64,000 bases of DNA from Intestinirhabdus alba (GTDB lineage: Bacteria; Pseudomonadota; Gammaproteobacteria; Enterobacterales; Enterobacteriaceae): the NCBI RefSeq assembly GCF_009711095.1, contig NZ_WMJZ01000020.1, positions 1-64,000 of the forward strand, read 5' to 3'. Under the pieces are notes generated by a model, which worked only from the letters and a program-made list of their open reading frames with translations, did not search any database and was not told where the DNA came from. Below are positions 1-64,000 of the stretch, piece by piece. Position numbers and translations under genes: made by a program. Positions within the stretch are counted from its first letter, which is position 1; every line of letters begins with the position of its first letter.

Positions 1-456
1 AACCGCGTCGATCGCTTTATGGCCGCCTGGAAAAATGCGGGGTTCAGCGTTGTCGGCCACCTGGTGTTTACCAAAACCTACACATCGAAGGCCGCATATG
101 TGGGCTATCGCCACGAATGCGCCTACATCCTTGCAAAAGGCCGTCCGCCCCTGCCGCAAAACCCGTTGAATGACGTAATTGCGTGGAAATATTCAGGCAA
201 CCGGCACCACCCGACCGAAAAACCCGTAACCAGCCTGCAACCGCTGATTGAGTCCTTCACACATCCCGGCGCGATTGTGCTCGACCCCTTTGCCGGCAGT
301 GGCTCCACCTGCGTGGCCGCCCTCCAGGCTGGCCGTCGTTACATCGGTATTGAATTGCTTGAGCAGTATCACCGGGCCGGACAGCAGCGTCTGGCCGCCG
401 TCCGGCGCGCCATGCAGTACCCGGCCGCTAACGACGAGTTCCCGGAGGCCGCGTAA
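1..456 (+). CDS. DNA methyltransferase, beta-class N4/N6, 5' end outside window
   Basis: Reading frame is open from base 1, so the N-terminus is missing. The visible C-terminal part (about 150 aa) contains HPTEKP followed by DPFAGSGST and an IGIEL strand, the S-adenosylmethionine binding motifs that sit at the C-terminus of beta-class N4-cytosine/N6-adenine methyltransferases. The catalytic DPPY-type motif would be upstream of the window. Its stop overlaps the start of the next gene (TAATG), so it is translated in a cluster with the following small genes. In an IncF leading region such an enzyme would be expected to modify incoming plasmid DNA against host restriction (inference). Confidence 0.85.
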   Translation, partial: NRVDRFMAAWKNAGFSVVGHLVFTKTYTSKAAYVGYRHECAYILAKGRPPLPQNPLNDVIAWKYSGNRHHPTEKPVTSLQPLIESFTHPGAIVLDPFAGSGSTCVAALQAGRRYIGIELLEQYHRAGQQRLAAVRRAMQYPAANDEFPEAA

Positions 457-677
457 TGAACTATGCAGGACACGAAAAACTCCGCGCAGAAGTGGCGGAA
501 GTAGCCAACAGCATGTGTGACCTGCGGGCGACGCTGAACGGGATGGAGCACCGCTATCGCTTTGACTCTGATGTGCTGGTCGAACGCCTGACCCGTCAGA
601 CCCTTTTTCGCATCAATGCCCTGTTTATGGCGGCATACAACGAAATGCTTGAGCTGGATGCCTGCTTTAAGGACTAA
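456..677 (+). CDS. Hypothetical protein, 73 aa
   Basis: Begins inside the stop of the upstream methyltransferase (TAATG overlap), a good sign of a translated gene. The product is short, helical in character and rich in charged residues, with one Cys near each end. I do not recognise a family. It is followed after 10 bases by a clear ribosome binding site (AAGGAG) for the DUF1380-like gene, so the three form one operon. Small genes of this sort are typical filler in leading regions of IncF plasmids; no function is proposed. Confidence 0.6.
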   Translation: MNYAGHEKLRAEVAEVANSMCDLRATLNGMEHRYRFDSDVLVERLTRQTLFRINALFMAAYNEMLELDACFKD

Positions 678-687
678 GGAGAAAAAC

Positions 688-1107
688 ATGTACGGAACCT
701 GTGAAACCCTCTGCCGCTTGTTGCGTGAGCAGTATCCCGCAGAAACCCCGCTGAACCTCATTGTCTGGTCCCCGGCGGATATCGAAGCACTGGCCGACGG
801 AATGGAATATGCCGTTTCGGAACAGGACACAAGGGCGGTACTGGCGCGTATGGACGCCATACCGGAAGAACAACAGCTTGAGTCGGGCGTGCCTGCCGGT
901 GCAGTGATGGATCTGATTGAACAGGTGAAAGAGGCAGTTCCGGCGGTGATGGTGCCGGCGGATCTGCTTGAAACCCTGCTAACCACTGCCGAACAGGCGT
1001 TATGGCACAGGGAATGGACCGCCCGTGACAGCAATCATCCGGTCCCGGAAAGCGTTACCCGCCGCCTGGCTGATGCGGCGAAAGTTCGCGCATTACTGAA
1101 AAAATGA
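688..1107 (+). CDS. DUF1380-family protein
   Basis: 139 aa, start chosen at the ATG preceded by AAGGAG at a spacing of six. The N-terminal part (MYGTCETLCRLLREQYP, then LIVWSPADIEALAD) is the pattern seen in DUF1380 proteins of enterobacterial plasmids; the family has no known activity. No transmembrane segment or signal peptide is seen. It is the last gene before a perfect 22-base palindrome that may end or stabilise the transcript. Family assignment is from memory of the motif, not from a search. Confidence 0.7.
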   Translation: MYGTCETLCRLLREQYPAETPLNLIVWSPADIEALADGMEYAVSEQDTRAVLARMDAIPEEQQLESGVPAGAVMDLIEQVKEAVPAVMVPADLLETLLTTAEQALWHREWTARDSNHPVPESVTRRLADAAKVRALLKK

Positions 1108-1112
1108 AATCA

Positions 1113-1134
1113 ACACGCCGCCCGGGCGGCGTGT
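1113..1134. repeat. Perfect 22-bp palindrome between two genes
   Basis: ACACGCCGCCC followed directly by GGGCGGCGTGT, an 11-bp perfect inverted repeat starting five bases after the DUF1380 stop. No T-run follows, so it is not a textbook rho-independent terminator. It belongs to a series of GC-rich hairpins found between genes throughout this leading region. Confidence 0.8.
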
Positions 1135-1160
1135 ACTGACCCCGTTCAGAGGAACCCATT

Positions 1161-1940
1161 ATGCAGGAAACCACCACGTTAAACGCCCTTGTGATGCGCC
1201 GTGCGCGCGATTTGATTGCTGATTATGGATGGCCTGACCATACCGATGTTGATCAGCGTGATCCGGTCAATAAACCGGGATGGATAAGCATTTATGTCCG
1301 TCTGGATGCGGCAAATATTGTTCATCTGCTTCCTTTACTTTGTAGCGGTGACATACCCGCAGAGCTGCAAAATGCCATGACAAAAATAGCCGGGACGTCA
1401 GCGCAGATTATTTTATCCGGCAGCCGCTATGCCGACGCGCCGCAGCTTCCGGAGGACGGAACACAGATAGCGTTCCCCTGGGCCGGGGAATGGCTGACGG
1501 AGCCGGAGATTCAGGCTGTAACGGATTGCCTGTCCCGCGCCGTGCGGGATGTATCCCGGCAGGTATGGGAGGATGCGCGCCGGATAAAGGCGGCGCTGAC
1601 CACGCGCGGGGAAACGCTGTTTTATCGTCAGACCCGAAATTTCCGTCTGGTTGTGAAGGAAAATGATATGCCCTGCTGGCTGGACGATGATGACAATTTG
1701 CCGGTGGTGCTCGATGCCATCCTGAACAAATGGGCACGCTACAGCAGCGTCGAGTTCTTTGTTATCAGCGACAAAGTTGATCAAATCCTGGCATGTGGCC
1801 AGATGTGCGATGTGCTGCGTATTCCGGGCGAGCCTCCGCGCCGGTGGATGGATTTAACCCTGTTACATGAGGTCATGGCAGAAGCGCGTGGAGAAATCAG
1901 TCTTGTCCGCAATGCCCTGTCAGCAATCCGGCCAGTGTAG
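1161..1940 (+). CDS. Hypothetical protein, 259 aa
   Basis: ATG preceded by AGAGGAAC. No recognised domain, signal peptide or membrane segment. The protein is acidic in the middle (a WLDDDDNLP stretch near residue 173) and has regular helix/strand composition typical of a real globular protein. It follows the methyltransferase/DUF1380 cluster across a palindrome. It ends at a GC-rich hairpin (1948-1967) and a 400-base non-coding leader of ardA. Antirestriction or SOS-related roles are common for neighbours here, but nothing in the sequence shows one. Confidence 0.65.
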   Translation: MQETTTLNALVMRRARDLIADYGWPDHTDVDQRDPVNKPGWISIYVRLDAANIVHLLPLLCSGDIPAELQNAMTKIAGTSAQIILSGSRYADAPQLPEDGTQIAFPWAGEWLTEPEIQAVTDCLSRAVRDVSRQVWEDARRIKAALTTRGETLFYRQTRNFRLVVKENDMPCWLDDDDNLPVVLDAILNKWARYSSVEFFVISDKVDQILACGQMCDVLRIPGEPPRRWMDLTLLHEVMAEARGEISLVRNALSAIRPV

Positions 1941-1947
1941 CGAACAG

Positions 1948-2338
1948 CAGGGGGCGGCGGCCCCCTGAATCTACCACGAAGGATGTCGCCGGCTCCGCTT
2001 TTACGGCTCTTCCTCCACGTTGTTCCGGCTTCGCGGTGAGTAACGTCCCGAGCGGTCTGCGGCTTACGCCGTGCCTCTACTCTAGCCCGAACGCTGCAAA
2101 TGCAAGGGTTCACTGACGTCGATGCTTTCACCCGGTCGCCGTATGTTTAAATGCCTGTCGCGGTTCTTCCCGTCGTTATCTCGCTCAATATTCGCTCGCT
2201 AACCGTCCAGACCCTCTCCGCTGTTTACCGGCGCTGCGGCTTCATGCATCGCCCCTGCATTTTTCGCTCCCTGTCGGGCTGTCGTGTCGGCACGGCGTAA
2301 GCCGTAACTCAGACAACATCGACTATGGAGGATTTTTT
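1948..2338. promoter_or_regulatory. Non-coding structured leader upstream of ardA
   Basis: No convincing gene in about 390 bases. It opens with a hairpin (CAGGGGGC / GCCCCCTG, 1948-1967). It also contains a perfect 16-bp inverted repeat whose arms, CGGCTTACGCCGTGCC at 2060-2075 and its complement at 2289-2304, enclose 213 bases. The long-range pairing would fold the whole leader in single-stranded DNA or RNA, with ardA starting 35 bases after the distal arm. A single-stranded-DNA promoter or leader control of ardA is inferred from position only. Confidence 0.6.
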
Positions 2339-2845
2339 ATGCGCACTACGACCACCACACCGGCTGTTTATGTGGGTACGTATCACAAATACAACTGCGG
2401 CAGCATTTTTGGCAAATGGTTTGAACTGACGGAGTTTGACGGCAGGGAGGATTTTTACGAGGCCTGCCAGGCGCTGCACGCCGATGAATGGGACGCAGAA
2501 TTTATGTTCCAGGACCAGGAAGGTATCCCGTCGCAGTTCGTCTCTGAAAGCGCCATTGACTGGGATTTTATCGCCGCTTACAAACGCGCCGAAGAAGAGG
2601 GCAGGGAAGCCGCTTTTATCGCCTGGGCGGAGTATACCGGCGAGTGTGACTATGACGCGTTTGATGTTGCATACCGCGGTGAGGCGGAAAGTGAGGAAGA
2701 CTATGCGCAGGAGATGGTTGACGATAACGGCCTGTTAAATGAGGTGCCGGAGCCGCTGCGCAGCTACTTCGATTTTGAGGCGTATGCCCGGGATTTGTTC
2801 AGCAGCGGCTATGTGTTCCATGACGGTTATGTCTTCAGTAACTGA
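2339..2845 (+). CDS. ardA: Antirestriction protein ArdA
   Basis: 168 aa, very acidic (many Asp/Glu), starting YVGTYHKYNCGS and containing GKWFELTEF, the N-terminal signature of ArdA. ArdA proteins are elongated dimers that mimic B-form DNA and occupy type I restriction-modification enzymes. Length matches the family (about 165-170 aa). Ribosome binding site TGGAGG lies seven bases before the ATG. Its place in the leading region fits early expression to protect the entering plasmid. A hairpin (2856-2874) follows the stop. Confidence 0.95.
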   Translation: MRTTTTTPAVYVGTYHKYNCGSIFGKWFELTEFDGREDFYEACQALHADEWDAEFMFQDQEGIPSQFVSESAIDWDFIAAYKRAEEEGREAAFIAWAEYTGECDYDAFDVAYRGEAESEEDYAQEMVDDNGLLNEVPEPLRSYFDFEAYARDLFSSGYVFHDGYVFSN

Positions 2846-2855
2846 TTTTCCCCGG

Positions 2856-2874
2856 CAGGCGGTTTAGCCGCCTG
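2856..2874 (+). terminator. Hairpin after ardA
   Basis: CAGGCGG / CCGCCTG with a six-base loop, 11 bases after the ardA stop. There is no downstream T-run, so it may be a transcript-stabilising hairpin rather than a terminator. Confidence 0.45.
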
Positions 2875-3039
2875 TCAGTCCGCGCGCAAAACCCTGGCAG
2901 GCTCTGCCTGCCGGCGAAGTACGCCGCGCCTGCGGCGCCGCGTATCTCCGCCAGTGCCTGATGTCCCGGTGGTGTCAGAGTATGAGTATCGATGTGTTGT
3001 AGCCGGTCTGCGATATTCCTGTTCTGTTGATAATCTCTG

Positions 3040-3094
<55 letters not shown>

Positions 3095-3169
3095 AATAGT
3101 GGCCATACCGGTGGCGTACTGGCTGATATCGCTGTCCTGTCGGCTTTTCTTCCCGGGCGATATGACTGT

Positions 3170-3345
3170 GGGCGACTTCCCTGGCGGGAACCGGCGCTGT
3201 CGTAAACGGAGCCAGTAAACCGTCTCCGCCCTGTCGGGCTTCCATCGCACTGTCGCAGGTTCAACATCACGCTTGCGGCATCCGTAAACGGATGCGCCGC
3301 TCTCACCAGCCCGGCGGTAATGCTGCCGGGCTTCTTCGGGGCAAC
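3170..3345 (+). promoter_or_regulatory. Structured leading-region element, copy 1 (Frpo/ssi-like)
   Basis: Related to 8117-8282 and 11110-11262. Shared landmarks in order are CTGTCGT-AACGGAG, CCGTCTCCGCCCT, GGGC-TCCATC, CGCTTGC, a GCATCC-GTAAAC-GGATGC hairpin (3278-3295) and a CCCGGC / GCCGGG hairpin around GGTAATGCT. Stems are kept while bases change between copies. F-plasmid Frpo/ssi elements fold in the transferred strand into a promoter for leading-region genes; the similarity is by architecture and position, not by alignment. The rest of 2875-3675 shows no gene. Next gene downstream is DUF905 at 3676. Confidence 0.65.
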
Positions 3346-3675
3346 GCCGTTTCGCGCCCGCGCGTTCCGTCGTTGCAGCGGGTTCCTGCTCATTTTCTCC
3401 TGGTCATTTCACCCTTTTGAGTCCTTTCGCCGGGGCTGAGACAAGCACAGCCGCTGTCAGCTGTCCAGGGTAAATGGCACGCGGTAAACCGCGCCCTGGA
3501 CATCCGCCATCGCCCGCGCTGGTTTACGCCCCTGCGGCGAACGGCTCTCAAACGGGTGAAGGTAACAACCAGCGGGGGCGTTCAGCAGGTCCCCGCAAAA
3601 CGTCAAAACCGCGGCCCCGGCAACTCAACGGGTGATGGTTTTTAAAAGCAAAACAGGTTCAGAAGGAGGAGCAAC

Positions 3676-3906
3676 ATGAGCGAGGCGCTGGCGGTTTTAC
3701 CCGACGACACCTTTACCCGCGAACAGGCTGAGGTCGTTGTGGCGCAGTACACCAACGTGGCAATTGAGGACGATCAGGGGGCGCATTTTCGCCTGGTTGT
3801 CCGTCAGAACGGTGAAATGGTCTGGCGCACGTGGAACTTTGAGCCGGGCGGCACGTACTGGCTCAACCGTTATATCGCGGACTACGGTATCCGCAAGCCG
3901 CAGTAA
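3676..3906 (+). CDS. DUF905-family protein
   Basis: 76 aa preceded by AGAAGGAGG, a near-perfect ribosome binding site. The sequence ([24 protein letters not shown] ... RLVVRQ ... WNFEPGG, given here in pieces) is the DUF905 pattern found next to parB/psi genes on IncF plasmids. Function unknown. It is the first gene of the cassette after structured element copy 1. A GC-rich hairpin (3916-3944) separates it from the ParB-like gene. Confidence 0.8.
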
Positions 3907-3915
3907 GAAAGAGGT

Positions 3916-3944
3916 GCCCTGCCGGAGCGCGAACTCCGCAGGGC
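3916..3944. repeat. Intergenic hairpin DUF905/ParB-like
   Basis: GCCCTGC / GCAGGGC with an inner GGAG / CTCC continuation, in the 72-base gap between the two genes. Part of the recurring hairpin series of the leading region; no T-run follows. Confidence 0.7.
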
Positions 3945-3978
3945 CAGACAATCATCAATATCCAGTGAGGTATCAACT

Positions 3979-5988
3979 ATGTCAGTAACCGATGTTAAAG
4001 CAAAAGCCCCCAAAAAAGCGAGCAGCAAAAAAATCACGAAGGCGCAGGAAGAAGCCCTGAAAGCCGCCCTTGAGGCCGCTGTCATCGAGTATGTTCCGCT
4101 GTCCAGTCTCGCTAAATCCCCGCTGAACGTGCGCACCATCCCGTATTCCGTGGACAGCGTTCGCGGTCTGGCTGACTCCATCGAGGCGCTCGGACTGCTG
4201 CAGAACCTGATTGTTCACACCCTCGCGGACGGACAATCCGGCGTGGCCGCAGGTGGCCGCCGACTGACTGCCCTGAATCTGCTGGCGCAGGAAGACCGTC
4301 TTGCGGCCGATCATACCGTCATGGTGAAGCGCGTCTCAGACGACATTGCGGCCCTCGCCTCGGTTGCCGAGAACGAGCAGCGCGCCGCCATGCATCCCGC
4401 CGAGCAAATCGCAGGTTTCCGTACGCTGGCAGAGCAGGGCAAAACCCCCGCGCAGATTGGCGATGCGCTCGGCTTCGGCTCCCGTCACGTGCAGCGCATG
4501 CTGAAGCTGGCAAACCTCGCGCCATCACTGATGGATAAGCTCGCGCAGGACGAACTGACCGTTGAGCAGTGTCAGGCGCTCTGTCTCGAGGACGATCCTG
4601 CCCGCCAGGTAGAGGTATTCGAAAGCGTAAAGGCCAGCTGGTCGAACGCGCCCGCACACCTGATTAAACGCGCCATTACCGAAACCGAGATGCGCACCGA
4701 CAGCGCCAGATTCCGGTTTATCGGGCGCGAAGCGTATGAGGCGGCAGGGGGGTACGTCCGTGAAGATCTGTTCAGCCAGGACGAGGGCGACGGCACGGCA
4801 GACAGCGTGCTGGTTGAGCATCTGGTGCAGGAAAAGCTGGAGCGTATCGCCCTGGACATTCAGCAGCGTGAGGGCTGGGCATGGAGTCGCGGACGCGCAG
4901 CCCGCATCTGGTACCACGGCGAAGACGGTAAGGAGTTCGTGCAGCCTGTTGAACCCGATCCGGTGTACACCCCTGAGCAGCAGCAGCGTCTTGATGCGCT
5001 GCGGGAGCAGTACGATACATATGACAGCGTTTGCGACGAGTCAGATGCGATCGAAGCGGACATCCTCGCCATTCAGGCGGCGGCAGAAGCCAGCGCGTGG
5101 ACTGACGACATGAAGTCAGGCGCGGGGGTGATGGTCAGCCTGTACGAAGGGCAGGTGTACGTGCAGCGCGGTGTGCGCCTGAAAGCGGATATGCCGGAAG
5201 AAACCGTAACCAGCAGCGTAACGGTGCCATTCACCTCACGCCAGCCCGACGCCGCAGAGGGGATCAGCGTTCCGCTGCTCAAGAAAATGACCTCCGAGCG
5301 TACGCTGGCAGTCCAGGCGGCGCTGATGCAGCAGCCCGAAAAGGCAGTGACGCTGATGGTCTGGCGCATGTGTACCTGTGTCTTTTCCGGCTGTCTGACC
5401 ACGACGCACCCGTTCCGTATCAGTCTGACCGTGTCCCACGGCAGCCTGACGGAGAACGCCCCGTCCGGTAAGGATGGCGCAGCGTTTGAGATGCTCATGA
5501 CCGAACGGGCAAGGCTGAAAGCTCTGCTGCCGGAAGGGTGGGAGAAGGACTTCACAACCTTCTTTGCCCTTGACGGCGGGGTGTTGATGTCGCTGATGGC
5601 CTTTTGCACGGCCTGTTCCGTTGACGGGGTACAGACCCGCGATATGGGACACACCTCGCGCAGTACCCTCGATGCGGTCGAGGCGGCAATCGGATTCCAC
5701 CTGCGCGACTGGTGGCAGCCGACGAAGGACAACTATTTCTCCGGCCTGAAACATCCGCAGATTGTCGCCTCCCTGAAAGAGGCGGGGCTGACGGGCGCGG
5801 CGGGTGACGCGGAGAAGATGAAGAAGGGCGATGCAGCAGCGCATGCGGAGCACTTTATGCAGCACACCCGCTGGGTTCCGGCATGGCTCAAAGGACCGGA
5901 GTCAGCAGGTAAGGCCGATGCTGACGACGCTGCTTCAGATACCGACAGCACTGGCAACGACACCACCAACACGGCACATGCCGCCTGA
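3979..5988 (+). CDS. ParB/RepB/Spo0J-family protein of the leading region (YubM-type)
   Basis: 669 aa. A lysine-rich N-terminus is followed at about residues 37-130 by a ParB N-terminal (sulfiredoxin-like) domain with SPLNVR and AGGRRLTALNLL. A KorB/ParB helix-turn-helix region follows (PAQIGDALGFGSRHVQRMLKLANL, about residues 153-178). The long C-terminal half is specific to the plasmid family. There is no parA beside it, so a partition role is unlikely. In F-like plasmids this gene sits just before psiB as here, and ssb usually accompanies it, but no ssb is visible in this window. Nuclease or CTP-dependent activity is possible from the family but not shown. Confidence 0.88.
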   Translation: MSVTDVKAKAPKKASSKKITKAQEEALKAALEAAVIEYVPLSSLAKSPLNVRTIPYSVDSVRGLADSIEALGLLQNLIVHTLADGQSGVAAGGRRLTALNLLAQEDRLAADHTVMVKRVSDDIAALASVAENEQRAAMHPAEQIAGFRTLAEQGKTPAQIGDALGFGSRHVQRMLKLANLAPSLMDKLAQDELTVEQCQALCLEDDPARQVEVFESVKASWSNAPAHLIKRAITETEMRTDSARFRFIGREAYEAAGGYVREDLFSQDEGDGTADSVLVEHLVQEKLERIALDIQQREGWAWSRGRAARIWYHGEDGKEFVQPVEPDPVYTPEQQQRLDALREQYDTYDSVCDESDAIEADILAIQAAAEASAWTDDMKSGAGVMVSLYEGQVYVQRGVRLKADMPEETVTSSVTVPFTSRQPDAAEGISVPLLKKMTSERTLAVQAALMQQPEKAVTLMVWRMCTCVFSGCLTTTHPFRISLTVSHGSLTENAPSGKDGAAFEMLMTERARLKALLPEGWEKDFTTFFALDGGVLMSLMAFCTACSVDGVQTRDMGHTSRSTLDAVEAAIGFHLRDWWQPTKDNYFSGLKHPQIVASLKEAGLTGAAGDAEKMKKGDAAAHAEHFMQHTRWVPAWLKGPESAGKADADDAASDTDSTGNDTTNTAHAA

Positions 5989-5997
5989 TAACGGAGA

Positions 5998-6015
5998 GCC
6001 GCCCTGCGGGGCGGC
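5998..6015. repeat. Hairpin just before psiB ribosome binding site
   Basis: GCCGCCC TGCG GGGCGGC, directly followed by the AAGGAG of psiB. Same design as the hairpin at 10020-10039. Confidence 0.75.
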
Positions 6016-6030
6016 GATAAGGAGATACCC

Positions 6031-6462
6031 ATGCGTACTATTCTGACCCCCGATGTACTGAAAACGATGTCCCTTGATGAGTTTGAGGACTGGCGGGACA
6101 GCGGCGAAGACTTTCGCCGCGAACTAACCCACGCCGTCATGCGTGACCTGTCCTGCCCTGAGAACTGGGATGTGAACGGCGAGTACCGCAGCGAGTTCGG
6201 CGGCTTCTTCCCCGTGCAGGTGCGCTTTACGCCCCCGCACGGCAACTACCATATTGCCGTGTGCAGTCCAGGTGCCATCAGTCCGGCGTGGATGGTGGTG
6301 TTCGTGCCCGCCAGAGGTCGCCCGTTCTCCGTCATTCGTACCCTGAACGGCTACCAGCCGGAGCTTGTCAGCCACACCGTCAGCCTGACGGCGCGTCTCG
6401 ATGCGGACGGCTACAGTCAGGCCAGCATCATCAGCATTCTGGCAGCGGAGGGTGCGGCATGA
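6031..6462 (+). CDS. psiB: SOS inhibitor PsiB
   Basis: 143 aa, matching the usual PsiB length of 144. It carries recognisable blocks LDEFEDWRDSGEDFRREL near the N-terminus and GGFFPVQVRFTPPHG in the middle. PsiB binds free RecA and prevents SOS induction when plasmid single strands enter the recipient. It is translationally coupled to psiA (ATGA overlap) and follows the ParB-like gene as on F and R100. Acts in the recipient cytoplasm shortly after transfer. Confidence 0.95.
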   Translation: MRTILTPDVLKTMSLDEFEDWRDSGEDFRRELTHAVMRDLSCPENWDVNGEYRSEFGGFFPVQVRFTPPHGNYHIAVCSPGAISPAWMVVFVPARGRPFSVIRTLNGYQPELVSHTVSLTARLDADGYSQASIISILAAEGAA

Positions 6463-7187
6463 TCCCCTCACATCACTCTCTGGTCCCCTTCAGCCCTGAG
6501 CGACGCGCCGCGATGGAGGCCATCGCTGAGGTTGAACGCCGGCGATCGCGCGGCGCGGTGTCCACGATGTACCCGTATGCCAGCGCCTTTTTCCGGCGGC
6601 TCACGGGCAGCACGCGCATCTCACTCAGGGAAATCCATCATTTTGCGCCGGTGCTGACGGCGCGGGAGCTGCGGGGCAGCAGGGACAGCTGGCTCAGGGC
6701 CATCGATGCCCTGATTGAAAGTCGCGGGACGTGTTGCTGGCTGCCGCTTCCTGTCGGTGCAGGTCAGCGTCTCTTTCCGGAGGTGGCCTTTCAGCAGGCC
6801 GAGCGGGTTCGCTGTCAGGACGCCCTGCGGGATGAAAAATACATCCGCCAGCGCCACAAGGAACGGTGCCAGCGTGAGCGGGCGTACCAGGCGCTGGCGG
6901 GGCAGGCGGAGATTGAGCTGGCATTCCATACGCCAGAAACGGTCAGCAGCTGGAGCGCGCGCTGGTCGGGGACTGAACTGCGCCAGTACGACCTGGAGGA
7001 GATGTTCTGGCGCTGGAGCGAGCGCTTTCCTTCCTTGTCGGCGCTGGAGCGGGATGAATTTGCACGCGAACCGCTCTGGAGCATGGTGTTCGAGGCCGGA
7101 TTGCTGACAGAAGAGGCTTCCGTTCCCGTACGACAGCTGGAGCACTGGATGGTACCGAACAAGCTGACGTTCCGGGAGGGGACATGA
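6459..7187 (+). CDS. psiA: PsiA protein
   Basis: 242 aa, start at the ATG overlapping the psiB stop (ATGA). Begins MIPSHHSLVPFSPERRAAM and is rich in Arg, Trp and Glu; length agrees with PsiA of F (about 239 aa). psiA is always found behind psiB; its own activity is not well defined. Stop overlaps the next gene's start, showing continued operon coupling. Confidence 0.92.
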   Translation: MIPSHHSLVPFSPERRAAMEAIAEVERRRSRGAVSTMYPYASAFFRRLTGSTRISLREIHHFAPVLTARELRGSRDSWLRAIDALIESRGTCCWLPLPVGAGQRLFPEVAFQQAERVRCQDALRDEKYIRQRHKERCQRERAYQALAGQAEIELAFHTPETVSSWSARWSGTELRQYDLEEMFWRWSERFPSLSALERDEFAREPLWSMVFEAGLLTEEASVPVRQLEHWMVPNKLTFREGT

Positions 7188-7423
7188 GCAGGAGAGCAAA
7201 TCCGTACGGGCAGGAACTGAAAATTGCCCGCAGTCAATGTAAACGCCTGAAGACGATGATAAACAAGCTCACCGATATGTCGGTTGAGTGGGATGGCCTG
7301 AGTGGTGGTCTGGAGTGCGACTTCAACATGCTGGCCGAAGAAGTGGAGAAGCAGCTGGACGTACTTGATGCGCAGATTGCCGACTGGGCTGAGGGATACG
7401 GCGACGGCAGGGAGGTGGGGTGA
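7184..7423 (+). CDS. Hypothetical small protein, 79 aa
   Basis: Starts four bases inside the psiA stop (ATGAGC overlap) and its own stop overlaps the next start (TGATG), so it is almost certainly translated. The N-terminus is basic (MSRRANPYGQELKIARSQCKR) and the rest acidic with heptad-like spacing, suggesting a helical or coiled-coil protein. No family recognised. Confidence 0.7.
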   Translation: MSRRANPYGQELKIARSQCKRLKTMINKLTDMSVEWDGLSGGLECDFNMLAEEVEKQLDVLDAQIADWAEGYGDGREVG

Positions 7424-7920
7424 TGGCAACAGAACGGAATATGCGGGGAAACATCGTCTGCAGGGAGTGCGGAAGGGCGTTTTCCTTCCTGGCCCCGCAT
7501 CTGCGTATGACACATGAGATGTCGGTAAGTGAATATCGCGAGCGCTGGGGTATAGCGAAACATGTCCCGCTTGCCAGTGCCGAACACTCAACCAGATGCC
7601 GGGACAACGTTATCAGACGTATCCGGAGCGGCGAGCTGGACCCTGACCTGCAGGTCAGAATGATGGCGGAAGGGTACGCCAGGATAAAAGACCGAAGCAG
7701 ACCCTCAGCACTACAGCAAAAGTCGTCCTCCAGAACGGCGACCCTAAACCGGATATGGGAAACCTCCCCTGCCGTGAAAAGGGTCAGCGCAGAGATCCGG
7801 CGGGAGGCCGTGCGCAGAATGAAGGCCCGCAACGAAACGGGTGAAAATGTGCGGAGTATTGCTGATGAACTGAACCTGTCCCTGAGCTGTCTGTATCGCT
7901 GGCAGGCTGAAGATGGCTGA
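7423..7920 (+). CDS. Ros/MucR-type zinc-finger protein with C-terminal helix-turn-helix
   Basis: 165 aa. Residues about 12-50 read VCRECGRAFSFLAPHLRM-THEMSVSEYRERWG: a CxxC and HxxxxH zinc site followed by the xxYRxxWG block typical of Ros/MucR regulators of Rhizobiales. Residues about 142-160 (VRSIADELNLSLSCLYRW) look like a second, resolvase/transposase-type helix-turn-helix. The middle is basic. It is coupled to the upstream gene by a TGATG overlap and closes the psiB-psiA operon. A DNA-binding role is well supported; the target is unknown. GTG at 7420 is an alternative start. Confidence 0.75.
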   Translation: MATERNMRGNIVCRECGRAFSFLAPHLRMTHEMSVSEYRERWGIAKHVPLASAEHSTRCRDNVIRRIRSGELDPDLQVRMMAEGYARIKDRSRPSALQQKSSSRTATLNRIWETSPAVKRVSAEIRREAVRRMKARNETGENVRSIADELNLSLSCLYRWQAEDG

Positions 7921-8116
7921 CGGCCTGTCGGGATTTTTTTTGCACACATGCTTTTCGGATAACATCATTAAATGTCTGCGCAGAATGCCGGTGCTGGACA
8001 CTTTTCTGGTTAACAGCCTGCTGCTGCTGCGGGCTAATGTACTGGATAAAAAACGGTATACGCTGGCGGGTCTGGCTAATGAACTGGCTGTTTTCACCGA
8101 AACGGCAACACACGGG

Positions 8117-8282
8117 CGTCGTCCCTGACGGGACACGGCTGTCGTGAACAGAGTCAGCAAGCTGTCTCTGCCCTGCGGGCGTCCATCCTGACGCAACGTC
8201 AACCCCTACGCTTGCTGCGTCCGTAAACGGACGCGCCGCTTCACCCTGTCGGCGGTAAAACTGCCGACAGTCCTCTGACGCC
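8117..8282 (+). promoter_or_regulatory. Structured leading-region element, copy 2 (Frpo/ssi-like)
   Basis: Shares with copies 1 and 3 the GTCGTCCCTGA-GGGACACGGC start, CTGTCGTGAAC-GAG, GGGCGTCCATCCTGACGCAA, and the two closing hairpins. Here the hairpins are GCGTCC / GGACGC (8217-8234) and GTCGGC / GCCGAC. Both stems carry paired changes relative to the other copies. Downstream, 8283-8550 has no gene but holds a TTTTTGCG / CGCAAAAA stem (8422-8443) and a good ribosome binding site. Between 7921 and 8116 I see no convincing gene. Confidence 0.68.
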
Positions 8283-8550
8283 CCGTCGTTCCGCCGTGTC
8301 GGGTGTGTTCATCCTCTCCCCGTATCTCTGGCGAGCCCTCTCCCGTTAAGTCCCCGGGCGGAGGGCTTGTCGTAGCACCGTCGTGTCGTCATCCGAAGGG
8401 TGAAATGAACTCCGCCAAAACTTTTTGCGAAGGACCGCAAAAACTTTTGTCTTCGCCCTTCTCCTGTCGCCCCGCCGTTGCTCCTTTGCCCTTTGCCGCC
8501 AGGGAACTCACCGAGAGATGGATTAACCACCAGACAGGAGGAAAAGCAGG

Positions 8551-8925
8551 ATGAACACACAGAACGTCAACGTCAAAACCGCCACCAAAGAATCTTCCGA
8601 AAGATGGGTGAAAACCTCGTCCCTGCGTACTGATGGCTTTGTGCGCAATATCTATTCCCGTAACCCGTTCGATGTTATTCGCGCGGACGTGGTGCTGGCC
8701 CGTATGGAAATACAGGCTAACCGGGGATGTGGCCTGCACTACGAGATTTATGAGTCCCGTCTGCTGGGTATGGCTATGCATTACCTGGCAGAACTGCCAC
8801 TGAAAGACCGTCCGGCGTTTATGGGGGCGGCAGCGAAACGGGGTTACATGCTGACGACTGCGGAAGAAGAACGTGCCGATGGTGAATGTGCTGACCTGAT
8901 GATCGAGCTGGCGGCGGATTACTGA
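8551..8925 (+). CDS. Hypothetical protein, 124 aa, with leader peptide shared with the ArdB-like gene
   Basis: Preceded by ACAGGAGG. The first residues (MNTQNVNVKTATKES) resemble those of the ArdB/KlcA-like protein at 11512 (MHTLNVKTATRES), although the remainder is unrelated. The body (residues 40-124) is helical with no recognised domain. It is the first gene downstream of structured element copy 2 and heads a run of five same-strand genes. An early-expressed protective role is suggested by position only. Confidence 0.7.
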   Translation: MNTQNVNVKTATKESSERWVKTSSLRTDGFVRNIYSRNPFDVIRADVVLARMEIQANRGCGLHYEIYESRLLGMAMHYLAELPLKDRPAFMGAAAKRGYMLTTAEEERADGECADLMIELAADY

Positions 8926-8937
8926 TTACTTAATCGG

Positions 8938-8960
8938 CTGGCGGCATCACCTGCCGCCAG
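8938..8960. repeat. Intergenic hairpin
   Basis: CTGGCGGCA TCACC TGCCGCCAG, a nine-bp perfect stem lying between the stop at 8925 and the ribosome binding site before 8979. Confidence 0.8.
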
Positions 8961-8978
8961 CAACAACGGAGAAACATC

Positions 8979-9272
8979 ATGAGCATCAGCAACGGTAACA
9001 CGAACAGCACATCCAGCTTCGACGCATGGGAGAAAAGCGCGCTCAGCGAGCTTGATACCCTGCAAAACCACGTCAGTAAAGCCCTGATGAAGTACCAGAG
9101 CAATACGGACAAAACGGCGCTGGGCGAGTCTGCAAACCGCTATATGGGCGAACTCAGAACCGCTGTCACGCGCATCCAGAAAGCCACGCCAGCCATTCAG
9201 CAGAAAGTCGACGGGATTGCCGACATGCTGCACCTGATGGCGCATTTTTCCGGCACCACGTTTGACGAATAA
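8979..9272 (+). CDS. Hypothetical protein, 97 aa
   Basis: ATG follows a purine-rich AACGGAG. The first 15 residues are Ser/Asn/Thr-rich and probably disordered, and the rest is a series of amphipathic helices (EKSALSELDTLQNHVSKAL). No Cys, no membrane segment, no family recognised. Operon position between two other unknown genes, separated by a hairpin on the 5' side. Confidence 0.65.
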   Translation: MSISNGNTNSTSSFDAWEKSALSELDTLQNHVSKALMKYQSNTDKTALGESANRYMGELRTAVTRIQKATPAIQQKVDGIADMLHLMAHFSGTTFDE

Positions 9273-9318
9273 CCACCACGGCGAAATATCAACGCCATTA
9301 ACCAGAAGGAGATAAGCC

Positions 9319-9663
9319 ATGCACTTAAATCTGACCGAATCCAGTGCCGAAGCAGGTATTTACGCGACCAGTGAGGCCGAACGCGCGTACTGGCTGAGCC
9401 GCGAAAAGTCATACCTGACCGCGCCCGTCGAAATCGACGTGCACGCCTTCCATGATGCGCTGGGGCTGATGTACCCGATGAACTGGCGCAGCAGTGAAGA
9501 CGGCGAGTGTGAAACCTTCATGCTGGCGGAAATGGTCTGCGGCAACGTGACCGAAATCTACGCGCGGATCGGTATCCGTTATTACCGGATGCGTGGCTAC
9601 AGCAACCTTGACCACGCGGAGATTCTGGCACGCGTTAAGGAGGGAATGCAGCGCCAGAAATGA
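9319..9663 (+). CDS. Hypothetical protein, 114 aa
   Basis: ATG preceded by AGAAGGAGAT, a strong ribosome binding site. Contains aromatic-rich segments (AYWLSREKSYLTAPVEIDVH and IGIRYYRMRGY) and looks like a compact globular protein. No recognised domain. It ends immediately before a pair of hairpins (9668-9726). Part of the cassette governed by structured element copy 2. Confidence 0.65.
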   Translation: MHLNLTESSAEAGIYATSEAERAYWLSREKSYLTAPVEIDVHAFHDALGLMYPMNWRSSEDGECETFMLAEMVCGNVTEIYARIGIRYYRMRGYSNLDHAEILARVKEGMQRQK

Positions 9664-9667
9664 AAAA

Positions 9668-9726
9668 GGCAGACTTTCGTCTGCCATATCCCGCCGGATT
9701 TATTCGCCTTCAACGATAAATCCGGC
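9668..9726. repeat. Two consecutive hairpins between genes
   Basis: First hairpin GGCAGAC TTTC GTCTGCC (9668-9685), preceded by an A-run, so it would act as a terminator for minus-strand transcription. Second is a perfect 10-bp inverted repeat, GCCGGATTTA at 9693-9702 and its complement at 9717-9726. The next gene starts 22 bases later. Confidence 0.75.
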
Positions 9727-9748
9727 CTTCACCAAAAGGAACAAACCA

Positions 9749-10012
9749 ATGCAATTCAGTGAAGTTTCGATTGTTACACCGACCGCCCTGTATGTCCAGA
9801 TGCTTGAGGCGGAAAACGCACCTGTCAAAAAACAGGTGCGCATTACACGCAGTGATATCGACCGTGACGAAATCAGCGCCGAAATGCGGGCGCTGGGGAG
9901 ACATATCGCAAAGTGCCGCAGAAAGGGGCGCTCCGTTCGCATTCCTGCCATGCGCGGAAGCGAGTGGGGGCAAGTGTTACGCACGCTCGAACTGAAGCGC
10001 GCATTTAACTGA
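9749..10012 (+). CDS. Hypothetical basic protein, 87 aa
   Basis: Start chosen at the ATG at 9749 after AAAAGGAAC. The C-terminal half is Arg-rich (KCRRKGRSVRIPAMRGSEW), compatible with nucleic-acid binding. No family recognised. Lies in the copy-2 cassette, separated from the methyltransferase-like gene by a GC hairpin. Confidence 0.6.
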   Translation: MQFSEVSIVTPTALYVQMLEAENAPVKKQVRITRSDIDRDEISAEMRALGRHIAKCRRKGRSVRIPAMRGSEWGQVLRTLELKRAFN

Positions 10013-10019
10013 CGGAGGT

Positions 10020-10039
10020 GCCGCCCCGCAGGGGGCGGC
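10020..10039. repeat. Hairpin just before a ribosome binding site
   Basis: GCCGCCCC GCAG GGGGCGGC, followed within six bases by AAGGAGG. Matches the arrangement before psiB. Confidence 0.75.
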
Positions 10040-10054
10040 ATTTAAGGAGGAAAT

Positions 10055-10885
10055 ATGTCTCAACTCAGTTTTTCCAGCTTCTTTGATCAGGCGAGAGAAG
10101 CCGCACCCTTAACACCCGCTAAACCCGTATTGCCCACCGTGAATGTGCAGCCGATACCGCACCGGATGATGACAATCGACCAGGCCCGCCGCCAGTTTAT
10201 CAGCGTGTTCAGGGATACCGCCCGCAGCCTGCGCCGCTGGGAGGTGTTCAGCGACTTTATCACGCTGGCCGCCAGCGAGCTGGATATAACGCGGATAAGA
10301 ACGCCGCAGAATATTGAGCAGAGCCGCAAAATCTGCGCGAAGTACAGCGAGAGCGATATCAGCAATCTGCATACGCTTTTCTGCCTGATGGTCTGCGCAC
10401 TGGAGGCCAAATTCCACGACTTCCTCGGCGCGATCTTCATGGAGCTTGAGCTTGGCGACGACCGCAACGGACAGTATTTCACGCCGTATCACGTCCAGTC
10501 ACTGCTGGCGAGGCTGCTGATGCCGGACGTCGACGAAACGATACGCCGTGAGGGATTCGTGACCGTCAGCGATCCGGCAAGCGGTGCGGCGGGAATGATT
10601 GTGGCGTATGCGGAATATCTGCTGGAGGCGGGCTATAACCCGTCTGAGCATATGTTCGGAAGCTGTATCGATATTGATCCTGTTGCGGCCGATATGGCGT
10701 TTATTCAGCTTTCCCTGCTGGGTATTCCTGCCGAGGTGGTCACGGGCAATACGCTGACGATGCAATTAAACAGGGTGCGGTATACGCCTGTGTACTACAT
10801 CAACAACTTTGGTAAGCGGCTGGACGATCAGCGCCGTATCAGTGCCATGCGCGAATTTTTGCGCTGTATAAATGACACAGCATAG
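10055..10885 (+). CDS. N6-adenine methyltransferase-fold protein lacking the NPPF catalytic motif
   Basis: 276 aa with a strong AAGGAGG site. Residues about 140-250 match the N6_Mtase fold of type I modification subunits. They include GQYFTPYHVQSLLARLL, motif I as DPASGAAGM, an acidic DIDPVAADM at motif II, and VTGNTL. Where the catalytic NPPF/Y should follow, the protein reads YTPVYYINNFGKRL and then ends about 24 residues later. Normal HsdM proteins are about twice this length. S-adenosylmethionine binding looks intact but catalysis is doubtful. A decoy or regulatory role against restriction is an inference; a diverged active enzyme is the alternative. Confidence 0.75.
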   Translation: MSQLSFSSFFDQAREAAPLTPAKPVLPTVNVQPIPHRMMTIDQARRQFISVFRDTARSLRRWEVFSDFITLAASELDITRIRTPQNIEQSRKICAKYSESDISNLHTLFCLMVCALEAKFHDFLGAIFMELELGDDRNGQYFTPYHVQSLLARLLMPDVDETIRREGFVTVSDPASGAAGMIVAYAEYLLEAGYNPSEHMFGSCIDIDPVAADMAFIQLSLLGIPAEVVTGNTLTMQLNRVRYTPVYYINNFGKRLDDQRRISAMREFLRCINDTA

Positions 10886-11109
10886 CTATCCAGAAGGGCA
10901 GGGGAGTGTCCTGCCTTTGGTGGCATCAAAGGCCGCGCGCCTGCGGCGCAGAATAAGCAGGCTGCGCTGACGCGCTGCCTGCGTTATTCCGGCGCGAGGT
11001 TGTCTGAAGTTCCTGTCTTTTGGTTAGCTGATTACTATTCTTCATTCTCCTGCTGGCGATGGTCTTTATTATTCTGCCGCTGATATGGATATTATCCTTT
11101 CTTTTCCAG

Positions 11110-11262
11110 GCGTCGTCCCTGAAGGGACACGGCTGTCGTGAACGGAGCCGGTAAACCGTCTCCGCCCTTCGGGCGTCCATCCTGACGCAAATTCAAATTC
11201 ATGCTTGCTGCATCCAGAATGGATGCGCCGCTTTCACCGTGGCGGTAATAAATTACCGCCAC
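11110..11262 (+). promoter_or_regulatory. Structured leading-region element, copy 3 (Frpo/ssi-like)
   Basis: Closest to copy 2 at its start (CGTCGTCCCTGA-GGGACACGGC) and to copy 1 in CGGAGCC-GTAAACCGTCTCCGCCC. Hairpins are GTCCC/GGGAC, GCCCTTCGGGC, GCATCC / GGATGC (11210-11226) and a perfect 11-bp GTGGCGGTAAT / ATTACCGCCAC stem. It lies 250 bases before the ArdB-like gene and is the copy closest to oriT, so it enters the recipient first. The stretch 10886-11109 shows no gene. Confidence 0.7.
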
Positions 11263-11383
11263 TCTGATGGCCGTAACGGATATTCGTCCCGCGACGATTT
11301 TCCGTTACGGGATGTGTGCATTCTCCTGGTGTGACTATCGCCCGATTTCATCAGTTCGCGGAGGGCTGCTTTTAGCATCAGCC

Positions 11384-11436
11384 AGAAAGGAAATAAAGGG
11401 GTATATAAACGCTGCGCGCCCCTTTATTTCCTTTCT
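11384..11436. repeat. Perfect 18-bp inverted repeat upstream of the ArdB-like gene
   Basis: Arms at 11384-11401 (AGAAAGGAAATAAAGGGG) and 11419-11436 (its exact complement), with a 17-base loop containing TATATAAA. It would form a long hairpin on the entering single strand. It sits 76 bases before the gene start, in the same leader as structured element copy 3. Confidence 0.9.
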
Positions 11437-11511
11437 GTCAGCTGCTCATTGCCCTTCGCCGCTCAGTGATGAAGTCGAACGATGTAATAACTCAATGAGG
11501 AGAAAATTAGA

Positions 11512-12042
11512 ATGCACACATTAAACGTCAAAACCGCCACTCGTGAATCAGCCGAACAATTTAAAGTCGATGAACGACAGCGCTATTGTGTTACAGATGG
11601 CGATGAACGTCTTGATTTTATTCCTGCGCTCTTTTTTACGCCTTCTGCTGATAATATGATTGCCAGCTGGTTACGTCAGCATTCAGATTATGATGGTGGT
11701 TTCTGGAGTTACTGGATTATTCCGCAGGGCACCGGAGGAAACGTGGCTCCGAACTGTGTCAGATTCACAACCGCGCAAACAGGATATATCGCACCGGAAG
11801 GAGAACAGCGCTATAACATGGTTATTCCTGGTAATTACTTTGAAGCAGAGGTCAGTGCCGATGCTGCCGGAATTATTGCGACCCTGATGATTATGAACTG
11901 GTTGTCCTGGCAGGTTGCCGATATGGGGCCTGAATATTCGAAAGTCTGTAAACACCTCGTCGCTCGTCAGGACGCACTGAAAGATTACATCAGTATCATA
12001 AAACACCCTGAAGCATATTTAATTTATCGGGCTATTGATTGA
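11512..12042 (+). CDS. ArdB/KlcA-family antirestriction protein
   Basis: 176 aa, ATG after AATGAGGAG. The body follows the ArdB/KlcA pattern: an N-terminal segment, then GGFWSYW, and the diagnostic SADAAGIIATLMIMNWLSW, ending in a helical KDYISIIKHPEAYLIYRAID. These proteins inhibit type I restriction without the DNA mimicry of ArdA. The first 13 residues resemble the leader of the gene at 8551. It is the first plus-strand gene to enter the recipient, which suits an immediate defence function. A bidirectional terminator follows. Confidence 0.88.
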   Translation: MHTLNVKTATRESAEQFKVDERQRYCVTDGDERLDFIPALFFTPSADNMIASWLRQHSDYDGGFWSYWIIPQGTGGNVAPNCVRFTTAQTGYIAPEGEQRYNMVIPGNYFEAEVSADAAGIIATLMIMNWLSWQVADMGPEYSKVCKHLVARQDALKDYISIIKHPEAYLIYRAID

Positions 12043-12063
12043 CGACATAAATACTGGATGAAT

Positions 12064-12090
12064 AAAAAGACCTCCTGTTGAGGTCTTTTT
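12064..12090. terminator. Bidirectional rho-independent terminator
   Basis: AAAAAGACCTC CTGTT GAGGTCTTTTT: an A-run, a GACCTC/GAGGTC stem and a T-run. It lies between the convergent ArdB-like gene and the transglycosylase gene, reading properly on both strands. Confidence 0.9.
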
Positions 12091-12562
12091 ACTGTTTTGC
12101 AAGAGTCTGCCCTGAGTCTTTATTCTTTTTTATCGCCCGGTATGTTGCCTCAATTTTTCTGGCATAGATATATCTTCTCTGCGCCTGTTCTTCTGTTTTC
12201 CGGAAACCTGCATTATACGCCCCCACGGCCTGCCAGCTGACTCCCCACTTTTTGAAAGCTATTGCAAGATAGTAAGCCCTGGTGTAGATATTCATACATG
12301 GGTCGGTAATAAGGTGCTCCGGTTTTATTCCATAACGAGCCAGTTCGTTAAAGTGCTGGGAGTCCACCTGCATAAGTCCGGAGCCAAAACCCGAAACAGG
12401 ATTGTGGCCTTTAACGTCTGTGCGGAAGTTCGATTCATTCCAGGAGATTGCCCGAAGCAGATCTGGATCTATATGATAATCTCTGCCCGCCATATCAAAA
12501 CAATCTGCATTAGCATTCTGAGCGGCTATCAGGAGTAATGCTGCCAGAAGTAGATTCCTCAC
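12089..12562 (-). CDS. Conjugation-associated lytic transglycosylase (orf169/geneX type)
   Basis: 157 aa from a GTG start after CAGGGAAATAATA; no ATG gives a sensible signal peptide. Signal peptide is [17 protein letters not shown] followed by DCFD. The SLT domain has the catalytic Glu in AISWNESNF, the [10 protein letters not shown] block and the GAYNAG motif. It opens peptidoglycan for the transfer apparatus in the periplasm. On F-like plasmids this gene lies next to oriT facing away from traM, as here. Confidence 0.92.
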
Positions 12563-12689
12563 TATTATTTCCCTGTGATGTGTTTTAGATGCCCTGATGA
12601 TCGCATTATTACCTGATCTCAGGCAAGCCAAATATGGCCGAGAATTACTCTATGGATGCCTGTGCTAATATGGTTCTCCGGTAGTTTCT

Positions 12690-12720
12690 GTCTCACACCC
12701 CACGCAAAATTTCATTTTGC
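12690..12720 (-). other. oriT nic region with hairpin
   Basis: On the minus strand a GCAAAA / TTTTGC hairpin with a TGAAA loop (12704-12719 plus coordinates) is followed by GTGGGGTGT then GAGAC. In F the same layout, hairpin then GTGGGGTGT cut before GG, is the TraI relaxase site. The inferred cut is on the minus strand between plus positions 12694 and 12695, so lower coordinates enter the recipient first. The bases after the cut differ from F, which usually tracks with relaxase specificity. Confidence 0.85.
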
Positions 12721-13027
12721 AGGATTATATACTTAAATCATGTATTTACGATTGGATTATGAATGCAAGTTAGTGTTTTATCGCACAGAAGGGCACTGCC
12801 ATAGTGCCGTAATGTCGCCTGTTTGTGGCTCTATTGTGGCTAATGTAGTGCTAAATGAGAATAATCATGCAATTACTATGAATGCCACACATTGCGGTGC
12901 CGCTAAATGTGTGGCATTGTAGTGCCTGATTATGGCCAGTTAGCACTGCAATAGTGCTGAATATTTATTGAGGCTATTTTTAAACAGTGCCAGTGTGGTG
13001 CTGTCAGGGCAAGAGGGAAATAAAGTT
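12721..13027. promoter_or_regulatory. oriT binding-site region and traM promoter region
   Basis: No gene. Contains a perfect 13-bp inverted repeat, AATGCCACACATT at 12881-12893 and its complement at 12906-12918. Shorter dyads with the same flavour occur at 12792-12808 (GGCACT/AGTGCC) and 12942-12958 (AGCACT/AGTGCT). TGTGGC and TAGTGC are repeated throughout. By position these are candidate TraM and TraY binding sites used in relaxosome assembly and traM autoregulation. An AT-rich segment near 12725-12770 could hold the IHF site. Confidence 0.6.
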
Positions 13028-13408
13028 ATGCCACGGCAGAATGTTTATATGAAGCAAAAAACAATTGATGGTATCCGACAAATCGTCGATATGAGAAGGG
13101 AAGAGGGCGCGACAGCTTCCGATGCCAATATCTCCAGTGTCTGTTCCGAAATGCTGGAACTGGGAATGCGTGTATACCTCAATGCCAAAAATAAGAAGGC
13201 ATCAGATGCAGAAGCCGGTGAAGATGTATTTCAAAGTGCGCTTTTTGAAGAAGTAGTAAAATCAAGAATGGCATCACAGGAGATACTGGCACTGATGTTT
13301 TCTTTGCAGGATATAAAATCTGATAGTCGTAACAATTACGATAAATTGATCGACTCTCTAAAAGAGAAAACAGATTTACGGGTCAAAAAGGTACTCAACA
13401 GAGAGTAG
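13028..13408 (+). CDS. traM: Relaxosome protein TraM
   Basis: 126 aa (F TraM 127). Starts MPRQNVYMKQKTIDGIRQIV, the ribbon-helix-helix DNA-binding N-terminus, with a conserved SMLLELG-type segment here as EMLELGMRVY near residue 45. A charged helical tetramerisation region and the C-terminal tail that contacts the coupling protein TraD follow. TraM binds oriT repeats and controls its own promoter. An upstream in-frame extension exists but lacks family similarity, so the ATG at 13028 is preferred. Confidence 0.93.
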   Translation: MPRQNVYMKQKTIDGIRQIVDMRREEGATASDANISSVCSEMLELGMRVYLNAKNKKASDAEAGEDVFQSALFEEVVKSRMASQEILALMFSLQDIKSDSRNNYDKLIDSLKEKTDLRVKKVLNRE

Positions 13409-13576
13409 AATTTTCTGGTTAAGGAAGCCAGCTAACAATAGTGGTATGGGATGATTGCTACTTTTCTATTTTCAGAAAAACCATGCAATATATATGATGA
13501 ATTAGTTTTGTAAGTATATCTTTTTGTGGTATATTTTAAATACAGCATAAGGTTATGTTGTAGACAATAAGACTTC

Positions 13577-13611
13577 GCTCACACAGGGGGGTTCGAGCCC
13601 CCTGCATGAGC
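13577..13611 (-). ncRNA. finP: Stem-loop in traJ leader; candidate FinP antisense locus
   Basis: A strong inverted repeat lies 35 bases before traJ (GCTCA...CAGGGGG, loop TTCGAG, CCCCCTG...TGAGC). In F-like plasmids the traJ leader carries two such stem-loops, and the antisense FinP RNA is transcribed from the opposite strand through them. Only one convincing stem is visible and no clear T-run follows on the minus strand, so FinP itself is a positional guess. The stem also mimics a tRNA T-arm by chance. Confidence 0.35.
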
Positions 13612-13646
13612 TAACCATTAACCAACCAACTTTCAGGAGTATGGTC

Positions 13647-14387
13647 ATGGCTACGCACGATCGTATGGATCTGAATGTCAGATCTCAAGCGTTTTATCAC
13701 GATTTTTCTCCCTATCTTAAAAAAAGTCATGAAGACTGGTACATAAAAGATGCAAGTCATAAGTATCTGGGTGCTAGTGCAACATTTGCGTCACGTTTTT
13801 TTCCTTCTGGAATCGTTTCTGTGATTGGTTTGGAGGATTCAAGTATCCCAGCTATTACAGCCAATGATATTAATATTATGTATGCCTTCGAGAATAAAGT
13901 AATTCAAACAAAAAAAGATATGACTATTTTTTCTTGTGGTTATTTTATCGATATTGAAGGTGCTAATTGTTTTGTTTTAAAAATGGCTCCTTATTCTTAT
14001 CAAGGAAGAGATTCGGTACTTGTTGATGTGATAGATATTACATGCCATAGCTATATCCATGAATTGATACCATCAATTTTCACCGGAGAGCAAGTGGTCA
14101 TGTCAAATGTATCTCTTAATAATTTTAAAGACTTCAATCCGTTGGGTAAAGTTACTAGCAAAGAGTGGGAGGTGGCATGGCTTATTATTTGTGGTTATTC
14201 ATCAAGATGGATTATTAACTATCTTAATCTTAGCAAAAAAACAGTTGAGTCAAAAATAAAAAGCATCTATCAGAAACTACAGGTTTTTGATCAGGGAGGT
14301 TTATTGCGAGTGGCAAGGTTTTATGGATGGATTAGATTTGTACCTGAAAAATTTTCCTCAGACACTGTTATTTTAAAGGTTAAATGA
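13647..14387 (+). CDS. traJ: TraJ, activator of the transfer operon
   Basis: 246 aa. Start at the second ATG (13647), because AGGAG lies seven bases upstream; the ATG at 13641 is too close. N-terminal PAS-like region, C-terminal LuxR-type helix-turn-helix around residues 180-220 (SKEWEVAWLIICGYSSRWI, then NYLNLSKKTVESKIKSIYQ). TraJ relieves H-NS silencing of the traY promoter. Very AT-rich, with codon use unlike the GC-rich tra genes beside it, as is usual for traJ alleles. Confidence 0.9.
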   Translation: MATHDRMDLNVRSQAFYHDFSPYLKKSHEDWYIKDASHKYLGASATFASRFFPSGIVSVIGLEDSSIPAITANDINIMYAFENKVIQTKKDMTIFSCGYFIDIEGANCFVLKMAPYSYQGRDSVLVDVIDITCHSYIHELIPSIFTGEQVVMSNVSLNNFKDFNPLGKVTSKEWEVAWLIICGYSSRWIINYLNLSKKTVESKIKSIYQKLQVFDQGGLLRVARFYGWIRFVPEKFSSDTVILKVK

Positions 14388-14709
14388 TATTTAAATCCGG
14401 TAATAGTGAATGTCAGTGATGATGTTCACTATCCGTATATGCAAACTGTAAATATTCCTCTCGACATATGTATGCTCAGAGAACGTTCGATATCGCTGTG
14501 AAGCTTCAATGATTTTATTTATTACCAATAAATTGATTCAGATCAACATAATGTTAACTTTTTTGATCCTTTTTTTGAGAGAAAAAACTAGTTTTCCTTA
14601 TTTATTATTTGGTTATCAAAACCACTGTATTTTTAAACACCGGGCAGTTGCCCGGCTAGTCAAAAATTTTGCTTATGAAACAATTTATCTCAGTTTATGA
14701 CGGAGAATT
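14388..14709. promoter_or_regulatory. traJ-traY intergenic region, presumed main tra promoter
   Basis: About 320 AT-rich bases without a credible gene. In F-like plasmids the PY promoter of the transfer operon lies here and is activated by TraJ and ArcA. A TTGATT and an ATGTTAACTTTTTT stretch near 14532-14565 are possible promoter or ArcA elements, but I cannot place -35 and -10 boxes with confidence. Confidence 0.5.
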
Positions 14710-14715
14710 TTGTTG

Positions 14716-14919
14716 ATGAGCAAGCTAACGACAACAGTCCCTATAAAGCGTCCCAAATCCATTACAGTCATCCTGACCGCTGAGGCCAGTGAGCGACTTA
14801 CTGCACTGGCAAAAAAAGGTAAGCGTTCCCGCCAGCTTGAGGCCATGCTGCGTATTCATGACAGCCTGAAACGTGTACCTGAAATTACGGGAGACTATTG
14901 GGAGATCACCACGCTCTGA
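14716..14919 (+). CDS. traY: TraY, single ribbon-helix-helix oriT-binding protein
   Basis: 67 aa from the ATG at 14716 (TTG codons at 14710 and 14713 are alternatives). Carries one ribbon-helix-helix unit (SITVILTAEASERLTALAKKG, then KRSRQLEAMLRIHDSL). F TraY has two tandem units in 131 aa and R100-type TraY one, so this is the single-unit form. It binds oriT to help nicking and stimulates the operon promoter. First gene of the tra operon. Confidence 0.88.
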   Translation: MSKLTTTVPIKRPKSITVILTAEASERLTALAKKGKRSRQLEAMLRIHDSLKRVPEITGDYWEITTL

Positions 14920-15005
14920 TATTTCTGGACTGAAAGGGAATATCACCCGACCTGCATTATCGATATTCCCTGCCATTATGTCGGACTGACGCCAACGGTC
15001 TGATT

Positions 15006-15206
15006 TCAGTTTTTTTGTTTTGCCTTATCCGTTTTTTCTTCACCGATAAAACGGCGGGCATCCCTTTGCCCAAAATCCGTCGGGCGAGTTTCCCCCCACG
15101 ACAGGTGTGACACCCTGGGGCGGTAGCGTGTCTGAAGACGTTTGTACAGATAATCCCCCGCGGCTTCTGCCTTGCGGGCGTCGCGGGGGCGTATCTGCCC
15201 GAACAA
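15006..15206 (-). CDS. Doubtful 66-aa reading frame between traY and traA
   Basis: A minus-strand frame in the unusually long (313-base) gap between traY and traA. The peptide is Arg/Lys-rich with no family match and no good ribosome binding site. Its 5' part overlaps a CCCCCGCG / CGCGGGGG hairpin (15155-15189). It may be nothing; the hairpin and the T-rich stretch at 15007-15045 may instead attenuate or process the traY-traA message. Confidence 0.2.
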   Translation of the reverse strand: MFGQIRPRDARKAEAAGDYLYKRLQTRYRPRVSHLSWGETRPTDFGQRDARRFIGEEKTDKAKQKN

Positions 15207-15232
15207 CTTAATCGTTAATTAAAGGAAATAAT

Positions 15233-15637
15233 ATGGCTGATATTTCAGTGATAAATCAGGGGGCGGACGTTGTCTGCAAGGGGAATAAAAAGGGACTGCT
15301 CTCACGCATGGTATCTGCCGTGAAAGCGGTGCCGTCGCTGGTGAATAACCGTACCGCGAAGGCGCTGTTTAAGTATGTGGCAATGCCGCTGGCATTATTT
15401 CTGGCGGCACGCGGTATGGCGCATGCCGAAGACCTGACGGCGGCCGGCAAACAGGATGCGACTGATACCTTTGGTGAAGACTCCACCATGATGTACTACT
15501 TCATGATCGCGGAAGTGGTGCTGGTCTTCCTGCTGTACCTCAAATCACATAACCCGGCGACCTTCCTGCTCATCCCGGTGTTTATCGTGATTACCAAAAT
15601 CATCTTCTCCATCATTTCTGCCCGCTCCGGGGGCTGA
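15233..15637 (+). CDS. traA: Propilin TraA
   Basis: 134 aa (F propilin 121). Long leader of about 66 residues, with LALFLAARGMAHA before the likely peptidase site, gives a mature pilin of about 68 residues starting EDLTAAG. The mature part has the F-pilin plan: a polar N-terminus (DATDTFGEDS), a first membrane helix (MIAEVVLVFLLYL), a short basic loop (KSHN) and a second helix. RBS AAAGGAAA. The pilin sequence differs strongly from F, as expected for surface-exposed phage receptors. Confidence 0.95.
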   Translation: MADISVINQGADVVCKGNKKGLLSRMVSAVKAVPSLVNNRTAKALFKYVAMPLALFLAARGMAHAEDLTAAGKQDATDTFGEDSTMMYYFMIAEVVLVFLLYLKSHNPATFLLIPVFIVITKIIFSIISARSGG

Positions 15638-15656
15638 TCGGCACGGAGACTAGTCA

Positions 15657-15962
15657 ATGGATGAGGAACGCGCTTCGCGCTTCATGTTTCCTCAGACACT
15701 GACAGAGCAGACACGGCCCATCGGACTACCGATGGATGAGACAATAGCCCTGTTCGCACCGATGGGATGGGGCTTTTATACCGGTAAGTACGTTACCGGT
15801 CTGGTCATTGCCGTTCTGCTCTGGTTCTGTCTGAAGTATTTCAAAAAGGGGAGAGGGACCGACTGGCTGCTTAACGCCTGCTACTGGTACCTCCCGTCTT
15901 CACTCTTCAAAGGCATGTACAAAGTCATTCCCGATTCGTCATTCCGGCTGTGGCTGCGTTGA
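15657..15962 (+). CDS. traL: Pilus assembly protein TraL
   Basis: 101 aa, VirB3-like inner-membrane protein. Conserved FPQTLTEQTR and IGLPMDE blocks precede one hydrophobic region (about residues 33-62), ending KKGRGTDWLLNACYWYLP, a TraL hallmark. Small gap after traA and close spacing to traE place it in the operon. Works with the TraC ATPase at the membrane. Confidence 0.94.
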   Translation: MDEERASRFMFPQTLTEQTRPIGLPMDETIALFAPMGWGFYTGKYVTGLVIAVLLWFCLKYFKKGRGTDWLLNACYWYLPSSLFKGMYKVIPDSSFRLWLR

Positions 15963-15980
15963 TGGCCAGGAGGTATTCCC

Positions 15981-16550
15981 ATGGACCTGAAGGCAAAGCG
16001 CCTGTCGGCCCGCTACACATCACTCATCTTTCTGCTGCTTCTGGTGTTCTTTGGTCTGAGTCTTGCCGGCAACCTGGTGGCCTGGTTGCGACTCGATACG
16101 CTGATTAACAGCCGTGAAGAAACCTATATCCCGATGGGGTTTGATACCCCGTTCACGCTGACGCGTAACCGGATGGATGCGAATTATCTGGAGCAAACCG
16201 CCGAGTCACTGGTCTTCCTGCGCTACAACGTGTCGCCGGAATCGGTGAAGGCCAATCACAAAGCGCTGCTGCGCTTCTTTGATAACGAAGAGCGTCCTGC
16301 CATGCAGGAAGTGCTGGCCAGCGAGGCGCAGCGCGTTATCGACAATAACGTGACGACCGCCTTTTATCTGTCCGGCTTCGATACGTACCCGGCTTCGGGG
16401 ATTGTGGATATTCACGGGACGGTACAGCAGTGGATAGGCAATCGTAAGCAGCTGCCGGAAGACAAAACTATCCGGATGGCACTGCGCTATCACCGGGGTA
16501 TTACCACCATTCAGGATTTCAGGGAGCAGGTGGATGAAAAGAAAAAATAA
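15981..16550 (+). CDS. traE: Pilus assembly protein TraE
   Basis: 189 aa, VirB8-like. A basic cytoplasmic tail is followed by one membrane helix (residues about 14-34, SLIFLLLLVFFGLSLAGNLV) and a periplasmic domain ending in a Lys-rich tail. Ribosome binding site CAGGAGG. Its end overlaps the traK start by 17 bases, the usual F-type coupling. Bridges inner membrane and core complex. Confidence 0.94.
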   Translation: MDLKAKRLSARYTSLIFLLLLVFFGLSLAGNLVAWLRLDTLINSREETYIPMGFDTPFTLTRNRMDANYLEQTAESLVFLRYNVSPESVKANHKALLRFFDNEERPAMQEVLASEAQRVIDNNVTTAFYLSGFDTYPASGIVDIHGTVQQWIGNRKQLPEDKTIRMALRYHRGITTIQDFREQVDEKKK

Positions 16551-17310
16551 CAGGCATGGCAGGCACCGTCTGGCATTGCTGGTCAGTCTGCTCTGTCTGA
16601 GCGGCACTGTGCTGGCAGAGCCGGTGGCGATGTTACCAGTAAAAATCCCCGTTTCGCCGGACAGCCAGGTCCGGGTTGCGCTCAGCAATACCAACCCGAA
16701 TCTGCTGGTTGTACCTGGCGATAAGATTATCGCCGTGGACAGTGCGCAGGGGATGTTTCTGAATGACAACAAGGCGCTGGGGCAGGCCAACGGTGGCGTG
16801 CAGCTAATGACCGCCCAGACTACCCCGTTTACCTTCTATGTCCGCACGGAAGGTGGACTGACCGTTTCCGTTATTGGTGTTCCGCAGAAACGGGATGGCC
16901 GGGTGCTGCAGTTTATCTCCAGCCGTCCGGTACAGCATGATGATGCGCGGCGCTGGGAGCAGTCGCAGCCGTATGTGCGCACCCTGATCTCTGTTCAGCA
17001 GGCAGTACTGAGAGGCGGCGTACCGAAAGGGTTTACCGAAGCACCTGTCGTGGCGGTACCCACATTTTCCCTGCCGGGCTGGTTGTCGGTGACGCCTCAA
17101 CAAATGTGGAGCGGTGGTGGGCTTCGGCTCTATCGCCTGACGGTGCGTAATCGTGGTGCCAGTGTGCTGGCTATACCTGAACGACTGTTTCAGGCACCTG
17201 GCGTACGTGCAGTGATGGTGTTTCCGTTCAGTACCACGCTGATGCCCGGTACCGATACGCAAGTGTGGGTCACGGTCAGCAACGACGGGGAGGGGCAGGC
17301 TAATGGCTAA
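16534..17310 (+). CDS. traK: Core complex protein TraK
   Basis: 258 aa, secretin/VirB9-like. Signal peptide with basic N-terminus (MKRKNNRHGRHR) and hydrophobic core ending SGTVLA before EPVAML. The periplasmic protein forms the outer-membrane core with TraV and TraB. Overlaps traE at its start and traB at its end (8 bases). Confidence 0.93.
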   Translation: MKRKNNRHGRHRLALLVSLLCLSGTVLAEPVAMLPVKIPVSPDSQVRVALSNTNPNLLVVPGDKIIAVDSAQGMFLNDNKALGQANGGVQLMTAQTTPFTFYVRTEGGLTVSVIGVPQKRDGRVLQFISSRPVQHDDARRWEQSQPYVRTLISVQQAVLRGGVPKGFTEAPVVAVPTFSLPGWLSVTPQQMWSGGGLRLYRLTVRNRGASVLAIPERLFQAPGVRAVMVFPFSTTLMPGTDTQVWVTVSNDGEGQANG

Positions 17311-18661
17311 CATTAACGTGCTGACCCGTCGCAAGCAGATGGCGGTGCTGATCGCCGTGGCGCTGGGATTAAGCGCTATCGGCGGTGTCGCCTGGTATAT
17401 CGGTGCACCATCAAAGGTGTCCCCCGGTAAGAGCCAGGCAAAAAAACCGGTACCGGATATGACCGGCGCGGTGACCTCCAGTACCTTCGGTAAAAAAGTC
17501 AGCGATACGGCGGTGGCTGACCTGCAGCATACCGCGAATCAAGCCGATAAAAAGCTGGCCAGCTTTGAGAATCAGCTCAATAAGCTCGCCAGTGAAAACA
17601 AGGCCTACCGGGACAAAATTCAGTCACAGGATGATGATATCAAACTGCTGCAAACCCAGATTGATGCGATGAACCAGACAGGGGATAGCAGCAGCGGTCA
17701 TGCCACACCGGGTCCGGGAGCGCCCGCCGGCACCCTGCCTGTCGGTGGTGTTTCGGGGGCTGTTCCACCGCCGACTGCCTTTTATCCCGGCGTTCCCGGC
17801 AATCAGACGACGGTGAATATCGCTCCACAGCTGAATCAGGGGCTGTCCACCATGAGTATCGATTACGGCGAAAAAAAGGATGATGCGCCGGCGCTGCCGT
17901 ATATTCCGTCGGGGAGTTTTGTCGGGGCGACGGTGATTGAGGGGGCGGATGCTAACGCCTCTGTCACGGGTGAAAGCGCCTCATCACCGATGCAGTTCCG
18001 CCTGACCGGGAAGGTGATTTTACCGAACGACGGGGAGTATGACCTGCGGGGCTGCTTTGTAACCGCAGCCGCTTACGGTGATATCTCCAGTGAGCGCGCG
18101 CTACTGCGTACCGACCGTCTGTCCTGCCGTGTTCATGGCCACGTTATCGACCAGCCCTTCAAAGGACACGTCTCCTTTATGGGGAAAAATGGCATCCGGG
18201 CCGAGCCGGTCATCCGCAACGGCAAAATTGTCGGCTATGCCTTTGCCGGTGGTGCCATCGATGCAATGGGCAGCGCCATATCGAACGTCGGCTCAACCAG
18301 CGTTGGCCTTGGTGCAGCGAATACCGTCAGCGGTGGCGATGTTGCTCGCGCCGGGTTCGGTGGTGGTACGTCACAGGCAGGCAAAACCCTCTCAGATTAC
18401 TTCATCAAACGCGCCGAGCAGTACCACCCGGTTATCCCGGTCGGTGCCGGTGTGCAGGTTTCGGTCGTCTTCCAGGAAGGTTTCCAGCTGCAGTATGCCG
18501 ACGTGAAGAAGGAGAAGAAGCCTGCTGTATCTTCTCAGGAAAAAGCGACCGGCAACGGGATCACCATCACCAAAGAAGCGCTGCGTAACCTCAATCTCGG
18601 GGACTCCGTGGGTGCCATGAAAGATCAGATACAGGCAGGAATGCAGGAGTCGATGCGATGA
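17303..18661 (+). CDS. traB: Core complex protein TraB
   Basis: 452 aa, VirB10-like. N-terminal membrane anchor (residues about 13-33), then a coiled coil (DKKLASFENQLNKLASENKAY, about 78-98), a Gly/Pro-rich linker (GATPGPGAPAGTLP-type, about 133-160) and the C-terminal beta-barrel domain with GSFVGATVIEGADANAS. Spans both membranes and forms the channel core with TraK and TraV. Confidence 0.94.
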   Translation: MANINVLTRRKQMAVLIAVALGLSAIGGVAWYIGAPSKVSPGKSQAKKPVPDMTGAVTSSTFGKKVSDTAVADLQHTANQADKKLASFENQLNKLASENKAYRDKIQSQDDDIKLLQTQIDAMNQTGDSSSGHATPGPGAPAGTLPVGGVSGAVPPPTAFYPGVPGNQTTVNIAPQLNQGLSTMSIDYGEKKDDAPALPYIPSGSFVGATVIEGADANASVTGESASSPMQFRLTGKVILPNDGEYDLRGCFVTAAAYGDISSERALLRTDRLSCRVHGHVIDQPFKGHVSFMGKNGIRAEPVIRNGKIVGYAFAGGAIDAMGSAISNVGSTSVGLGAANTVSGGDVARAGFGGGTSQAGKTLSDYFIKRAEQYHPVIPVGAGVQVSVVFQEGFQLQYADVKKEKKPAVSSQEKATGNGITITKEALRNLNLGDSVGAMKDQIQAGMQESMR

Positions 18662-19038
18662 AAACGTTATGGACAGATATCAGAGAGGGATGGCGGGCGA
18701 TGCAATATCACTACACTGGCCCCGGCGCTGCATTGCACTTAATAGCGCTGGCTGTCCGCTGCCTGCTGTGGTGGGTGATGGGCTGCATTCTCCTTTTTAC
18801 GGTCTACGGCGGGTTACTGTTGTTTTATCTCGAACAGATGCCGGGACAGGTGGCATCAACGATCCCGGGTCTGCTGACGGTGGTTCATGAGGTGGTGGTT
18901 CTCTGGCAGTGGCAGTGCATCACGGTACTGAGCTCGGTCCTGCCGCTGTTCTGTTTGTGGGTGACGCTTGTTCATTTTATTTGGGTACGTCCCGCTAACG
19001 CTGACCGTACCCGTATTCCGTTCAACCCGCGTCGTTAA
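18658..19038 (+). CDS. Membrane protein at the traP position
   Basis: 126 aa, start overlapping the traB stop (ATGA). At least two strongly hydrophobic segments (about residues 26-56 and 84-108) and a basic C-terminus. It occupies the place of F traP, an inner-membrane protein that stabilises the pilus through TraB, but is shorter than F TraP (196 aa) and I cannot confirm homology. Could equally be a plasmid-specific gene. Confidence 0.6.
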   Translation: MKTLWTDIREGWRAMQYHYTGPGAALHLIALAVRCLLWWVMGCILLFTVYGGLLLFYLEQMPGQVASTIPGLLTVVHEVVVLWQWQCITVLSSVLPLFCLWVTLVHFIWVRPANADRTRIPFNPRR

Positions 19039-19064
19039 TTTTTCTTCCCCACTCAGGAGATTGT

Positions 19065-19310
19065 ATGCGTAAACCACAACGCCATCCTCTGGCTTCGTTG
19101 TCTTCCCCGGAGCTGGCGCAACACATTCTGGATAACTGCACTACGTTTATCACGCTGAACCAGCCCGCTCACCCATTCTGCCTGCAGGGTGAGCCGCAAA
19201 GTGGCCATACGATAGTTGTCGGGCGTACCGGTGGCGGTAAATCCGACCTCTGTGCCCGTGTCATGAATGATGTGCTTCGCCGTTCCGGTGACGGGCGCGC
19301 TGATGAGTGA
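19065..19310 (+). CDS. Small protein with isolated Walker A motif (traP-traV interval)
   Basis: 81 aa preceded by CAGGAGATT. The C-terminal half carries a perfect P-loop, VVGRTGGGKSDLCARVMND, but the protein ends about 20 residues later, with no room for Walker B or the rest of an ATPase. F carries small trb genes in this interval (trbD, trbG); which one this matches is not clear to me. It may be the amputated front of a former ATPase. Confidence 0.6.
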   Translation: MRKPQRHPLASLSSPELAQHILDNCTTFITLNQPAHPFCLQGEPQSGHTIVVGRTGGGKSDLCARVMNDVLRRSGDGRADE

Positions 19311-19385
19311 TAAGCGTCGCTTCTTCGGCGCACTGGCGGCCATAAAAACCTTCACCCGCTGAACCTCTTTTTCTCAGGATAAATC

Positions 19386-19973
19386 ATGAATAAATTCATT
19401 ATGCCTTTACTGGCAGGCGCTGGCCTGCTCTCCGGCTGTGCCGGAATGAACTCTGACTTTGACTGTAATACTGTGGCCCATGACCGCTGCATCACCATGG
19501 AGCAGGCTAATCAGCAGGCGGCAGGGCGTTCGCCGTCTTCCCCGGTGATGTCCGGCGTTGATGGTGATGCGGGAAAGACGGACGCGGCTGTTGAGACCCT
19601 GCCGCGCCTTGCACCGGTTCCGGTCTCACCTTCACCGCTGACTGGTATTCAGGCGGCCACCCGTGACGCGGGTACGCGATCAGTAAGAACGACGACGGGG
19701 AGCCTGCTGCTGCCCGCGTCGCGCCCGGTTCGTCCGGATGTGGGAGGCCCGGCAGTACCTTCTCACCGGCCAGCCGTTTCTCCTGCCTTGCCGGCGTCAT
19801 CACCTGTCACTGAAGTCCAGCGCTATGCCGATACCGGGGTTAGTCAGCCTATACGGGTCAATCCAACCACGGCTCGACTGTGGATTGCGGGCTGGATTGA
19901 CCGGGATGATGTTATGCATCAACCGTCGGTCGTGTCTTTCGTGGTGAAGCCTGACCACTGGGCCGGGAGCTGA
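19386..19973 (+). CDS. traV: Outer-membrane core lipoprotein TraV
   Basis: 195 aa (F 171). Lipoprotein signal with lipobox LLSGC (Cys near residue 18), followed by CAGMNSDFDCN typical of TraV. A central Pro/Ser/Thr-rich region (residues about 50-140) looks disordered and accounts for the extra length. VirB7-like; anchors the TraK ring to the outer membrane. The traC start follows three bases after its stop. Confidence 0.93.
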   Translation: MNKFIMPLLAGAGLLSGCAGMNSDFDCNTVAHDRCITMEQANQQAAGRSPSSPVMSGVDGDAGKTDAAVETLPRLAPVPVSPSPLTGIQAATRDAGTRSVRTTTGSLLLPASRPVRPDVGGPAVPSHRPAVSPALPASSPVTEVQRYADTGVSQPIRVNPTTARLWIAGWIDRDDVMHQPSVVSFVVKPDHWAGS

Positions 19974-19975
19974 AT

Positions 19976-22372
19976 ATGGCCCTGTATGATGAATTGTTTC
20001 GTCGCCTGATGACCGACTGGCAGCGGAAGGATGGTGCCGCGAAAGCCGGAGAGGCGCTGGATGATATGGACTACCCTTCTCTGGTCAGCGTGCTGCCTTA
20101 CCAGCATTACGATAAAGACAGCGGCCTGTTTGTAAACCAGAACACCATGGGTTTTATCCTCGAATGTACGCCGCTGATTGGGGCCAACGACGGTATCGTG
20201 GAGGCCCTGGACAACTTCCTGCGTAACAAACTTCCCCGTGAACAGCCGCTGAGCGTGCTCCTCCTCGGGAGCAAGTGCGTCAGCCATCTGCTGGATAACG
20301 GTCTGTCAGACATGGCCTGGCAGGGGGAGCAGGCAACGCGCTTTGACCATATCACCCGCGCGTTCTATGAACACGGTGCACTGTACGGACTGCCCAACAA
20401 CAAAGGCTACCCGCTGTCGCTGCGTAACTATCGCCTCTTTATCAGCTACGCCGAGCCGTTGCGTCGTGATGTTGATGAATTGTTTGCCTCTCTGGGCCAG
20501 ACGCTAAGTATCGTGCAGCAGTCGCTGTTTGCTGCGAACCTGCAATCTGAGGTGCTGGATGACCGGGGGCTGGTCGGGCTGGTCCGTGAAATCGTGAACT
20601 TCCGCCATGATCGCATCACGCCACCGCCTGATGAGGTGGACCCGTATGAAGAGCTGAATGCCCAGTGTGTTGCCCGCTCCATCAATCTGAAAGTGACGCC
20701 GGATTGTCTGCACCAGAGCCAGTCCTCCGCAGAGGGGGGGCGGGTGAAAACCCGCATCATGAGTTACATGCCGGAGAAGAATCCGGTGAAGTTTGCGCTG
20801 TGGCAGGGCGGGAACAACCTCAGCAATCTGCTGGACCCGACGTCGACGGTGCCGTGCCCCTTTGCTATCACGCTGACGACAGAGCTGGATGTTCAGGCGA
20901 AGAGTCAGAACGAAGCGGTACGCAAGTTTGCCACCAACGATAAGCGGGCAAACTCCCCGTTCGGTAAGTGGGTGCCGGGGGTTAAAAAGGCCGCCCGTGA
21001 GTGGGACGGATTGCGTGAGCGACTGTCTACCGGGCAGTCGGCGCTGGCGCGCTACAGTTTAGGCGTCACGCTATTCTGCGAGGATGATAATGATAAAGCC
21101 CTGATGTGCGAACTGGCGCTGCAGAATACCTTCCGCGCCAATGGCATTTCGCTGTGTTCGCCCACCTTTATGCAGCTGCGTAACTGGCTGTCGCTGTTTC
21201 CGTTCATGATGCCGGAAGGGTTATGGAGTGATATGCGCCGCAGCGGCGCGACGCTCCGGGCTGAGTCCTTTAATGTCGCCAATCTGTTGCCGGTGGTGGC
21301 GGATAACCGTATCTGCCCGAAAGGCGTGCCCATTCCTTCGTACCGTAACCAGCTCTCGTATCTGGACCTGTTCGACAGCAAGTCAGGGCTGGGTAATGAC
21401 AACTATAACCTCGGGGTGTGTGGCACCTCCGGAGGTGGAAAGTCCTTCCTGATGCAGACCATCATCCGGCACATCCTTGACAGCGGAGGGCGGGCCTGGG
21501 TGTTCGATATGGGGGATTCGTACAAAGCCCTGTGCGCCAACGTTGGCGGGGTCTACGTCGATGCCACCGACCTCAAGTTCAACCCGTTTGCCGGTATCGT
21601 CAATATTGTGGAATCGGCAGAGAGTATCCGCGACCTGTTGCTGGTCCTCTCCAGCCCGTCAGGCAAGGTCGATGATACCGCCAAGTCTATTCTGCTCAAC
21701 GCCGTACAGGCGGTCTGGGAAGGGGAGGCACCGTCGAAACGTCGCGGCAACGCGGTACTGATAGACGACGTCTCCGACCTGCTCAACGTCTGGACCACAA
21801 GTGAGAAGTACCGGGACGCCACCACGGTACGTAATCTGATGGAGGAGATGGTGGTGTCGCTGCACAAGTACACCACCGGCGGTATCTACGGCGAATACTT
21901 CAACAGTCCGGAACCAGCGCTCGATGACAACGTTCGGTTCTGCGTGCTGGAGATGGGGCGCCTCAAAAACAAACCTGACCTGCTGGCGGCCATCATGTTC
22001 TCGATGATGATTTATGTCGAGCAGCGGATGTTCCTGTCACCCCGTAGTGAGCGTAAGGCGGCCATCATCGATGAGGCCTGGAAGCTTCTGGCGAGTGAAA
22101 ACGGCTTTATTGGTGACTTCATCGAGAACGGCTACCGCACCGCACGTAAGTATGGCGGCGCCTATATCACCATCACCCAGGGGATTGAGGACTTTGACGG
22201 TGACAAGGCCAGCATCGCGGCGAAAGCTGCCTGGTCCAACTCGTCGTTCAAAATCATCCTCCGTCAGAACCGGGAAGCCTTCCGCAAGTACAACCAGAAG
22301 AATGAGGGGCAGTTCAGCTCATCGGAGCAGACCATCATTGAAGGTTTCCCTTCGGCCAAAGATGCGCTGTAG
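19976..22372 (+). pseudogene. traC: traC, 5' part, interrupted by Mu-like prophage
   Basis: Encodes residues 1-797 of TraC, the VirB4-like pilus-assembly ATPase, plus one Leu codon and a stop supplied by the prophage end. Walker A is VCGTSGGGKSF (about residue 485) and Walker B AAIIDEAWKLL (about 695), so the ATPase core is present. The final 74 residues of an 871-aa protein are lost; they lie at 54889-55113. Restoring the junction (GAT GCG CAC TTC) gives a continuous frame. Loss of the C-terminus probably abolishes pilus assembly (inference). Confidence 0.95.
22364..22367. repeat. Target-site duplication GCGC, copy at the tail-fibre end
   Basis: GCGC directly precedes the prophage end TGT. 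The same four bases follow the other end (ACA) at 54886-54889. Joining traC across one copy restores its frame. Mu normally duplicates 5 bp; the fifth base here does not match. Confidence 0.8.
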
Positions 22373-22382
22373 CGCGGCGAAA

Positions 22383-22458
22383 TTTTTTGGACTGTTTCGC
22401 ATACAATTTCGGACTGCATGACGCGCTGAAAAATGCGCATTTTGGACAGTCCGAAATA
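22383..22458 (+). promoter_or_regulatory. Transposase binding sites at the tail-fibre end
   Basis: Three motifs in the same orientation: TTTTTTGGAC (22383-22392), AATTTCGGAC (22405-22414), CATTTTGGAC (22438-22447). A fourth, inverted copy overlaps the last (GTCCGAAATA, 22449-22458). They match the set at the other end and are placed like Mu R1-R3 sites. The 100 bases between prophage end and tail fibre hold nothing else. Confidence 0.7.
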
Positions 22459-22471
22459 TTATGCAAAAGAT

Positions 22472-23404
22472 TTAAGCGGTACGAACCCAGATAGCAACCA
22501 GGATACTCTTATTCACTACGCTGAAGGCGGCCCCAGAGCCTGCAGAACCGGTCGCAGCAGGTAACGAATGGGTATGGGCTGGTAGTGTTACTGTATGTGT
22601 ATGGGCACCTATCCCTACGCTATGACTGTGAGAACCTAGCGTAACCGAATGCGTATGGGCACCTATCCCGACAGTATGCGTATGAGCACCACTACTGGAT
22701 GTGGTCCTGCTGGTATCAAAAGTACCCGACCATGTGCCGGTACTACCGGCTACAGCGGTTCCTTTACCATAAGCGAGTTGTTGATCTGCATATGTGTGAG
22801 TATGTGCACCGGATGAACTGCTGGTTTTGGTGCCATAATCGAACGAACTGGTGGTCTTGGCTCCGAGGTCGGTTCCTGACGATGTTTTGGTTCCGTAATC
22901 AAACGAGCTGGTCGTCGCATTTGCTGCTGCAAACTGACCTGTAGAACCACCGATGGTATGGGTATGCGCGGGAAGATTGGCAGTAACCAGTGTTACAGTA
23001 TCCCCGCCTACAATTTTACCCAGATCGGAAAGGTCCGCTTTTGCCGTTCTGAGCGTCAGACCATCCCCCAGATATTCCCAGGTGGTATCCGGCCATTTAT
23101 CGTTCGGGTTGGTTGTCCCTTTCGTAATGTACAGTTCACCGACATCAGGGACGTATTTCGCTTTTGTAACAGCGTCAGATATCAGCGACTGAATCGCCTT
23201 TAAAAGCTGGTCCTGTTTGGTTTTGTCCGGCTCTACACTGGCTGCATCCAGAACATTAATCAGCTCCTGTTGCGTGTCCCGTGTCGCTGCCTGGGAGTTA
23301 TTCAACCATTCAGCGGTAACGATGGTTCCCTCAATGCCCTGAGTGGGATCGCCGTCGTGAAACAGATTGTCCGGTGTGGTAACCGGTGGCATCAGATTTT
23401 GCAT
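22472..23404 (-). CDS. Tail fibre protein with His-x-His repeats
   Basis: 310 aa, last gene of the late operon. The N-terminal half is a conserved attachment part (GTIVTAEWLNNSQAATRD). The second half is low-complexity, with two TTSSFDYGTKTSS repeats and seven HTH/HSH motifs (GAHTHTVGIGAHTHSVTL-type). It ends in a short conserved tip (FSVVNKSILVAIWVRTA). HxH repeats in tail fibres and spikes coordinate metal inside a trimeric shaft (known for T4 gp37). Adsorption to the host surface is its role. No tail-fibre assembly gene or inversion segment follows. Confidence 0.85.
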   Translation of the reverse strand: MQNLMPPVTTPDNLFHDGDPTQGIEGTIVTAEWLNNSQAATRDTQQELINVLDAASVEPDKTKQDQLLKAIQSLISDAVTKAKYVPDVGELYITKGTTNPNDKWPDTTWEYLGDGLTLRTAKADLSDLGKIVGGDTVTLVTANLPAHTHTIGGSTGQFAAANATTSSFDYGTKTSSGTDLGAKTTSSFDYGTKTSSSSGAHTHTYADQQLAYGKGTAVAGSTGTWSGTFDTSRTTSSSGAHTHTVGIGAHTHSVTLGSHSHSVGIGAHTHTVTLPAHTHSLPAATGSAGSGAAFSVVNKSILVAIWVRTA

Positions 23405-23976
23405 TACTCGCCATCCTCATACGTGAAGTAACAGTCGGTAAAAGCGGGTTTCAGGTCTTTAAACGTGCTTTCCAGAATGGACTCGCCGAACGCCAGCAGC
23501 GGCTCGCCCGCTGCCGATGCGCCCGCTCTGAACCGGTATTTCGGGGTACTGGCCCCCATAACATTGACCTGCCAGACCCAGCGCATCCCCTCAACAAACA
23601 GACGGTCACCGGCGCGATTCACGCCAGCACGGAATGCCCGTGGCTCTGATATGGTGATGGTGTAGCCGAGACTGGCCGCCAGCCCGATGAAATACGGGAT
23701 AGACAGACCGCCGGTAGCGGCCATCCTGACCAGAACGTTCTCGCGTCGCTCCTGCTGAGTTGCGCCGTCGCGAGGGGAAACTGCGTAAATGCGCTCCCAG
23801 TCTGACAGCGTGGTGGAGGCATAAAATGGGGTAATTGACGCCAGAACGCGCCCGGCAGACGCTCCAACGGCGTCCATCAACCGGGCTTCCGCTTTCAGTT
23901 CGGCCGAGAGGTGCTTCCCGTTCGGGTCATAGCTGACCGGCGGCAATAAGGCCCGGAATAAATCAACGGTTATCAT
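23404..23976 (-). CDS. Baseplate protein, Mu gp48-like (DUF2313)
   Basis: 190 aa starting MITVDLFRALLPPVSYDPNG, with blocks (SDWERIYAVSP, QQERRENVLVRMAATGGLSI) typical of the DUF2313/YmfQ baseplate proteins between gp47 and the tail fibre. Overlaps both neighbours by a few bases. Forms part of the baseplate wedge that links to the fibre. Confidence 0.85.
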   Translation of the reverse strand: MITVDLFRALLPPVSYDPNGKHLSAELKAEARLMDAVGASAGRVLASITPFYASTTLSDWERIYAVSPRDGATQQERRENVLVRMAATGGLSIPYFIGLAASLGYTITISEPRAFRAGVNRAGDRLFVEGMRWVWQVNVMGASTPKYRFRAGASAAGEPLLAFGESILESTFKDLKPAFTDCYFTYEDGE

Positions 23977-25061
23977 TTGCCGGTATTCCCCTGCGGAAAC
24001 GGCTTAACAGCTATATCGCCGGGGCGGAGCCATTCCCACGTCGTTTCATCAATGACCGCTTCAACGTTGGTGGATGGTGAAATGATTTTGCGGTCAGTCA
24101 CGCCGCTGATTAGCGATATCTGGGTTTCCAGCTGGGAAATAACGAGTTCCTGCCCTGGCTCCAGACGGCTCATAAAGTCGGTAATCACGTCAGCGACCAG
24201 CGGTTTAACCTGCTCAATGGTCAGGCCGTTGGTCTTAATCTGTACTTCAAAATCCACCGGCTTTTTTGTCGGGGCCACGACCAGCGTATCTTTTGCCGTA
24301 ACCGGGCGCCGGTCTTCAATATACGCCCTGACAGTCTCGATCAGCTCCTGCGACGGCAGGTCATTAGCCGAGGTGATCGCCACATCAACCGTACCCAGTC
24401 CACGACGTAGTGGTGCGACATATGCCGACGACACGCCGTCCACTTCCAGCGCCCAGCGCTTGTAATCGTATTGGTTGCCCCCCGCCGGAGGCTTGCGCAG
24501 AACTTCCAGATAACGCGCCAGCAGGTCAGTGTCAGTTTCCTGATCCGTTCCGCCAGTCAGTGGACCGACGATAACCGCACTGTTGATGCCTTCCGGCGGA
24601 CTGACCAGTGTTGCGGCAATAGCGGTAGCCTTGTTGGTTGCGGACCCGGTAGCGGTATTTCTGACCGCGACAACGCCAGTTCCATCGTCACCAATCGTAC
24701 AGACGGCGGTGGTGTTAACGCTGATCCCCTCGGCCCGAATTTGGGCGCCGACGGGTAACACCTTGCCTGCCGTGCCGGTGATGGAGGCAGAGCCAGCCGA
24801 ACGGGTCGCTTTTTTGCGATAAATATTGCGGGTGCGGGCGTGTAGCTCCAGATTTTCTGGATCGGCGGTGTCAGGGAATATCTGACGAACAATCCAGCCC
24901 TGATAGGCGTACAGTCCGTCAGCCACGGCTGAAACGGTATTAGCCCGGACTGCGTAGTCGCTGTCTGTACCGGTATCGATACTTTCGCCCGGGAGCGCGT
25001 TCTGTATGTCACGCAGCTGGCGGGCAGTGCTTTCGGCAATTGTTGGAACCGGAAATGTCAT
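23973..25061 (-). CDS. Baseplate J-like protein (Mu gp47)
   Basis: 362 aa. Begins MTFPVPTIAESTARQLRDIQ and carries the Baseplate_J signature around residues 170-260 (GGTDQETDTDLLARYLEVL, PPAGGNQYDYKRWALEV, then DVAITSANDLPSQELIE). Main wedge protein of the baseplate. ATGA-type overlap with the next gene and immediate junction with gp46. Confidence 0.93.
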   Translation of the reverse strand: MTFPVPTIAESTARQLRDIQNALPGESIDTGTDSDYAVRANTVSAVADGLYAYQGWIVRQIFPDTADPENLELHARTRNIYRKKATRSAGSASITGTAGKVLPVGAQIRAEGISVNTTAVCTIGDDGTGVVAVRNTATGSATNKATAIAATLVSPPEGINSAVIVGPLTGGTDQETDTDLLARYLEVLRKPPAGGNQYDYKRWALEVDGVSSAYVAPLRRGLGTVDVAITSANDLPSQELIETVRAYIEDRRPVTAKDTLVVAPTKKPVDFEVQIKTNGLTIEQVKPLVADVITDFMSRLEPGQELVISQLETQISLISGVTDRKIISPSTNVEAVIDETTWEWLRPGDIAVKPFPQGNTGK

Positions 25062-25411
25062 TATGCAATCCTTACCGGGTGTGGGAACTGGTGAGGGGTT
25101 CCCGTGCCGTCCGTGACCGTTACCAGCAGAATCAGCCAGCCCTGTCGGCCCTCCCGGGTGTCAACGGTAACGGAATCAGCCCGACCGTCATCGAGCAGCG
25201 GCTGAAGCGCCTGAGAGGCATACTGGGAGGCCAGCTGGCGGATACGGGGTAAATCCTTTTCCCGGCGCAGTTCGTGGAGACGAGAACCCAGAGACGGATC
25301 CGCCCAGTAGCTCCCGAGCGGGGTCTCAAGACGCAGATACACCGCGTTTTGTAGCGAATAAATCCGGCTGTTGGTGTAATCGCCGGTAGAGGGGGAAATA
25401 TTCTGGTCCAT
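25061..25411 (-). CDS. Baseplate wedge protein (Mu gp46, GpW/gp25 family)
   Basis: 116 aa. The LGSYWADPSLGSRLHEL block is characteristic of T4 gp25/GpW-like sheath-initiation proteins. It has a late position between gp45 and gp47 as in Mu. A dyad resembling the candidate late-promoter motif lies just upstream (25447-25462). Confidence 0.9.
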   Translation of the reverse strand: MDQNISPSTGDYTNSRIYSLQNAVYLRLETPLGSYWADPSLGSRLHELRREKDLPRIRQLASQYASQALQPLLDDGRADSVTVDTREGRQGWLILLVTVTDGTGTPHQFPHPVRIA

Positions 25412-25446
25412 GCCGCCAGTCTGGCAGCATGGGGCTGTTATCAGGA

Positions 25447-25462
25447 GGTGAAGGGGTTCAGC
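25447..25462 (-). promoter_or_regulatory. Candidate late-activator dyad, copy C (imperfect)
   Basis: Minus strand GCTGAACCCCTTCACC, differing from copies A and B by one changed base in an arm. Lies between gp45 and gp46. The expected -10 position (25418-25423, CAGACT) is weak and close to the start codon, so this copy may be a relic. Confidence 0.35.
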
Positions 25463-25464
25463 GG

Positions 25465-26109
25465 TTAGTTTACGGGGATATCAGACATCCCGTCGGGGGT
25501 ATTGTGTTTGTGGGTACCGATTTTAATCCCGTTAATGGTCACGTCAACCGATGTTATGGTGCCGCCGGTGTGGGTAACATTTCCGGTAAACGCTGTGCCT
25601 TCACCGCCACTGACCGCCATCCCGCCGTTACCGGTTATCTTCCCGGCGACAATAACCTCCTGGCTGGCGGTCACCTTCGGTGTGGTAAATCCGGCACTCT
25701 GTTCGGCTTCCACTTCGTAGGTTTTGCACTTCACGCGATAAATGTCGCATTCGGTTTCAATAATGCGGCCACGCTTCATGACGATTTTAGCGCCTTCGTC
25801 GGTATACAGCGCCACTTCCCCGGGTTTGAGTGCGGTCAGGCGATACGCGCCGTGCTCAGTGGCCACAATGACGGTGTGGGACGTGGAGCCATTGAGGGGG
25901 ATTGCAATCCCCATCGACCCGGCCAGTGGATTGGAGGTAAAGCCGTAATGCTGGAAATATTCCGCCCCGTCCAGGTTTTCCCCGGCCAGCCCTTTCAGTT
26001 GCAACATCTGGACCTTTGTCGAACTGTCGGTCGCGCTGGTGATGGTCCGGAATGCCTGGCGTATATTCTGGAGTGCCTGCTGTATCCGCTGATTAACCTT
26101 ATTCCACAT
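25465..26109 (-). CDS. Baseplate assembly/spike protein (Mu gp45, gpV family)
   Basis: 214 aa with an N-terminal OB-fold-like part (QMLQLKGLAGENLDGAEYFQ, then GFTSNPLAGSMGIAIPLNGS). The C-terminal beta-helical part ends in GTHKHNTPDG with an HxH, as in Mu gp45 and P2 gpV spikes, where the tip binds iron. It forms the central membrane-piercing spike. Confidence 0.9.
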   Translation of the reverse strand: MWNKVNQRIQQALQNIRQAFRTITSATDSSTKVQMLQLKGLAGENLDGAEYFQHYGFTSNPLAGSMGIAIPLNGSTSHTVIVATEHGAYRLTALKPGEVALYTDEGAKIVMKRGRIIETECDIYRVKCKTYEVEAEQSAGFTTPKVTASQEVIVAGKITGNGGMAVSGGEGTAFTGNVTHTGGTITSVDVTINGIKIGTHKHNTPDGMSDIPVN

Positions 26110-27317
26110 TACGGACTCCCCACGTCAATAATTGCCACATCATTTTTTTGTTTCCGGCCCCGGCGATGGCGGCGCTTTTTATCCCGGGGGAATGCATCAG
26201 GGATCCAGACGCTGTCCTCTTTAAACCGGAGTCCCGTCGTCTGGCCATTTCGCCCACCGCTGAACTGGCGCCCCATCAGAAAAAACACGGCATCCAGTCC
26301 GTGCGGCTCGCTGACAATGCGGACACGCTGCCCCGGTGTCCAGAGAGTCCCGGCGGCGGTCCGGTGGCCGGGAACCTCGGCGCTGATATCCCAGCCGGAC
26401 AGGCGGGCGTCGCTCATGGCCTTTTTGGCCCGATAATTCACCTGTTCCATATTGCTGGTATCGCCGATAGTAATAATCTGCGGGCGGTACCAGGTCACCG
26501 TCGGATCCGTTACCACTGCCCGCATATCATGCGTGCCGGTCTGGCCGCTCCCTGCTTCACTGGCAGCGCTGGCCAGCAGCCGGACGCTGCCGTCGTCGTT
26601 CCAGACATCAATCGGTGCTGTACTGGTCTTACTGTCTGCGTGGCGGGCGTGTCCCTGAGCCAGTGCCGTCAGTTCGGAGTAACAGCCGTTAACGGATCGG
26701 GTTTCCTCCAGTGACAGCAGATTATTACCCGTGCCGTCATTTCTGAGGACCAGCGTATCCACCGGATCCGCCGCGTAATCCGGCCCACCGACGACCAGCG
26801 TCCCATCGGGATCGAACCAGGGCCAGAGACCGCGACCAGCGGCCGCTTTCTCCAGGGCATCCCATGCCCGCATTCCCGGCTCAATAGTGACCTTGTCGTT
26901 ACGCGGAGCGCTGCTGGCCTGAACCCGGATATTCCGGACTCCCAGCGGCCTGACGATTTTTTCTATAACTTCGTCCAGGGTGAGCTGGTTCGCGCTGAAA
27001 ACCGGGGCGGCGCAGTCAACCAGAACGGCGGCATCGTCACGGCCGGTCAGCGCCAGCGTATAGTTCTGGCGGGAGACAATTCGGCGAACGGCATCAATCC
27101 GGCCACTGAGGACCGTCTCGTCGCCCACCTGCAGCCGGATAACGGCCCCCCGGACAATCTCCGCCGGAAAGACCTTATCCGGCAGTCCCAGCACCAGTTG
27201 CCAGCCGTCGGCGGGTTTCAGGAAGTCGCTGTCGATACGGTAGCTGCTCCAGTCTGAGTGGGCTTTTCCCGCAATCACCAGGCTGATTTTGTCCTGTTCG
27301 TTATCTGGCATAGGCAT
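26109..27317 (-). CDS. Baseplate hub protein (Mu gpP)
   Basis: 402 aa, gp27-like hub (MPMPDNEQDKISLVIAGKAH, then GWQLVLGLPDKVFPAEIVRG). Residues about 110-180 resemble the Mu gpP/P2 gpD hub fold. Trimeric hub that holds the spike. It overlaps gpN by 17 bases and abuts gp45. Confidence 0.9.
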   Translation of the reverse strand: MPMPDNEQDKISLVIAGKAHSDWSSYRIDSDFLKPADGWQLVLGLPDKVFPAEIVRGAVIRLQVGDETVLSGRIDAVRRIVSRQNYTLALTGRDDAAVLVDCAAPVFSANQLTLDEVIEKIVRPLGVRNIRVQASSAPRNDKVTIEPGMRAWDALEKAAAGRGLWPWFDPDGTLVVGGPDYAADPVDTLVLRNDGTGNNLLSLEETRSVNGCYSELTALAQGHARHADSKTSTAPIDVWNDDGSVRLLASAASEAGSGQTGTHDMRAVVTDPTVTWYRPQIITIGDTSNMEQVNYRAKKAMSDARLSGWDISAEVPGHRTAAGTLWTPGQRVRIVSEPHGLDAVFFLMGRQFSGGRNGQTTGLRFKEDSVWIPDAFPRDKKRRHRRGRKQKNDVAIIDVGSP

Positions 27318-28650
27318 TCAGTACCATCCCGGCGGTAATCTGGTTGGGGTTGCGAATTTCAGGGTTCAGGTGCAGCAGCTCGGCGGAGCGATGATGGTCG
27401 CCATACCAGAGGTGCGCCAGCAGATGCAGGCAACTGTCAGCCTGTACCTGTCGGCGGGTGAGCGGCGGACGGCGGGCGAGAATCATCACGCCCAGATCCT
27501 GCAGCGTCAGCGCGATAGTCTTCATGCTGTCGACCAGCGTCAGCCACATAATCCCCACCGGCGCGGCGGTTTCCGTGACCGTTTCCCGCGTTGGCTCGTA
27601 ACGATGGCGGAACAGGTCAATGGTGGTCTGGATCCGGATCCGTACATCGCTGACTAGCTTTCCGATATCGTTGGGGGTGAGCTGCGCCGTTTGCTCATCA
27701 TCAGACAGGATCGCCGTGGCCGCGCTGGCCAGTTCGGTGACGGCCGCCACGGCATACGTCGTTTTAATATCCTGAACATCCTCCGGCGAGGCATCCGACG
27801 GCAGGTCCACCGTCGGGGCTGTATCACCATTAATGAAGGCCTCCGGCAGGCTGACCAGCGTATCCATATCCTTAACGACTTCATTCCAGGTAGAAATTAC
27901 GGTCGATGACGTGGCCACGTCCGCCACGGTGTCAGCCAGACCGATGGCCGTCACCGGCGCTGTGGAGGCCAGCGCCGGAACAGCGCTGGCCATGTTGGCC
28001 ACATGGGTCTCCAGAACCTCGCTGAGCGCCTGAACAAACTGAGCGGGGTTTTCAGCCAGCCCGACCATCTGATCCATCGTAAATGAGATATCGCTGTCAT
28101 ACGTCAGCAGCGTATTAATCAGCGTGGACTCCACCGTTTTAGCCCGTTTAATAAGGCTGTTAGCCGTATTTAAAGGGGCTGTAACAGCATCAAAAAATTC
28201 GCCCAGCTCTGCCGTCAGCGAGTCCAGCGTATCAAACAGCGACGCTCCGAACATTTCAGGCAGGGCCGCGCTGAACAGCGCAGTTCCGGTCCGGTTTTCC
28301 AGAAAACTCAGGTCAACCGTGCAGCTATCCGGGTTTTCGGCGTCATGATGGATCCCGTAGCCAGTAACGATAACAGACGGAATGGAGCCATAAACCGGGT
28401 GTATCAGCTCACCGTCTCCAGGCTCGTCCAGTGCGGCAATCAACTTCTGCAGGTGGTACTCGTAGGTGTCGCCCCATAACAGCGCTGTGAGCCGGAACGG
28501 CCGCGATTTGCGCCCCAGGTCTTTCAGGTCGGCGCCGTCAACGTGGGGATATTCATACGCGGCGTGGTCACGGCTGATTTCTTCATCGGTAGCGATGACG
28601 TCAAACGTCACCCCCCGGAATGATGCAGGTTGCATGTTTTCCCAGCCCAT
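27301..28650 (-). CDS. Mu gpN-like tail protein with DNA-circularisation domain
   Basis: 449 aa. The N-terminal 100 residues (PASFRGVTFDVIATDEEISRD, then YEYPHVDGADLKDLGRKSR) form the DNA_circ_N domain found in Mu gpN. The C-terminal 60 residues resemble a LysM-type module (HLLAHLWYGDHHRSAELLHLN), joining tape measure and hub. The long middle is helical with many Ala/Thr. Starts one base after the tape measure stop. Confidence 0.88.
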   Translation of the reverse strand: MGWENMQPASFRGVTFDVIATDEEISRDHAAYEYPHVDGADLKDLGRKSRPFRLTALLWGDTYEYHLQKLIAALDEPGDGELIHPVYGSIPSVIVTGYGIHHDAENPDSCTVDLSFLENRTGTALFSAALPEMFGASLFDTLDSLTAELGEFFDAVTAPLNTANSLIKRAKTVESTLINTLLTYDSDISFTMDQMVGLAENPAQFVQALSEVLETHVANMASAVPALASTAPVTAIGLADTVADVATSSTVISTWNEVVKDMDTLVSLPEAFINGDTAPTVDLPSDASPEDVQDIKTTYAVAAVTELASAATAILSDDEQTAQLTPNDIGKLVSDVRIRIQTTIDLFRHRYEPTRETVTETAAPVGIMWLTLVDSMKTIALTLQDLGVMILARRPPLTRRQVQADSCLHLLAHLWYGDHHRSAELLHLNPEIRNPNQITAGMVLNAYAR

Positions 28651-30893
28651 TAATTTGGTCCTCCTGTGCCTCTGTTGCCGTCCTGAATGTTGTGCTGATT
28701 CACCGACTCGGCCAGAACGTGGCCATCGACGAACAGTTGCGTGGTAACGTTCACCTGCTGTGGTGGGAGTGAAACCGTTCCACCGGCTTGCTGCGGTGAG
28801 GCGTTGCCGCTCCTGGAGGAAGAGGCAGGAACGACACCCGGCGCCCCTCCGGTCGCGCTGGTGACCTGTGACGGAGACACGCTGGCATTCGCGGCGCTGC
28901 TCTGTTCGTCGAGATAGCGGCGGATCCAGACCTCGTTCTCAGTCGAATACCCTTCGCCGAACTGATACCAGGGCTGGTATTTCTTTCGGGCGGCATCGAT
29001 AAGTGACTGGGGATATTTGGCCCGGATAGCTTTCCAGCGCTCTTCGCTGCCATTGACGGCGGCGTCTTCCTCCGGGCTTGTCATGGTGGCCAGTGCGGTG
29101 ACCGTGCCGCCAGCTCCCGCCAGTTTTCCCAGAAATCCCAGCAGGGAGCCGCCTTTTGCGGCCGTTGATGCGGCGGCTGTGGCTGCGCTGGCCGCGCCGG
29201 TGGTTCCGGCAGCGGCTCCGACTGCAGCACCGGCACCGCCCGCCAGAAATTTCAGCCCCGCAAAGGTCACCGCAGCGGCAGTCATGGACTGAATGGCTGT
29301 CGCTGCGCCTGCGGCTGCAGTGGTCAGCCCGGGGAACTCTTCGCCCAGTCGGCTGAGTTCACCGGCGGCAGAGCCTGCGACATCAGCCAGCTTTTTAACA
29401 CTGTCCATCTGCGCAAAGTCGGCCGTGTTGCGGGCCTGCTCAAATTTGAAATCGTTGGTATCAGCAATAAAGGCGAAGTCTTCATCCCCGGCGCGTTTGC
29501 CTTCCGGCAGCGCACGCTGCTGGTTTATCTCCGCTTCGACCTGCTTCCGGTATGTGGGGTTGTTACGATAGGCCAGTAACGCCATCAGCGCCTGGCGGTC
29601 AGCAATCACCTTACCAACGCCGCTCCCTTCCAGGATCGTCGCCATCGACTCCATGACGGCGGAGCGCTCGGCGTTGTTTTTTGTTGCGCCCATGCGCTGC
29701 TGGAGCTGCTGGTATCGTTTGTCACTGCCGACAACCCGGTCGACAACCCGGGAGAACGCCTCGATGGGGTCGATCCCCTTTTCGCGGGCGTTGGCCAGCG
29801 TGCCTGGCAGGTCGATACCGTGACCGTTAACGATGATTTTTTTCGCCGCGTTCGCCGCGTCCGCGCTGGTGAGTTTGGCCAGCAGGTTAACGACGTTGTT
29901 CCCGGCCTCGTCGCTGCTGCCCGCCGTGACGCCTGCGGCCTCGTTCAGGGTCAGCAGTTTGGAAAAGTCGTCGATCCCCTTCATACCGGCAGAGCCTGCC
30001 GCCGCCATCTGTGGTGCCAGCCAGCGGGCCATGTCCTGCAGTTCGAAGTTGCCCGCTTTACCGGCGGCAATGGCCATATTCAGCGCGGTGGGTATGTCCG
30101 AATCCTGGAGGCCAAACGACTGTTTGCCCTTGATGGCCAGCGAGGCCAGATCCAGCGGTGATGCACCGGACGCCGTGGCGTATTTCATGAGGTCCGGTAA
30201 CCATTGACTGGCTGTCTCATAAGAGACAACGCCGCTGGCCAGCATCTGGTTCATGGCCTCCGCCGCGTCTTCCTTCGTGCCTCCACCGTAGCCGACAGCC
30301 TGGCGAATGCTGGTATCCATTTTCTGGCGTCCTGCCAGTCGTCCCGCCTGTCCTTCACCACCGAACGCAGTATTAGCCATCATGCTGAGCTGGCGCTGAT
30401 AGACCATCTGGCGGCTGACAGGCCGGGCCGCAACGGCAACACCGGCGGCGATACCGCCGGTTATCCCCATGATATTACCGCCAATGCGCCGGGCTTCTGC
30501 CATGCGGCTGTAGCCGCGCATTTCCTGATTTAGCTCACGCAGACGCCCACGCATGGAGCGATAAGCCCGTTCCTGCTCGCGGGCAGATGCGACACCGCTA
30601 CGGGCCAGCCGGTTATAGCCAGCGATGGTCTTCGTGATTTCCCGCTGAATGGCCCGCTCAGAGCGAACGCCCAGGCTTTCCCGGGTCGTGGAGAGACGGC
30701 GGGCTTCCTCCGCCGCCGTTCTGGCGCTCCGGGCGGTCTGCTCATTGCTTTTCTTCTGCTCAGTGCTGGCATGGCTGGCGGCCTTAGTGGCATCGGTGGC
30801 CGCTTTGGTGGTGAGTTTTAACCCTTTAACCAGAACCGCCGACGCATCGTCTTTGGCGGTCAGGGTCATGCCTACTTTGAAGTTACCGGCCAT
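28650..30893 (-). CDS. Tail tape measure protein
   Basis: 747 aa, the longest tail gene. N-terminal helical, Ala/Lys-rich region (LTAKDDASAVLVKGLKLTTK), a TAMP-like core (KGIDDFSKLLTLNEAAGVTA) and a hydrophobic Ala/Gly segment (about residues 530-600). Sets tail length and is ejected with the DNA. Its start lies inside the end of the frameshifted chaperone extension. The 747-residue length would predict a tail of roughly 110 nm by the usual 1.5 A per residue rule. Confidence 0.92.
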   Translation of the reverse strand: MAGNFKVGMTLTAKDDASAVLVKGLKLTTKAATDATKAASHASTEQKKSNEQTARSARTAAEEARRLSTTRESLGVRSERAIQREITKTIAGYNRLARSGVASAREQERAYRSMRGRLRELNQEMRGYSRMAEARRIGGNIMGITGGIAAGVAVAARPVSRQMVYQRQLSMMANTAFGGEGQAGRLAGRQKMDTSIRQAVGYGGGTKEDAAEAMNQMLASGVVSYETASQWLPDLMKYATASGASPLDLASLAIKGKQSFGLQDSDIPTALNMAIAAGKAGNFELQDMARWLAPQMAAAGSAGMKGIDDFSKLLTLNEAAGVTAGSSDEAGNNVVNLLAKLTSADAANAAKKIIVNGHGIDLPGTLANAREKGIDPIEAFSRVVDRVVGSDKRYQQLQQRMGATKNNAERSAVMESMATILEGSGVGKVIADRQALMALLAYRNNPTYRKQVEAEINQQRALPEGKRAGDEDFAFIADTNDFKFEQARNTADFAQMDSVKKLADVAGSAAGELSRLGEEFPGLTTAAAGAATAIQSMTAAAVTFAGLKFLAGGAGAAVGAAAGTTGAASAATAAASTAAKGGSLLGFLGKLAGAGGTVTALATMTSPEEDAAVNGSEERWKAIRAKYPQSLIDAARKKYQPWYQFGEGYSTENEVWIRRYLDEQSSAANASVSPSQVTSATGGAPGVVPASSSRSGNASPQQAGGTVSLPPQQVNVTTQLFVDGHVLAESVNQHNIQDGNRGTGGPN

Positions 30894-31134
30894 TACGGGA
30901 TTTCCCTTTTTTACGTTTCTTTCTGAGGGATTTAAACGACTGACGGGGGGATGAGTCTTTCCTGCCGGGCTTGTTACCGTTCAGCCTGCTGAGAGCCGCC
31001 AGATAGCTGTCCAGCTCCTGGCGGCTCATCTGCATTATTCGCTCTTCGGTAACGCCGTACTTTCCGAGGGCGAGGACGGCGAGTCGGTGTCCGGCGAGCC
31101 GGGATTCCCGCCGCTCCGCTTTGCCCGTAATTCC
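30883..31134 (-). CDS. -1 frameshift extension of the tail assembly chaperone (gp41')
   Basis: Open frame continuing gp41 in the -1 frame. Joined at the G-run it adds 83 residues, giving about 183 aa. The stretch LALGKYGVTEERIMQMSRQEL-type sequence is typical of the T part of gpG/gpGT tail chaperones, whereas the zero-frame tail of gp41 is low complexity. It ends Lys/Arg-rich and overlaps the tape measure start. Short internal initiation at 31029 (48 aa) is less likely. Confidence 0.7.
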   Translation of the reverse strand, partial: GITGKAERRESRLAGHRLAVLALGKYGVTEERIMQMSRQELDSYLAALSRLNGNKPGRKDSSPRQSFKSLRKKRKKGKSRNGR

Positions 31135-31433
31135 CCCTGGGCACCTGTCAGAATGTCGTAATCGTCATCCGTCAGATGTTCGTGAAGCAGCTCCGCCGTC
31201 AGCTCCTCCCGGGGAATGCTTCCCAGCCTGACCAGCGTACTGGCCAGAATGGCGCAACGGTACCAGGAATCAGGGATAAACCCCTCGACAGTGCCGTATT
31301 TTTCTTCGGTATCATCCAGGGCTTCGAAATTATGGCGCATGAGGGGAAGGCCGATTTCATAATCGACGTGAAGGGTATCCCCGAACGGGATCCCATCCAT
31401 CAGCGTTCCGGTTTCAGTTTTCGCCTTAATCAT
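31035..31433 (-). CDS. Tail assembly chaperone (Mu gp41)
   Basis: 132 aa. Starts MIKAKTETGTLMDGIPFGDT and keeps the gp41 blocks (REELTAELLHEHLTDDDYDI). After residue 99 the zero-frame tail (RSGGNPGSPDTDSPSSPSES) is Ser/Pro-rich and short. A CAG-GGG-GAA run at 31131-31139 is the likely slippage site for the -1 product. Binds the tape measure during tail assembly; not part of the virion in related phages. Confidence 0.88.
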   Translation of the reverse strand: MIKAKTETGTLMDGIPFGDTLHVDYEIGLPLMRHNFEALDDTEEKYGTVEGFIPDSWYRCAILASTLVRLGSIPREELTAELLHEHLTDDDYDILTGAQGELRAKRSGGNPGSPDTDSPSSPSESTALPKSE

Positions 31434-31804
31434 GCGTTAACCTTCCTCAGTGCGGCCAGCTTGATGTCAATTTTGGCTTCGTTATCCACGGTGTACTTTT
31501 CCCCCACCTCAGTGGTGAAACAGTCCAGATATGAGGTCCGCTTGCCGGTATTGCCGAGCGGGTACAGGGTAACCTTGACGCCTTCCAGATTCTCCCAGTC
31601 CGGCTCGTCCGAATCCGGGATAACCGCCGAAACTGACAGTTCATACGTGGCGATACCCCGCGCAAATCCTTTCGCCCGGCCGGTTTTGTTCATCGTCTTG
31701 ACGAGCTTACGGCCGGTGCTGTTCTGAACGTCCAGGTCGGTGATTTCGATTTCCTGGCTGTCAATCTCCAGGACAATCGAACCAATATATTCTTCCAGTG
31801 CCAT
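31430..31804 (-). CDS. Tail tube protein (Mu gpM)
   Basis: 124 aa. Contains GSIVLEIDSQEIEITDLDVQ, RGIATYELSVSAVIPDSD and ends KYTVDNEAKIDIKLAALRK, consistent with Mu-like tail tube proteins. Stop overlaps the gp41 start. Forms the inner tube within the contractile sheath. Confidence 0.9.
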   Translation of the reverse strand: MALEEYIGSIVLEIDSQEIEITDLDVQNSTGRKLVKTMNKTGRAKGFARGIATYELSVSAVIPDSDEPDWENLEGVKVTLYPLGNTGKRTSYLDCFTTEVGEKYTVDNEAKIDIKLAALRKVNA

Positions 31805-31817
31805 TAACCGGCCCTCC

Positions 31818-33239
31818 TTACAAAATCATATCGATACGGCCAGCGAACACATGAAGGCCGTTCACCACATCCGCCGGGATGGTGGCATCAACGCGGTTTG
31901 CATCAACGCCGCTTTTCTGGGCCTTGAGTTTGCTCCGGTTGGCCTCGACGTTCTCGATGATTTCCGCGTCTTCGAGCTTCATCAGCACGTCGTACAGCTC
32001 ACTTTCCACCTTCGGCGGTGTCCGGGTGCTGAGCTTGTCGCGGGGGAAGCGCAGCAAAATACGCTCACGACACGCCTTGCGGACATAATCCAGCGTCCGG
32101 ATTGACGTAATATCCAGCAGCGACGGATCCGCCACGCCGGTGGCGTTGACGGTGTAGGTACTGACAGCGCGGACAATCTGTACGGTATTTCCGGGACCGA
32201 CCTCTATCGGCGTCAGGCCGTTATGTAAGGCGTTTTCCTGTTCGTTGCGGCTTTCACGCTGCGACATATCCACGATATCCAGCCCGGTCAGCGCCAGCGT
32301 GTTCAGTGGCCGCGCCGGGTCTTCCTCGCTGGCCATCACCGCGCCATAAATCGCGGCCAGAATTGCAGGCAGCCGGGCCGAACCGCGATACCACGGGACA
32401 GAGACGCGGCCATCGTTCACACCACTGGCCAGCGTCGTTCCGGTCCCCAGACTGCCGGTCCAGCCAGCACAGCCCACGGCGCCGCGCTGCTCCATTGCGT
32501 TACCGGTGCTTGTCAGGTGCTCGCTGAGAGCGGCCAGCGCCTTGTCGGTGCTGAACGGGCAGATCAGAATGTTATGGCCAGCGGCAAACACCGCATCCAG
32601 CGCGGGCTGAATATCCGGATTCTTCTCGCCCCCGGCCATGGGGGTGACGGTCAGGGTCAGACCGGTAACGGTGGTACTGGCGGACAGCGCGATATCATTC
32701 CCCCATTCGCCGAAGGAACGCGCCGACAGGGTTAGCTGTTTGTTTTCGGTGTCATAGGCACCGCCAGCCAGCAGCGCCGGGATTTTCTGCATCGCAGCCA
32801 CCAGAGCCGGAATAATGGTGGCTTCACCGTCACCGCTGGCCACGTTTATTGCGACCTCGTCTCCGGCAATCCGGAGCGTCAGGGTTCCGGCCCGCGTGGC
32901 TTTCCCTTCCACCTTAATGGATCCGCCAGCCGCCACCCCGGTGTCACCATCAGTCAGGCCGATAACGTCCAGCTGCAGATAGTTATTGGCCCTGATTGCC
33001 GCCCGGGCCATCGCGGTCGCCAGTGACCCCTCGCCGAAGAGGTCGGCGGCTTCATCGTCGGAAAAGACGCTAACGGGCGTCAGCGGCTCAGCGCGGCCAG
33101 TGGATAACATCGGACCAATAACAAGTACCCGCTGGGGATTCCCGGGCAGGGTGTTAACCGCCAGACGCGTATTAAACTCCAGATACGCGCCGGGCTTGCG
33201 GATACTGTTCGGGATAGTGTCAAACTGGATATCACTCAT
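31818..33239 (-). CDS. Tail sheath protein (Mu gpL)
   Basis: 473 aa starting MSDIQFDTIPNSIRKPGAYL, with sheath-typical segments VLVIGPMLSTGRAEPL and the conserved C-terminal region (LDYVRKACRERILLRFPRDKL). Contractile sheath subunit, showing a myovirus-type virion. Overlaps DUF2635 start by eight bases. Confidence 0.93.
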   Translation of the reverse strand: MSDIQFDTIPNSIRKPGAYLEFNTRLAVNTLPGNPQRVLVIGPMLSTGRAEPLTPVSVFSDDEAADLFGEGSLATAMARAAIRANNYLQLDVIGLTDGDTGVAAGGSIKVEGKATRAGTLTLRIAGDEVAINVASGDGEATIIPALVAAMQKIPALLAGGAYDTENKQLTLSARSFGEWGNDIALSASTTVTGLTLTVTPMAGGEKNPDIQPALDAVFAAGHNILICPFSTDKALAALSEHLTSTGNAMEQRGAVGCAGWTGSLGTGTTLASGVNDGRVSVPWYRGSARLPAILAAIYGAVMASEEDPARPLNTLALTGLDIVDMSQRESRNEQENALHNGLTPIEVGPGNTVQIVRAVSTYTVNATGVADPSLLDITSIRTLDYVRKACRERILLRFPRDKLSTRTPPKVESELYDVLMKLEDAEIIENVEANRSKLKAQKSGVDANRVDATIPADVVNGLHVFAGRIDMIL

Positions 33240-33501
33240 TTTCTGACGCCTTCTTGTTCGTTTTGCCTTTGACCGGCGCGGACGTTTTGGCGCTTTCCGC
33301 TTCGCTCTCGTTTCCCGCGTCTGTCAGTGTGGCGGGGGCTTCCGGTTTATCACCGACCAGAACCAGATCGCCATCGGTCAGTGCGCGGCGATAATAGGCC
33401 GAACTGTCGACCTCCACGGGTTCTCCAGCAATGTATTGTTTCGCGTTATGCTCCGTCGGGAATTTAAGCCCCGGCGCAGCCTGTACCTTTAGTTTTGCCA
33501 T
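33232..33501 (-). CDS. DUF2635-family protein (Mu gp38-like)
   Basis: 89 aa. MAKLKVQAAPGLKFPTE, VDSSAYYRRALTDGDLV match DUF2635, found just upstream of the sheath gene in Mu-like phages. Lys-rich tail (KGKTNKKASENE). Function not established; probably a tail terminator or connector accessory. Confidence 0.82.
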   Translation of the reverse strand: MAKLKVQAAPGLKFPTEHNAKQYIAGEPVEVDSSAYYRRALTDGDLVLVGDKPEAPATLTDAGNESEAESAKTSAPVKGKTNKKASENE

Positions 33502-33694
33502 TTGCAGAATCCTCGATTAATTTCAGTAGCTCCCGGGTACGCACGATGAAGCGGGTGAATCCATACGCCCAGGCTATCCCGTAACGCCTGCGGTTATCCT
33601 GGAACAACATCCGGTCTTCCCAGTGCCACCATCGCCGCCCTTTAATGGAATCCGGCAGAAAAAGAGAAATAAGACTAATCACGCCCTGAATCAT
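33464..33694 (-). CDS. Small phage protein, 76 aa
   Basis: Start at 33694 behind GCAGGAGCC. Overlaps the end of the gp37-like gene and the start of the DUF2635 gene, an arrangement typical of translated phage genes. N-terminus hydrophobic (MIQGVISLISLFLPDSI), then aromatic and basic. No family recognised; sits where Mu has small genes between gp37 and gp38. Confidence 0.55.
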   Translation of the reverse strand: MIQGVISLISLFLPDSIKGRRWWHWEDRMLFQDNRRRYGIAWAYGFTRFIVRTRELLKLIEDSANGKTKGTGCAGA

Positions 33695-34343
33695 GGTCTG
33701 GCTCCTGCAGTTCGACCAGGTCTTCCGGATCGTCCTCCGGTCGGGTGCCTGGCTGGTGATAACGCATACCGACGCGCAGAAAATCCGGATCCGGATCGGA
33801 CAGTTCGCCCCGGTAAATATTGAAGTCGGCATCCGGTGAGGCGGGGTCGCCTGAGCGCTCCGGCCATCTGCCATTCTCCAGCGCCAGCTCCACCCAGCGG
33901 GTATCGAATTCACACGCAAAGACGGCCAGCGCCTGGTCTTTCATCCGGGTGTTAAACAACGTGCGGACCCGGCCCGGCTCGAAATAGTCAATTTTCAGCC
34001 CCAAATCCTGCCCGGTGATAAGACGGCGAACCGACGTTACCAGGCGGTTGGTCCCGACTTCATTCAGATTAACGCCGCCGTGGCGGGCGCTTTCGTCGTC
34101 GCGGTCGTTGTAGTCACCCACAACCACCACAAAACGCCCGGTAGCGATGCGCTTCTGGCGTGAGGTGCTGTAACGCTCGGTTTTGACAATGCCGCCGAAC
34201 GTGACCCACGCGGAGGGTAAACGGCGAACAATCTCGCCCGGATCGTCGTCCAGCTCCCCAGAGTAGGTGGTCACATCCAGCACCATCTCTCCCAGTCCAC
34301 GACGCAGGCGCTCAACTATGGCCCGTTCAATGGACGTAATCAA
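33675..34343 (-). CDS. Head-tail/tail completion protein (Mu gp37, DUF1834)
   Basis: 222 aa with MITSIERAIVERLRRGLGEM, LPSAWVTFGG and YFEPGRVRTLFNTRMKDQAL, the DUF1834 pattern of Mu gp37. Probably a tail terminator or connector between head and sheath. Overlaps the gp36 stop by four bases. Confidence 0.88.
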   Translation of the reverse strand: MITSIERAIVERLRRGLGEMVLDVTTYSGELDDDPGEIVRRLPSAWVTFGGIVKTERYSTSRQKRIATGRFVVVVGDYNDRDDESARHGGVNLNEVGTNRLVTSVRRLITGQDLGLKIDYFEPGRVRTLFNTRMKDQALAVFACEFDTRWVELALENGRWPERSGDPASPDADFNIYRGELSDPDPDFLRVGMRYHQPGTRPEDDPEDLVELQEPDHDSGRD

Positions 34344-34771
34344 AACGCACCGCCCCGGGTGGATTCCCGGCCGAACTGACGGATTCCCGAACAGATACGC
34401 ATCTGGGACGATGACTGGATCACTGAGCCGGACGTATCGCGCCCCAGATTGACTTTTCCACTGGCCACGTCGCGCAGGAACTTGATCGCATCGTCATAGC
34501 GCAGCTTGATTTCGTCGGTCAGGCGTCGGTAATCCGTCGTCAGCTGATAGCGGGCAATATCGCAGCAATACCCAATCAGCACGCCCGGGGTATCCGGCCA
34601 TGGGGTTTTGTAACGCCCCACCAGATAGCCGTCGATAAGAGAGCTGGCCCGCTCCAGGGCAAACTGCAGCTTTTCGTTATCAACCGTTCCCGTGCGTTGC
34701 TCGTCAGTCAGTGAGACTGCTTCGCGTTCGCTGAACGATTTAATAAACTGTTCTGGTGTGGCGTAGGCCAT
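34340..34771 (-). CDS. Head-tail connector (Mu gp36, DUF1320)
   Basis: 143 aa. MAYATPEQFIKSFSEREAVS, then SLIDGYLVGRYKTPWPDTPG and CCDIARYQLT match DUF1320 connectors of Mu-like phages. Acts at the head-tail interface. Immediately upstream lies the coiled-coil gp35-like gene. Confidence 0.9.
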   Translation of the reverse strand: MAYATPEQFIKSFSEREAVSLTDEQRTGTVDNEKLQFALERASSLIDGYLVGRYKTPWPDTPGVLIGYCCDIARYQLTTDYRRLTDEIKLRYDDAIKFLRDVASGKVNLGRDTSGSVIQSSSQMRICSGIRQFGRESTRGGAF

Positions 34772-34774
34772 GGC

Positions 34775-35203
34775 TTATTTCCCTTTTTTGGTGGATTGTG
34801 CGGCGTCCTGCTGCGTGGCCACATCGGCGGCTTTCTGACGCTCCGCTTCCAGATCTGCCGTCAGGTCGGTAACCTTCTGGCGCTCTGCCTTCAGCTCTGC
34901 CGTCAGGTCTGTAACCTTCTGACGTTCAGCATCCAGCCCGGCAGTCAGTTCGCTGTTCTTTTTACGCTCGCCGTCCAGAAGGTCGGTCAGCAGTTTTACC
35001 TGCTGGTACAGCTCATCGGACTGACCAGACGGCTGGTCGTTTGCGTTGCGGATGGCCACGACCAGCATCGGCTCAGATTTAAGCTGCTCCAGCTGCTCTT
35101 TCGTAAAGCGGGACAGCGGGTAAGTCTGGGTTTTATCACTGTGAACCAGTCCCGCACGGCGGAACCCGTCACGTTTAGCGGTAATATCGATAACCTTTTC
35201 CAT
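34775..35203 (-). CDS. Coiled-coil phage protein with 14-residue repeats (gp35 position)
   Basis: 142 aa. Residues 25-65 form a small domain (RFTKEQLEQLKSEPMLVVAI). After it come about four tandem 14-residue repeats of the form DAERQKVTDLTAEL, predicting a long continuous helix. The repeats are visible in DNA as well. Located between major head protein and gp36, where Mu-like phages have gp35/HI1506-type proteins. Function unknown. Confidence 0.7.
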   Translation of the reverse strand: MEKVIDITAKRDGFRRAGLVHSDKTQTYPLSRFTKEQLEQLKSEPMLVVAIRNANDQPSGQSDELYQQVKLLTDLLDGERKKNSELTAGLDAERQKVTDLTAELKAERQKVTDLTADLEAERQKAADVATQQDAAQSTKKGK

Positions 35204-35206
35204 GGA

Positions 35207-36115
35207 TTATGCCTCCGTTCCGGTGGAGCCATAGGCCAGCTGCCAGAGGCCATAGCCGCCAGCGGCGCGGGCTTCTGCCCCGTATTTAAATTTCTTACGG
35301 GTGAATACATCATCCGAATTAAGGTCGGTCTGTTCGACCAGATGCGGGGCTTTACGCTCCTGATAGAAGAACGGGGTAATCGCTTTTTTGGTGTCCAGCA
35401 GGAACCAGGCGGTGTCGCTGGTTAAACGCGGATCCACCACGACTTCCGCCGTGCCCTTATAGATATTGACTTTTCCATCTTCCAGTCGGTCCGACGTCAT
35501 CAGGGCGTTGGCAATATCCTGCAATGCCACCGGGACCAGGAGAATATTCGGCGTAACGTTCAGAGCGCGGCCATCGTCATCTTTGACTTTTCCCATCTGT
35601 GTACGGGCAGCACCATAGGACGCCTTCGCTGCTGCCAGCGTGTCGATGGACAGCGCTTTAGTCCCTTTATTGGAAAAGACGCCATTCCCCACAGGATGGT
35701 CAGTGTCAAAAAAATACTGACCGTCATAGCAAAGTGAGGTAAACGCATTACTTACCAGCCCGGAGACAATCTCATCCGGAAGTTGCGCGGCAGATTCACC
35801 GGCGGATTTCGCCTGGATGGCGTAAATTCCGGTCTGGTCGTCTTCGAGGTCGTTACGGTCGACCTCAATGGTCGCTTCCCAGTCGTCGTTCTCAACGGAG
35901 TATTTGAACGCGGCCAGCGATTTAACGACCTTCTCACCAATCCACTTACGCATCTGAGGGAAGTTGGACAACCAGCCATAATCGTTTGATTTCCCGGTTG
36001 ACGGAATTTTCATCGCAATCTTCTGCCACTGCGTCGGCGCGCCTTTTAACGCCCCGTTAAAAGTGGTTTTCAGATTGACGAAAAACGTCGCAATATTCGC
36101 CTTGTTAACAAGCAT
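35207..36115 (-). CDS. Major head subunit (Mu gpT)
   Basis: 302 aa. MLVNKANIATFFVNLKTTFN and the DYGWLSNFPQMRKWIGEKV block are diagnostic of Mu gpT-like capsid proteins (HK97 fold). The gene lies in the conserved protease-decoration-capsid order. Forms the icosahedral head. Confidence 0.94.
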   Translation of the reverse strand: MLVNKANIATFFVNLKTTFNGALKGAPTQWQKIAMKIPSTGKSNDYGWLSNFPQMRKWIGEKVVKSLAAFKYSVENDDWEATIEVDRNDLEDDQTGIYAIQAKSAGESAAQLPDEIVSGLVSNAFTSLCYDGQYFFDTDHPVGNGVFSNKGTKALSIDTLAAAKASYGAARTQMGKVKDDDGRALNVTPNILLVPVALQDIANALMTSDRLEDGKVNIYKGTAEVVVDPRLTSDTAWFLLDTKKAITPFFYQERKAPHLVEQTDLNSDDVFTRKKFKYGAEARAAGGYGLWQLAYGSTGTEA

Positions 36116-36125
36116 TTGTTACTCC

Positions 36126-36524
36126 TTAAGAGATGAAAACCCAGACGCCGTCCGGGGATACTTCCAGAACAGTTCCGGCAGTACGGTTTACGGTGCCATC
36201 CACACAGACTGTTACGCTGTCTTCCACCTGACAGCGCTTGCCAACTGCGACCTGCTCGACTGGTTTGGCTGAGCTGTTCGCCAGACAGAAGCCAGCGCCG
36301 CGCTGAACCAGAACCAGAGCGTCGCCGTCCGCGCCGTCGGTGTTATCGACACACTCATCGGCCAGCCCGATGACCGCCAGAGAGTCGGTATCAGTGCCTT
36401 TATCGGCAGGAACGGCAAACCCGTCGCTATTGATGGCGACCATGTTGCCCCCGTAGATGTTCACGCCGCCCGCCACTTTCAGGGGAATCAGCAGGCCGTC
36501 TTTACGCCAGATAGCGCGATCCAT
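36126..36524 (-). CDS. Head decoration-type protein (DUF2190-like)
   Basis: 132 aa, beta-rich, with repeated short strands (AVIGLADECVDNTDGADGD, VLVQRGAGFCLANS). Its place between protease and major head protein corresponds to small head or decoration proteins. Family assignment is tentative; no Cys pair or membrane segment is significant. Confidence 0.65.
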   Translation of the reverse strand: MDRAIWRKDGLLIPLKVAGGVNIYGGNMVAINSDGFAVPADKGTDTDSLAVIGLADECVDNTDGADGDALVLVQRGAGFCLANSSAKPVEQVAVGKRCQVEDSVTVCVDGTVNRTAGTVLEVSPDGVWVFIS

Positions 36525-36526
36525 TT

Positions 36527-37630
36527 TTAATCCTCCAGTTGTCTGGCAATTTCCGCCGGGTCGTGACCAAACGCGGAACAGATGGCCAGCTGTTCCGCCG
36601 ACATACTGGCGGTGTTGACCTTGTCTTCCGGTTTCGGCGGGATGAATGTTTTGGTCTGGGTCTGAGTCAGTGCAGCCAGTTTCGGCGCCTTATCCAGCCA
36701 GTCTTTGAACCCGGCCATATCCTTCTGGCCGTAATCCTTCGCCCACGACTCCTGAGCAGGCAGCAGACGGCCGTCAGAGAGCGCCGCCTGAATCAGCGTG
36801 TCGACTTCCTGAGTGGCTGAGGTCTGAGACAGGGCCGCATAACGGGCCTGCAGCTCAGTAAATGCCGCGACCGGAATATGTTTGGCCGGGTCGTATGCCT
36901 GAGCGGACAGGCTGGCGACCTGCTCGTCACGGGCGGTCAGGATGTCCAGCAAGCTGGAGGCGGCCGCCGTGCCGGATTTCTGCTGATTCTGGGTAATGTA
37001 ATCCACCACTTTCTGCAGTTCGGCCTTAATGTCCTCTGGGGTTGATGTTTCGGGCAGGTTTAGCATCCAGCGCAGGCTGCGCAGTAGTTCCGCTAAATAT
37101 TCTTCATCCACAGTGGTGGTCTCCGTTTGGGTTGACAGGTTAGCCAGACGGCTGGCTGCGGCCAGCATGACCGCGTCCATACCATCCAGCGCGGGGGTAT
37201 TAGTGAGCGCGGCGTGCAGCAGCTGCGTGACTTCGCCGCGCTTGTTGTAGAGGAATACCGGGGAAATGTACTTATATTCACCGGCGGCAATCATGGCGGC
37301 GGCTTTGTCGGTCCATTCAACACCGACGGCCCATAGCCCGGACCCGTCGCGCCATTCCACCTGGCTGAACCAGCCCGCAGCGGGTGCAGGCTGGCCGTTT
37401 TTAGCGGCGTAAAGGGTCTGGTGCTCGTAATCAATCACCAGCGGCGTGGCCCGTGCGTCCACCGCAGAGACCAGACTGGCCGCCAGCTCCGCCGTCATGA
37501 CCCAGCGACCGCCATCGACGTCGTCCGGCCGACCATCCACAGCGCTGAATTCCCCGGCGGGGAAAAGCTGGATTTCGTTATGGTTCGCTTTCGCGATTTC
37601 TATGGCTAACGCCGCGATACGTGTTTTCAT
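36527..37630 (-). CDS. Phage protease/scaffold (Mu gpI)
   Basis: 367 aa from the ATG at 37630 (ATG at 37639 is an alternative). The N-terminal half is the Mu gpI peptidase (IQLFPAGEFSAVDGRPDD, TPLVIDYEHQTLYAAKN, GEYKYISPVFLYNKRGE). The C-terminal half is helical and Gln/Ala-rich, acting as scaffold (equivalent to Z). Cleaves scaffold during prohead maturation. A dyad like that before the lysis genes lies 37 bases upstream, so the message may have a very short leader. Confidence 0.88.
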   Translation of the reverse strand: MKTRIAALAIEIAKANHNEIQLFPAGEFSAVDGRPDDVDGGRWVMTAELAASLVSAVDARATPLVIDYEHQTLYAAKNGQPAPAAGWFSQVEWRDGSGLWAVGVEWTDKAAAMIAAGEYKYISPVFLYNKRGEVTQLLHAALTNTPALDGMDAVMLAAASRLANLSTQTETTTVDEEYLAELLRSLRWMLNLPETSTPEDIKAELQKVVDYITQNQQKSGTAAASSLLDILTARDEQVASLSAQAYDPAKHIPVAAFTELQARYAALSQTSATQEVDTLIQAALSDGRLLPAQESWAKDYGQKDMAGFKDWLDKAPKLAALTQTQTKTFIPPKPEDKVNTASMSAEQLAICSAFGHDPAEIARQLED

Positions 37631-37666
37631 ACGCGGCATGATGGCAGGGACACAAAAACGGGAGAA

Positions 37667-37682
37667 GCTGAGGGGGTTCAGC
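37667..37682 (-). promoter_or_regulatory. Candidate late-activator dyad, copy B (PI-like)
   Basis: Minus strand GCTGAACCCCCTCAGC: arms GCTGA/TCAGC around six bases. Thirty-four bases downstream (centre to centre) lies TGC-CATCAT, an extended -10-like sequence (37638-37643). Position corresponds to the Mu PI promoter ahead of gene I. Confidence 0.55.
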
Positions 37683-37838
37683 GGTAGCAATAAGGAAGTA
37701 AGGGGAAAAGCAGGAAAGTAACCCCTGTTAAACCCCTTTTAAAAACGCCTGTAACGGGTTTTCAGGGGGGAGGTAACAGAACGGCGCCTCTCAGGAAGAT
37801 AAAACGCGCACAGGGGATTACAGCGCGTTTGTCATCGA

Positions 37839-38390
37839 CTAGTCAATAACGCGTTCAAAGTAGAGGATCGCGGTTTCTTCCAGGTCCCTGATATCGCTGT
37901 CGATTAACTGGAGGAACGGTCGGGCGGGCATATTCACCGTATAGGCGCCGACGGTCGCGCTCTGTACAAAATTGCTGTTGCGCTTTCTGACGAACTGGCG
38001 GCTGACACCGCCGCTTTTGTACTGTTTAAAATACAGGTTAGTCGTCCGGGCCGGATGCCTGATTTCGCCGCCCTCGTTGTGGATCCGGGCGTATCTGACA
38101 TTGGTCCCGACAGTGGCGTCGTCATTCGTTACAGCGGCCCTAATGCTCGCCGCCAGTCGACCGGATTTCTGGAGGATCTGCCCCGGGCCGCGCCGCTTTG
38201 CATAGGCCGGACTCCAGCCCATCCATTTGGGGCGGCCTTCCTGCTGAAAGTTTTCCTCTACGACATCGAGCATTGTCCCGGCCAGCGCGGTCATCAGGTC
38301 ATGGCGTTGGGTGGTGGAGCGGATCAGTTTGTCGAGCGTGGTGTTATACGCCGTTAAGTCGATTTTAATATCCAGTTTATCCGCTGCCAT
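37839..38390 (-). CDS. Virion morphogenesis protein (Mu gpG)
   Basis: 183 aa, ATG overlapping the gpF stop. GRPKWMGWSPAYAKRRGPGQ and ILQKSGRLAASI blocks are those of the phage virion morphogenesis (tail completion) family, followed by the YARIHNEGG motif. Needed for head-tail joining. A 150-base gap without a gene separates it from the protease gene. Confidence 0.9.
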   Translation of the reverse strand: MAADKLDIKIDLTAYNTTLDKLIRSTTQRHDLMTALAGTMLDVVEENFQQEGRPKWMGWSPAYAKRRGPGQILQKSGRLAASIRAAVTNDDATVGTNVRYARIHNEGGEIRHPARTTNLYFKQYKSGGVSRQFVRKRNSNFVQSATVGAYTVNMPARPFLQLIDSDIRDLEETAILYFERVID

Positions 38391-39553
38391 TACGCCCCCG
38401 GAGTGTCCTGTAGCGCCCAGCCTGTCAGCTCGCCACCCTGAACAGTGGCCACCGACCAGCGTTTGCCGTACTGCATCGAATAGCGCCACGCATTCCCGCT
38501 CTGCGTCATCGTCTGCGCATTCTCTATAGTCTGCTGGATCAGAACGTAATCGGACATCAGCGGCGGTGTGTCACGCTGCGCCAGCTGCTGCATGACCGGA
38601 GCCGACAGACTGACGGTCTGACGGTCTGCGCCAGTATGGCCCATCTGGTCGGGTGACAGAACGGCCAGCGGATAACGCTGGCGGGCGTCCAGTTGCGCAG
38701 TATTCCGCAATGCCCGGGCAAAGTCCGGCCCGGTCAGGGAGCCGGTGACGTACTGGCGGGCGGACGCATAATGATACTTATCCAGCTCCGGCTGCCAGGC
38801 AACACGCCCCGGGTTATAACCAAAGCCCGCATCAGCGGTATAGACAGAGCCATCCGGCATTCTGAGGCCCATCGTTTTGATGGTCTGTCCGGGCTGGCCG
38901 TATTCCTGTTCTACTTCGACCAGACGGCCCTCACTGCTCTGAACGGTAAGCCCGTATTTCTCCACGTCCGCCTGAGAGCGGGCACGAATACGACAGCGGC
39001 AGCCGTACCCGTCCGGGGGATACAAATATTCCCAGACCGGGTCGTCTGCTGGCGCCGTAAACCTGTTCAGGGCAGCATGTCTGGGCCGGGTGTGGGAGTC
39101 CATCACCGCCACGCGTTCAAAATAGGGCCGGTCGGCAACGTTGGCCATCTGTTGCTGATAGCGCCCGACGTTATAGCTGGACTGAATATTGGTATCAAAG
39201 ATGGTCTGTAAGCGGCGTGGCGTCAGTTGTTTGCCCTGTAGTTCCCCGGTCTCCGGATCAGCGACCAGCCCTTTACCCATCCAGCCTTTAGCCTCCAGTA
39301 GAGGCAGCAACCCCTTAACGAACTCCTGCCAGGTGTCGCCATTCTCCAGCGCAGACTGGAGGGCGCCCCGGATATCCTGCAGCACGTCAAGCTTCATGAC
39401 CCCCGCTACGGTAAACGAGCGGGCGTGGGCCACATCGCGGACGTCGAACCAGTTGAAGCCGATGGCGTACCCCTTTGACTCGAAGTAATTAATTGCTTCT
39501 TCCGGGGCCAGCGTGTAGGCATAACCCAGATCAACGTCGTCAGCTGTCGGCAT
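38390..39553 (-). CDS. Head morphogenesis protein (Mu gpF)
   Basis: 387 aa. The C-terminal core DSHTRPRHAALNRFTAP followed by PPDGYGCRCRIRARS is the Mu F-like motif with its conserved His and Cys residues. Minor capsid protein injected or bound at the portal. Overlaps the portal gene by 14 bases. Confidence 0.94.
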   Translation of the reverse strand: MPTADDVDLGYAYTLAPEEAINYFESKGYAIGFNWFDVRDVAHARSFTVAGVMKLDVLQDIRGALQSALENGDTWQEFVKGLLPLLEAKGWMGKGLVADPETGELQGKQLTPRRLQTIFDTNIQSSYNVGRYQQQMANVADRPYFERVAVMDSHTRPRHAALNRFTAPADDPVWEYLYPPDGYGCRCRIRARSQADVEKYGLTVQSSEGRLVEVEQEYGQPGQTIKTMGLRMPDGSVYTADAGFGYNPGRVAWQPELDKYHYASARQYVTGSLTGPDFARALRNTAQLDARQRYPLAVLSPDQMGHTGADRQTVSLSAPVMQQLAQRDTPPLMSDYVLIQQTIENAQTMTQSGNAWRYSMQYGKRWSVATVQGGELTGWALQDTPGA

Positions 39554-41135
39554 TCAGACGCCCCCAGATATCCGAGACAAAAAACGCCTGGGTCAGCAGC
39601 TGCCGCAGCGTGTCGTCCGGCAGCGTGGGCCAGGCTTCCGCCAGGATGTTCATCGCCTCATCGGCGCTTTGTCCCTGCTGCAGCGCCTGCACCAGTGGCG
39701 CCAGCAGCTCCTGCATCCCCTGATTGATGGCACCGGCGGGCAGTTCTGCGCGATCGATAGCCTCCTGAGCCGGATCGTCATCGTCGGTTGTGCGGGTGTT
39801 GAGCGCTGCCAGATTCAGGGATTCATAGCGCTGTCTCAGGCTGACTGGCGCGGTCAGCGTGGCCACCGGCGGAACCTCCAGCACCGGCTCGCCGTCCTTC
39901 GGTGTCGGGATGCCAGTCTTCTTCCTGACCCACGAAACCGGAATATCCGACAGGCGGACCTGATTCACCAGCGTGGCCAGCCCGGTCGCCCAGTTGCTGA
40001 TATCAATCTCTTCCTGGGTATCAAACACGAAACGGGGCAACCGGCGCGGATGGATTTCATCGTAGCCGTTCAGGGTAGCCAGCATGTGGGCCAGGTTATT
40101 AAACATCCCTTCCAGTTGCCGGGCATCGGCCGTCAGAATATCGTGGCGCACCTCGTTATGGACGTTCCCCAGCGCGTTAGTCGATGTTTTACCGTCGGCC
40201 TGGCTGGTCAGCGTACTGCCTAAAATCGCCTTTGAGGTGGTGCGCTCCGCCCAGTCAATCATGGCCATAAACGTGTCGGCGCCACCTGACGCGGCGTTTT
40301 CGAATTTGATTTCGTTCCCCTGGGGAATAGCGGCCACCGCTTCATGCCCCAGGGTGACCAGCGCCTCCAGTATCTGATCCCGGTCCTCGTCGCTGGTTCC
40401 CTGCGCATAATAGGCGATACGGGCCGGCAGACCGTATATCTCCAGGAACTCCGCCAGGTCACGCAGGGCAAAGTTTTTAAACAGATAGGGCCAGACCAGA
40501 ACGCGGTACAGCCCCGACGAACCGATAAACCCGGAGCGGGCGTTATTACGATGGACCAGCCAGCCGAACGGCCACAGCTCGGACCCGCTTTTTCCGTCTT
40601 CATAGCTGCCATCGTCGAGGCGGATTTCGTCCCCGTGCTCCGGCGTGGTAATAAACCAGTGGTGCGGCTTTTTGGTCAGCGACGCCGGTAGCCAGGTCTT
40701 GTCGACCAGCTCCCAGACGATTTCCTGACAGCTGAAACCATAGCCCACCGCACTCATACCGTTGAGGATCACATCCTCCATATTGGGGATGCCGGTCATC
40801 CAGTCGGCCACGGCGGCGGTCAGGTTCAGCTCGTCGCGGGAGGCGTTAGCCGGTGGCTCTATGGACCAGTCCAGCGTAAGCAGCGCATTACGGCGCTTTT
40901 CCATTTCCGCGAACAGGTGACCATCGCGCTCTTCCATATCGCCGAACAGGCACGCCTGCGCCGACAGGTTTCCCTGTTCGGCGGCCTCCAGGATACGCGG
41001 CAGGCGGCGGATATTCAGACCGCGTGACGGGTGATCGGGATAGATGCGCAGGCGCTCGCTTAACTTAACGCTCTGCGTGGTTTTGAGCGTTTCGCTTTTC
41101 AGCGGTCGCCCGTACATATCAACAATCTGAGCCAT
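39540..41135 (-). CDS. Portal protein (Mu gp29, DUF935)
   Basis: 531 aa. MAQIVDMYGRPLKSETLKTT, GFSCQEIVWEL and RTTSKAILGSTLTSQADGKT are hallmark DUF935 segments. Forms the dodecameric DNA entry ring. Follows the terminase with a one-base overlap. Confidence 0.94.
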   Translation of the reverse strand: MAQIVDMYGRPLKSETLKTTQSVKLSERLRIYPDHPSRGLNIRRLPRILEAAEQGNLSAQACLFGDMEERDGHLFAEMEKRRNALLTLDWSIEPPANASRDELNLTAAVADWMTGIPNMEDVILNGMSAVGYGFSCQEIVWELVDKTWLPASLTKKPHHWFITTPEHGDEIRLDDGSYEDGKSGSELWPFGWLVHRNNARSGFIGSSGLYRVLVWPYLFKNFALRDLAEFLEIYGLPARIAYYAQGTSDEDRDQILEALVTLGHEAVAAIPQGNEIKFENAASGGADTFMAMIDWAERTTSKAILGSTLTSQADGKTSTNALGNVHNEVRHDILTADARQLEGMFNNLAHMLATLNGYDEIHPRRLPRFVFDTQEEIDISNWATGLATLVNQVRLSDIPVSWVRKKTGIPTPKDGEPVLEVPPVATLTAPVSLRQRYESLNLAALNTRTTDDDDPAQEAIDRAELPAGAINQGMQELLAPLVQALQQGQSADEAMNILAEAWPTLPDDTLRQLLTQAFFVSDIWGRLNADS

Positions 41136-42775
41136 TACCAGCCCCCTGTTCCAAAACGTCCGCGAGTGTCACGCCCCTGGCTTTTCGGGGTGTGGACCTG
41201 AAATTTAGCGCTGCGGGAGACCGCCAGCGTCCAGAGCATATGCAGGCAATCCGGCCCGTCGTCGTGGTCCGCTTTCGGATAGTGGCGGAGTTGGTCAATC
41301 AGCGTCTGGTGGGCCGGACTGATCCGGATCAGGCCGTTGGCCATATGCGGCTGCAGTGATTCAATGCGCAGCGCCTTATCATCCAGCGGAATGACCGGCA
41401 ACGCCGGGACAGGAATGCCGAGAGCGGCGGAACGTTCAACTAACACGGTGCGTAAAAACTCCTGGAACTGGACAGACTCAAACGACCAGCACAGGCAATG
41501 CCATTCACGCTGGTATTTGATGACGTCCTCAATGATTTTATTCGGCAGACGGCGCCGGATATCGGCTTCCACCACATCCAGAATCCCGGTAAAGCGGTTA
41601 AAGCCACCGACCAGAATGGCCGACGGATCGCGCTTCTTGTTCTTCTTGCCGAGGCTGGGGTCGACGGCGCCATAGAAAACCCACTCATTCAGCCGGTTAA
41701 CCCAGAAGTTAATACAGCCTGCAAACAGGGCATCCTCACCGCTGACCGGGTCGTTCTGATATTCAGAATCAAAGGTGTCGTGGCCGTCACGGACACGGAT
41801 TTTCATCAGGGCCAGCAGCGGCCGCGCCGCCCACGATACGACGGCACCGGTCAGCATATCGGCTTCATTCTGCTGATAAAACGCCTCCGCGGCCTCCAGT
41901 TGCTTGTTACGGATCAGCTCTTCCCACTCGTCCCATAGTTTCATGTGTGCGGGCCACTGGATCACGGCCCTGAATCGGGCCGTTTTCCACATCGGATTAT
42001 CCAGCGTTCGGGAGAGGACAGAGTCGTAATGGAGAATAGTCCCGATATAGACAATATCGGTCTTACCGCCAGCCTCGCCCAGTGGCATGACGGTTTTGGT
42101 CAGCCAGTCGTGCAGCTTGTCGCGCTGCTCCGGGTTGCGGACCATCTCGTCGTTCTCGATATCATCCAGAATAATGAGGTCCGGGCGATAGGGGCCATGA
42201 CGCAAGCCGCGCAGCTTCTTACCACTACCGGCAACGGTGATTTTGATGTTATTGGCGGTGACGATGGTCCCCATTCGCCAGACACGCCCCTGGCCGCATA
42301 CTGCCGGGAAATCGTTCTTTAAACGGGGGTTAAACTCCAGTTCTGCCTTGATGGCCTCCAGCATCGGATAGGCCTGGTCGATACTGTCCATAATGATGAC
42401 CGGGTAATGCTTCAGGCCCAGAATGATGACCCACAAATTAAACAACTGACTGACCAGCGTCGATTTAGCCTCACCACGGGGTGCAGCGATGGCGTCATTC
42501 TCGCCGGTCTTACTGGCGATGACTTCCGGCAGCCGTCGGAATAAATATTTATGCAGCTCACTTTTGGCCGGATTTCGGACGTAATGGGGGAAATAAGTCT
42601 CAACAAAAAAATCATAACCCGTGACCGGGTCAGCCACGGCGGCGCGGCGTTCTTTCGTGGCCTGCGGGTCAACAGCGAACCCCAGACACTCGGCCTCGAT
42701 GGTCTGGCGGAGGTTAGAAATATATTCCTGCAGGCTCTGCTGGAACGCTTTAAGGGATAATTTCCGCTTTGCCAC
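41135..42775 (-). CDS. Terminase large subunit (Mu gp28-like)
   Basis: 546 aa from a GTG start at 42775 just after the methyltransferase stop; an upstream ATG at 42829 is possible. ATPase Walker A is IAAPRGEAKSTLVSQL and Walker B LIILDDIENDE; the nuclease region follows with acidic residues (GAVDPSLGKKNKKRD). Drives headful packaging and cleaves host DNA beside the prophage ends. Confidence 0.93.
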   Translation of the reverse strand: MAKRKLSLKAFQQSLQEYISNLRQTIEAECLGFAVDPQATKERRAAVADPVTGYDFFVETYFPHYVRNPAKSELHKYLFRRLPEVIASKTGENDAIAAPRGEAKSTLVSQLFNLWVIILGLKHYPVIIMDSIDQAYPMLEAIKAELEFNPRLKNDFPAVCGQGRVWRMGTIVTANNIKITVAGSGKKLRGLRHGPYRPDLIILDDIENDEMVRNPEQRDKLHDWLTKTVMPLGEAGGKTDIVYIGTILHYDSVLSRTLDNPMWKTARFRAVIQWPAHMKLWDEWEELIRNKQLEAAEAFYQQNEADMLTGAVVSWAARPLLALMKIRVRDGHDTFDSEYQNDPVSGEDALFAGCINFWVNRLNEWVFYGAVDPSLGKKNKKRDPSAILVGGFNRFTGILDVVEADIRRRLPNKIIEDVIKYQREWHCLCWSFESVQFQEFLRTVLVERSAALGIPVPALPVIPLDDKALRIESLQPHMANGLIRISPAHQTLIDQLRHYPKADHDDGPDCLHMLWTLAVSRSAKFQVHTPKSQGRDTRGRFGTGGW

Positions 42776-42776
42776 G

Positions 42777-43514
42777 TTACACCCCAGCCATGGCCTGCGC
42801 CTTCTCGATGCGGTCGCAGGCAATATCAAAATATTCGTTAGTCAGTTCAATGCCGGTAAAGCGACCGCCCCGGGCCAGGACCGGGAGCGCGGTCGTTCCG
42901 CTCCCCATAAACGGATCCAGAACGCTGGCATCAGCGGCCAGCGGCTCCACCAGTTCCTGCATCAGCCGGACCGGTTTTGCGGTCATATGGAGCTTTTCCG
43001 CCGGGTTAACGCGTTCAGTGATTACGCCCGGGAACGGGCCACCATGCGGGCATTTCTCCAGCCTGCCCTGGCTGCCCCACACCACATATTCCGCCTGGTG
43101 GCGAAAATAGCCGGTATGTGGTGCGCGTGATGACAGGGTCTTATCCCAGACGACCAGACCACGCCAGAGTACGCCAGCGGCCTGGAGAACATCAGTCAGG
43201 GTCGGCAACTGCCGCCAGTCCGAGAAAATCATAAAGTAACCGCCCGGGGAGACCAGACGGGAGGCGGTGGTCAGCCACTGAGTACACCAGAACGCCCAGC
43301 TGCGCTGGTCGCGGTTATCGCCGCTGAATTCGGCATAACGGGGTGATTCGACATATTTTGCAGAGGGCGGAACGGCCCGCTGCCCCTTATGCAGCCCGCC
43401 GCTGCTGTAGGGCGGATCGGTAATAAGGGCATCGTAGGGACCATCAAGCCGGGGCAGCACGTCCAGAACATCGCCGCAATACAGCGTGGCATTACCAATG
43501 ACCTCTTTTTGCAT
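42777..43514 (-). CDS. DNA methyltransferase, beta-class N4/N6
   Basis: 245 aa from the ATG at 43514. Catalytic motif DPPYSSGG near residue 34 and SAM motif DPFMGSGTT near residue 205, the beta-class order. Lies between DUF1804 and terminase, a place where Mu has no methylase. Probably protects phage DNA from host restriction in place of Mom (inference). Orphan; no restriction enzyme beside it. Confidence 0.9.
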   Translation of the reverse strand: MQKEVIGNATLYCGDVLDVLPRLDGPYDALITDPPYSSGGLHKGQRAVPPSAKYVESPRYAEFSGDNRDQRSWAFWCTQWLTTASRLVSPGGYFMIFSDWRQLPTLTDVLQAAGVLWRGLVVWDKTLSSRAPHTGYFRHQAEYVVWGSQGRLEKCPHGGPFPGVITERVNPAEKLHMTAKPVRLMQELVEPLAADASVLDPFMGSGTTALPVLARGGRFTGIELTNEYFDIACDRIEKAQAMAGV

Positions 43515-43560
43515 CCTTCCCCCAAATGAAATGGCCCGGGAGTCCGGGCCGTTAGTGTGA

Positions 43561-44061
43561 TTAACGAAACTCATCTTCCAGAACGCTGGCGAACGACTCC
43601 AGCACGTCGACGAACTCGACATACAACGCCGGTTTATGCTCGCTGATAAACGCCCCCAGCTTCTGGACGACCTCCAGCGCCGTGGCCAGACGGTCGGTCT
43701 CCGGCAGGATTTTTTTACTGCTCGATACGGCTTTACTCAGGCTGTCCGCGAGGCTTGCCAGCAGCTCGACGGATTGCTGAGCTGGTACATCCGGGTTGTT
43801 GTTCAACTGGTCCATCGTTGCCTGACATTTGACGACCAGACTAATCAGGACCGTTCTGGCCACCGTCTCCAGCCCGTCACCCGCCAGCGTATGGGCGACA
43901 CGCAGTTTGTCCCAGTCGTCACCGGTTTTTGCCGCCTGCATCTTCCACCTGCGGGCGGTGTCATACGGGACGCCGCACTTCAGCGCGACCATCTCCAGCG
44001 TGAGCTGGTCGAAGATATAACCGCTGCGGATTTTGTCCCGCATTTCCTTTGGCCAGGCCAT
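43561..44061 (-). CDS. DUF1804-family protein, probable small terminase subunit
   Basis: 166 aa. N-terminal helix-turn-helix (RSGYIFDQLTLEMVALKCGV, then PYDTARRWKMQAAKTGDDW) followed by an all-helical C-terminus. Position just before packaging genes suggests the DNA-recognition subunit of terminase. TTG at 44064 could also start it. Confidence 0.75.
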   Translation of the reverse strand: MAWPKEMRDKIRSGYIFDQLTLEMVALKCGVPYDTARRWKMQAAKTGDDWDKLRVAHTLAGDGLETVARTVLISLVVKCQATMDQLNNNPDVPAQQSVELLASLADSLSKAVSSSKKILPETDRLATALEVVQKLGAFISEHKPALYVEFVDVLESFASVLEDEFR

Positions 44062-44064
44062 CAA

Positions 44065-44424
44065 TCAGTGCTCCTTCTGAGCGTCCTTCGTTAACAGGCT
44101 GCACTCAGGAGGCGGGGGAAGCGTTCGGCCAGTCTCCCCGCTGGTCCTGAGCTGTTCAATCTGCCGGATCAGCGCCTTATCGCAGTTATCCAGCCGTATC
44201 GTCTCCAGCAGGCCGACATTCCACTCCAGCGACTCGCCCCAACTGAGCCGCCCGGGATTATTCCCCGGCAGCGGCGGCAGACGTGACGCCGTCAGACTGG
44301 AGGGCATTGCCTGATACGGCGGCGGCGCGGGTTTCGGTTGTGAGCTGCCACAGGCGCTGAGCGCTGCTATCAGGAACAGGCTGACCGGCGCACGGCTCCC
44401 GAATAATTTGTTGATGTATTTCAA
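44065..44424 (-). CDS. o-Spanin (Rz1-like lipoprotein)
   Basis: 119 aa. Lipobox LSAC (Cys near 25), followed by a Pro-rich segment (GSSQPKPAPPPYQAMP). It starts inside the Rz gene in another frame, overlapping by 167 bases, as usual for Rz/Rz1. Outer-membrane partner that joins the i-spanin to disrupt the outer membrane at lysis. Longer than lambda Rz1, with a C-terminal extension. Confidence 0.85.
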   Translation of the reverse strand: MKYINKLFGSRAPVSLFLIAALSACGSSQPKPAPPPYQAMPSSLTASRLPPLPGNNPGRLSWGESLEWNVGLLETIRLDNCDKALIRQIEQLRTSGETGRTLPPPPECSLLTKDAQKEH

Positions 44425-44647
44425 TTCGCGTTTTCTCCTGCCTGTCCGCTTCCTGCTGGCTGTACGTTACCCCCTGCTGGCTGATAGCCTGCTCGGTGTT
44501 GTGCTGTGTGCGACTGACAGCCAGTTGCCGGGTCAGTTCGGCGTTATCATCCGTGAGTGTTTTCACCTGGTTCCGGGTAGTCATATAGCTGTCGAGGGCG
44601 AAATATCCCGCAACCAGGGCGGCCACTATCAGCAGGGGCTTAATCAT
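44258..44647 (-). CDS. i-Spanin (Rz-like)
   Basis: 129 aa, start overlapping the lysozyme stop (ATGA). One N-terminal membrane anchor (MIKPLLIVAALVAGYFALDS) and a periplasmic helical domain rich in Gln and Glu (TRQLAVSRTQHNTEQAISQQ). Contains Rz1 in a different frame. Completes a holin-endolysin-spanin lysis cassette. Confidence 0.85.
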   Translation of the reverse strand: MIKPLLIVAALVAGYFALDSYMTTRNQVKTLTDDNAELTRQLAVSRTQHNTEQAISQQGVTYSQQEADRQEKTRIEIHQQIIREPCAGQPVPDSSAQRLWQLTTETRAAAVSGNALQSDGVTSAAAAGE

Positions 44648-45090
44648 GACGGACACGGCTCCAGGAATAACTGGCGTTCAGCGGTGCGGCGTTTCGTCAG
44701 ACCCGGCATGACCTTACCGGCTGCCTTATCCCAGCGAAGAAACTCATCGGCCGCGCCGTCATAGTCCCCGATATTGAGTTTTTTCAGCAGCGTGGAGTCG
44801 GTGAAATTGCCGCTTCCGACGTTGAAAATAAATGAGCTGAGGGCATCGAACTGATTCTGGTTCAGGGCCACTTTGACGTTAGCAGTAATGGTATTGGCCA
44901 CAATGGCCAGATCCTCAATAAGAAACTGCTCAGCCTGTTCCCGGGTAATCTGCTGCCCCGGCGTCACGCCTTTAGTGTGACCATACCCGATGGTCCAGGG
45001 GGCGGCTCCCGTTGCCGGATCCGGATAGGCCGTTAACTCCAGCCCTTCATGCTGCTGAATGAGGCGTCGGCCGTTATTGCTGGTTATCAT
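44644..45090 (-). CDS. Endolysin, GH24 lysozyme
   Basis: 148 aa, T4/P22-type lysozyme: catalytic Glu in QQHEGLELTAYPD, then TIGYGHTKGV with the Asp/Thr residues. No signal-anchor segment is apparent, so it should be holin-dependent. Start chosen at the ATG giving a normal N-terminus (MITSNNGRRLIQQHEG), overlapping the holin end by 17 bases. Confidence 0.93.
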   Translation of the reverse strand: MITSNNGRRLIQQHEGLELTAYPDPATGAAPWTIGYGHTKGVTPGQQITREQAEQFLIEDLAIVANTITANVKVALNQNQFDALSSFIFNVGSGNFTDSTLLKKLNIGDYDGAADEFLRWDKAAGKVMPGLTKRRTAERQLFLEPCPS

Positions 45091-45415
45091 TTTTCCCTTC
45101 CTGCGTATCAGTGCCGTTAATGCGGCGGTTAACAATGGCGTTTGCTATGTCACGCAGCTTGTCAGCCCCCAGAAAGCCAACAACCCCACCCACCAGTGAA
45201 GATGCATCTCCGGGCAAACCGAAATAAGTCATCATCCCGGACAGACTCATGGCAATAATCCCGCATACGAGGGAGCTGGTTACGGTGTATTTTTTGGGTT
45301 TACCGTCTTTGATGTTCATCAGCGACGACACTCCTATAGCTGCCAACCCCGACCAGATCGCGGGTGCATTTTCAGCAATCCATTTCAATGAACTCTCCCA
45401 GAACCCATGATTCAT
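45074..45415 (-). CDS. Holin
   Basis: 113 aa. Hydrophobic segments at about residues 17-35, 47-66 and 73-88, with a charged C-terminal tail. MNHGFWESSLKWIAENAPAI start and the TSSLVCGIIAMSLSGMMTYF helix fit the three-helix HP1-like holins. First gene of the late lysis cassette; a candidate activator dyad and -10 lie 54-98 bases upstream. Confidence 0.82.
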   Translation of the reverse strand: MNHGFWESSLKWIAENAPAIWSGLAAIGVSSLMNIKDGKPKKYTVTSSLVCGIIAMSLSGMMTYFGLPGDASSLVGGVVGFLGADKLRDIANAIVNRRINGTDTQEGKNDNQQ

Positions 45416-45468
45416 ACGATGCTCGCGGGATGGAATGGGTGGCACAAGCCACGTTAAACAGTGGGGAT

Positions 45469-45513
45469 ATTGTGAATTGAGGGGAGGAAAATCAGCAGCT
45501 GAGGGGGTTCAGC
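45469..45513 (-). promoter_or_regulatory. Candidate late promoter before lysis genes (Plys-like), dyad copy A
   Basis: Dyad GCTGAACCCCCTCAGC (45498-45513, minus strand) with CACAAT (45469-45474) centred exactly 34 bases downstream. Mu C-activated promoters have a dyad with a six-base spacer at about this distance from the -10. The holin gene starts 54 bases after the -10. A second dyad GTGGC/GCCAC lies at 45439-45452. Confidence 0.6.
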
Positions 45514-45578
45514 GCTTCATGCCAGGGCGGCGATAACAGGATATTACGGACGGTTTATAAACGGAAGTGGGAAATAAA

Positions 45579-45600
45579 AACGCCCTCCAGTGAGGGCGTT
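45579..45600 (-). terminator. Terminator between middle and late genes
   Basis: AACGCCCTC CAGT GAGGGCGTT, nine-bp stem; on the minus strand the stem is followed by TTTTTATT. Ends the transcript running through the Mor-like gene and the small membrane protein, isolating the late promoter. Confidence 0.88.
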
Positions 45601-45622
45601 TGAGGATTAGAAAGCCTGACCG

Positions 45623-45748
45623 CTAGTCTTTTTCCTCATCATCATATTTGCAGAAAAAAATCTCGAAAAGAAAAACCGTCAAATGCCTAACAAGCCATAA
45701 ACATATAATCACAGCGATAACATTAAATATAATTTTAATATCAAACAT
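45623..45748 (-). CDS. Small membrane protein, 41 aa
   Basis: Starts MFDIKIIFNVIAVIICLWLV, one membrane helix, and ends in a charged tail KYDDEEKD. GGGGGCAAT precedes the ATG as ribosome binding site. AT-rich. Located after the Mor-like activator and before the terminator. Candidate antiholin or superinfection-type factor by position; no homology known to me. Confidence 0.5.
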   Translation of the reverse strand: MFDIKIIFNVIAVIICLWLVRHLTVFLFEIFFCKYDDEEKD

Positions 45749-45861
45749 ATTGCCCCCGAATATTCAGCCCTGTCTGCGAATGGTAACAACCCACAAACCG
45801 TGCGGATAATTGGTTTGATAGATCAATACAAGATAATTGATCGTTGTTGGCGATCGATTTA

Positions 45862-46314
45862 TTAAAACAGCCCGGGCTGCTCCCCAGCCTCCGAGCTGCT
45901 TCTGATTAACTTCCATCCCTGCCGGTCGCTGATTCCGTACTCAGGGCACAGCAGAGCCATAGCCTGACGAATCGACATTCCTTCGTCCTGCCGGGCGGCG
46001 ATAGCCGCTATAAAGCGCGCGTTGCGCAGCTCCCGGAGCGCTGAATCACAGCGGGGAATGTAGAACTGGTCGGCACCCAGATAGCCGATCAGCTTTCGAC
46101 TTTCGTCTTCGGTCAGTACCTCACGCAGCAGCGCATGGACACCGCCGGAACGTTCCCGGGCGGCGCCGCTCTTTGCCGCCAGCGTGACCCCACCAAACCG
46201 GTTAATCAGGCGGGAGGTGGCGCTGTAGCCGAGCACATGGATCAGCATTTTGGCGGACTCCGGAAGCAGGCGCTCAATCTGCGCCAGCTCGTCATGGTTT
46301 ACGGTTATTTTCAC
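45862..46314 (-). CDS. Mor-family transcription activator
   Basis: 150 aa from GTG at 46314 with GGAGGG six bases upstream. The Mor domain covers the C-terminal two thirds (FGGVTLAAKSGAARERSGGV, ARFIAAIAARQDEGMSIRQA, then YGISDRQGWKLI, a helix-turn-helix). Mu Mor turns on the middle promoter and its paralogue C the late ones; only one such protein is present here, so it probably activates the late promoters directly. Confidence 0.88.
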   Translation of the reverse strand: MKITVNHDELAQIERLLPESAKMLIHVLGYSATSRLINRFGGVTLAAKSGAARERSGGVHALLREVLTEDESRKLIGYLGADQFYIPRCDSALRELRNARFIAAIAARQDEGMSIRQAMALLCPEYGISDRQGWKLIRSSSEAGEQPGLF

Positions 46315-46717
46315 GTTCAGCCCTCCGCTTTGCATCAATGGCCAGAGCCTGCATCAGCCGCGTCAGTTCGTCGGTCGTCAGCCAGTCCACACGCTCCCGG
46401 CTGAACATGCGTTTCGCCATGCTCTCAGCGTAAGACCACGGACGATCAGAATCAGCCAGCAGCGCCTCGACCTTACTCAGTAGCGCCCGGCGGCTACGGG
46501 CCACTGACGGGCGTCGGCCGTGTTTGCGTGACTGGCGGGGAAACCCCGCCGAATGCATGTACTCCTTAACGGTCTGGAGTTCGTCCAGACTGCAACGGGT
46601 GGCGCTGGTCTTGCCGGTCAGGCGCTCCAGCGTCTGGCGATACAGGGCATCATCCCAGCCGAGGAACGTCTGGCCAGCCTTGATAGCGCCGATAAGCTTT
46701 TTGGCGTTAGGTGTCAT
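46292..46717 (-). CDS. GemA-like regulator (Mu gp16, DUF1018)
   Basis: 141 aa. KKLIGAIKAGQTFLGWDDAL, YRQTLERLTGKTSATRCSLD and a basic middle (RKHGRRPSVARSRRALLSKV) match GemA proteins. In Mu, GemA/Mor modulates host gene expression and DNA topology. Overlaps the Mor-like gene by 23 bases. Confidence 0.88.
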   Translation of the reverse strand: MTPNAKKLIGAIKAGQTFLGWDDALYRQTLERLTGKTSATRCSLDELQTVKEYMHSAGFPRQSRKHGRRPSVARSRRALLSKVEALLADSDRPWSYAESMAKRMFSRERVDWLTTDELTRLMQALAIDAKRRAERENNRKP

Positions 46718-47304
46718 AGTTGACCACCTTCACCGCTGCGCAATTTCCTGGCAAACAGGAGCGCCTGTTTCCCTGCATAGACAATATCGTCGTCGTTCTC
46801 TTCCCGCCCGATAGCGATAGTCTCATGAGCGAATTTTTCAACGCCCTGCGCCTCTGCTTCTGTATTCTTCGCCGCCAGCGCCTCAATTCGGGCATTCAGA
46901 TTTTGGACTGTCGTTTCATATGCATTAAGTTCGCGCAGGTGTGTTGTCTTCAGATTCTCTACGAGATTAATGGCGTAAATAAGGCGGGCAACCAGTTGAT
47001 GGACGAGACTATGCTCCGGCCACGCCCGACGAATTGACTCCAGGTAGGTGATATTTTCCAGACTGGTGGCCCGCTGCGGGTCCGGTGCAAGATGGGAGAT
47101 AGCCACACCGCCAGAAACCCCGGAGACGCGGACCACGGCATCACCGAGTCCCAGTTCCCATGCTTCGGAGAGCGTCACGACTTCAACGCCATCAGAAACG
47201 TGCATCGTGGAAAAGTAGACGAAGGCGGATCCCACTGGATACAGCTGATTAAATCGCTCTGCGGTGTAATGGCGCAGGCACTGAGAAGCATCAATTTTTG
47301 CCAT
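46714..47304 (-). CDS. Hypothetical early phage protein with FNxLYPVG domain, 196 aa
   Basis: Start at MAKIDASQCLRHY (47304), overlapping the upstream gene by 14 bases. N-terminal 60 residues contain RFNQLYPVGSAFVYF, resembling the separate 63-aa protein at 48981. The C-terminal half is a predicted coiled coil (TTVQNLNARIEALAAKNTEA). No family recognised; early replication-region location. Confidence 0.65.
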   Translation of the reverse strand: MAKIDASQCLRHYTAERFNQLYPVGSAFVYFSTMHVSDGVEVVTLSEAWELGLGDAVVRVSGVSGGVAISHLAPDPQRATSLENITYLESIRRAWPEHSLVHQLVARLIYAINLVENLKTTHLRELNAYETTVQNLNARIEALAAKNTEAEAQGVEKFAHETIAIGREENDDDIVYAGKQALLFARKLRSGEGGQL

Positions 47305-47560
47305 TTTCTTTATCCTCATTGCGAACCAGAAACCGGGTGATGTTAAGGCTGAACAGGAAAGCAGCAGCACGATCGATACTGGTCCAGGACTTGTAATCGC
47401 CCCTGCGCTCCTGTAGAAGAAAGGAGACGCCCCGGCGGCGATTAGTGGCGAACATGTGATAAACGCCGTTACAGCGCTGAATAACAAATTCATCCACGCC
47501 GCCACTTTCTACCAGTTGCCTGAAAACCTTCATTCCGACTAATTTAATGTCCATTGCCAT
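47291..47560 (-). CDS. Hypothetical early phage protein, 89 aa
   Basis: MAMDIKLVGMKVFRQLVESG, then FVIQRCNGVYHMFATNRRRG and an aromatic C-terminus. Compact alpha/beta appearance with a basic surface. Similar small proteins occur in early regions of enterobacterial Mu-like phages; I cannot name the family with confidence. Coupled to the next gene by overlap. Confidence 0.6.
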   Translation of the reverse strand: MAMDIKLVGMKVFRQLVESGGVDEFVIQRCNGVYHMFATNRRRGVSFLLQERRGDYKSWTSIDRAAAFLFSLNITRFLVRNEDKENGKN

Positions 47561-47599
47561 TCCGGTTATTTTGGTTCGCCAAAATGATTAATCTGGTCA

Positions 47600-48019
47600 T
47601 TACCGACCGCTAAAGGATGAGGGGATATTGCTCCAGCCCCTGATAGCGGCGTTACTGCAAAACTCGGCACGATTCAGACAGTATTCCTCGTTGCGTGGTT
47701 TGACCGCCTGCCGGGCCGCGTTGAGCCACACCCTGGCGGCATCACTGAAACAGTCGGTACGCTCCAACTGAGCCGCTGCAATCGCGCTGGCCCTGAAAGG
47801 GCTGGTAAGTCCCATTGGTGAGCGCTGACGGCGGTTTACTCCGGCAATACCGTAGCTGCGAAAGGCACCAATCCTGCCGGGTTCAATTACGCCCCGATGC
47901 AGGCCGCGCTGTATCGCAATGGTGACCTGACGGGCCGACATACCAGTAAGCGCAACCAGTTGTTTGTGGGTCTGCGGGCCATGCTCCATCAGCGCCGAAA
48001 TAATCGGATTCGGTTTCAT
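47600..48019 (-). CDS. Winged-helix plus PerC-like regulator
   Basis: 139 aa. N-terminal winged helix (MKPNPIISALMEHGPQTHKQ, ALTGMSARQVTIAIQRGLHR). C-terminal part RTDCFSDAARVWLNAARQAV ending with YCLNRAEFC resembles the PerC-type regulator core. Stop-start overlap with the DUF2786 gene. Likely a transcription regulator of early phage or host genes. Confidence 0.65.
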   Translation of the reverse strand: MKPNPIISALMEHGPQTHKQLVALTGMSARQVTIAIQRGLHRGVIEPGRIGAFRSYGIAGVNRRQRSPMGLTSPFRASAIAAAQLERTDCFSDAARVWLNAARQAVKPRNEEYCLNRAEFCSNAAIRGWSNIPSSFSGR

Positions 48020-48726
48020 ACTTCCCTCCCGATACGCTGAACGCCAGTCGCGCCGTTAACGGCGTGGCTCAGTTTCGCCCGGCGCCCTGCCAGATATCCG
48101 GCAGTCCCGGCACTCTCACCGCCACGGCATTTACGGGCATCCCTGCAGGTCGCTGTCTGCATCCCCTGGTCAATCTGACGCTTACGGTATGCGGCCATTA
48201 GCGTGGCTTCTGACTCCGTGGGGGCCAGTTGCGCGACGACTTCCCAGACGCCAGCCGCCCAGCCTTCGCAAAACTGGTCCGCTCGGGCCGTTCTGGTTGC
48301 CGGTTTGGTGTTGCGGTGCAGACTCGCGATAAACTCACGGCGTGCGGCCGTCAGCTGCCGGGCCAGAACGTCAAAGGCATAGGCGGCAATCTGGGGGCGA
48401 CAGTCCGGACCGTAAAACGTCACGATGCGGCGGGCGTCTCCGTACTTGCTGTAACGCCAGTCCAGCATGGCCTGAACGCCAAAGGCGCGATTGATGACAT
48501 CAACCAGCCAGCCCATATAGCGGGGCGGTGTCTGCGCATTGCTGGGGGCGCCTTTGCTGCTGGCTTCGCTGATATTGATAAACGCCACGTCCTGCTCACT
48601 GACGTTGTGTTGTTTCATCAGGTTCTGAGCCTGACGCAGCGCAGCGGCGGCCTCGTTGGTGTTGGTCGACTTACGGGCCAGATTCAGCAGCTTTTTAATT
48701 TTGGCGAGGTATTTTTCTTTATTCAT
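48016..48726 (-). CDS. DUF2786-family protein
   Basis: 236 aa from ATG at 48726, which overlaps the stop of the small Cys protein (ATGAATAA). N-terminal MNKEKYLAKIKKLLNLARKS and AAAALRQAQNLMKQHNVSEQ define DUF2786, seen in phages and plasmids and sometimes joined to a SprT-like metalloprotease-type part. The region after residue 60 contains WLVDVINRAFGVQAM and an Arg-rich C-terminus. Function unknown. Confidence 0.8.
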   Translation of the reverse strand: MNKEKYLAKIKKLLNLARKSTNTNEAAAALRQAQNLMKQHNVSEQDVAFINISEASSKGAPSNAQTPPRYMGWLVDVINRAFGVQAMLDWRYSKYGDARRIVTFYGPDCRPQIAAYAFDVLARQLTAARREFIASLHRNTKPATRTARADQFCEGWAAGVWEVVAQLAPTESEATLMAAYRKRQIDQGMQTATCRDARKCRGGESAGTAGYLAGRRAKLSHAVNGATGVQRIGREV

Positions 48727-48898
48727 CGATGGCCACCATTTCATCAATAGAAATAAAGTCATTAAAAGTGGCATTACAAAAATGGCACTTAACAATAATG
48801 TCCAGTTGCTGTGCGTCATGCTCTGCAGCACCTGCTGATAGTTCCAGCGTGGCAGCGTGCTGACAGCGGGGACATTCAGAATCTAGCAATATGTTCAT
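48719..48898 (-). CDS. Small zinc-ribbon-type protein, 59 aa
   Basis: Reads MNILLDSECPRCQHAATLEL, then about 17 residues, then KCHFCNATFNDFISIDE. Two CxxC pairs about 26 residues apart suggest a zinc ribbon. Overlaps the DUF2786 start by eight bases (ATGAATAA) and has a GGAG-like site upstream. No family named; probably a real gene because of the coupling and the paired cysteines. Confidence 0.6.
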   Translation of the reverse strand: MNILLDSECPRCQHAATLELSAGAAEHDAQQLDIIVKCHFCNATFNDFISIDEMVAIDE

Positions 48899-48980
48899 AA
48901 TCAGTTCTCCAGAATTTGGCGTAAGCCAGCCCCGGCGGGTTTACGCCAATTAATTTAAAAGTGATTTATTTAATATCCGG

Positions 48981-49172
48981 TTAAGCCGGTTTTAAGTCCC
49001 GTGCTTTAGCGAAATACGGCTCGACATTGATTTCAACCACACAACCGCATTTGAAATCGTTAGCCCGTCCCACCGTTCGCACCAGGCGGCCACCGCGTAC
49101 CGGTTGTGATGCCGATTCATGCCTGAGTATGGTCCCAACCGGATACAGCCGGTTAAATTCCGCTGCGTTCAC
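48981..49172 (-). CDS. Small protein with FNxLYPVG domain, 63 aa
   Basis: MNAAEFNRLYPVGTILRHES, then a small beta-rich body (TVGRANDFKCGCVVEINVEP). The EFNRLYPVGT stretch is shared with the 196-aa protein at 46714, suggesting a duplicated small domain. Immediately downstream of the DUF3164 gene. Unknown function. Confidence 0.6.
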   Translation of the reverse strand: MNAAEFNRLYPVGTILRHESASQPVRGGRLVRTVGRANDFKCGCVVEINVEPYFAKARDLKPA

Positions 49173-49817
49173 TTATACCCCCGCCATATCCAGTGGGATC
49201 GGACGATACTCGTCAGAATCCCCAATGCGCTCATAGACGCGGATATACGTTTTGGTGCCAACAACCTGGACGGCCTCACCGATAGCCAGCATAGCGTTCT
49301 GCCAGCGTTCATCGTCGATTTCGAGCCGACGCAGGGCCAAAACGCGGCCCGTTTTAATATTGCCCTCTGAGTCGGTGGCGAATGCCGAGCTAATCAGCGC
49401 GTGAATCTCGGGGCGGGCGCCTTCCATCCAGTCAGATAAACACTCGTCTATCAGCGTCTTGGCCGCCTGCAGGCGTTCATCGAATTTGATGTTCTCAGCC
49501 ATCTGGCGCTGGAGCTTGAAACGGCCGTCATAGGTGAACAGCGTCACGTTTCCTTTGGCGCCGCCGGTCTTTGTGCCGTACTTCTCGGCGGAAAGGTCAA
49601 CGAACGCCTGAACGTCTGCAATTGCACGTTCTTTAAAGTCACGGAGCGCACTGGAGACCGATAAAGCCAGCTCCACCAGTTCGCCGACCAGCTGGTCGCG
49701 GTCCTGGTCGATCGGCTTAATCAGACTGACAGGGGTCAGAACGCCGCGAGCGTCGGTCCAGTAGCCTTCCGGTGCCTGTTCAGTGGTGTATTGTTTGGTG
49801 GTGGTATTAGTGGACAT
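49173..49817 (-). CDS. DUF3164-family protein
   Basis: 214 aa from MSTNTTTKQYTTEQAPEGYW. Characteristic blocks GYWTDARGVLTPVSLIKPID, YDGRFKLQRQMAENIKFDER and WMEGARPEIHALISSAF. Common early gene of Mu-like phages, near the B ATPase; activity unknown. Ribosome binding site AGGAAA. Confidence 0.85.
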   Translation of the reverse strand: MSTNTTTKQYTTEQAPEGYWTDARGVLTPVSLIKPIDQDRDQLVGELVELALSVSSALRDFKERAIADVQAFVDLSAEKYGTKTGGAKGNVTLFTYDGRFKLQRQMAENIKFDERLQAAKTLIDECLSDWMEGARPEIHALISSAFATDSEGNIKTGRVLALRRLEIDDERWQNAMLAIGEAVQVVGTKTYIRVYERIGDSDEYRPIPLDMAGV

Positions 49818-50022
49818 TGCTGTTTTCCTCACTGGTATTAACTTTATATTGGGTGGAATTGAATTTCGTCTTAAATAACCCATCAACGGTACTTTTAAGC
49901 CACTGAGCAAGGTCATTCTCGTGTTGCGTATAGCCGTCTTTGGCATACAAAATACTGGTGGAAGCCCCTATGGTTTCGCTATGTTCATCGCCCACAATGA
50001 TGACTTCGAATTTAATGGCCAT
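49807..50022 (-). CDS. Hypothetical early phage protein, 71 aa
   Basis: Starts MAIKFEVIIVGDEHSETIGA, with an AGGAGTG site upstream; ends Asn/Glu-rich. Strand-rich N-terminus. Overlaps the DUF3164 start by 11 bases. No family recognised. Confidence 0.6.
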   Translation of the reverse strand: MAIKFEVIIVGDEHSETIGASTSILYAKDGYTQHENDLAQWLKSTVDGLFKTKFNSTQYKVNTSEENSNVH

Positions 50023-50215
50023 ACTTACACTCCTTAATAACGGCCTCACCGGTATCTGCTGAAAGGCGTTGCAGTTCCATGAGGCAGGCCGCCGCCATGC
50101 TATCGGCCACCTTGTGCTCCAGAACGGCTGTCTGTTGACTGTCGTCAATCTGGATCGTAAAGCCGACTTTTCCTTCTCCCGTAGAGTTCACGGATACAAT
50201 TAATTTCACTGACAT
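50012..50215 (-). CDS. Hypothetical early phage protein, 67 aa
   Basis: Start at MSVKLIVSVNSTGEGKVGFT; contains VADSMAAACLMELQRLSADT. Small alpha/beta protein with no family recognised. Overlaps the next gene by 11 bases; typical tightly packed early operon. Confidence 0.6.
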   Translation of the reverse strand: MSVKLIVSVNSTGEGKVGFTIQIDDSQQTAVLEHKVADSMAAACLMELQRLSADTGEAVIKECKYGH

Positions 50216-50228
50216 AGTAATTACCTTG

Positions 50229-50507
50229 TTAATGTAAAGACTCAGACCAGACGACCTTACAGCCGCCGGTATAAAAGTGGCCCTGGCGATACCGACCGGT
50301 GGCGCCACAACCAAACTCCAGATAAGCAGCGCGGCCGTTATCAATCAGGCCATCGCACCAGCCGCAACGCTCCACGCGAATAACCGGGCGGGATTTCGTC
50401 AGCGTCACGCCTTTGATGGTTATCCCCTGAGCGCTGAGCGCCTTAATCACCAGGCTGACGGTGGCCATTGCCTGCAGTAATTCGTTGGTATTACGTCCGT
50501 TAACCAT
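50229..50507 (-). CDS. Hypothetical early phage protein, 92 aa
   Basis: Follows the B gene closely, with GAGGTG before the ATG. Contains CGWCDGLIDNGRAAYLEFGC and a later Cys, so a zinc- or nucleic-acid-binding role is possible. The N-terminal 30 residues are helical (NELLQAMATVSLVIKALSAQ). No family recognised. Confidence 0.6.
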   Translation of the reverse strand: MVNGRNTNELLQAMATVSLVIKALSAQGITIKGVTLTKSRPVIRVERCGWCDGLIDNGRAAYLEFGCGATGRYRQGHFYTGGCKVVWSESLH

Positions 50508-50516
50508 CGCAGCACC

Positions 50517-51404
50517 TCAGTTAATCAGCATTTCGGCAAAGTGACGGACCGCCCCGGCATCCACCCGGGTGTTGTTCAGCAGGCTGTAACGGTGTACGCC
50601 GCGCAGCAGCTTAAACAAACGGCGGGCATTGCCCCGGGAGGCATTGAACAGGGCGTCGCTGACGTTTTCATCCTGAGCATCAGTCAGAACGCTGGTCGCT
50701 ATGGCGTCGATATCCTCACGCGGCAGCACTTCACCCAGCGGCAGCGCGAAGCCCACGCGGCTATACAACTGCTTAAACTCCCCGCGCTTACCTTTCAGGT
50801 TGATAATCAGCCTCGGCATACCGGCCAGCACCACGCCGATACCGGATTTGTCATGGATACGCCGGATAACCTCCAGCGCACGGTGCGGCAGGTTCTCCGC
50901 TTCGTCGACCAGCAGAACGCGGCCGGAATCGCGCAGGGCGTTAATAATGGCATCGCTCAGTTCATGCATATTCCCGCGCCGGTTCAGTCCCAGACGGCTG
51001 CACAGCTCTTCCAGGACCACGCGGGCGGTATAACCCGGATCCGCTTCAATCAGAACAGCGGAGCGGTTTTCGCGGGCATACTGGCGCATGACCATAGTTT
51101 TACCCATTCCGGCGTCGCCATAGATAACGTTAATCTCACCGTCCAGGTGGGCCATCTTGATAACCTCCAGGCACTTACTGGCGGTATAAGTACGGATGAA
51201 AGAGACGCTTAATTTCTGGCTTTTCTCTCTCTCCGCCTCGCGGTTAAGCAATTCCTGGATATCGCTTTCCAGACCGGCAACGTCACCGCGATATTTCCCC
51301 TGCAGGTACTGGTTAATCGCGGCCGGGCTTTTGCCGATAGCGCGGGCTACCTGCGTTTGTGACCAGCTACGGCGGGCCATTAATTCATTGAGTTGGTTAA
51401 TCAT
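50517..51404 (-). CDS. Transposition target ATPase (MuB-like)
   Basis: 295 aa. N-terminal Cro-like helix-turn-helix (RSWSQTQVARAIGKSPAAIN), AAA+ ATPase with Walker A IYGDAGMGKTMVMRQ and Walker B VLLVDEAENLP. A C-terminal helical DNA-binding domain follows. MuB binds target DNA, delivers it to the transposase and gives target immunity. Directly follows the transposase gene. Confidence 0.93.
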   Translation of the reverse strand: MINQLNELMARRSWSQTQVARAIGKSPAAINQYLQGKYRGDVAGLESDIQELLNREAEREKSQKLSVSFIRTYTASKCLEVIKMAHLDGEINVIYGDAGMGKTMVMRQYARENRSAVLIEADPGYTARVVLEELCSRLGLNRRGNMHELSDAIINALRDSGRVLLVDEAENLPHRALEVIRRIHDKSGIGVVLAGMPRLIINLKGKRGEFKQLYSRVGFALPLGEVLPREDIDAIATSVLTDAQDENVSDALFNASRGNARRLFKLLRGVHRYSLLNNTRVDAGAVRHFAEMLIN

Positions 51405-51415
51405 GAGTCGTGTCC

Positions 51416-53470
51416 TTATTTACGGTCCCAGGTGCCGGTCTTCTGGTGGTGTTCCCGGTCAGCCTCTAAGAAGTGGTAGTTTTGTTGTTCGGCCTGCTGC
51501 AGCTCTCCCTGTAGGACCTGGCCAAAATTGAAATCCGGCAGTGTGGGGGCTTCCAGTACCGGGCGACCCTCGGCTTCGATTTCGCGGCGCTTCTGGTCGT
51601 TCAGGTTCAGGCGGCGCTGGCGGCGCTGCTCCATCGCTGTCTGTACGGCAGGAACAGGTACAGCGGCTCGGGTGTTACCGTTCCAGATAGCTTCACAGAC
51701 GAACGAGCCATCCATCCGGCGAACGACCACGCGAGTGGCATCGTGAATGTCATAAGCGACCCGGACGTCCTCGCCATCGACGGCCAGCAGTTGCTCGCTG
51801 AAATAGCTGTTATTCTGCAGGTCTAGCCAGCCACGGCGGGCCTTACGGACCTGTTCCGGCATAAACATATCGCGCAGTTCAACGACGCTCAGATATTCGA
51901 TTTCGTCGCCGCCTTCCTTAAGGGCTGCGCGATACGCTTCCATTGGCGTCATATGTCTGCCATCAACTTTGGGAAGGGAGCTATGGCGGTGCGTGTTGTT
52001 GTATTTCTCGACTTCCTCTTCGATTACGTCCAGCAGTTGCTGCCAGCTGGGGAGTTTCGCCAGAGCGTTACGCTGCACCGGGTTAAGCTCTTTGTTCTTT
52101 TCCAGCGCATTAATCGCGGAGTTAATGGCACGGCTGGTGATTCGCACATTCTCGCGGTCGGCGCCATAGCCGTTATACGTGCCGAATTTGATGGCCACGG
52201 AGCGGGGAATAACGGCGTTCAGACGTTCAATAATGCCGCGAGCCTGCGGATTGCCAGGGATGCCGGTCATATGCTGGATCCCCAGACGCGGGAAAATACC
52301 CGTAATATCCGCATCCAGCGTTTTGTTCTTCTCGCCGCCACCGTTATCTGAGTAAGTGAACAGCGGCTTACCGAAGCGGCTCATGGCATGGCGGTAAGCA
52401 TCAGCAACGGCGATCACGTTTTCTGACAAGGCCAGACTCCAGCCCACCACAACGCGTGAACGGCCATCAATAACCATGGTCAGTTCTGGGGTAAAGGGGC
52501 GCCCGTGGATAGGATGCGCCACCTTCATATTCAGCGATTTACCATCTGATACCCAGCAGCCATTAACCGGCATCATGGACCAGTCGCGCTTAACGTAGGT
52601 TTCAAGCGCCCGGGCAGCAGAGGCGGAAACACGCCCCCGTGCGCGTTCGCGGCGGGGAAGCTTTTCCATCGCCCGACGGACGGCATGGTATGACGGGCAG
52701 GCCGCCTGCATAGCGGGCTGGTCCGCGTAATCTGCCTCCCACTCGTCACGGAATGAGTTATAAGCCGCCTGGAGGCTGGGGCCGTTCAGATTGCGCCAGT
52801 GAGCCAGGAACCGGGGAAGCCAGCCGATTTGCTCCGGTGCCCGTGATTTATGGTGACCGGGCGCCAGCATTTTCAGCCGCTCGGCGCTGTTCTCAGTGGC
52901 CATATAGATGGAGACCCACTCCTGCAGACTGCTTTTACCGATGCCACAGCGCTGACCCTTGCGGGCGCTGGCTATTTCAGCGGCCTGACGCAGCGATAAC
53001 GGTAACGAGCCGTCGCGGGATGCGCTGACAATCTGCCGGACAGCTGCCGCACGGGATACGCCAGACTGGCACATAGTGACGACGGTCTGAGCCAGTACAG
53101 CCCGCGCATCTGAAATTTGGCGCTGTTTATCCGTCAGGGTGCTGACCTCGCGCTCCAGCAGGGCAGGACACTGACGAATGAGAGCCAGCTTATTACGCGG
53201 CTTGATAGTGTTTTTCGCTGCCGGAACGGCGGCGGGTTCAGCTGTCGCGCTCTGTTCAAGCAACTCGCTATAGTGGCGCTGACGAATGACTTCCTGAGCC
53301 TCGGCAGGCAGACAGTCAACATGATATTCAAAGGCTTTAGTCCCGGAACGGCGGCGGCGCAACAGCTCATTCTCTCCTGCGCGCTTGTTCAGGCTGTTGC
53401 GGATGTTGTGTTCTGTTCCCGGCAGCCCCGGAAGTCCGACGGATTCTTTAGCAGTTAACCAGATATTCAT
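51416..53470 (-). CDS. DDE transposase (MuA-like)
   Basis: 684 aa (MuA 663). N-terminal enhancer-binding winged helix (MNIWLTAKESVGLPGLPGTE, EYHVDCLPAEAQEVI). The DDE core has WVSDGKSLN, TYSDNGGGEKNK and IIERLNAVIPR carrying the three acidic residues. A C-terminal mu-transposase beta-barrel is followed by a Gln-rich tail that contacts B (QQAEQQNYHFLEADREHHQK). Catalyses integration and replicative transposition at the prophage ends. Confidence 0.96.
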   Translation of the reverse strand: MNIWLTAKESVGLPGLPGTEHNIRNSLNKRAGENELLRRRRSGTKAFEYHVDCLPAEAQEVIRQRHYSELLEQSATAEPAAVPAAKNTIKPRNKLALIRQCPALLEREVSTLTDKQRQISDARAVLAQTVVTMCQSGVSRAAAVRQIVSASRDGSLPLSLRQAAEIASARKGQRCGIGKSSLQEWVSIYMATENSAERLKMLAPGHHKSRAPEQIGWLPRFLAHWRNLNGPSLQAAYNSFRDEWEADYADQPAMQAACPSYHAVRRAMEKLPRRERARGRVSASAARALETYVKRDWSMMPVNGCWVSDGKSLNMKVAHPIHGRPFTPELTMVIDGRSRVVVGWSLALSENVIAVADAYRHAMSRFGKPLFTYSDNGGGEKNKTLDADITGIFPRLGIQHMTGIPGNPQARGIIERLNAVIPRSVAIKFGTYNGYGADRENVRITSRAINSAINALEKNKELNPVQRNALAKLPSWQQLLDVIEEEVEKYNNTHRHSSLPKVDGRHMTPMEAYRAALKEGGDEIEYLSVVELRDMFMPEQVRKARRGWLDLQNNSYFSEQLLAVDGEDVRVAYDIHDATRVVVRRMDGSFVCEAIWNGNTRAAVPVPAVQTAMEQRRQRRLNLNDQKRREIEAEGRPVLEAPTLPDFNFGQVLQGELQQAEQQNYHFLEADREHHQKTGTWDRK

Positions 53471-53481
53471 GGTTCCCCCGG

Positions 53482-53748
53482 CTACGCCGTCAGACGGTTG
53501 TCAGAAAAATAGCGGCTCGGCCAGATCATCGACGGGTCTATACCGATTTTTTGTGCGATGGCCTCTTCATAACGCCCACATTTGCGATAGAAGACGTTAC
53601 GAATCGCATTCTTCCCCACGCCCAGTTCGTTCTCTAAATCGCTCAGGCTTACGCCCTGACGGTCAAGGGCAGCAATGATCGCTTTGCTTGACCAGTCCTG
53701 GCCTTCAACGACGAACAGGCTGGCCATGTCTTGTCTCAGCAATTGCAT
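53482..53748 (-). CDS. Ner-like negative regulator
   Basis: 88 aa. DWSSKAIIAALDRQGVSLSD then LGVGKNAIRNVFYRK and MIWPSRYF match the Ner/Nlp family; in Mu, Ner shuts down early transcription and the repressor promoter. Start at 53748 has AGGAG ten bases upstream; an internal ATG at 53727 is possible. Sits between transposase and the divergent repressor as in Mu. Confidence 0.85.
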   Translation of the reverse strand: MQLLRQDMASLFVVEGQDWSSKAIIAALDRQGVSLSDLENELGVGKNAIRNVFYRKCGRYEEAIAQKIGIDPSMIWPSRYFSDNRLTA

Positions 53749-53808
53749 TGTTGATATGCTCCTCTGTTTATCTAAAACGATAATCAAAACCGGTTATCGT
53801 ATTTACAC

Positions 53809-53871
53809 AATCTAATCGCACAATAAACCGATTTCAAGTGGTTTATTCGCGCAATTGAGCGAATCTATAAT
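53809..53871. promoter_or_regulatory. Early promoter and operator region between ner and repressor
   Basis: On the minus strand TTGAAA (53832-53837), 17-base spacer, TAGATT (53809-53814) form a good early promoter toward ner. On the plus strand TATAAT (53866-53871) suits the repressor promoter. Overlapping inverted repeats AATAAACC/GGTTTATT (53822-53847) and ATTCGC/GCGAAT (53845-53864) cover both and are candidate operators. Confidence 0.65.
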
Positions 53872-53896
53872 TACTTCTTATATATCAAGGTGTTAT

Positions 53897-54436
53897 ATGG
53901 ATAAAACCGCGAAAGCGACAATAAACCGCGATCGGTTTATTGCCATGCCGGGAATAAACTGTTTCCCGGAGCGTTTGAAAATTGCGATGGAAGGGATGAC
54001 AAATGTAGCGCTTGCCAGTAAATGCGGCCTTTCCGAGTCTGCAGTCAGGGGGTATCTGAAGGGGCGCAGTTATCCAGGAATCGATAAGATCCAAGCAATA
54101 GCCCAGGCATGTAATGCGCCTATGGTGTGGCTAATAACAGGAGAGACTGTCGCAGAAAAGGACGAAAAAATCGCGCAAATGAGCGATAGTCTCGCAAGCG
54201 TTTTGGCAGTAATGACGCAAGAACAGCGTCACCAGCTCGCTATGGCTATCGTTCAGCATGGGATATCAGGCATCTTTAACGCGCTACAGGGAATTGAAGG
54301 AATCGCGGCGTTTGCTATGTTGCCTGAGAACGAAAGAGCGCGAGTTATGCGGCTTTATAGCGAAGTTAAAAAGGGGGCATCTTCGGGTGATAGAGACAAC
54401 GAACTAGACAACCCCACACACAAACAGACAGGCTGA
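53897..54436 (+). CDS. Prophage repressor, CI-type helix-turn-helix
   Basis: 179 aa from the ATG after AAGGTG. Residues about 24-80 form a helix-turn-helix (MTNVALASKCGLSESAVRGY, LKGRSYPGIDKIQAIAQACN) followed by MVWLITGE, as in CI/C2-like repressors. The C-terminal half is helical and lacks a recognisable LexA-type Ser/Lys peptidase pair, so SOS self-cleavage is not evident. Divergent from the early operon. Confidence 0.8.
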   Translation: MDKTAKATINRDRFIAMPGINCFPERLKIAMEGMTNVALASKCGLSESAVRGYLKGRSYPGIDKIQAIAQACNAPMVWLITGETVAEKDEKIAQMSDSLASVLAVMTQEQRHQLAMAIVQHGISGIFNALQGIEGIAAFAMLPENERARVMRLYSEVKKGASSGDRDNELDNPTHKQTG

Positions 54437-54736
54437 TTTATCTACTGCATTATCGCCGTGGGTAGGGTTTTAGTGCATGATTTGCAAAAAAATTTACCTT
54501 ATGCGATATCGGCTCCTTTTGAGGAAAAGCAAACATAGCACTTTCTTTTGCTTTAATTGTCATTTGTCGGTGAAATTTCGATAAATCAGGGGGATACATA
54601 GGCTATTTGATAGAATTACAAAAGAAAGCGCACTTTCTTTAGCAATCCCAGAGAAAGAAACAGATAGAAGTGTAGATCGTCCATGAAGGAAAGCGTTTAA
54701 AAGTCGTTTAAAACCGATTATTTGAATTGCTTTACA
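54437..54736. other. Non-coding region between repressor and left-end binding sites
   Basis: About 300 AT-rich bases. Several AAAGAAAG/CTTTCTTT repeats occur (54538-54660), including AAAGAAAGCGCACTTTCTTT-type near-palindromic sequence, possibly a regulatory or enhancer-like site. No credible gene; a minus-strand frame reaching the phage end lacks protein-like composition. Confidence 0.45.
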
Positions 54737-54870
54737 GTCCAAAATTGACCGCATAAAAAAGCGTTTTTGCTGATTTCTTGAGAATCGGTCCAAAATCGCC
54801 CCACTCCACATAAGCCGCGCCAGTGCTGGCATTGTCTTACGTTTCCGACGCTTCCCCATAGTCCAGAATT
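54737..54870 (-). promoter_or_regulatory. Transposase binding sites at the repressor end
   Basis: Read on the minus strand from the end: AATTCTGGAC (54861-54870), GATTTTGGAC (54788-54797), AATTTTGGAC (54737-54746). Same motif and inward orientation as the three at the other end; spacing wider, as in Mu L1-L3. Confidence 0.7.
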
Positions 54871-54885
54871 GATCACCTCCCCACA

Positions 54886-54889
54886 GCGC
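54886..54889. repeat. Target-site duplication GCGC, copy at the repressor end
   Basis: GCGC directly follows the prophage end ACA; partner of 22364-22367. Confidence 0.8.
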
Positions 54890-55113
54890 ACTTCAGCGCC
54901 TTTATGCTGCGCGTGGCCGGACAGGTCTCGTATCACCGCTTGATCCTCGACCCGTTGAGCCGGGTGATGTTCTCGTCCGACGGCGATGACTTTGAGTTTC
55001 GTGAACAGTGCCTGAAAGAGGGGAAAACTGTCCATGAAGCGCTCTGGTTACTGGCCCGTAAAAAATACGCTAAGGAAATGGAGGTGCTGGAACAATGGCA
55101 GATACAGTCGTGA
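54889..55113 (+). pseudogene. traC: traC, 3' part, separated by the prophage
   Basis: 74 codons and stop, continuing HFSAFMLRVAGQVSYHRLIL exactly where the 5' part breaks. It has no start or ribosome binding site of its own at the junction. Its first ATG (54904) could give a 69-aa fragment of no evident use. Its stop overlaps the trbI start, so trbI translation may lose coupling in the interrupted state. Confidence 0.95.
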
Positions 55114-55577
55114 ATCAACCGGAGTCCCCTGAATTACAACCTTCTGCGGACGTTACCCCGGCAGACGGAACGCGTCATAACGTCGCTTCAACATCATCCC
55201 ATCAACGTCTTAGTCGCCGTCGCCGGCGCTGCCTGGTACCGGTAGCCTGTGTCACCGCTTTTATTCTGGTCATGAATGCCGGCATCTCGATGTTGCTGGC
55301 GCAATGGCAGCGACCGGAGACGGTGAGCTTCGATATGACCGGGACGGTGAATAACTTTATGGCTCAGGTGGCCGGGCGTCATCTCAGCGATGATGAGGTA
55401 AAAGCCACCACCGCGCGTTTTAATACCGCCCTCAATGCCTCGCTGACTGACTGGCAACGCCATCACGGCGCCATCATCCTGGTGGCACCGGCGGTGGTGG
55501 GTGGTACCCGCGATATCACTGCAGATGTTCAGGCAGAGGTGGCGAACCGGATGGCAGAGGGAGAGAGTCATGAGTGA
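55095..55577 (+). CDS. trbI: TrbI, inner-membrane pilus protein
   Basis: 160 aa. Basic cytoplasmic stretch (RLSRRRRRCLVPV), membrane helix (about residues 50-72) and the FDMTGTVNNFMAQ / DDEVKATTARFNTALNASLT region typical of type-F TrbI. Longer N-terminal tail than F TrbI (128 aa). Affects pilus retraction. Overlaps the traC end by 19 bases. Confidence 0.88.
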   Translation: MADTVVNQPESPELQPSADVTPADGTRHNVASTSSHQRLSRRRRRCLVPVACVTAFILVMNAGISMLLAQWQRPETVSFDMTGTVNNFMAQVAGRHLSDDEVKATTARFNTALNASLTDWQRHHGAIILVAPAVVGGTRDITADVQAEVANRMAEGESHE

Positions 55578-55785
55578 CGAAGTCGATGTGGCCCAGGACG
55601 TTGTTGAGCTGACGAATACCGTGGCGGTGCTGGCTATCCGCCATCAGTTGCAGGCAGCGGGGAGAGAATACTGCCAGTCGTGTGGTGAAGCCATCCCGGT
55701 AGCCCGGCGTCTGGCGGCACCGTGGGCAGACACCTGCACGCCGTGCCAGAGCGTACTGGAGCACCGAAATAAGGTGGGCTACTGA
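55570..55785 (+). CDS. traR: TraR, DksA-like zinc finger
   Basis: 71 aa (F TraR 73). Starts MSDEVDVAQDVVEL as F TraR does (MSDE), then CQSCGEAIPVARR followed by CTPCQ, the four-Cys zinc site of DksA/TraR. Binds RNA polymerase secondary channel and mimics DksA/ppGpp. In F it lies between traV and traC; here it sits between trbI and traW. Overlaps trbI by eight bases. Confidence 0.88.
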   Translation: MSDEVDVAQDVVELTNTVAVLAIRHQLQAAGREYCQSCGEAIPVARRLAAPWADTCTPCQSVLEHRNKVGY

Positions 55786-56411
55786 TGCATAAACGATATC
55801 TGACGTTGTTGCTTCTGGTCTGTCCACTGGTCGGGCAGGCAAAAGATCTGGGCTCATGGGGAGATGTCTGGCCGGTGCAGGAGCAGAGCTTTCTGGCGCT
55901 GATTCAGGATCGCCTGCAGGGTTTGCAGGGTAACGGCCAGCTGGCGGAGCTGCAGCAACAGTTCCAGGACCGGGTGGTGGAGCACACGCTGCGCCCGACA
56001 CCGGTAGAAGGGCTGGTTACAGACACGCAGGCACATACGTCCTGGTATGACCCGACCTTTGTGGTTGGCCAGACGCTGGCCGATGCGCAGGGTCAGGTCT
56101 TTGCGCGTCAGGGCGATACCCTGAACCCGCTGGATACGCTGGCGCTGAATACCACCCTCTATTTTATCGACGGTGATGATACGCGTCAGGTCGCCTGGAT
56201 GAAGGCGCAAACCCCGCCCACGCCAACCTACAAGGTCATTCTGGTCAACGGCAACATCAAAACGGCAGCAGATGCGCTGTCAGAGCGTATCTACTTCGAC
56301 CAGCAAGGCGTACTGACAAAGAAACTGGGTATTCACTACATTCCTGCAATGGTCAGTCAGGACGGTAAGCGCCTGAAGATCACCTCAGCCCCCATAAAGG
56401 AGGCCCGATAA
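55785..56411 (+). CDS. traW: TraW
   Basis: 208 aa (F 210). Signal peptide MHKRYLTLLLLVCPLVGQAK, then DLGSWGDVWPVQEQSFLALI, the TraW start. The central FVVGQTLADAQGQVFARQGD and C-terminal thioredoxin-like YKVILVNGNIK block follow. Periplasmic, works with TrbC in pilus assembly. Start overlaps traR stop. Confidence 0.94.
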   Translation: MHKRYLTLLLLVCPLVGQAKDLGSWGDVWPVQEQSFLALIQDRLQGLQGNGQLAELQQQFQDRVVEHTLRPTPVEGLVTDTQAHTSWYDPTFVVGQTLADAQGQVFARQGDTLNPLDTLALNTTLYFIDGDDTRQVAWMKAQTPPTPTYKVILVNGNIKTAADALSERIYFDQQGVLTKKLGIHYIPAMVSQDGKRLKITSAPIKEAR

Positions 56412-56809
56412 TGCTGTTCCCGCTTGTTATTACCCTGCTGTGTTTCACCGTCGGCGCGCTGCTGTTGGTGGTGATATTCCAGCGACGGGAATACCGTCGC
56501 CTGCGGGCGGATGCCGATGGGATCGTGATGCGCTATCTGGCGGTTGCTGAGCGGTTTGAGTCTCTGGTCCGTGAACTGACGGAGCCTTACGGCGGTGTAT
56601 TGTATGATTTGATGGAGGTGGAGCAGCTTGCGGCCCGGATGAAGGCGTTGCCCGACCGTGAAATACGGGAGACCGCTGAGCGTATTCTTGAGCGCCTGAA
56701 TGAACGAATGCGCATGTTACTGAAGCAGGTGTCAGACCGTTATCGCCTGTCTGATGCCGATCGGCAGCGCTGGCTGAGTGAACCGGAATACCCGGAGGTC
56801 GGCAAATGA
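56411..56809 (+). CDS. Unrecognised membrane-anchored coiled-coil protein between traW and traU
   Basis: 132 aa. One N-terminal membrane helix (MLFPLVITLLCFTVGALLLV), then Arg/Glu-rich helices (RMKALPDREIRETAERILER) with heptad spacing, in the cytoplasm or periplasm. Overlaps both traW and traU starts, so it is translated. F has no gene at this place. Function unknown; an inner-membrane assembly accessory is possible. Confidence 0.7.
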   Translation: MLFPLVITLLCFTVGALLLVVIFQRREYRRLRADADGIVMRYLAVAERFESLVRELTEPYGGVLYDLMEVEQLAARMKALPDREIRETAERILERLNERMRMLLKQVSDRYRLSDADRQRWLSEPEYPEVGK

Positions 56810-57801
56810 CATTCAGACTTTCTGCTTTTCTACTGGCCTGCGGTCTGACCATCGGTACCGGTACACAGGCCTCTGAACCCGAATGCCAGGGGCGATTTGT
56901 CAATCCGATCACCGATATCTGCTGGGAATGTATGTTCCCGATGTCCATCGGTAATGCGACGGTGTCGTCCGGTTCGCTGCCGGATACAGAGAACCCGTCG
57001 TCCCCCATCCAGTTCTGCCCGGTTCCGCCGCCTGTCTTTCAGCGTATCGGACTGGCGATTGGTTTCTGGGAGCCGTTTGCCCTGACCGATGTAACCCGCG
57101 CGCCATTCTGCATGGTCAATCTCGGTGGTGTGAGCATCAGCGCCGGCAAGCTCGGCAGCGGTGGCGGGAAACGCCAGGGGGCGGTCAATACCGGTGCCTT
57201 CTACCACGTCCACTGGTACAAATACCCTCTGACCTGGTGGCTCAATATTATTACCGACCTCGGCTGCCTGCAGGGTGGGGATATGGATATCGGCTATCTG
57301 TCCGAACTGGACCCGACCTGGGATGACAGCTCGCTGGCCTCGGTGCTGGCACCTGAAGCATTCCTGTTCGCCAATCCCATCGCGCAGGGGGCCTGTGCTG
57401 CTGATGCGCTGGCCAGCGCCGTTTCAAAACCCTTAAACCCGCTGTTCTGGTGTGCTGGTTCGCACGGCAGTATGTACCCGTTTACGGGGTTTGTCTCCAA
57501 TCAGGCCAGCCCACAGGCCGCCAGCGTGCTGCTCTCCGAGCGAATGGACTACAAGTTGCACCGTCAGGGGATGATCCTGAACAGCGTCGGTGCCGATACC
57601 GCCGTCTGCTACGAGTATCCGTCCCCCATTATGCCGAAAGACCGCTACCGCTATCAGATGGTGAATATGTATCCGGATGCGAGGCGCTGTCACCCGTTTG
57701 GCCGTACCGTGATGGCGTGGGAGGCCGGACATGCCACGCCGGCGAGCCGACAGAACTTTGGTTACCTCATCTGGCGCAAGCGTAACTGCGTCTTCCTCTG
57801 A
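56806..57801 (+). CDS. traU: TraU
   Basis: 331 aa (F 330). Signal peptide (MTFRLSAFLLACGLTIGTGTQA), then CQGRFVNPITDICWECMFPM, and Cys-rich throughout, including CCAGSHG-type WCAGSHGSMYPFTG. Periplasmic protein needed for DNA transfer and mating-pair function; disulphides probably formed with TrbB. Confidence 0.95.
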   Translation: MTFRLSAFLLACGLTIGTGTQASEPECQGRFVNPITDICWECMFPMSIGNATVSSGSLPDTENPSSPIQFCPVPPPVFQRIGLAIGFWEPFALTDVTRAPFCMVNLGGVSISAGKLGSGGGKRQGAVNTGAFYHVHWYKYPLTWWLNIITDLGCLQGGDMDIGYLSELDPTWDDSSLASVLAPEAFLFANPIAQGACAADALASAVSKPLNPLFWCAGSHGSMYPFTGFVSNQASPQAASVLLSERMDYKLHRQGMILNSVGADTAVCYEYPSPIMPKDRYRYQMVNMYPDARRCHPFGRTVMAWEAGHATPASRQNFGYLIWRKRNCVFL

Positions 57802-57819
57802 TTTTCCGGAAACAATCTG

Positions 57820-58446
57820 ATGAACCTTAAAATTTTTACCGTGCTGGTCGGTGCGCTGCTGGCGGCTGCCTGCGTACAGGCCGATGGCCTGACAGACGAG
57901 CAGCAGCTTTTTCGTGCCCTGCGGGAGCAGAGTGCAGCGATACGCCAGCTTCCGCAGAACGCTGCAACCATGCCGGACGTCAACGCCCTTTTGCAGGACA
58001 AACTCTCCGGGGCTGACCGGCAGTGGATAGGTGATATGCAGCGCCGGGTGCAGTCATCCGTCGCACCGGACAGTGAGGCCCGTCCGGACGCTTTGTATTT
58101 CCTGTCATTTTCCATCCCCGAGGAGGGGCTGAAGCAGATGGTCCCGGCGGCAACGCGCTTTCATATTCCGGCGCTGATTAATGGTCTCGTGGATAACAAC
58201 TTCCGCAAAACTGTGGAATCGGTCTTTCGTCTGGCGCGGGAGAACAATCAGGGTGGGGTGCAGATAGATCCCCGTCAGTTCAGTAAATACGGTATCACCT
58301 CGGTTCCGGCCCTGGTGGTGACCTGTGATGCCGGATATGACCGCCTCACTGGCAACCTGAAGTTAAAAGAAGCGCTGGAGCGGATTGCTGCAGAAGGGGA
58401 TTGTGCCGATACGGCGAAGAAGTTGCTGAAGGAGGGTGCATCGTGA
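57820..58446 (+). CDS. trbC: TrbC
   Basis: 208 aa. Signal peptide ending ACVQA; ALYFLSFSIPEEGLKQM and the thioredoxin-like region VQIDPRQFSKYGITSVPALV define type-F TrbC. Periplasmic partner of TraW in pilus assembly. Stop overlaps the GTG start of traN. Confidence 0.93.
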   Translation: MNLKIFTVLVGALLAAACVQADGLTDEQQLFRALREQSAAIRQLPQNAATMPDVNALLQDKLSGADRQWIGDMQRRVQSSVAPDSEARPDALYFLSFSIPEEGLKQMVPAATRFHIPALINGLVDNNFRKTVESVFRLARENNQGGVQIDPRQFSKYGITSVPALVVTCDAGYDRLTGNLKLKEALERIAAEGDCADTAKKLLKEGAS

Positions 58447-60272
58447 AAAAACAGCTGATACCGGGCATTTTGTTGCTGGCAACGGCGGTATCCGTACTGG
58501 CCAGCCCGCAGTATGACGAGGCGGCAAAGTATGCCGGCAGCGTGAAGAATCAGGGGATGAATGTGATGAAGGGGACCGACCCGGCGGCGACGATCCCCGG
58601 CTACACCGCGAAACCGGATGAATCCGGTTATTACGGCGGGACCACCGCCACCAGTAATCCCGACCTGGAAAACGCCGGCAACAGTGAGATGCATAACGGA
58701 GAAGCCGGTAAGACCATCATGGAGGTCATTAAGAATCGCCCGAAGGATCTCATCTCCACCGACGCTCCCTTTATCAGCGGTTCGCTGGATATTGAGGATA
58801 AGGCTGAAACCATCATGTCTGGTACCGATACGCAGTGCAAGGATGTGAACGTGGATAAGACCCAAATCACCAATTACACCTGCGAACGTACCCCGGCGGT
58901 TGAACTGGCCTGTACACGCACCGCGGGTCCCGGAGGAGGTCATGAAGAAGATACAACAGAAGACAAGCGTTTCATTATCAGTCACGATCACTTCACGTTT
59001 TCCCGGAGTGGAAAACAGATAGTGTTTGGGTTTTCCCCGCCGGAAACCGGGGTCGTCCTCTCTGCCAGTCTCAACATCACTACTCAGGCATACCTGTTAA
59101 ATTCAAAAGTCAGCTTCATGAACACTACCTTCAATGCAAGCGGAAGCGGCGATTTTACGCTGAATGCAGCAGGAATGCAGTTGAATGAGGGAACGGTAGT
59201 GCAGGGAACAAGCTGTTCGGGAAACGGTACCTGCATTGGCTCGGTGGATGACATCCTTTTCAGACAGCTTCAGCAGGGGCAAATACGTTTCACTCTGACG
59301 GTGATGATGAGAGTACCCGCCAAAAAATGGGTCCCGGACGTGGTGTGGTCAGAAAACTGTCCGTTCGACAAAACAGACCAGGTGCTGATCAATAGCGTCT
59401 GTACTGACCCTGGTGGCGATCGCACTTTTGCCATCAACGGTGAGAACTATGTTCTGCACAGCGACTGCTGGCAGTATACCGACACGTATGTCTCTCAGTC
59501 TGCCGATAACGGTACCTGTAACGACTATATGCAGAACCCCGCCTGTACCGTTGGCTCCACTGCCTGCCTCGACAGCCTGAATGGTACCTGTTTGCGTGAG
59601 CAGGTGGTCTTTTCCTGCGAGGAAAAAATGAGCGGCAGCGCGCAGCTGTGCGGTGGTGAACTGATCTGTACTGATGGCAGCTGCGACCAGCTGGATGACG
59701 GTAAGTCAAATGGATTTCAGTCAGCCGTTTCGGGGCTGGCCGCGCTGGCCGCTGCTGGTAAAGATATCGCCGCCCTGAATGGTGTCAACGTCTCCGCCTT
59801 TACCGGTGAGGGCCACAGCTGTCGTAAGGCGATGGCAGGTTTCAGCAATTGCTGCAAGGACAGCGGCTGGGGTAACGATGTCGGACTTGCCAGCTGCAAC
59901 ACCGAAGAAAAGGCGCTGGCGGAGGCCAAGAAGCGCAAGCTGAGTATCTACGTCGGGTCGTACTGTGCGCATAAGGTGCTCGGCGTCTGCCTTGAGAAGA
60001 AGGAAGGGTACTGCCAGTTTGAGAGCAAGCTCGCGAAAATCGTTCAGGACCAGGGGCGTCGCGGCCAGCTGGGTATTGGCTTTGGCAGCGGAAGTTCGCC
60101 GGACTGCCGTGGGCTGACGGTGCCAGAACTGCAGCGCCTGAATTTCGATAATATTAACTTTGCCGACTTTTATGATGACCTGGAGAACGGTGCCACGCTG
60201 CCGGCAGACCAGGAGCTGCTTGACCGCGTCAAAGAGCAAATTGCCGGTAAGGTGACGGGAGGAGGCCAGTGA
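58443..60272 (+). CDS. traN: TraN, mating-pair stabilisation adhesin
   Basis: 609 aa from GTG at 58443 (F 602). Signal peptide KKQLIPGILLLATAVSVLAS; Cys-rich C-terminal half (DSLNGTCLREQVVFSCEEK, GHSCRKAMAGFSNCCKDSGW). The segment about residues 165-310 is the variable tip that chooses the recipient receptor in this family (OmpA for F, other porins for other groups). This tip carries ISHDHFTFSRSGKQ and is Ser/Thr/Asn-rich. Receptor type cannot be named from sequence alone. Confidence 0.93.
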   Translation: MKKQLIPGILLLATAVSVLASPQYDEAAKYAGSVKNQGMNVMKGTDPAATIPGYTAKPDESGYYGGTTATSNPDLENAGNSEMHNGEAGKTIMEVIKNRPKDLISTDAPFISGSLDIEDKAETIMSGTDTQCKDVNVDKTQITNYTCERTPAVELACTRTAGPGGGHEEDTTEDKRFIISHDHFTFSRSGKQIVFGFSPPETGVVLSASLNITTQAYLLNSKVSFMNTTFNASGSGDFTLNAAGMQLNEGTVVQGTSCSGNGTCIGSVDDILFRQLQQGQIRFTLTVMMRVPAKKWVPDVVWSENCPFDKTDQVLINSVCTDPGGDRTFAINGENYVLHSDCWQYTDTYVSQSADNGTCNDYMQNPACTVGSTACLDSLNGTCLREQVVFSCEEKMSGSAQLCGGELICTDGSCDQLDDGKSNGFQSAVSGLAALAAAGKDIAALNGVNVSAFTGEGHSCRKAMAGFSNCCKDSGWGNDVGLASCNTEEKALAEAKKRKLSIYVGSYCAHKVLGVCLEKKEGYCQFESKLAKIVQDQGRRGQLGIGFGSGSSPDCRGLTVPELQRLNFDNINFADFYDDLENGATLPADQELLDRVKEQIAGKVTGGGQ

Positions 60273-61084
60273 AGCGAACACTCTCTATAGCTTTTCTGTT
60301 GCTTGTTACCGGGGCGCAGGCAGCGACCGTCAGTACTGAACCGTCACAAAGCGCATTTCCTCCGGCTGCCTTCTCATCCACCGGGACCTATGTGGATGCG
60401 CCCATTGTGGGCTGGCACTGGTACAACGAACCTCAGCCAGAAGAGGAGGATGAGCCGGAAGATGACACTGTCCCGCTTAGCGTCCTGCCGCCAAACCTGC
60501 AGATGTCACTTCTGCAGAAGCTGACAAAAGAAAAGCTCAACAGCGCCATATTGTCCCCTTCCCCGGAGAAAGCAGCGGACTACCTGCGCATGCAGTCCTA
60601 TCTGATGAACCTGTCCGGGCAGTTTACGCAGTCAGCCAAAAAGGCGCTGCTGCTGTATCCGGACCTCGATTACAACCTGGAGCACAGCCGTTATAACGGC
60701 ACCGCAACCCTGCAGCAGACGGCGGCCCGTCAGCAGCAGAATGATGCCATTCATAACCTGGGTCAGCGCTATGGCCTGTTTATGTTCTACCGGGGTAACA
60801 ATCCGCAGGATCTGCAGATGGCGGCCACGGTGAACCAGTTCTCACAACAGTACGGACTGTCGTTGATCCCCGTAAGCATGGACGGCGCGCGCAGCGAAGC
60901 CCTGCCACAGACCCGGCAGGACAGTGGCCAGGCGGCGAAGATGGGCGTCAGCCAGTTCCCGGCCCTGATGCTGGTTGAACCGGGCAGTGAGCAGTATCAG
61001 CCGCTGGCCTGGGGCTTCATGACGCAGGACGACTTAGCCCGCCGCTTCCTCGATGTGGCGACTGATTTTAAGGCGCAATACTAA
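60269..61084 (+). CDS. traF: TraF
   Basis: 271 aa (F 247). Signal peptide ending GAQA; VDAPIVGWHWYNEP then an acidic EEEDEPEDD stretch that accounts for part of the extra length. The C-terminal thioredoxin-like fold (QRYGLFMFYRGNNPQDLQM) lacks the CxxC, as usual for TraF. Periplasmic, required for pilus assembly. Confidence 0.93.
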   Translation: MKRTLSIAFLLLVTGAQAATVSTEPSQSAFPPAAFSSTGTYVDAPIVGWHWYNEPQPEEEDEPEDDTVPLSVLPPNLQMSLLQKLTKEKLNSAILSPSPEKAADYLRMQSYLMNLSGQFTQSAKKALLLYPDLDYNLEHSRYNGTATLQQTAARQQQNDAIHNLGQRYGLFMFYRGNNPQDLQMAATVNQFSQQYGLSLIPVSMDGARSEALPQTRQDSGQAAKMGVSQFPALMLVEPGSEQYQPLAWGFMTQDDLARRFLDVATDFKAQY

Positions 61085-61097
61085 GGTAAGGGAAAAT

Positions 61098-61394
61098 ATG
61101 ACAAAAGAAGGCATTTCTCATCATAAGCACGAACAACAGATCAGGCAGGAGAACCTGCTGATGTTTTGTGGCATGGCCTTTATGGCAGCGGGGCCAGTGT
61201 TCTGGTATCTGGCGGGGATGGCGCTGGATGCGCGGGCTATTAGTCTGGGGCCGGACAAGGTTGATGTTCTTGAGTGGGTCAGTATTGCCGTTTCGCTATT
61301 GCTCAGTCTCTGTGGTGCCGCCCTGGGTCTGGCAGGCTGGGGGCTGGCGTCATGGCATGCCTGGCGAGCGGTACGGCAGCCGGGGGGACTGTGA
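61098..61394 (+). CDS. Small membrane protein at the trbA/traQ position
   Basis: 98 aa. Two hydrophobic segments (about residues 22-42 and 61-84) after a polar N-terminus (MTKEGISHHKHEQQIRQEN). The place between traF and trbB is taken in F by trbA, artA and traQ; similarity to TrbA is possible but not certain. Overlaps trbB start. Confidence 0.6.
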   Translation: MTKEGISHHKHEQQIRQENLLMFCGMAFMAAGPVFWYLAGMALDARAISLGPDKVDVLEWVSIAVSLLLSLCGAALGLAGWGLASWHAWRAVRQPGGL

Positions 61395-61939
61395 TGAAAA
61401 TCCAATATCCCAAAGTGGCGCTGGGGCTGGTACTGATGCTGAGCGGGTTTGTATTGATGGCGCACGCCTCGACGCTGGATGAGCTAAAGGCGCTGGAAGC
61501 CGGCAAGTCAGAACTGCAGCCCCGGGCAGAGCTAAGGTCAGTACCAGAGACTTCCACTACGCCTGCAGGGCGGGCATACCGTCTTCCGGATGGTCGTTCG
61601 ATAAATACTGCCGATTATCGACTGGTGTTGTTTATGCAGTCTTCCTGTCATTTTTGTCAGCAGTTTGATCCGCAGCTTATCCAGTTGTCCACGCAGACGG
61701 GCTTTAAGGTGTTCCCCTATACGCTGGACGGAAAGGGCGATGTGAGTTTTCCGCAGGCGATCCCGGCCCCGCGTGCCGTTCTCGATCAGTTCTTTGGCCC
61801 CGGTAATAACGGCGTGACGCCCACGACCTGGCTGGTGAACGTGAATACCCTGCAGAGCTGGCCACTGGCGCAGGGGATAACAGATATGAACAGTCTGCTG
61901 CAGAGGATAAATCAGGCTCTGATGTTCCATCAGAGGTAG
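61394..61939 (+). CDS. trbB: TrbB, periplasmic disulphide isomerase
   Basis: 181 aa (F 179). Signal peptide MKIQYPKVALGLVLMLSGFV ending AHAS, thioredoxin fold with active-site SSCHFCQQF and cis-Pro region (GVTPTTWLVNV). DsbC-like isomerase acting on Cys-rich TraU, TraN and TraH. Confidence 0.93.
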   Translation: MKIQYPKVALGLVLMLSGFVLMAHASTLDELKALEAGKSELQPRAELRSVPETSTTPAGRAYRLPDGRSINTADYRLVLFMQSSCHFCQQFDPQLIQLSTQTGFKVFPYTLDGKGDVSFPQAIPAPRAVLDQFFGPGNNGVTPTTWLVNVNTLQSWPLAQGITDMNSLLQRINQALMFHQR

Positions 61940-61995
61940 CGTCCCACTTACCGCTTCATATAACCCCTTTTATCTGTAACTTCCGGAGAACTTCA

Positions 61996-62337
61996 ATGAA
62001 ACAGGCATCTTTTCTGATGAAACTTGCTGTTGTCTTTTTTCTGCTGGCGATCGCCTGTGGCTTTGCTGGCTGGGGCGCATGGAAATACTGGAACGCCATG
62101 TTCAGCGCGCTCGGCTATGGCATTGTGGACTTTATGACGCTAAATGCGGAAAATCAGGCGATGAAAACCCCGCTCAATCTGACTATGTATGCCATGCCGG
62201 TTGGCTTCTGGTGTGCAGCGGCCGGCTTTCTTGCCGCATCCGGTGTGTCTTTTCTCCTTGATGTTGTTGGTGATATTAAAACGCATTTCGCTGATTTGTA
62301 TTTAGCCATGCGTAGTAAGGAGGACAACCATGCGTAA
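61996..62337 (+). CDS. Two-helix membrane protein upstream of traH
   Basis: 113 aa, two strong hydrophobic stretches (about 8-30 and 68-88). RBS CGGAG. Occupies the trbJ/trbF interval of F, but I cannot match it to either. Its 3' end overlaps the traH start by eight bases. Possibly a pilin-inserting (TraQ-like) or exclusion accessory; undetermined. Confidence 0.6.
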   Translation: MKQASFLMKLAVVFFLLAIACGFAGWGAWKYWNAMFSALGYGIVDFMTLNAENQAMKTPLNLTMYAMPVGFWCAAAGFLAASGVSFLLDVVGDIKTHFADLYLAMRSKEDNHA

Positions 62338-63697
62338 AACGCTTCTGGCCGGGATACTGGCGCTGGTCTGTAGTGCGTCCGCGTATGCAGATGTGAATGG
62401 CGATCTTAATAACTACTTCAACAAGCTGGGTTTTGAAGGTAATGCCACCGGCGCTGCTGCCTGGCAGGGGCAGGCAGCAGGCTATATGACCGGCGGTAAC
62501 CTGTTTCTCAGGAGCCCGGTCAAACAGATGCAGGTGATGTCGTTTACCCCGCCGTCACTGAATGCCGGCTGCGGCGGCATCGATGCCTACCTCGGGTCGT
62601 TCTCATTTATTAACAGTGACCAGCTGCAGCAGTTCATCAAAAACCTGATGGCCAATGCCCAGGGGTATTTCTTTGACCTGGCGCTACAAACCGTGGCACC
62701 GGAGCTGAAGGACGCCAAAGACTATCTGCAGAAGCTGGCGGCGGACATGAACAGCATGAACATCTCCAGCTGCCAGGCGGCACAGGGCATCATCGGCGGC
62801 CTGTGGCCGAAGACCCAGGTCTCCCAGCAGAAGGTCTGTCAGGACATTGCGGGGGAAAGCAACCTCTTTGCCGACTGGGCTGCTTCCCGCCAGGGTTGTA
62901 CGGTCGGTGGAGAGATGAACAGCGTGCTCGATAAAGCCGGCGACAAGGACAAGGACCGGGTGCTGCGTAATAAAAACCTGATGTGGGAACTGCTGGGGCG
63001 TAATGCCATGCTTGACGGGGACACTGAACTGAAAGAAATGGTGATGAACCTGACCGGTACGCTGATATTTGACCGCAATGGCGCGGCAAAATCTCTTATA
63101 CCGGAGGTAAACCACCAGGGATTACTGGTAGCCCTGATGAAGGGCGGTAATGTTGAGATCCAGCGCTGCGTCTCGAGCGGCGACTGCCTGGAGCTGAAAA
63201 ACGGGTCCGTGACTATCAGCAGTAACCGCGCCCTGATATCGCGGGTGAGAGACATGATTGGCAGTATCCGCGATAAATTGCGAACTGATGAACCGCTGTC
63301 AGCGGCGGAGAAAGGGTTTATCCAGAGTACCTCCATTCCAGTGCTGCGCTACCTGGTGGACCCGATGCAACTGAGCCTCAACGTTGACATGCTGTCCTCA
63401 CTGTCGGATTACATCGCCTACGACATTATGCTGCAGTATCTGAAAGAGCTGATTGAACAGGCCAAACTCTCTCTGGCCAGCCGGAATTATGATGAAGAAG
63501 TGATGAAACCGCTGAGGGCCAACATCAGCGAATCCAGCCGTCAGGTGGAGGCCCTGCAGCAGGAAGTACAGGTGAAAAGCGACGCGCTGGCTGAGATGGA
63601 CCGCCAGATGAGCTACCTGCGTCAGCAGACCTCAAGCCAGCTGCTGGACCGCTATCAGCAGAACTATCGCTTCGGCGGCAGCGAAGGGGGCCTGTGA
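62330..63697 (+). CDS. traH: TraH
   Basis: 455 aa (F 458). Signal peptide LLAGILALVCSASAYA; FTPPSLNAGCGGIDAYLGSF and the CQAAQGIIGGLWP block are diagnostic. The C-terminal coiled coil is SSRQVEALQQEVQVKSDALA. Periplasmic pilus assembly/retraction factor interacting with TraF, TraU and TrbI. RBS AGGAGG. Confidence 0.95.
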   Translation: MRKTLLAGILALVCSASAYADVNGDLNNYFNKLGFEGNATGAAAWQGQAAGYMTGGNLFLRSPVKQMQVMSFTPPSLNAGCGGIDAYLGSFSFINSDQLQQFIKNLMANAQGYFFDLALQTVAPELKDAKDYLQKLAADMNSMNISSCQAAQGIIGGLWPKTQVSQQKVCQDIAGESNLFADWAASRQGCTVGGEMNSVLDKAGDKDKDRVLRNKNLMWELLGRNAMLDGDTELKEMVMNLTGTLIFDRNGAAKSLIPEVNHQGLLVALMKGGNVEIQRCVSSGDCLELKNGSVTISSNRALISRVRDMIGSIRDKLRTDEPLSAAEKGFIQSTSIPVLRYLVDPMQLSLNVDMLSSLSDYIAYDIMLQYLKELIEQAKLSLASRNYDEEVMKPLRANISESSRQVEALQQEVQVKSDALAEMDRQMSYLRQQTSSQLLDRYQQNYRFGGSEGGL

Positions 63698-64000
63698 TGG
63701 ATGCGGTTTATGTCCTGAGCGGCGGGGAGTTCCTGACGGCCATCTTTAACGGCGTGGCTGTCCTGATGGGGACCACCGAGTGGGCCTCGATGTTTCGTAT
63801 TGCGGCGCTGATGTCGGTTATGGTGTTGTTTGCCACCTACATTCGCGGTCATGACCCGCTGGAGGTGCTGAAGTTTATTGCTTTCTTTATGTTTCTCACC
63901 AGCGTGCTCATCATACCCAAGCGAACGGTGCAAATCATTGACCGCAGTGACGCAACCAGTGTGCATACGGTCGCTAATGTGCCGCTGGGGCTGGCGGCAC
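63697..64000 (+). CDS. traG: TraG, N-terminal part; runs off the window
   Basis: ATG overlaps the traH stop (TGATG-type). The first 101 residues (MDAVYVLSGGEFLTAIFNGV, then AALMSVMVLFATYIRGHDPL) contain two membrane segments and the IPKRTVQIIDRSD motif typical of TraG. VirB6-like inner-membrane protein, with a C-terminal periplasmic domain for mating-pair stabilisation and exclusion lying outside the window. Confidence 0.93.
   Translation, partial: MDAVYVLSGGEFLTAIFNGVAVLMGTTEWASMFRIAALMSVMVLFATYIRGHDPLEVLKFIAFFMFLTSVLIIPKRTVQIIDRSDATSVHTVANVPLGLAA

Follow-up and report, generated by a model that had tools for sequence, protein, structure and literature searches.

Single-strand promoters of conjugative plasmids

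Single-strand promoters of the Frpo/ssi type have been described in several conjugative plasmids. The closest described system is plasmid F, in which Frpo2 and Frpo1 have been placed at ssb and at the gene in the ygeA position, respectively, and in which fusions downstream of a deleted Frpo show no significant early rise (PMC9849209). Sets of three are also on record: pO26-CRL125 contains three imperfect Frpo repeats, R1-R3 (PMC3817090), and in the IncI plasmids p1ESBL and p15ESBL three operons are each headed by an ssi and read from ssi3-1 (PMC10104558). More recently, Samuel et al. (2024) catalogued 13,089 Frpo-homologous promoters in 6,006 elements by means of BLAST and single-sequence folding, and the available text of that work contains no covariation or strand-polarity test of the module that lies upstream of the promoter hairpin (PMC11541004). 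Neither kind of analysis of this module was found in the available parts of the literature searched, the original papers of 1991-2004 being outside its scope.

The window analysed here, that is, the whole stretch of 64,000 nucleotides from Intestinirhabdus alba, contains three elements, E1, E2 and E3, which are new members of the known Frpo/ssi family and of a kind already described. The preliminary description had proposed that each gene cassette possesses its own zygotic promoter; this idea has been published before and is not new. Since F has two Frpo repeats (PMC9849209), and since three repeats or three ssi-headed operons are reported for pO26-CRL125 (PMC3817090) and the IncI plasmids (PMC10104558), the triple arrangement follows a pattern known from these accounts. 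The contribution of the present analysis is to give the coordinates of three putative single-strand promoters within an IncF-type leading region; to provide comparative evidence which points to selection of Frpo-type structure on the transferred DNA strand itself, and not on RNA; and to tell a conserved upstream module apart from the promoter hairpin. As both parts can be deleted separately, the role of the module in early plasmid expression becomes testable.

The three elements and their genes

The elements share one orientation, each ahead of a plus-strand cassette in an IncF-type leading region, and the homologous block begins at about 3164 in E1, 8108 in E2 and 11102 in E3. Identities are 77.5% over 160 columns for the paralogous pair E1-E2, 78.8% over 151 columns for E1-E3 and 82.0% over 139 columns for E2-E3, with pairwise E values of 2e-28 to 3e-33, far past chance. 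When E3 was used as query against the whole genome to which the window belongs, three matches were obtained, namely E1, E2 and E3; likewise, a sequence-only model, in whose training set all three were included, matched only these places on both strands of the 64 kb at E up to 10, each below 2e-18. The modules and the surrounding genes are as follows:

3164..3361, plus-strand coordinates, predicted to fold on the minus (T) strand: E1 upstream hairpin-string module (homology, profile and model matches)
3676..3906, plus strand: first gene of the E1 cassette, 76 aa (read by eye)
3979-5988, plus strand: ParB-like protein, E1 cassette
6031-6462, plus strand: PsiB, E1 cassette
7420-7920, plus strand: ROS/MUCR-like protein, E1 cassette
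8108..8300, plus strand: E2 upstream hairpin-string module (homology, profile and model matches)
8551..8925, plus strand: first gene of the E2 cassette, without Pfam match at E 0.001
10055-10885, plus strand: N-6 DNA methylase, last gene of the E2 cassette, with hypotheticals before it
11102..11293, plus strand: E3 upstream hairpin-string module (homology, profile and model matches; z -5.9)
11512..12042, plus strand: antirestriction protein, E3 cassette (PF03230)
12695..12705, minus strand: F-type nic-like motif GCGTGGGGTGT
12968-13408: TraM, downstream of the E3 cassette

The window starts with genes for a DNA methylase, a DUF1380 protein and ArdA, upstream of E1. The first gene of the E1 cassette has the length (231 bases) and place of the DUF905 gene of a relative plasmid (L037), from which its name is taken, and the antirestriction gene is preceded by AGGAG at 11498-11502, read by eye. 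Two minor features border the elements: a perfect hexanucleotide tandem repeat (unit CGTTGT, 9.2 copies) at 3040-3094, just upstream of E1, and a terminator-like hairpin followed by a T run on the plus strand at 7917-7931, just before E2, which could be a conventional end of the E1 cassette.

The transferred strand (T-strand) was assigned from the motif GCGTGGGGTGT, which we take to be the nic region of F. It also occurs at the corresponding position in F (L004, 21158). Of 11 records searched, 6 contain it, invariably on the minus strand, the exact string being missing from R100. With this motif on the minus strand, the T-strand would be the minus strand, E3 would enter first and the plus-strand genes would be readable from the T-strand. 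The elements, at 3.2-11.5 kb, occupy the leading region and point toward oriT, with the nic-like motif at 12695, as is characteristic of Frpo/ssi; moreover, all 36 elements in 12 plasmid loci with an annotated traM point toward that gene. The placement originally suggested, on the entering-strand side of plus-strand genes, is supported by the position in the leading region, the direction toward oriT and the folding on the entering strand. A simple scan of 3100-12100 gave no sigma-70-like match on the plus strand, its five matches (3.7 expected by chance) being all on the minus strand.

Relation to the Frpo repeats of F and distribution

Each of the three elements matches both Frpo repeats of F, with E values from 3e-15 to 1e-27 (best values of 1e-27 for E1, 4e-20 for E2 and 8e-16 for E3), so that the likeness to the Frpo/ssi of F, which had been put forward from the letters alone, is borne out by homology. 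This homology extends over 95-529 columns, the longest stretch being that between the E1 region and Frpo2 (529), and is accompanied by the same two-part layout, orientation and T-strand hairpin, before ssb/DUF905-type genes and near oriT. In F, ssb and the ygeA-position gene each follow closely on one of these repeats. Several differences exist: F has two copies and the present plasmid three; unlike Frpo2 of F, which is upstream of ssb, E1 precedes the DUF905-position gene, the corresponding place in the relative L037 having no annotated ssb; and the promoter hairpin of E3 shows no significant blastn similarity to that of F. Between the two F repeats the module is better conserved (94.2% identical) than the rest of the repeat (83.5%). 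The published 328-nt Frpo was sought in the F repeats by means of its published identity of 92%, and the best value reached, in 328-column windows moved in steps of 20, was 87.5%.

An iterative profile search of 43 records, which had been picked by similarity or as known examples and thus give no estimate of prevalence, gave 70 homologues spread over 42 of them; 64 of these modules are distinct. Per plasmid, two were found in F, three in R100, two in ColIb-P9 and up to four in Klebsiella IncFII plasmids. The two modules of ColIb-P9 come from the 50 kb searched and belong to an IncI backbone, unlike the IncF-type one of this plasmid; E1-E3 have no blastn match in those 50 kb at E 1e-3, the link being made only through F or the profile. 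In wider collections, the E3 region was matched by 4070 of 72,556 plasmid records at E 1e-5, and E2 in 24 of 392 genomes of the family, that of the window included.

Two-part layout and the promoter-type hairpin

The segments initially reported as elements (3170-3345, 8117-8282 and 11110-11262) are indeed homologous repeats, but they cover the upstream half only, since the homology runs on into a long hairpin which had gone unreported. The view of these segments as the promoter finds no support: they are a GC-rich hairpin module, and the promoter-like hairpin is separate and adjacent. The promoter of each element is likely to be the long imperfect hairpin predicted just downstream of the module:

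3347..3631, minus strand (T-strand): E1 long imperfect promoter-type hairpin (fold, z -6.3 for 3345-3640; homology to Frpo2 of F)
8339..8518, minus strand (T-strand): E2 promoter-type hairpin (fold, z -6.1 for 8290-8520)
11337..11483, minus strand (T-strand): E3 promoter-type hairpin (fold, z -7.1 for 11325-11500)
11369..11374, minus strand, 5'-3' on the T-strand: candidate -10 hexamer TAAAAG with TGC before it (extended -10), invariant in 14/14

A long imperfect stem-loop on the transferred strand, as expected of Frpo/ssi, is thus predicted in all three elements (z -6.1 to -7.1). At its foot the E1 hairpin shares bases with the end of the upstream module, and the apical stem of the E2 hairpin is AT-rich and resembles that of F Frpo. 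As regards the module, the T-strand fold of 11102-11293 in E3 has a z of -5.9, and none of 200 dinucleotide shuffles was as good.

When 67 downstream halves were grouped by blastn single linkage, E1 and E2 fell in an F-like group of 45 and E3 in a separate group of 14. These 14 elements appear as a subtype of promoter hairpin located before the antirestriction gene nearest oriT and combined with the shared upstream module. In them TGCTAAAAGC is invariant (14/14 distinct elements), and 6 of the 47 consensus pairs of the group hairpin have more than one Watson-Crick type. In the predicted E3 hairpin, TAAAAG is paired at its first base only, its remaining five bases falling within an internal loop (11367-11373 opposite 11447-11450), so TGC-TAAAAG looks like an extended -10 held open in this model; a clear -35 is absent beside it. 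For E1, E2 and F, several by-eye readings of a common -35/-10 were tried, and none was convincing. Another long palindrome, at 11272-11315, lies between the module and the promoter hairpin of E3, and is altered yet paired in relatives, as read by eye.

The homology to F, the orientation, the covariation of the core stem, the polarity of the fold and the lack of a plus-strand sigma-70-like match, taken together, make it very probable that E1-E3 are single-strand promoters of the Frpo/ssi type. Their use by polymerase, their timing and any role as primer would be as published for F, by analogy. During conjugation, the minus strand would enter first, in single-stranded form, and the long hairpin on it would imitate double-stranded promoter DNA, the candidate -10 of E3 falling within an unpaired bubble. 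The hairpin would serve as starting point for the RNA polymerase of the host, which would transcribe toward oriT, leading to early and transient expression of the downstream cassette: the DUF905-position gene, the ParB-like protein and PsiB from E1, the hypotheticals and the methylase from E2, and the antirestriction protein from E3. Conversion to double-stranded DNA would act as the off switch.

Strand polarity of the fold

The preliminary description left it open whether folding takes place in single-stranded DNA or in RNA. To compare strands, 64 elements with distinct downstream halves were folded with DNA parameters, 240-nt windows around the elements serving as controls. The T-strand gives the more stable fold in 62 modules and in 62 promoter halves, out of 64 each, and in 142 of the 408 controls; as the elements are related, they do not amount to 64 independent trials. 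The excess stays at 62 and 62 of 64 when wobble pairs are left out, and is 56 and 55 of 64 with RNA parameters. Of the two modules that do not follow the energy trend, one is that of E1 (-39.1 on the plus strand, -38.9 on the T-strand), and in the promoter half of E3 the strands differ by merely 0.9 kcal/mol.

The loops follow the same trend. GNA and GNNA loops are exceptionally stable in DNA, and a post hoc test on 124 distinct hairpins gave 49 of them on the T-strand and 9 on the plus strand. For hairpins A, B, C and D the T-strand counts are 17/24, 12/32, 20/42 and 0/26, and those of the plus strand 0, 2, 6 and 1; counter to this trend, the core loop of E3 is GAA on the plus strand. Furthermore, the core-stem mismatches of 55 copies, in plus orientation, comprise 10 A-C or C-A, no G-T and 3 others, an A-C on the plus strand being a G-T on the T-strand; the 10 A-C cells come from few lineages, as judged by eye. 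One more C-A departure was seen in a core outside the training set (L054). Wobble polarity over all hairpins was discarded as strand evidence, being a tie (8 A-C against 8 G-T on the plus strand) in which the core stem alone is polar, and the stem wobbles of the E3-type group (34 G-T and 4 A-C on the T-strand) were set aside, given that 27 of the 34 fall at two near-constant pairs.

On the grounds of energy polarity, loops and core-stem mismatches, it is probably as single-stranded DNA of the T-strand that the structure is under selection. Of the two media originally considered, the DNA of the entering strand is thus favoured, and a plus-strand RNA fold, for which the polarity is opposite, is not.

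Covariation of the stems

The stems named in the preliminary description were all found on reading by eye. The core stem is GCATCC/GGATGC in E1, GCGTCC/GGACGC in E2 and GCATCC/GGATGC in E3, and the next one is CCCGGC/GCCGGG in E1, GTCGGC/GCCGAC in E2 and GTGGCGGTAAT/ATTACCGCCAC in E3. Covariation was assessed on an alignment of 55 rows, 9 of the 64 distinct modules having been dropped for low profile score, by a G-test with product correction against 60 tree-simulated alignments which kept the number of substitutions per column.

Under this phylogeny-aware null, core-stem pairs rank first, fourth and sixth among 17,955 column pairs, and the top pair is Watson-Crick in 51 of 54 rows, with three types. 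An E of 0.008, the floor of the test, is reached by three nested pairs of the core stem, by one in the next hairpin and by two non-helix pairs. Four of the eight column pairs at E<=0.05 are non-helix and resemble lineage blocks; the null is therefore imperfect, and recombination or lineage blocks leave signal too. For the named structure of 20 pairs, which was drawn from the same alignment that tested it, 90.3% of cells pair, against 80.7% in shuffles and 24-48% with slid partners, and 10 pairs have double changes against 6.1 in shuffles; further pair types, with 16 against 20.1 in shuffles, are the one of five measures that goes against it.

Cores outside the training set were sought with a sequence-only model of the core region (model R1), built on 46 rows (E1-E3 and 43 other segments, 2 of 48 segments having been left out). 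It matched 20 places in 9 of 394 genomes of the order, the own genome included. Thirteen of these were checked as possibly unseen; one was in the training set and another (L056, E 9e-4) was dropped as probable chance, leaving 11. The stem is fully paired in 10 of these, and the remaining one (L054) has an internal C-A. Three of the stems, GTGTCC/GGACAC, GCTGGC/GCCAGC and GCTGCC/GGCAGC (the third, from L061, read by eye), are absent from the training set. Selection on folding, which had been read from the paired changes of the stems in general, is accordingly upheld beyond shared ancestry for the core stem, both by the null test and by the out-of-sample stems, and the case is weaker for the other helices. 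The concern that covariation might show no more support than shared ancestry provides does not apply to the core stem.

Possible roles of the upstream module

The module may be a functional unit in its own right, acting on the T-strand only. Its string of hairpins, often GNA/GNNA-capped, is placed where complementary-strand synthesis, or transcription begun at the preceding element, would come up to each promoter. It would slow their approach and so prolong the time during which the single-stranded promoter is active; if this rather improbable reading as a timer is true, the module would set the length of zygotic expression. Perhaps it may also shield the promoter hairpin, as the module would be the first structure encountered by a polymerase on its way from the element before.

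Less probably, the module could be a separate start of single-strand replication, a primosome or primase site beside the promoter. The name ssi itself stands for single-strand initiation site, and RRGCGG is present on the T-strand by the core stem in 47 of the 50 copies (of 67) whose core was located by pattern. In E2 and E3 it takes the form AAGCGG, which we take to be the PriA effector hexamer; this exact hexamer is found in only 25 of the 50 core-located copies (of 67) and in neither F copy, and an assembly site for a PriA-type primosome, for which a conserved AAGCGG would be expected, was rejected on that account.

It is quite improbable that the hairpin strings act as RNA in the plus-strand transcript of the cassette before them, where they would serve as 3' ends, terminators or stabilisers. 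They do sit between cassettes, at the would-be 3' end of the upstream transcript, and hairpin D has more G-T than A-C mismatches on the plus strand (7 against 3). Nevertheless, the module fold favours the T-strand (62/64, and 56/64 even with RNA parameters), as do the loops (49 against 9) and the core-stem mismatches (10 A-C and no G-T on the plus strand, with 3 others), and the window has no Rfam match at gathering score. Of the five plus-strand terminator sites in 3100-12100, those at 3377, 8422 and 11284 are inside the elements, downstream of the module core, and those at 7917 and 12063 lie just before E2 and after the E3 cassette, the scan of both strands giving 13 sites where 8.4 are expected.

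Least probable of all is that the repeats are mainly recombination sites for the exchange of leading-region cassettes, their similarity reflecting gene conversion and not function, for although a lone Frpo repeat is reported as combining parts of two others at a site that lacks a 9.7 kb block (PMC3817090), and the two F repeats are most alike in the module (94.2%, against 83.5% in the rest), the nearest relative is on the same plasmid in only 7/33 (5' half) and 3/33 (core) cases, and recombination alone would not predict covariation together with strand polarity. Concerted evolution of the modules within a plasmid was rejected on these same neighbour counts.

State of the plasmid

In this plasmid traC is divided at about residue 796 by a prophage. 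Transfer may accordingly be interrupted or impaired, and E1-E3 may be idle here. The stretch at 22364-54891 carries genes for a phage tail and baseplate on the minus strand, those examined being of Mu type by Pfam, and the phage ends may differ from these limits. The remainder of TraC follows at 54892-57798, together with trbI, traW and traU.
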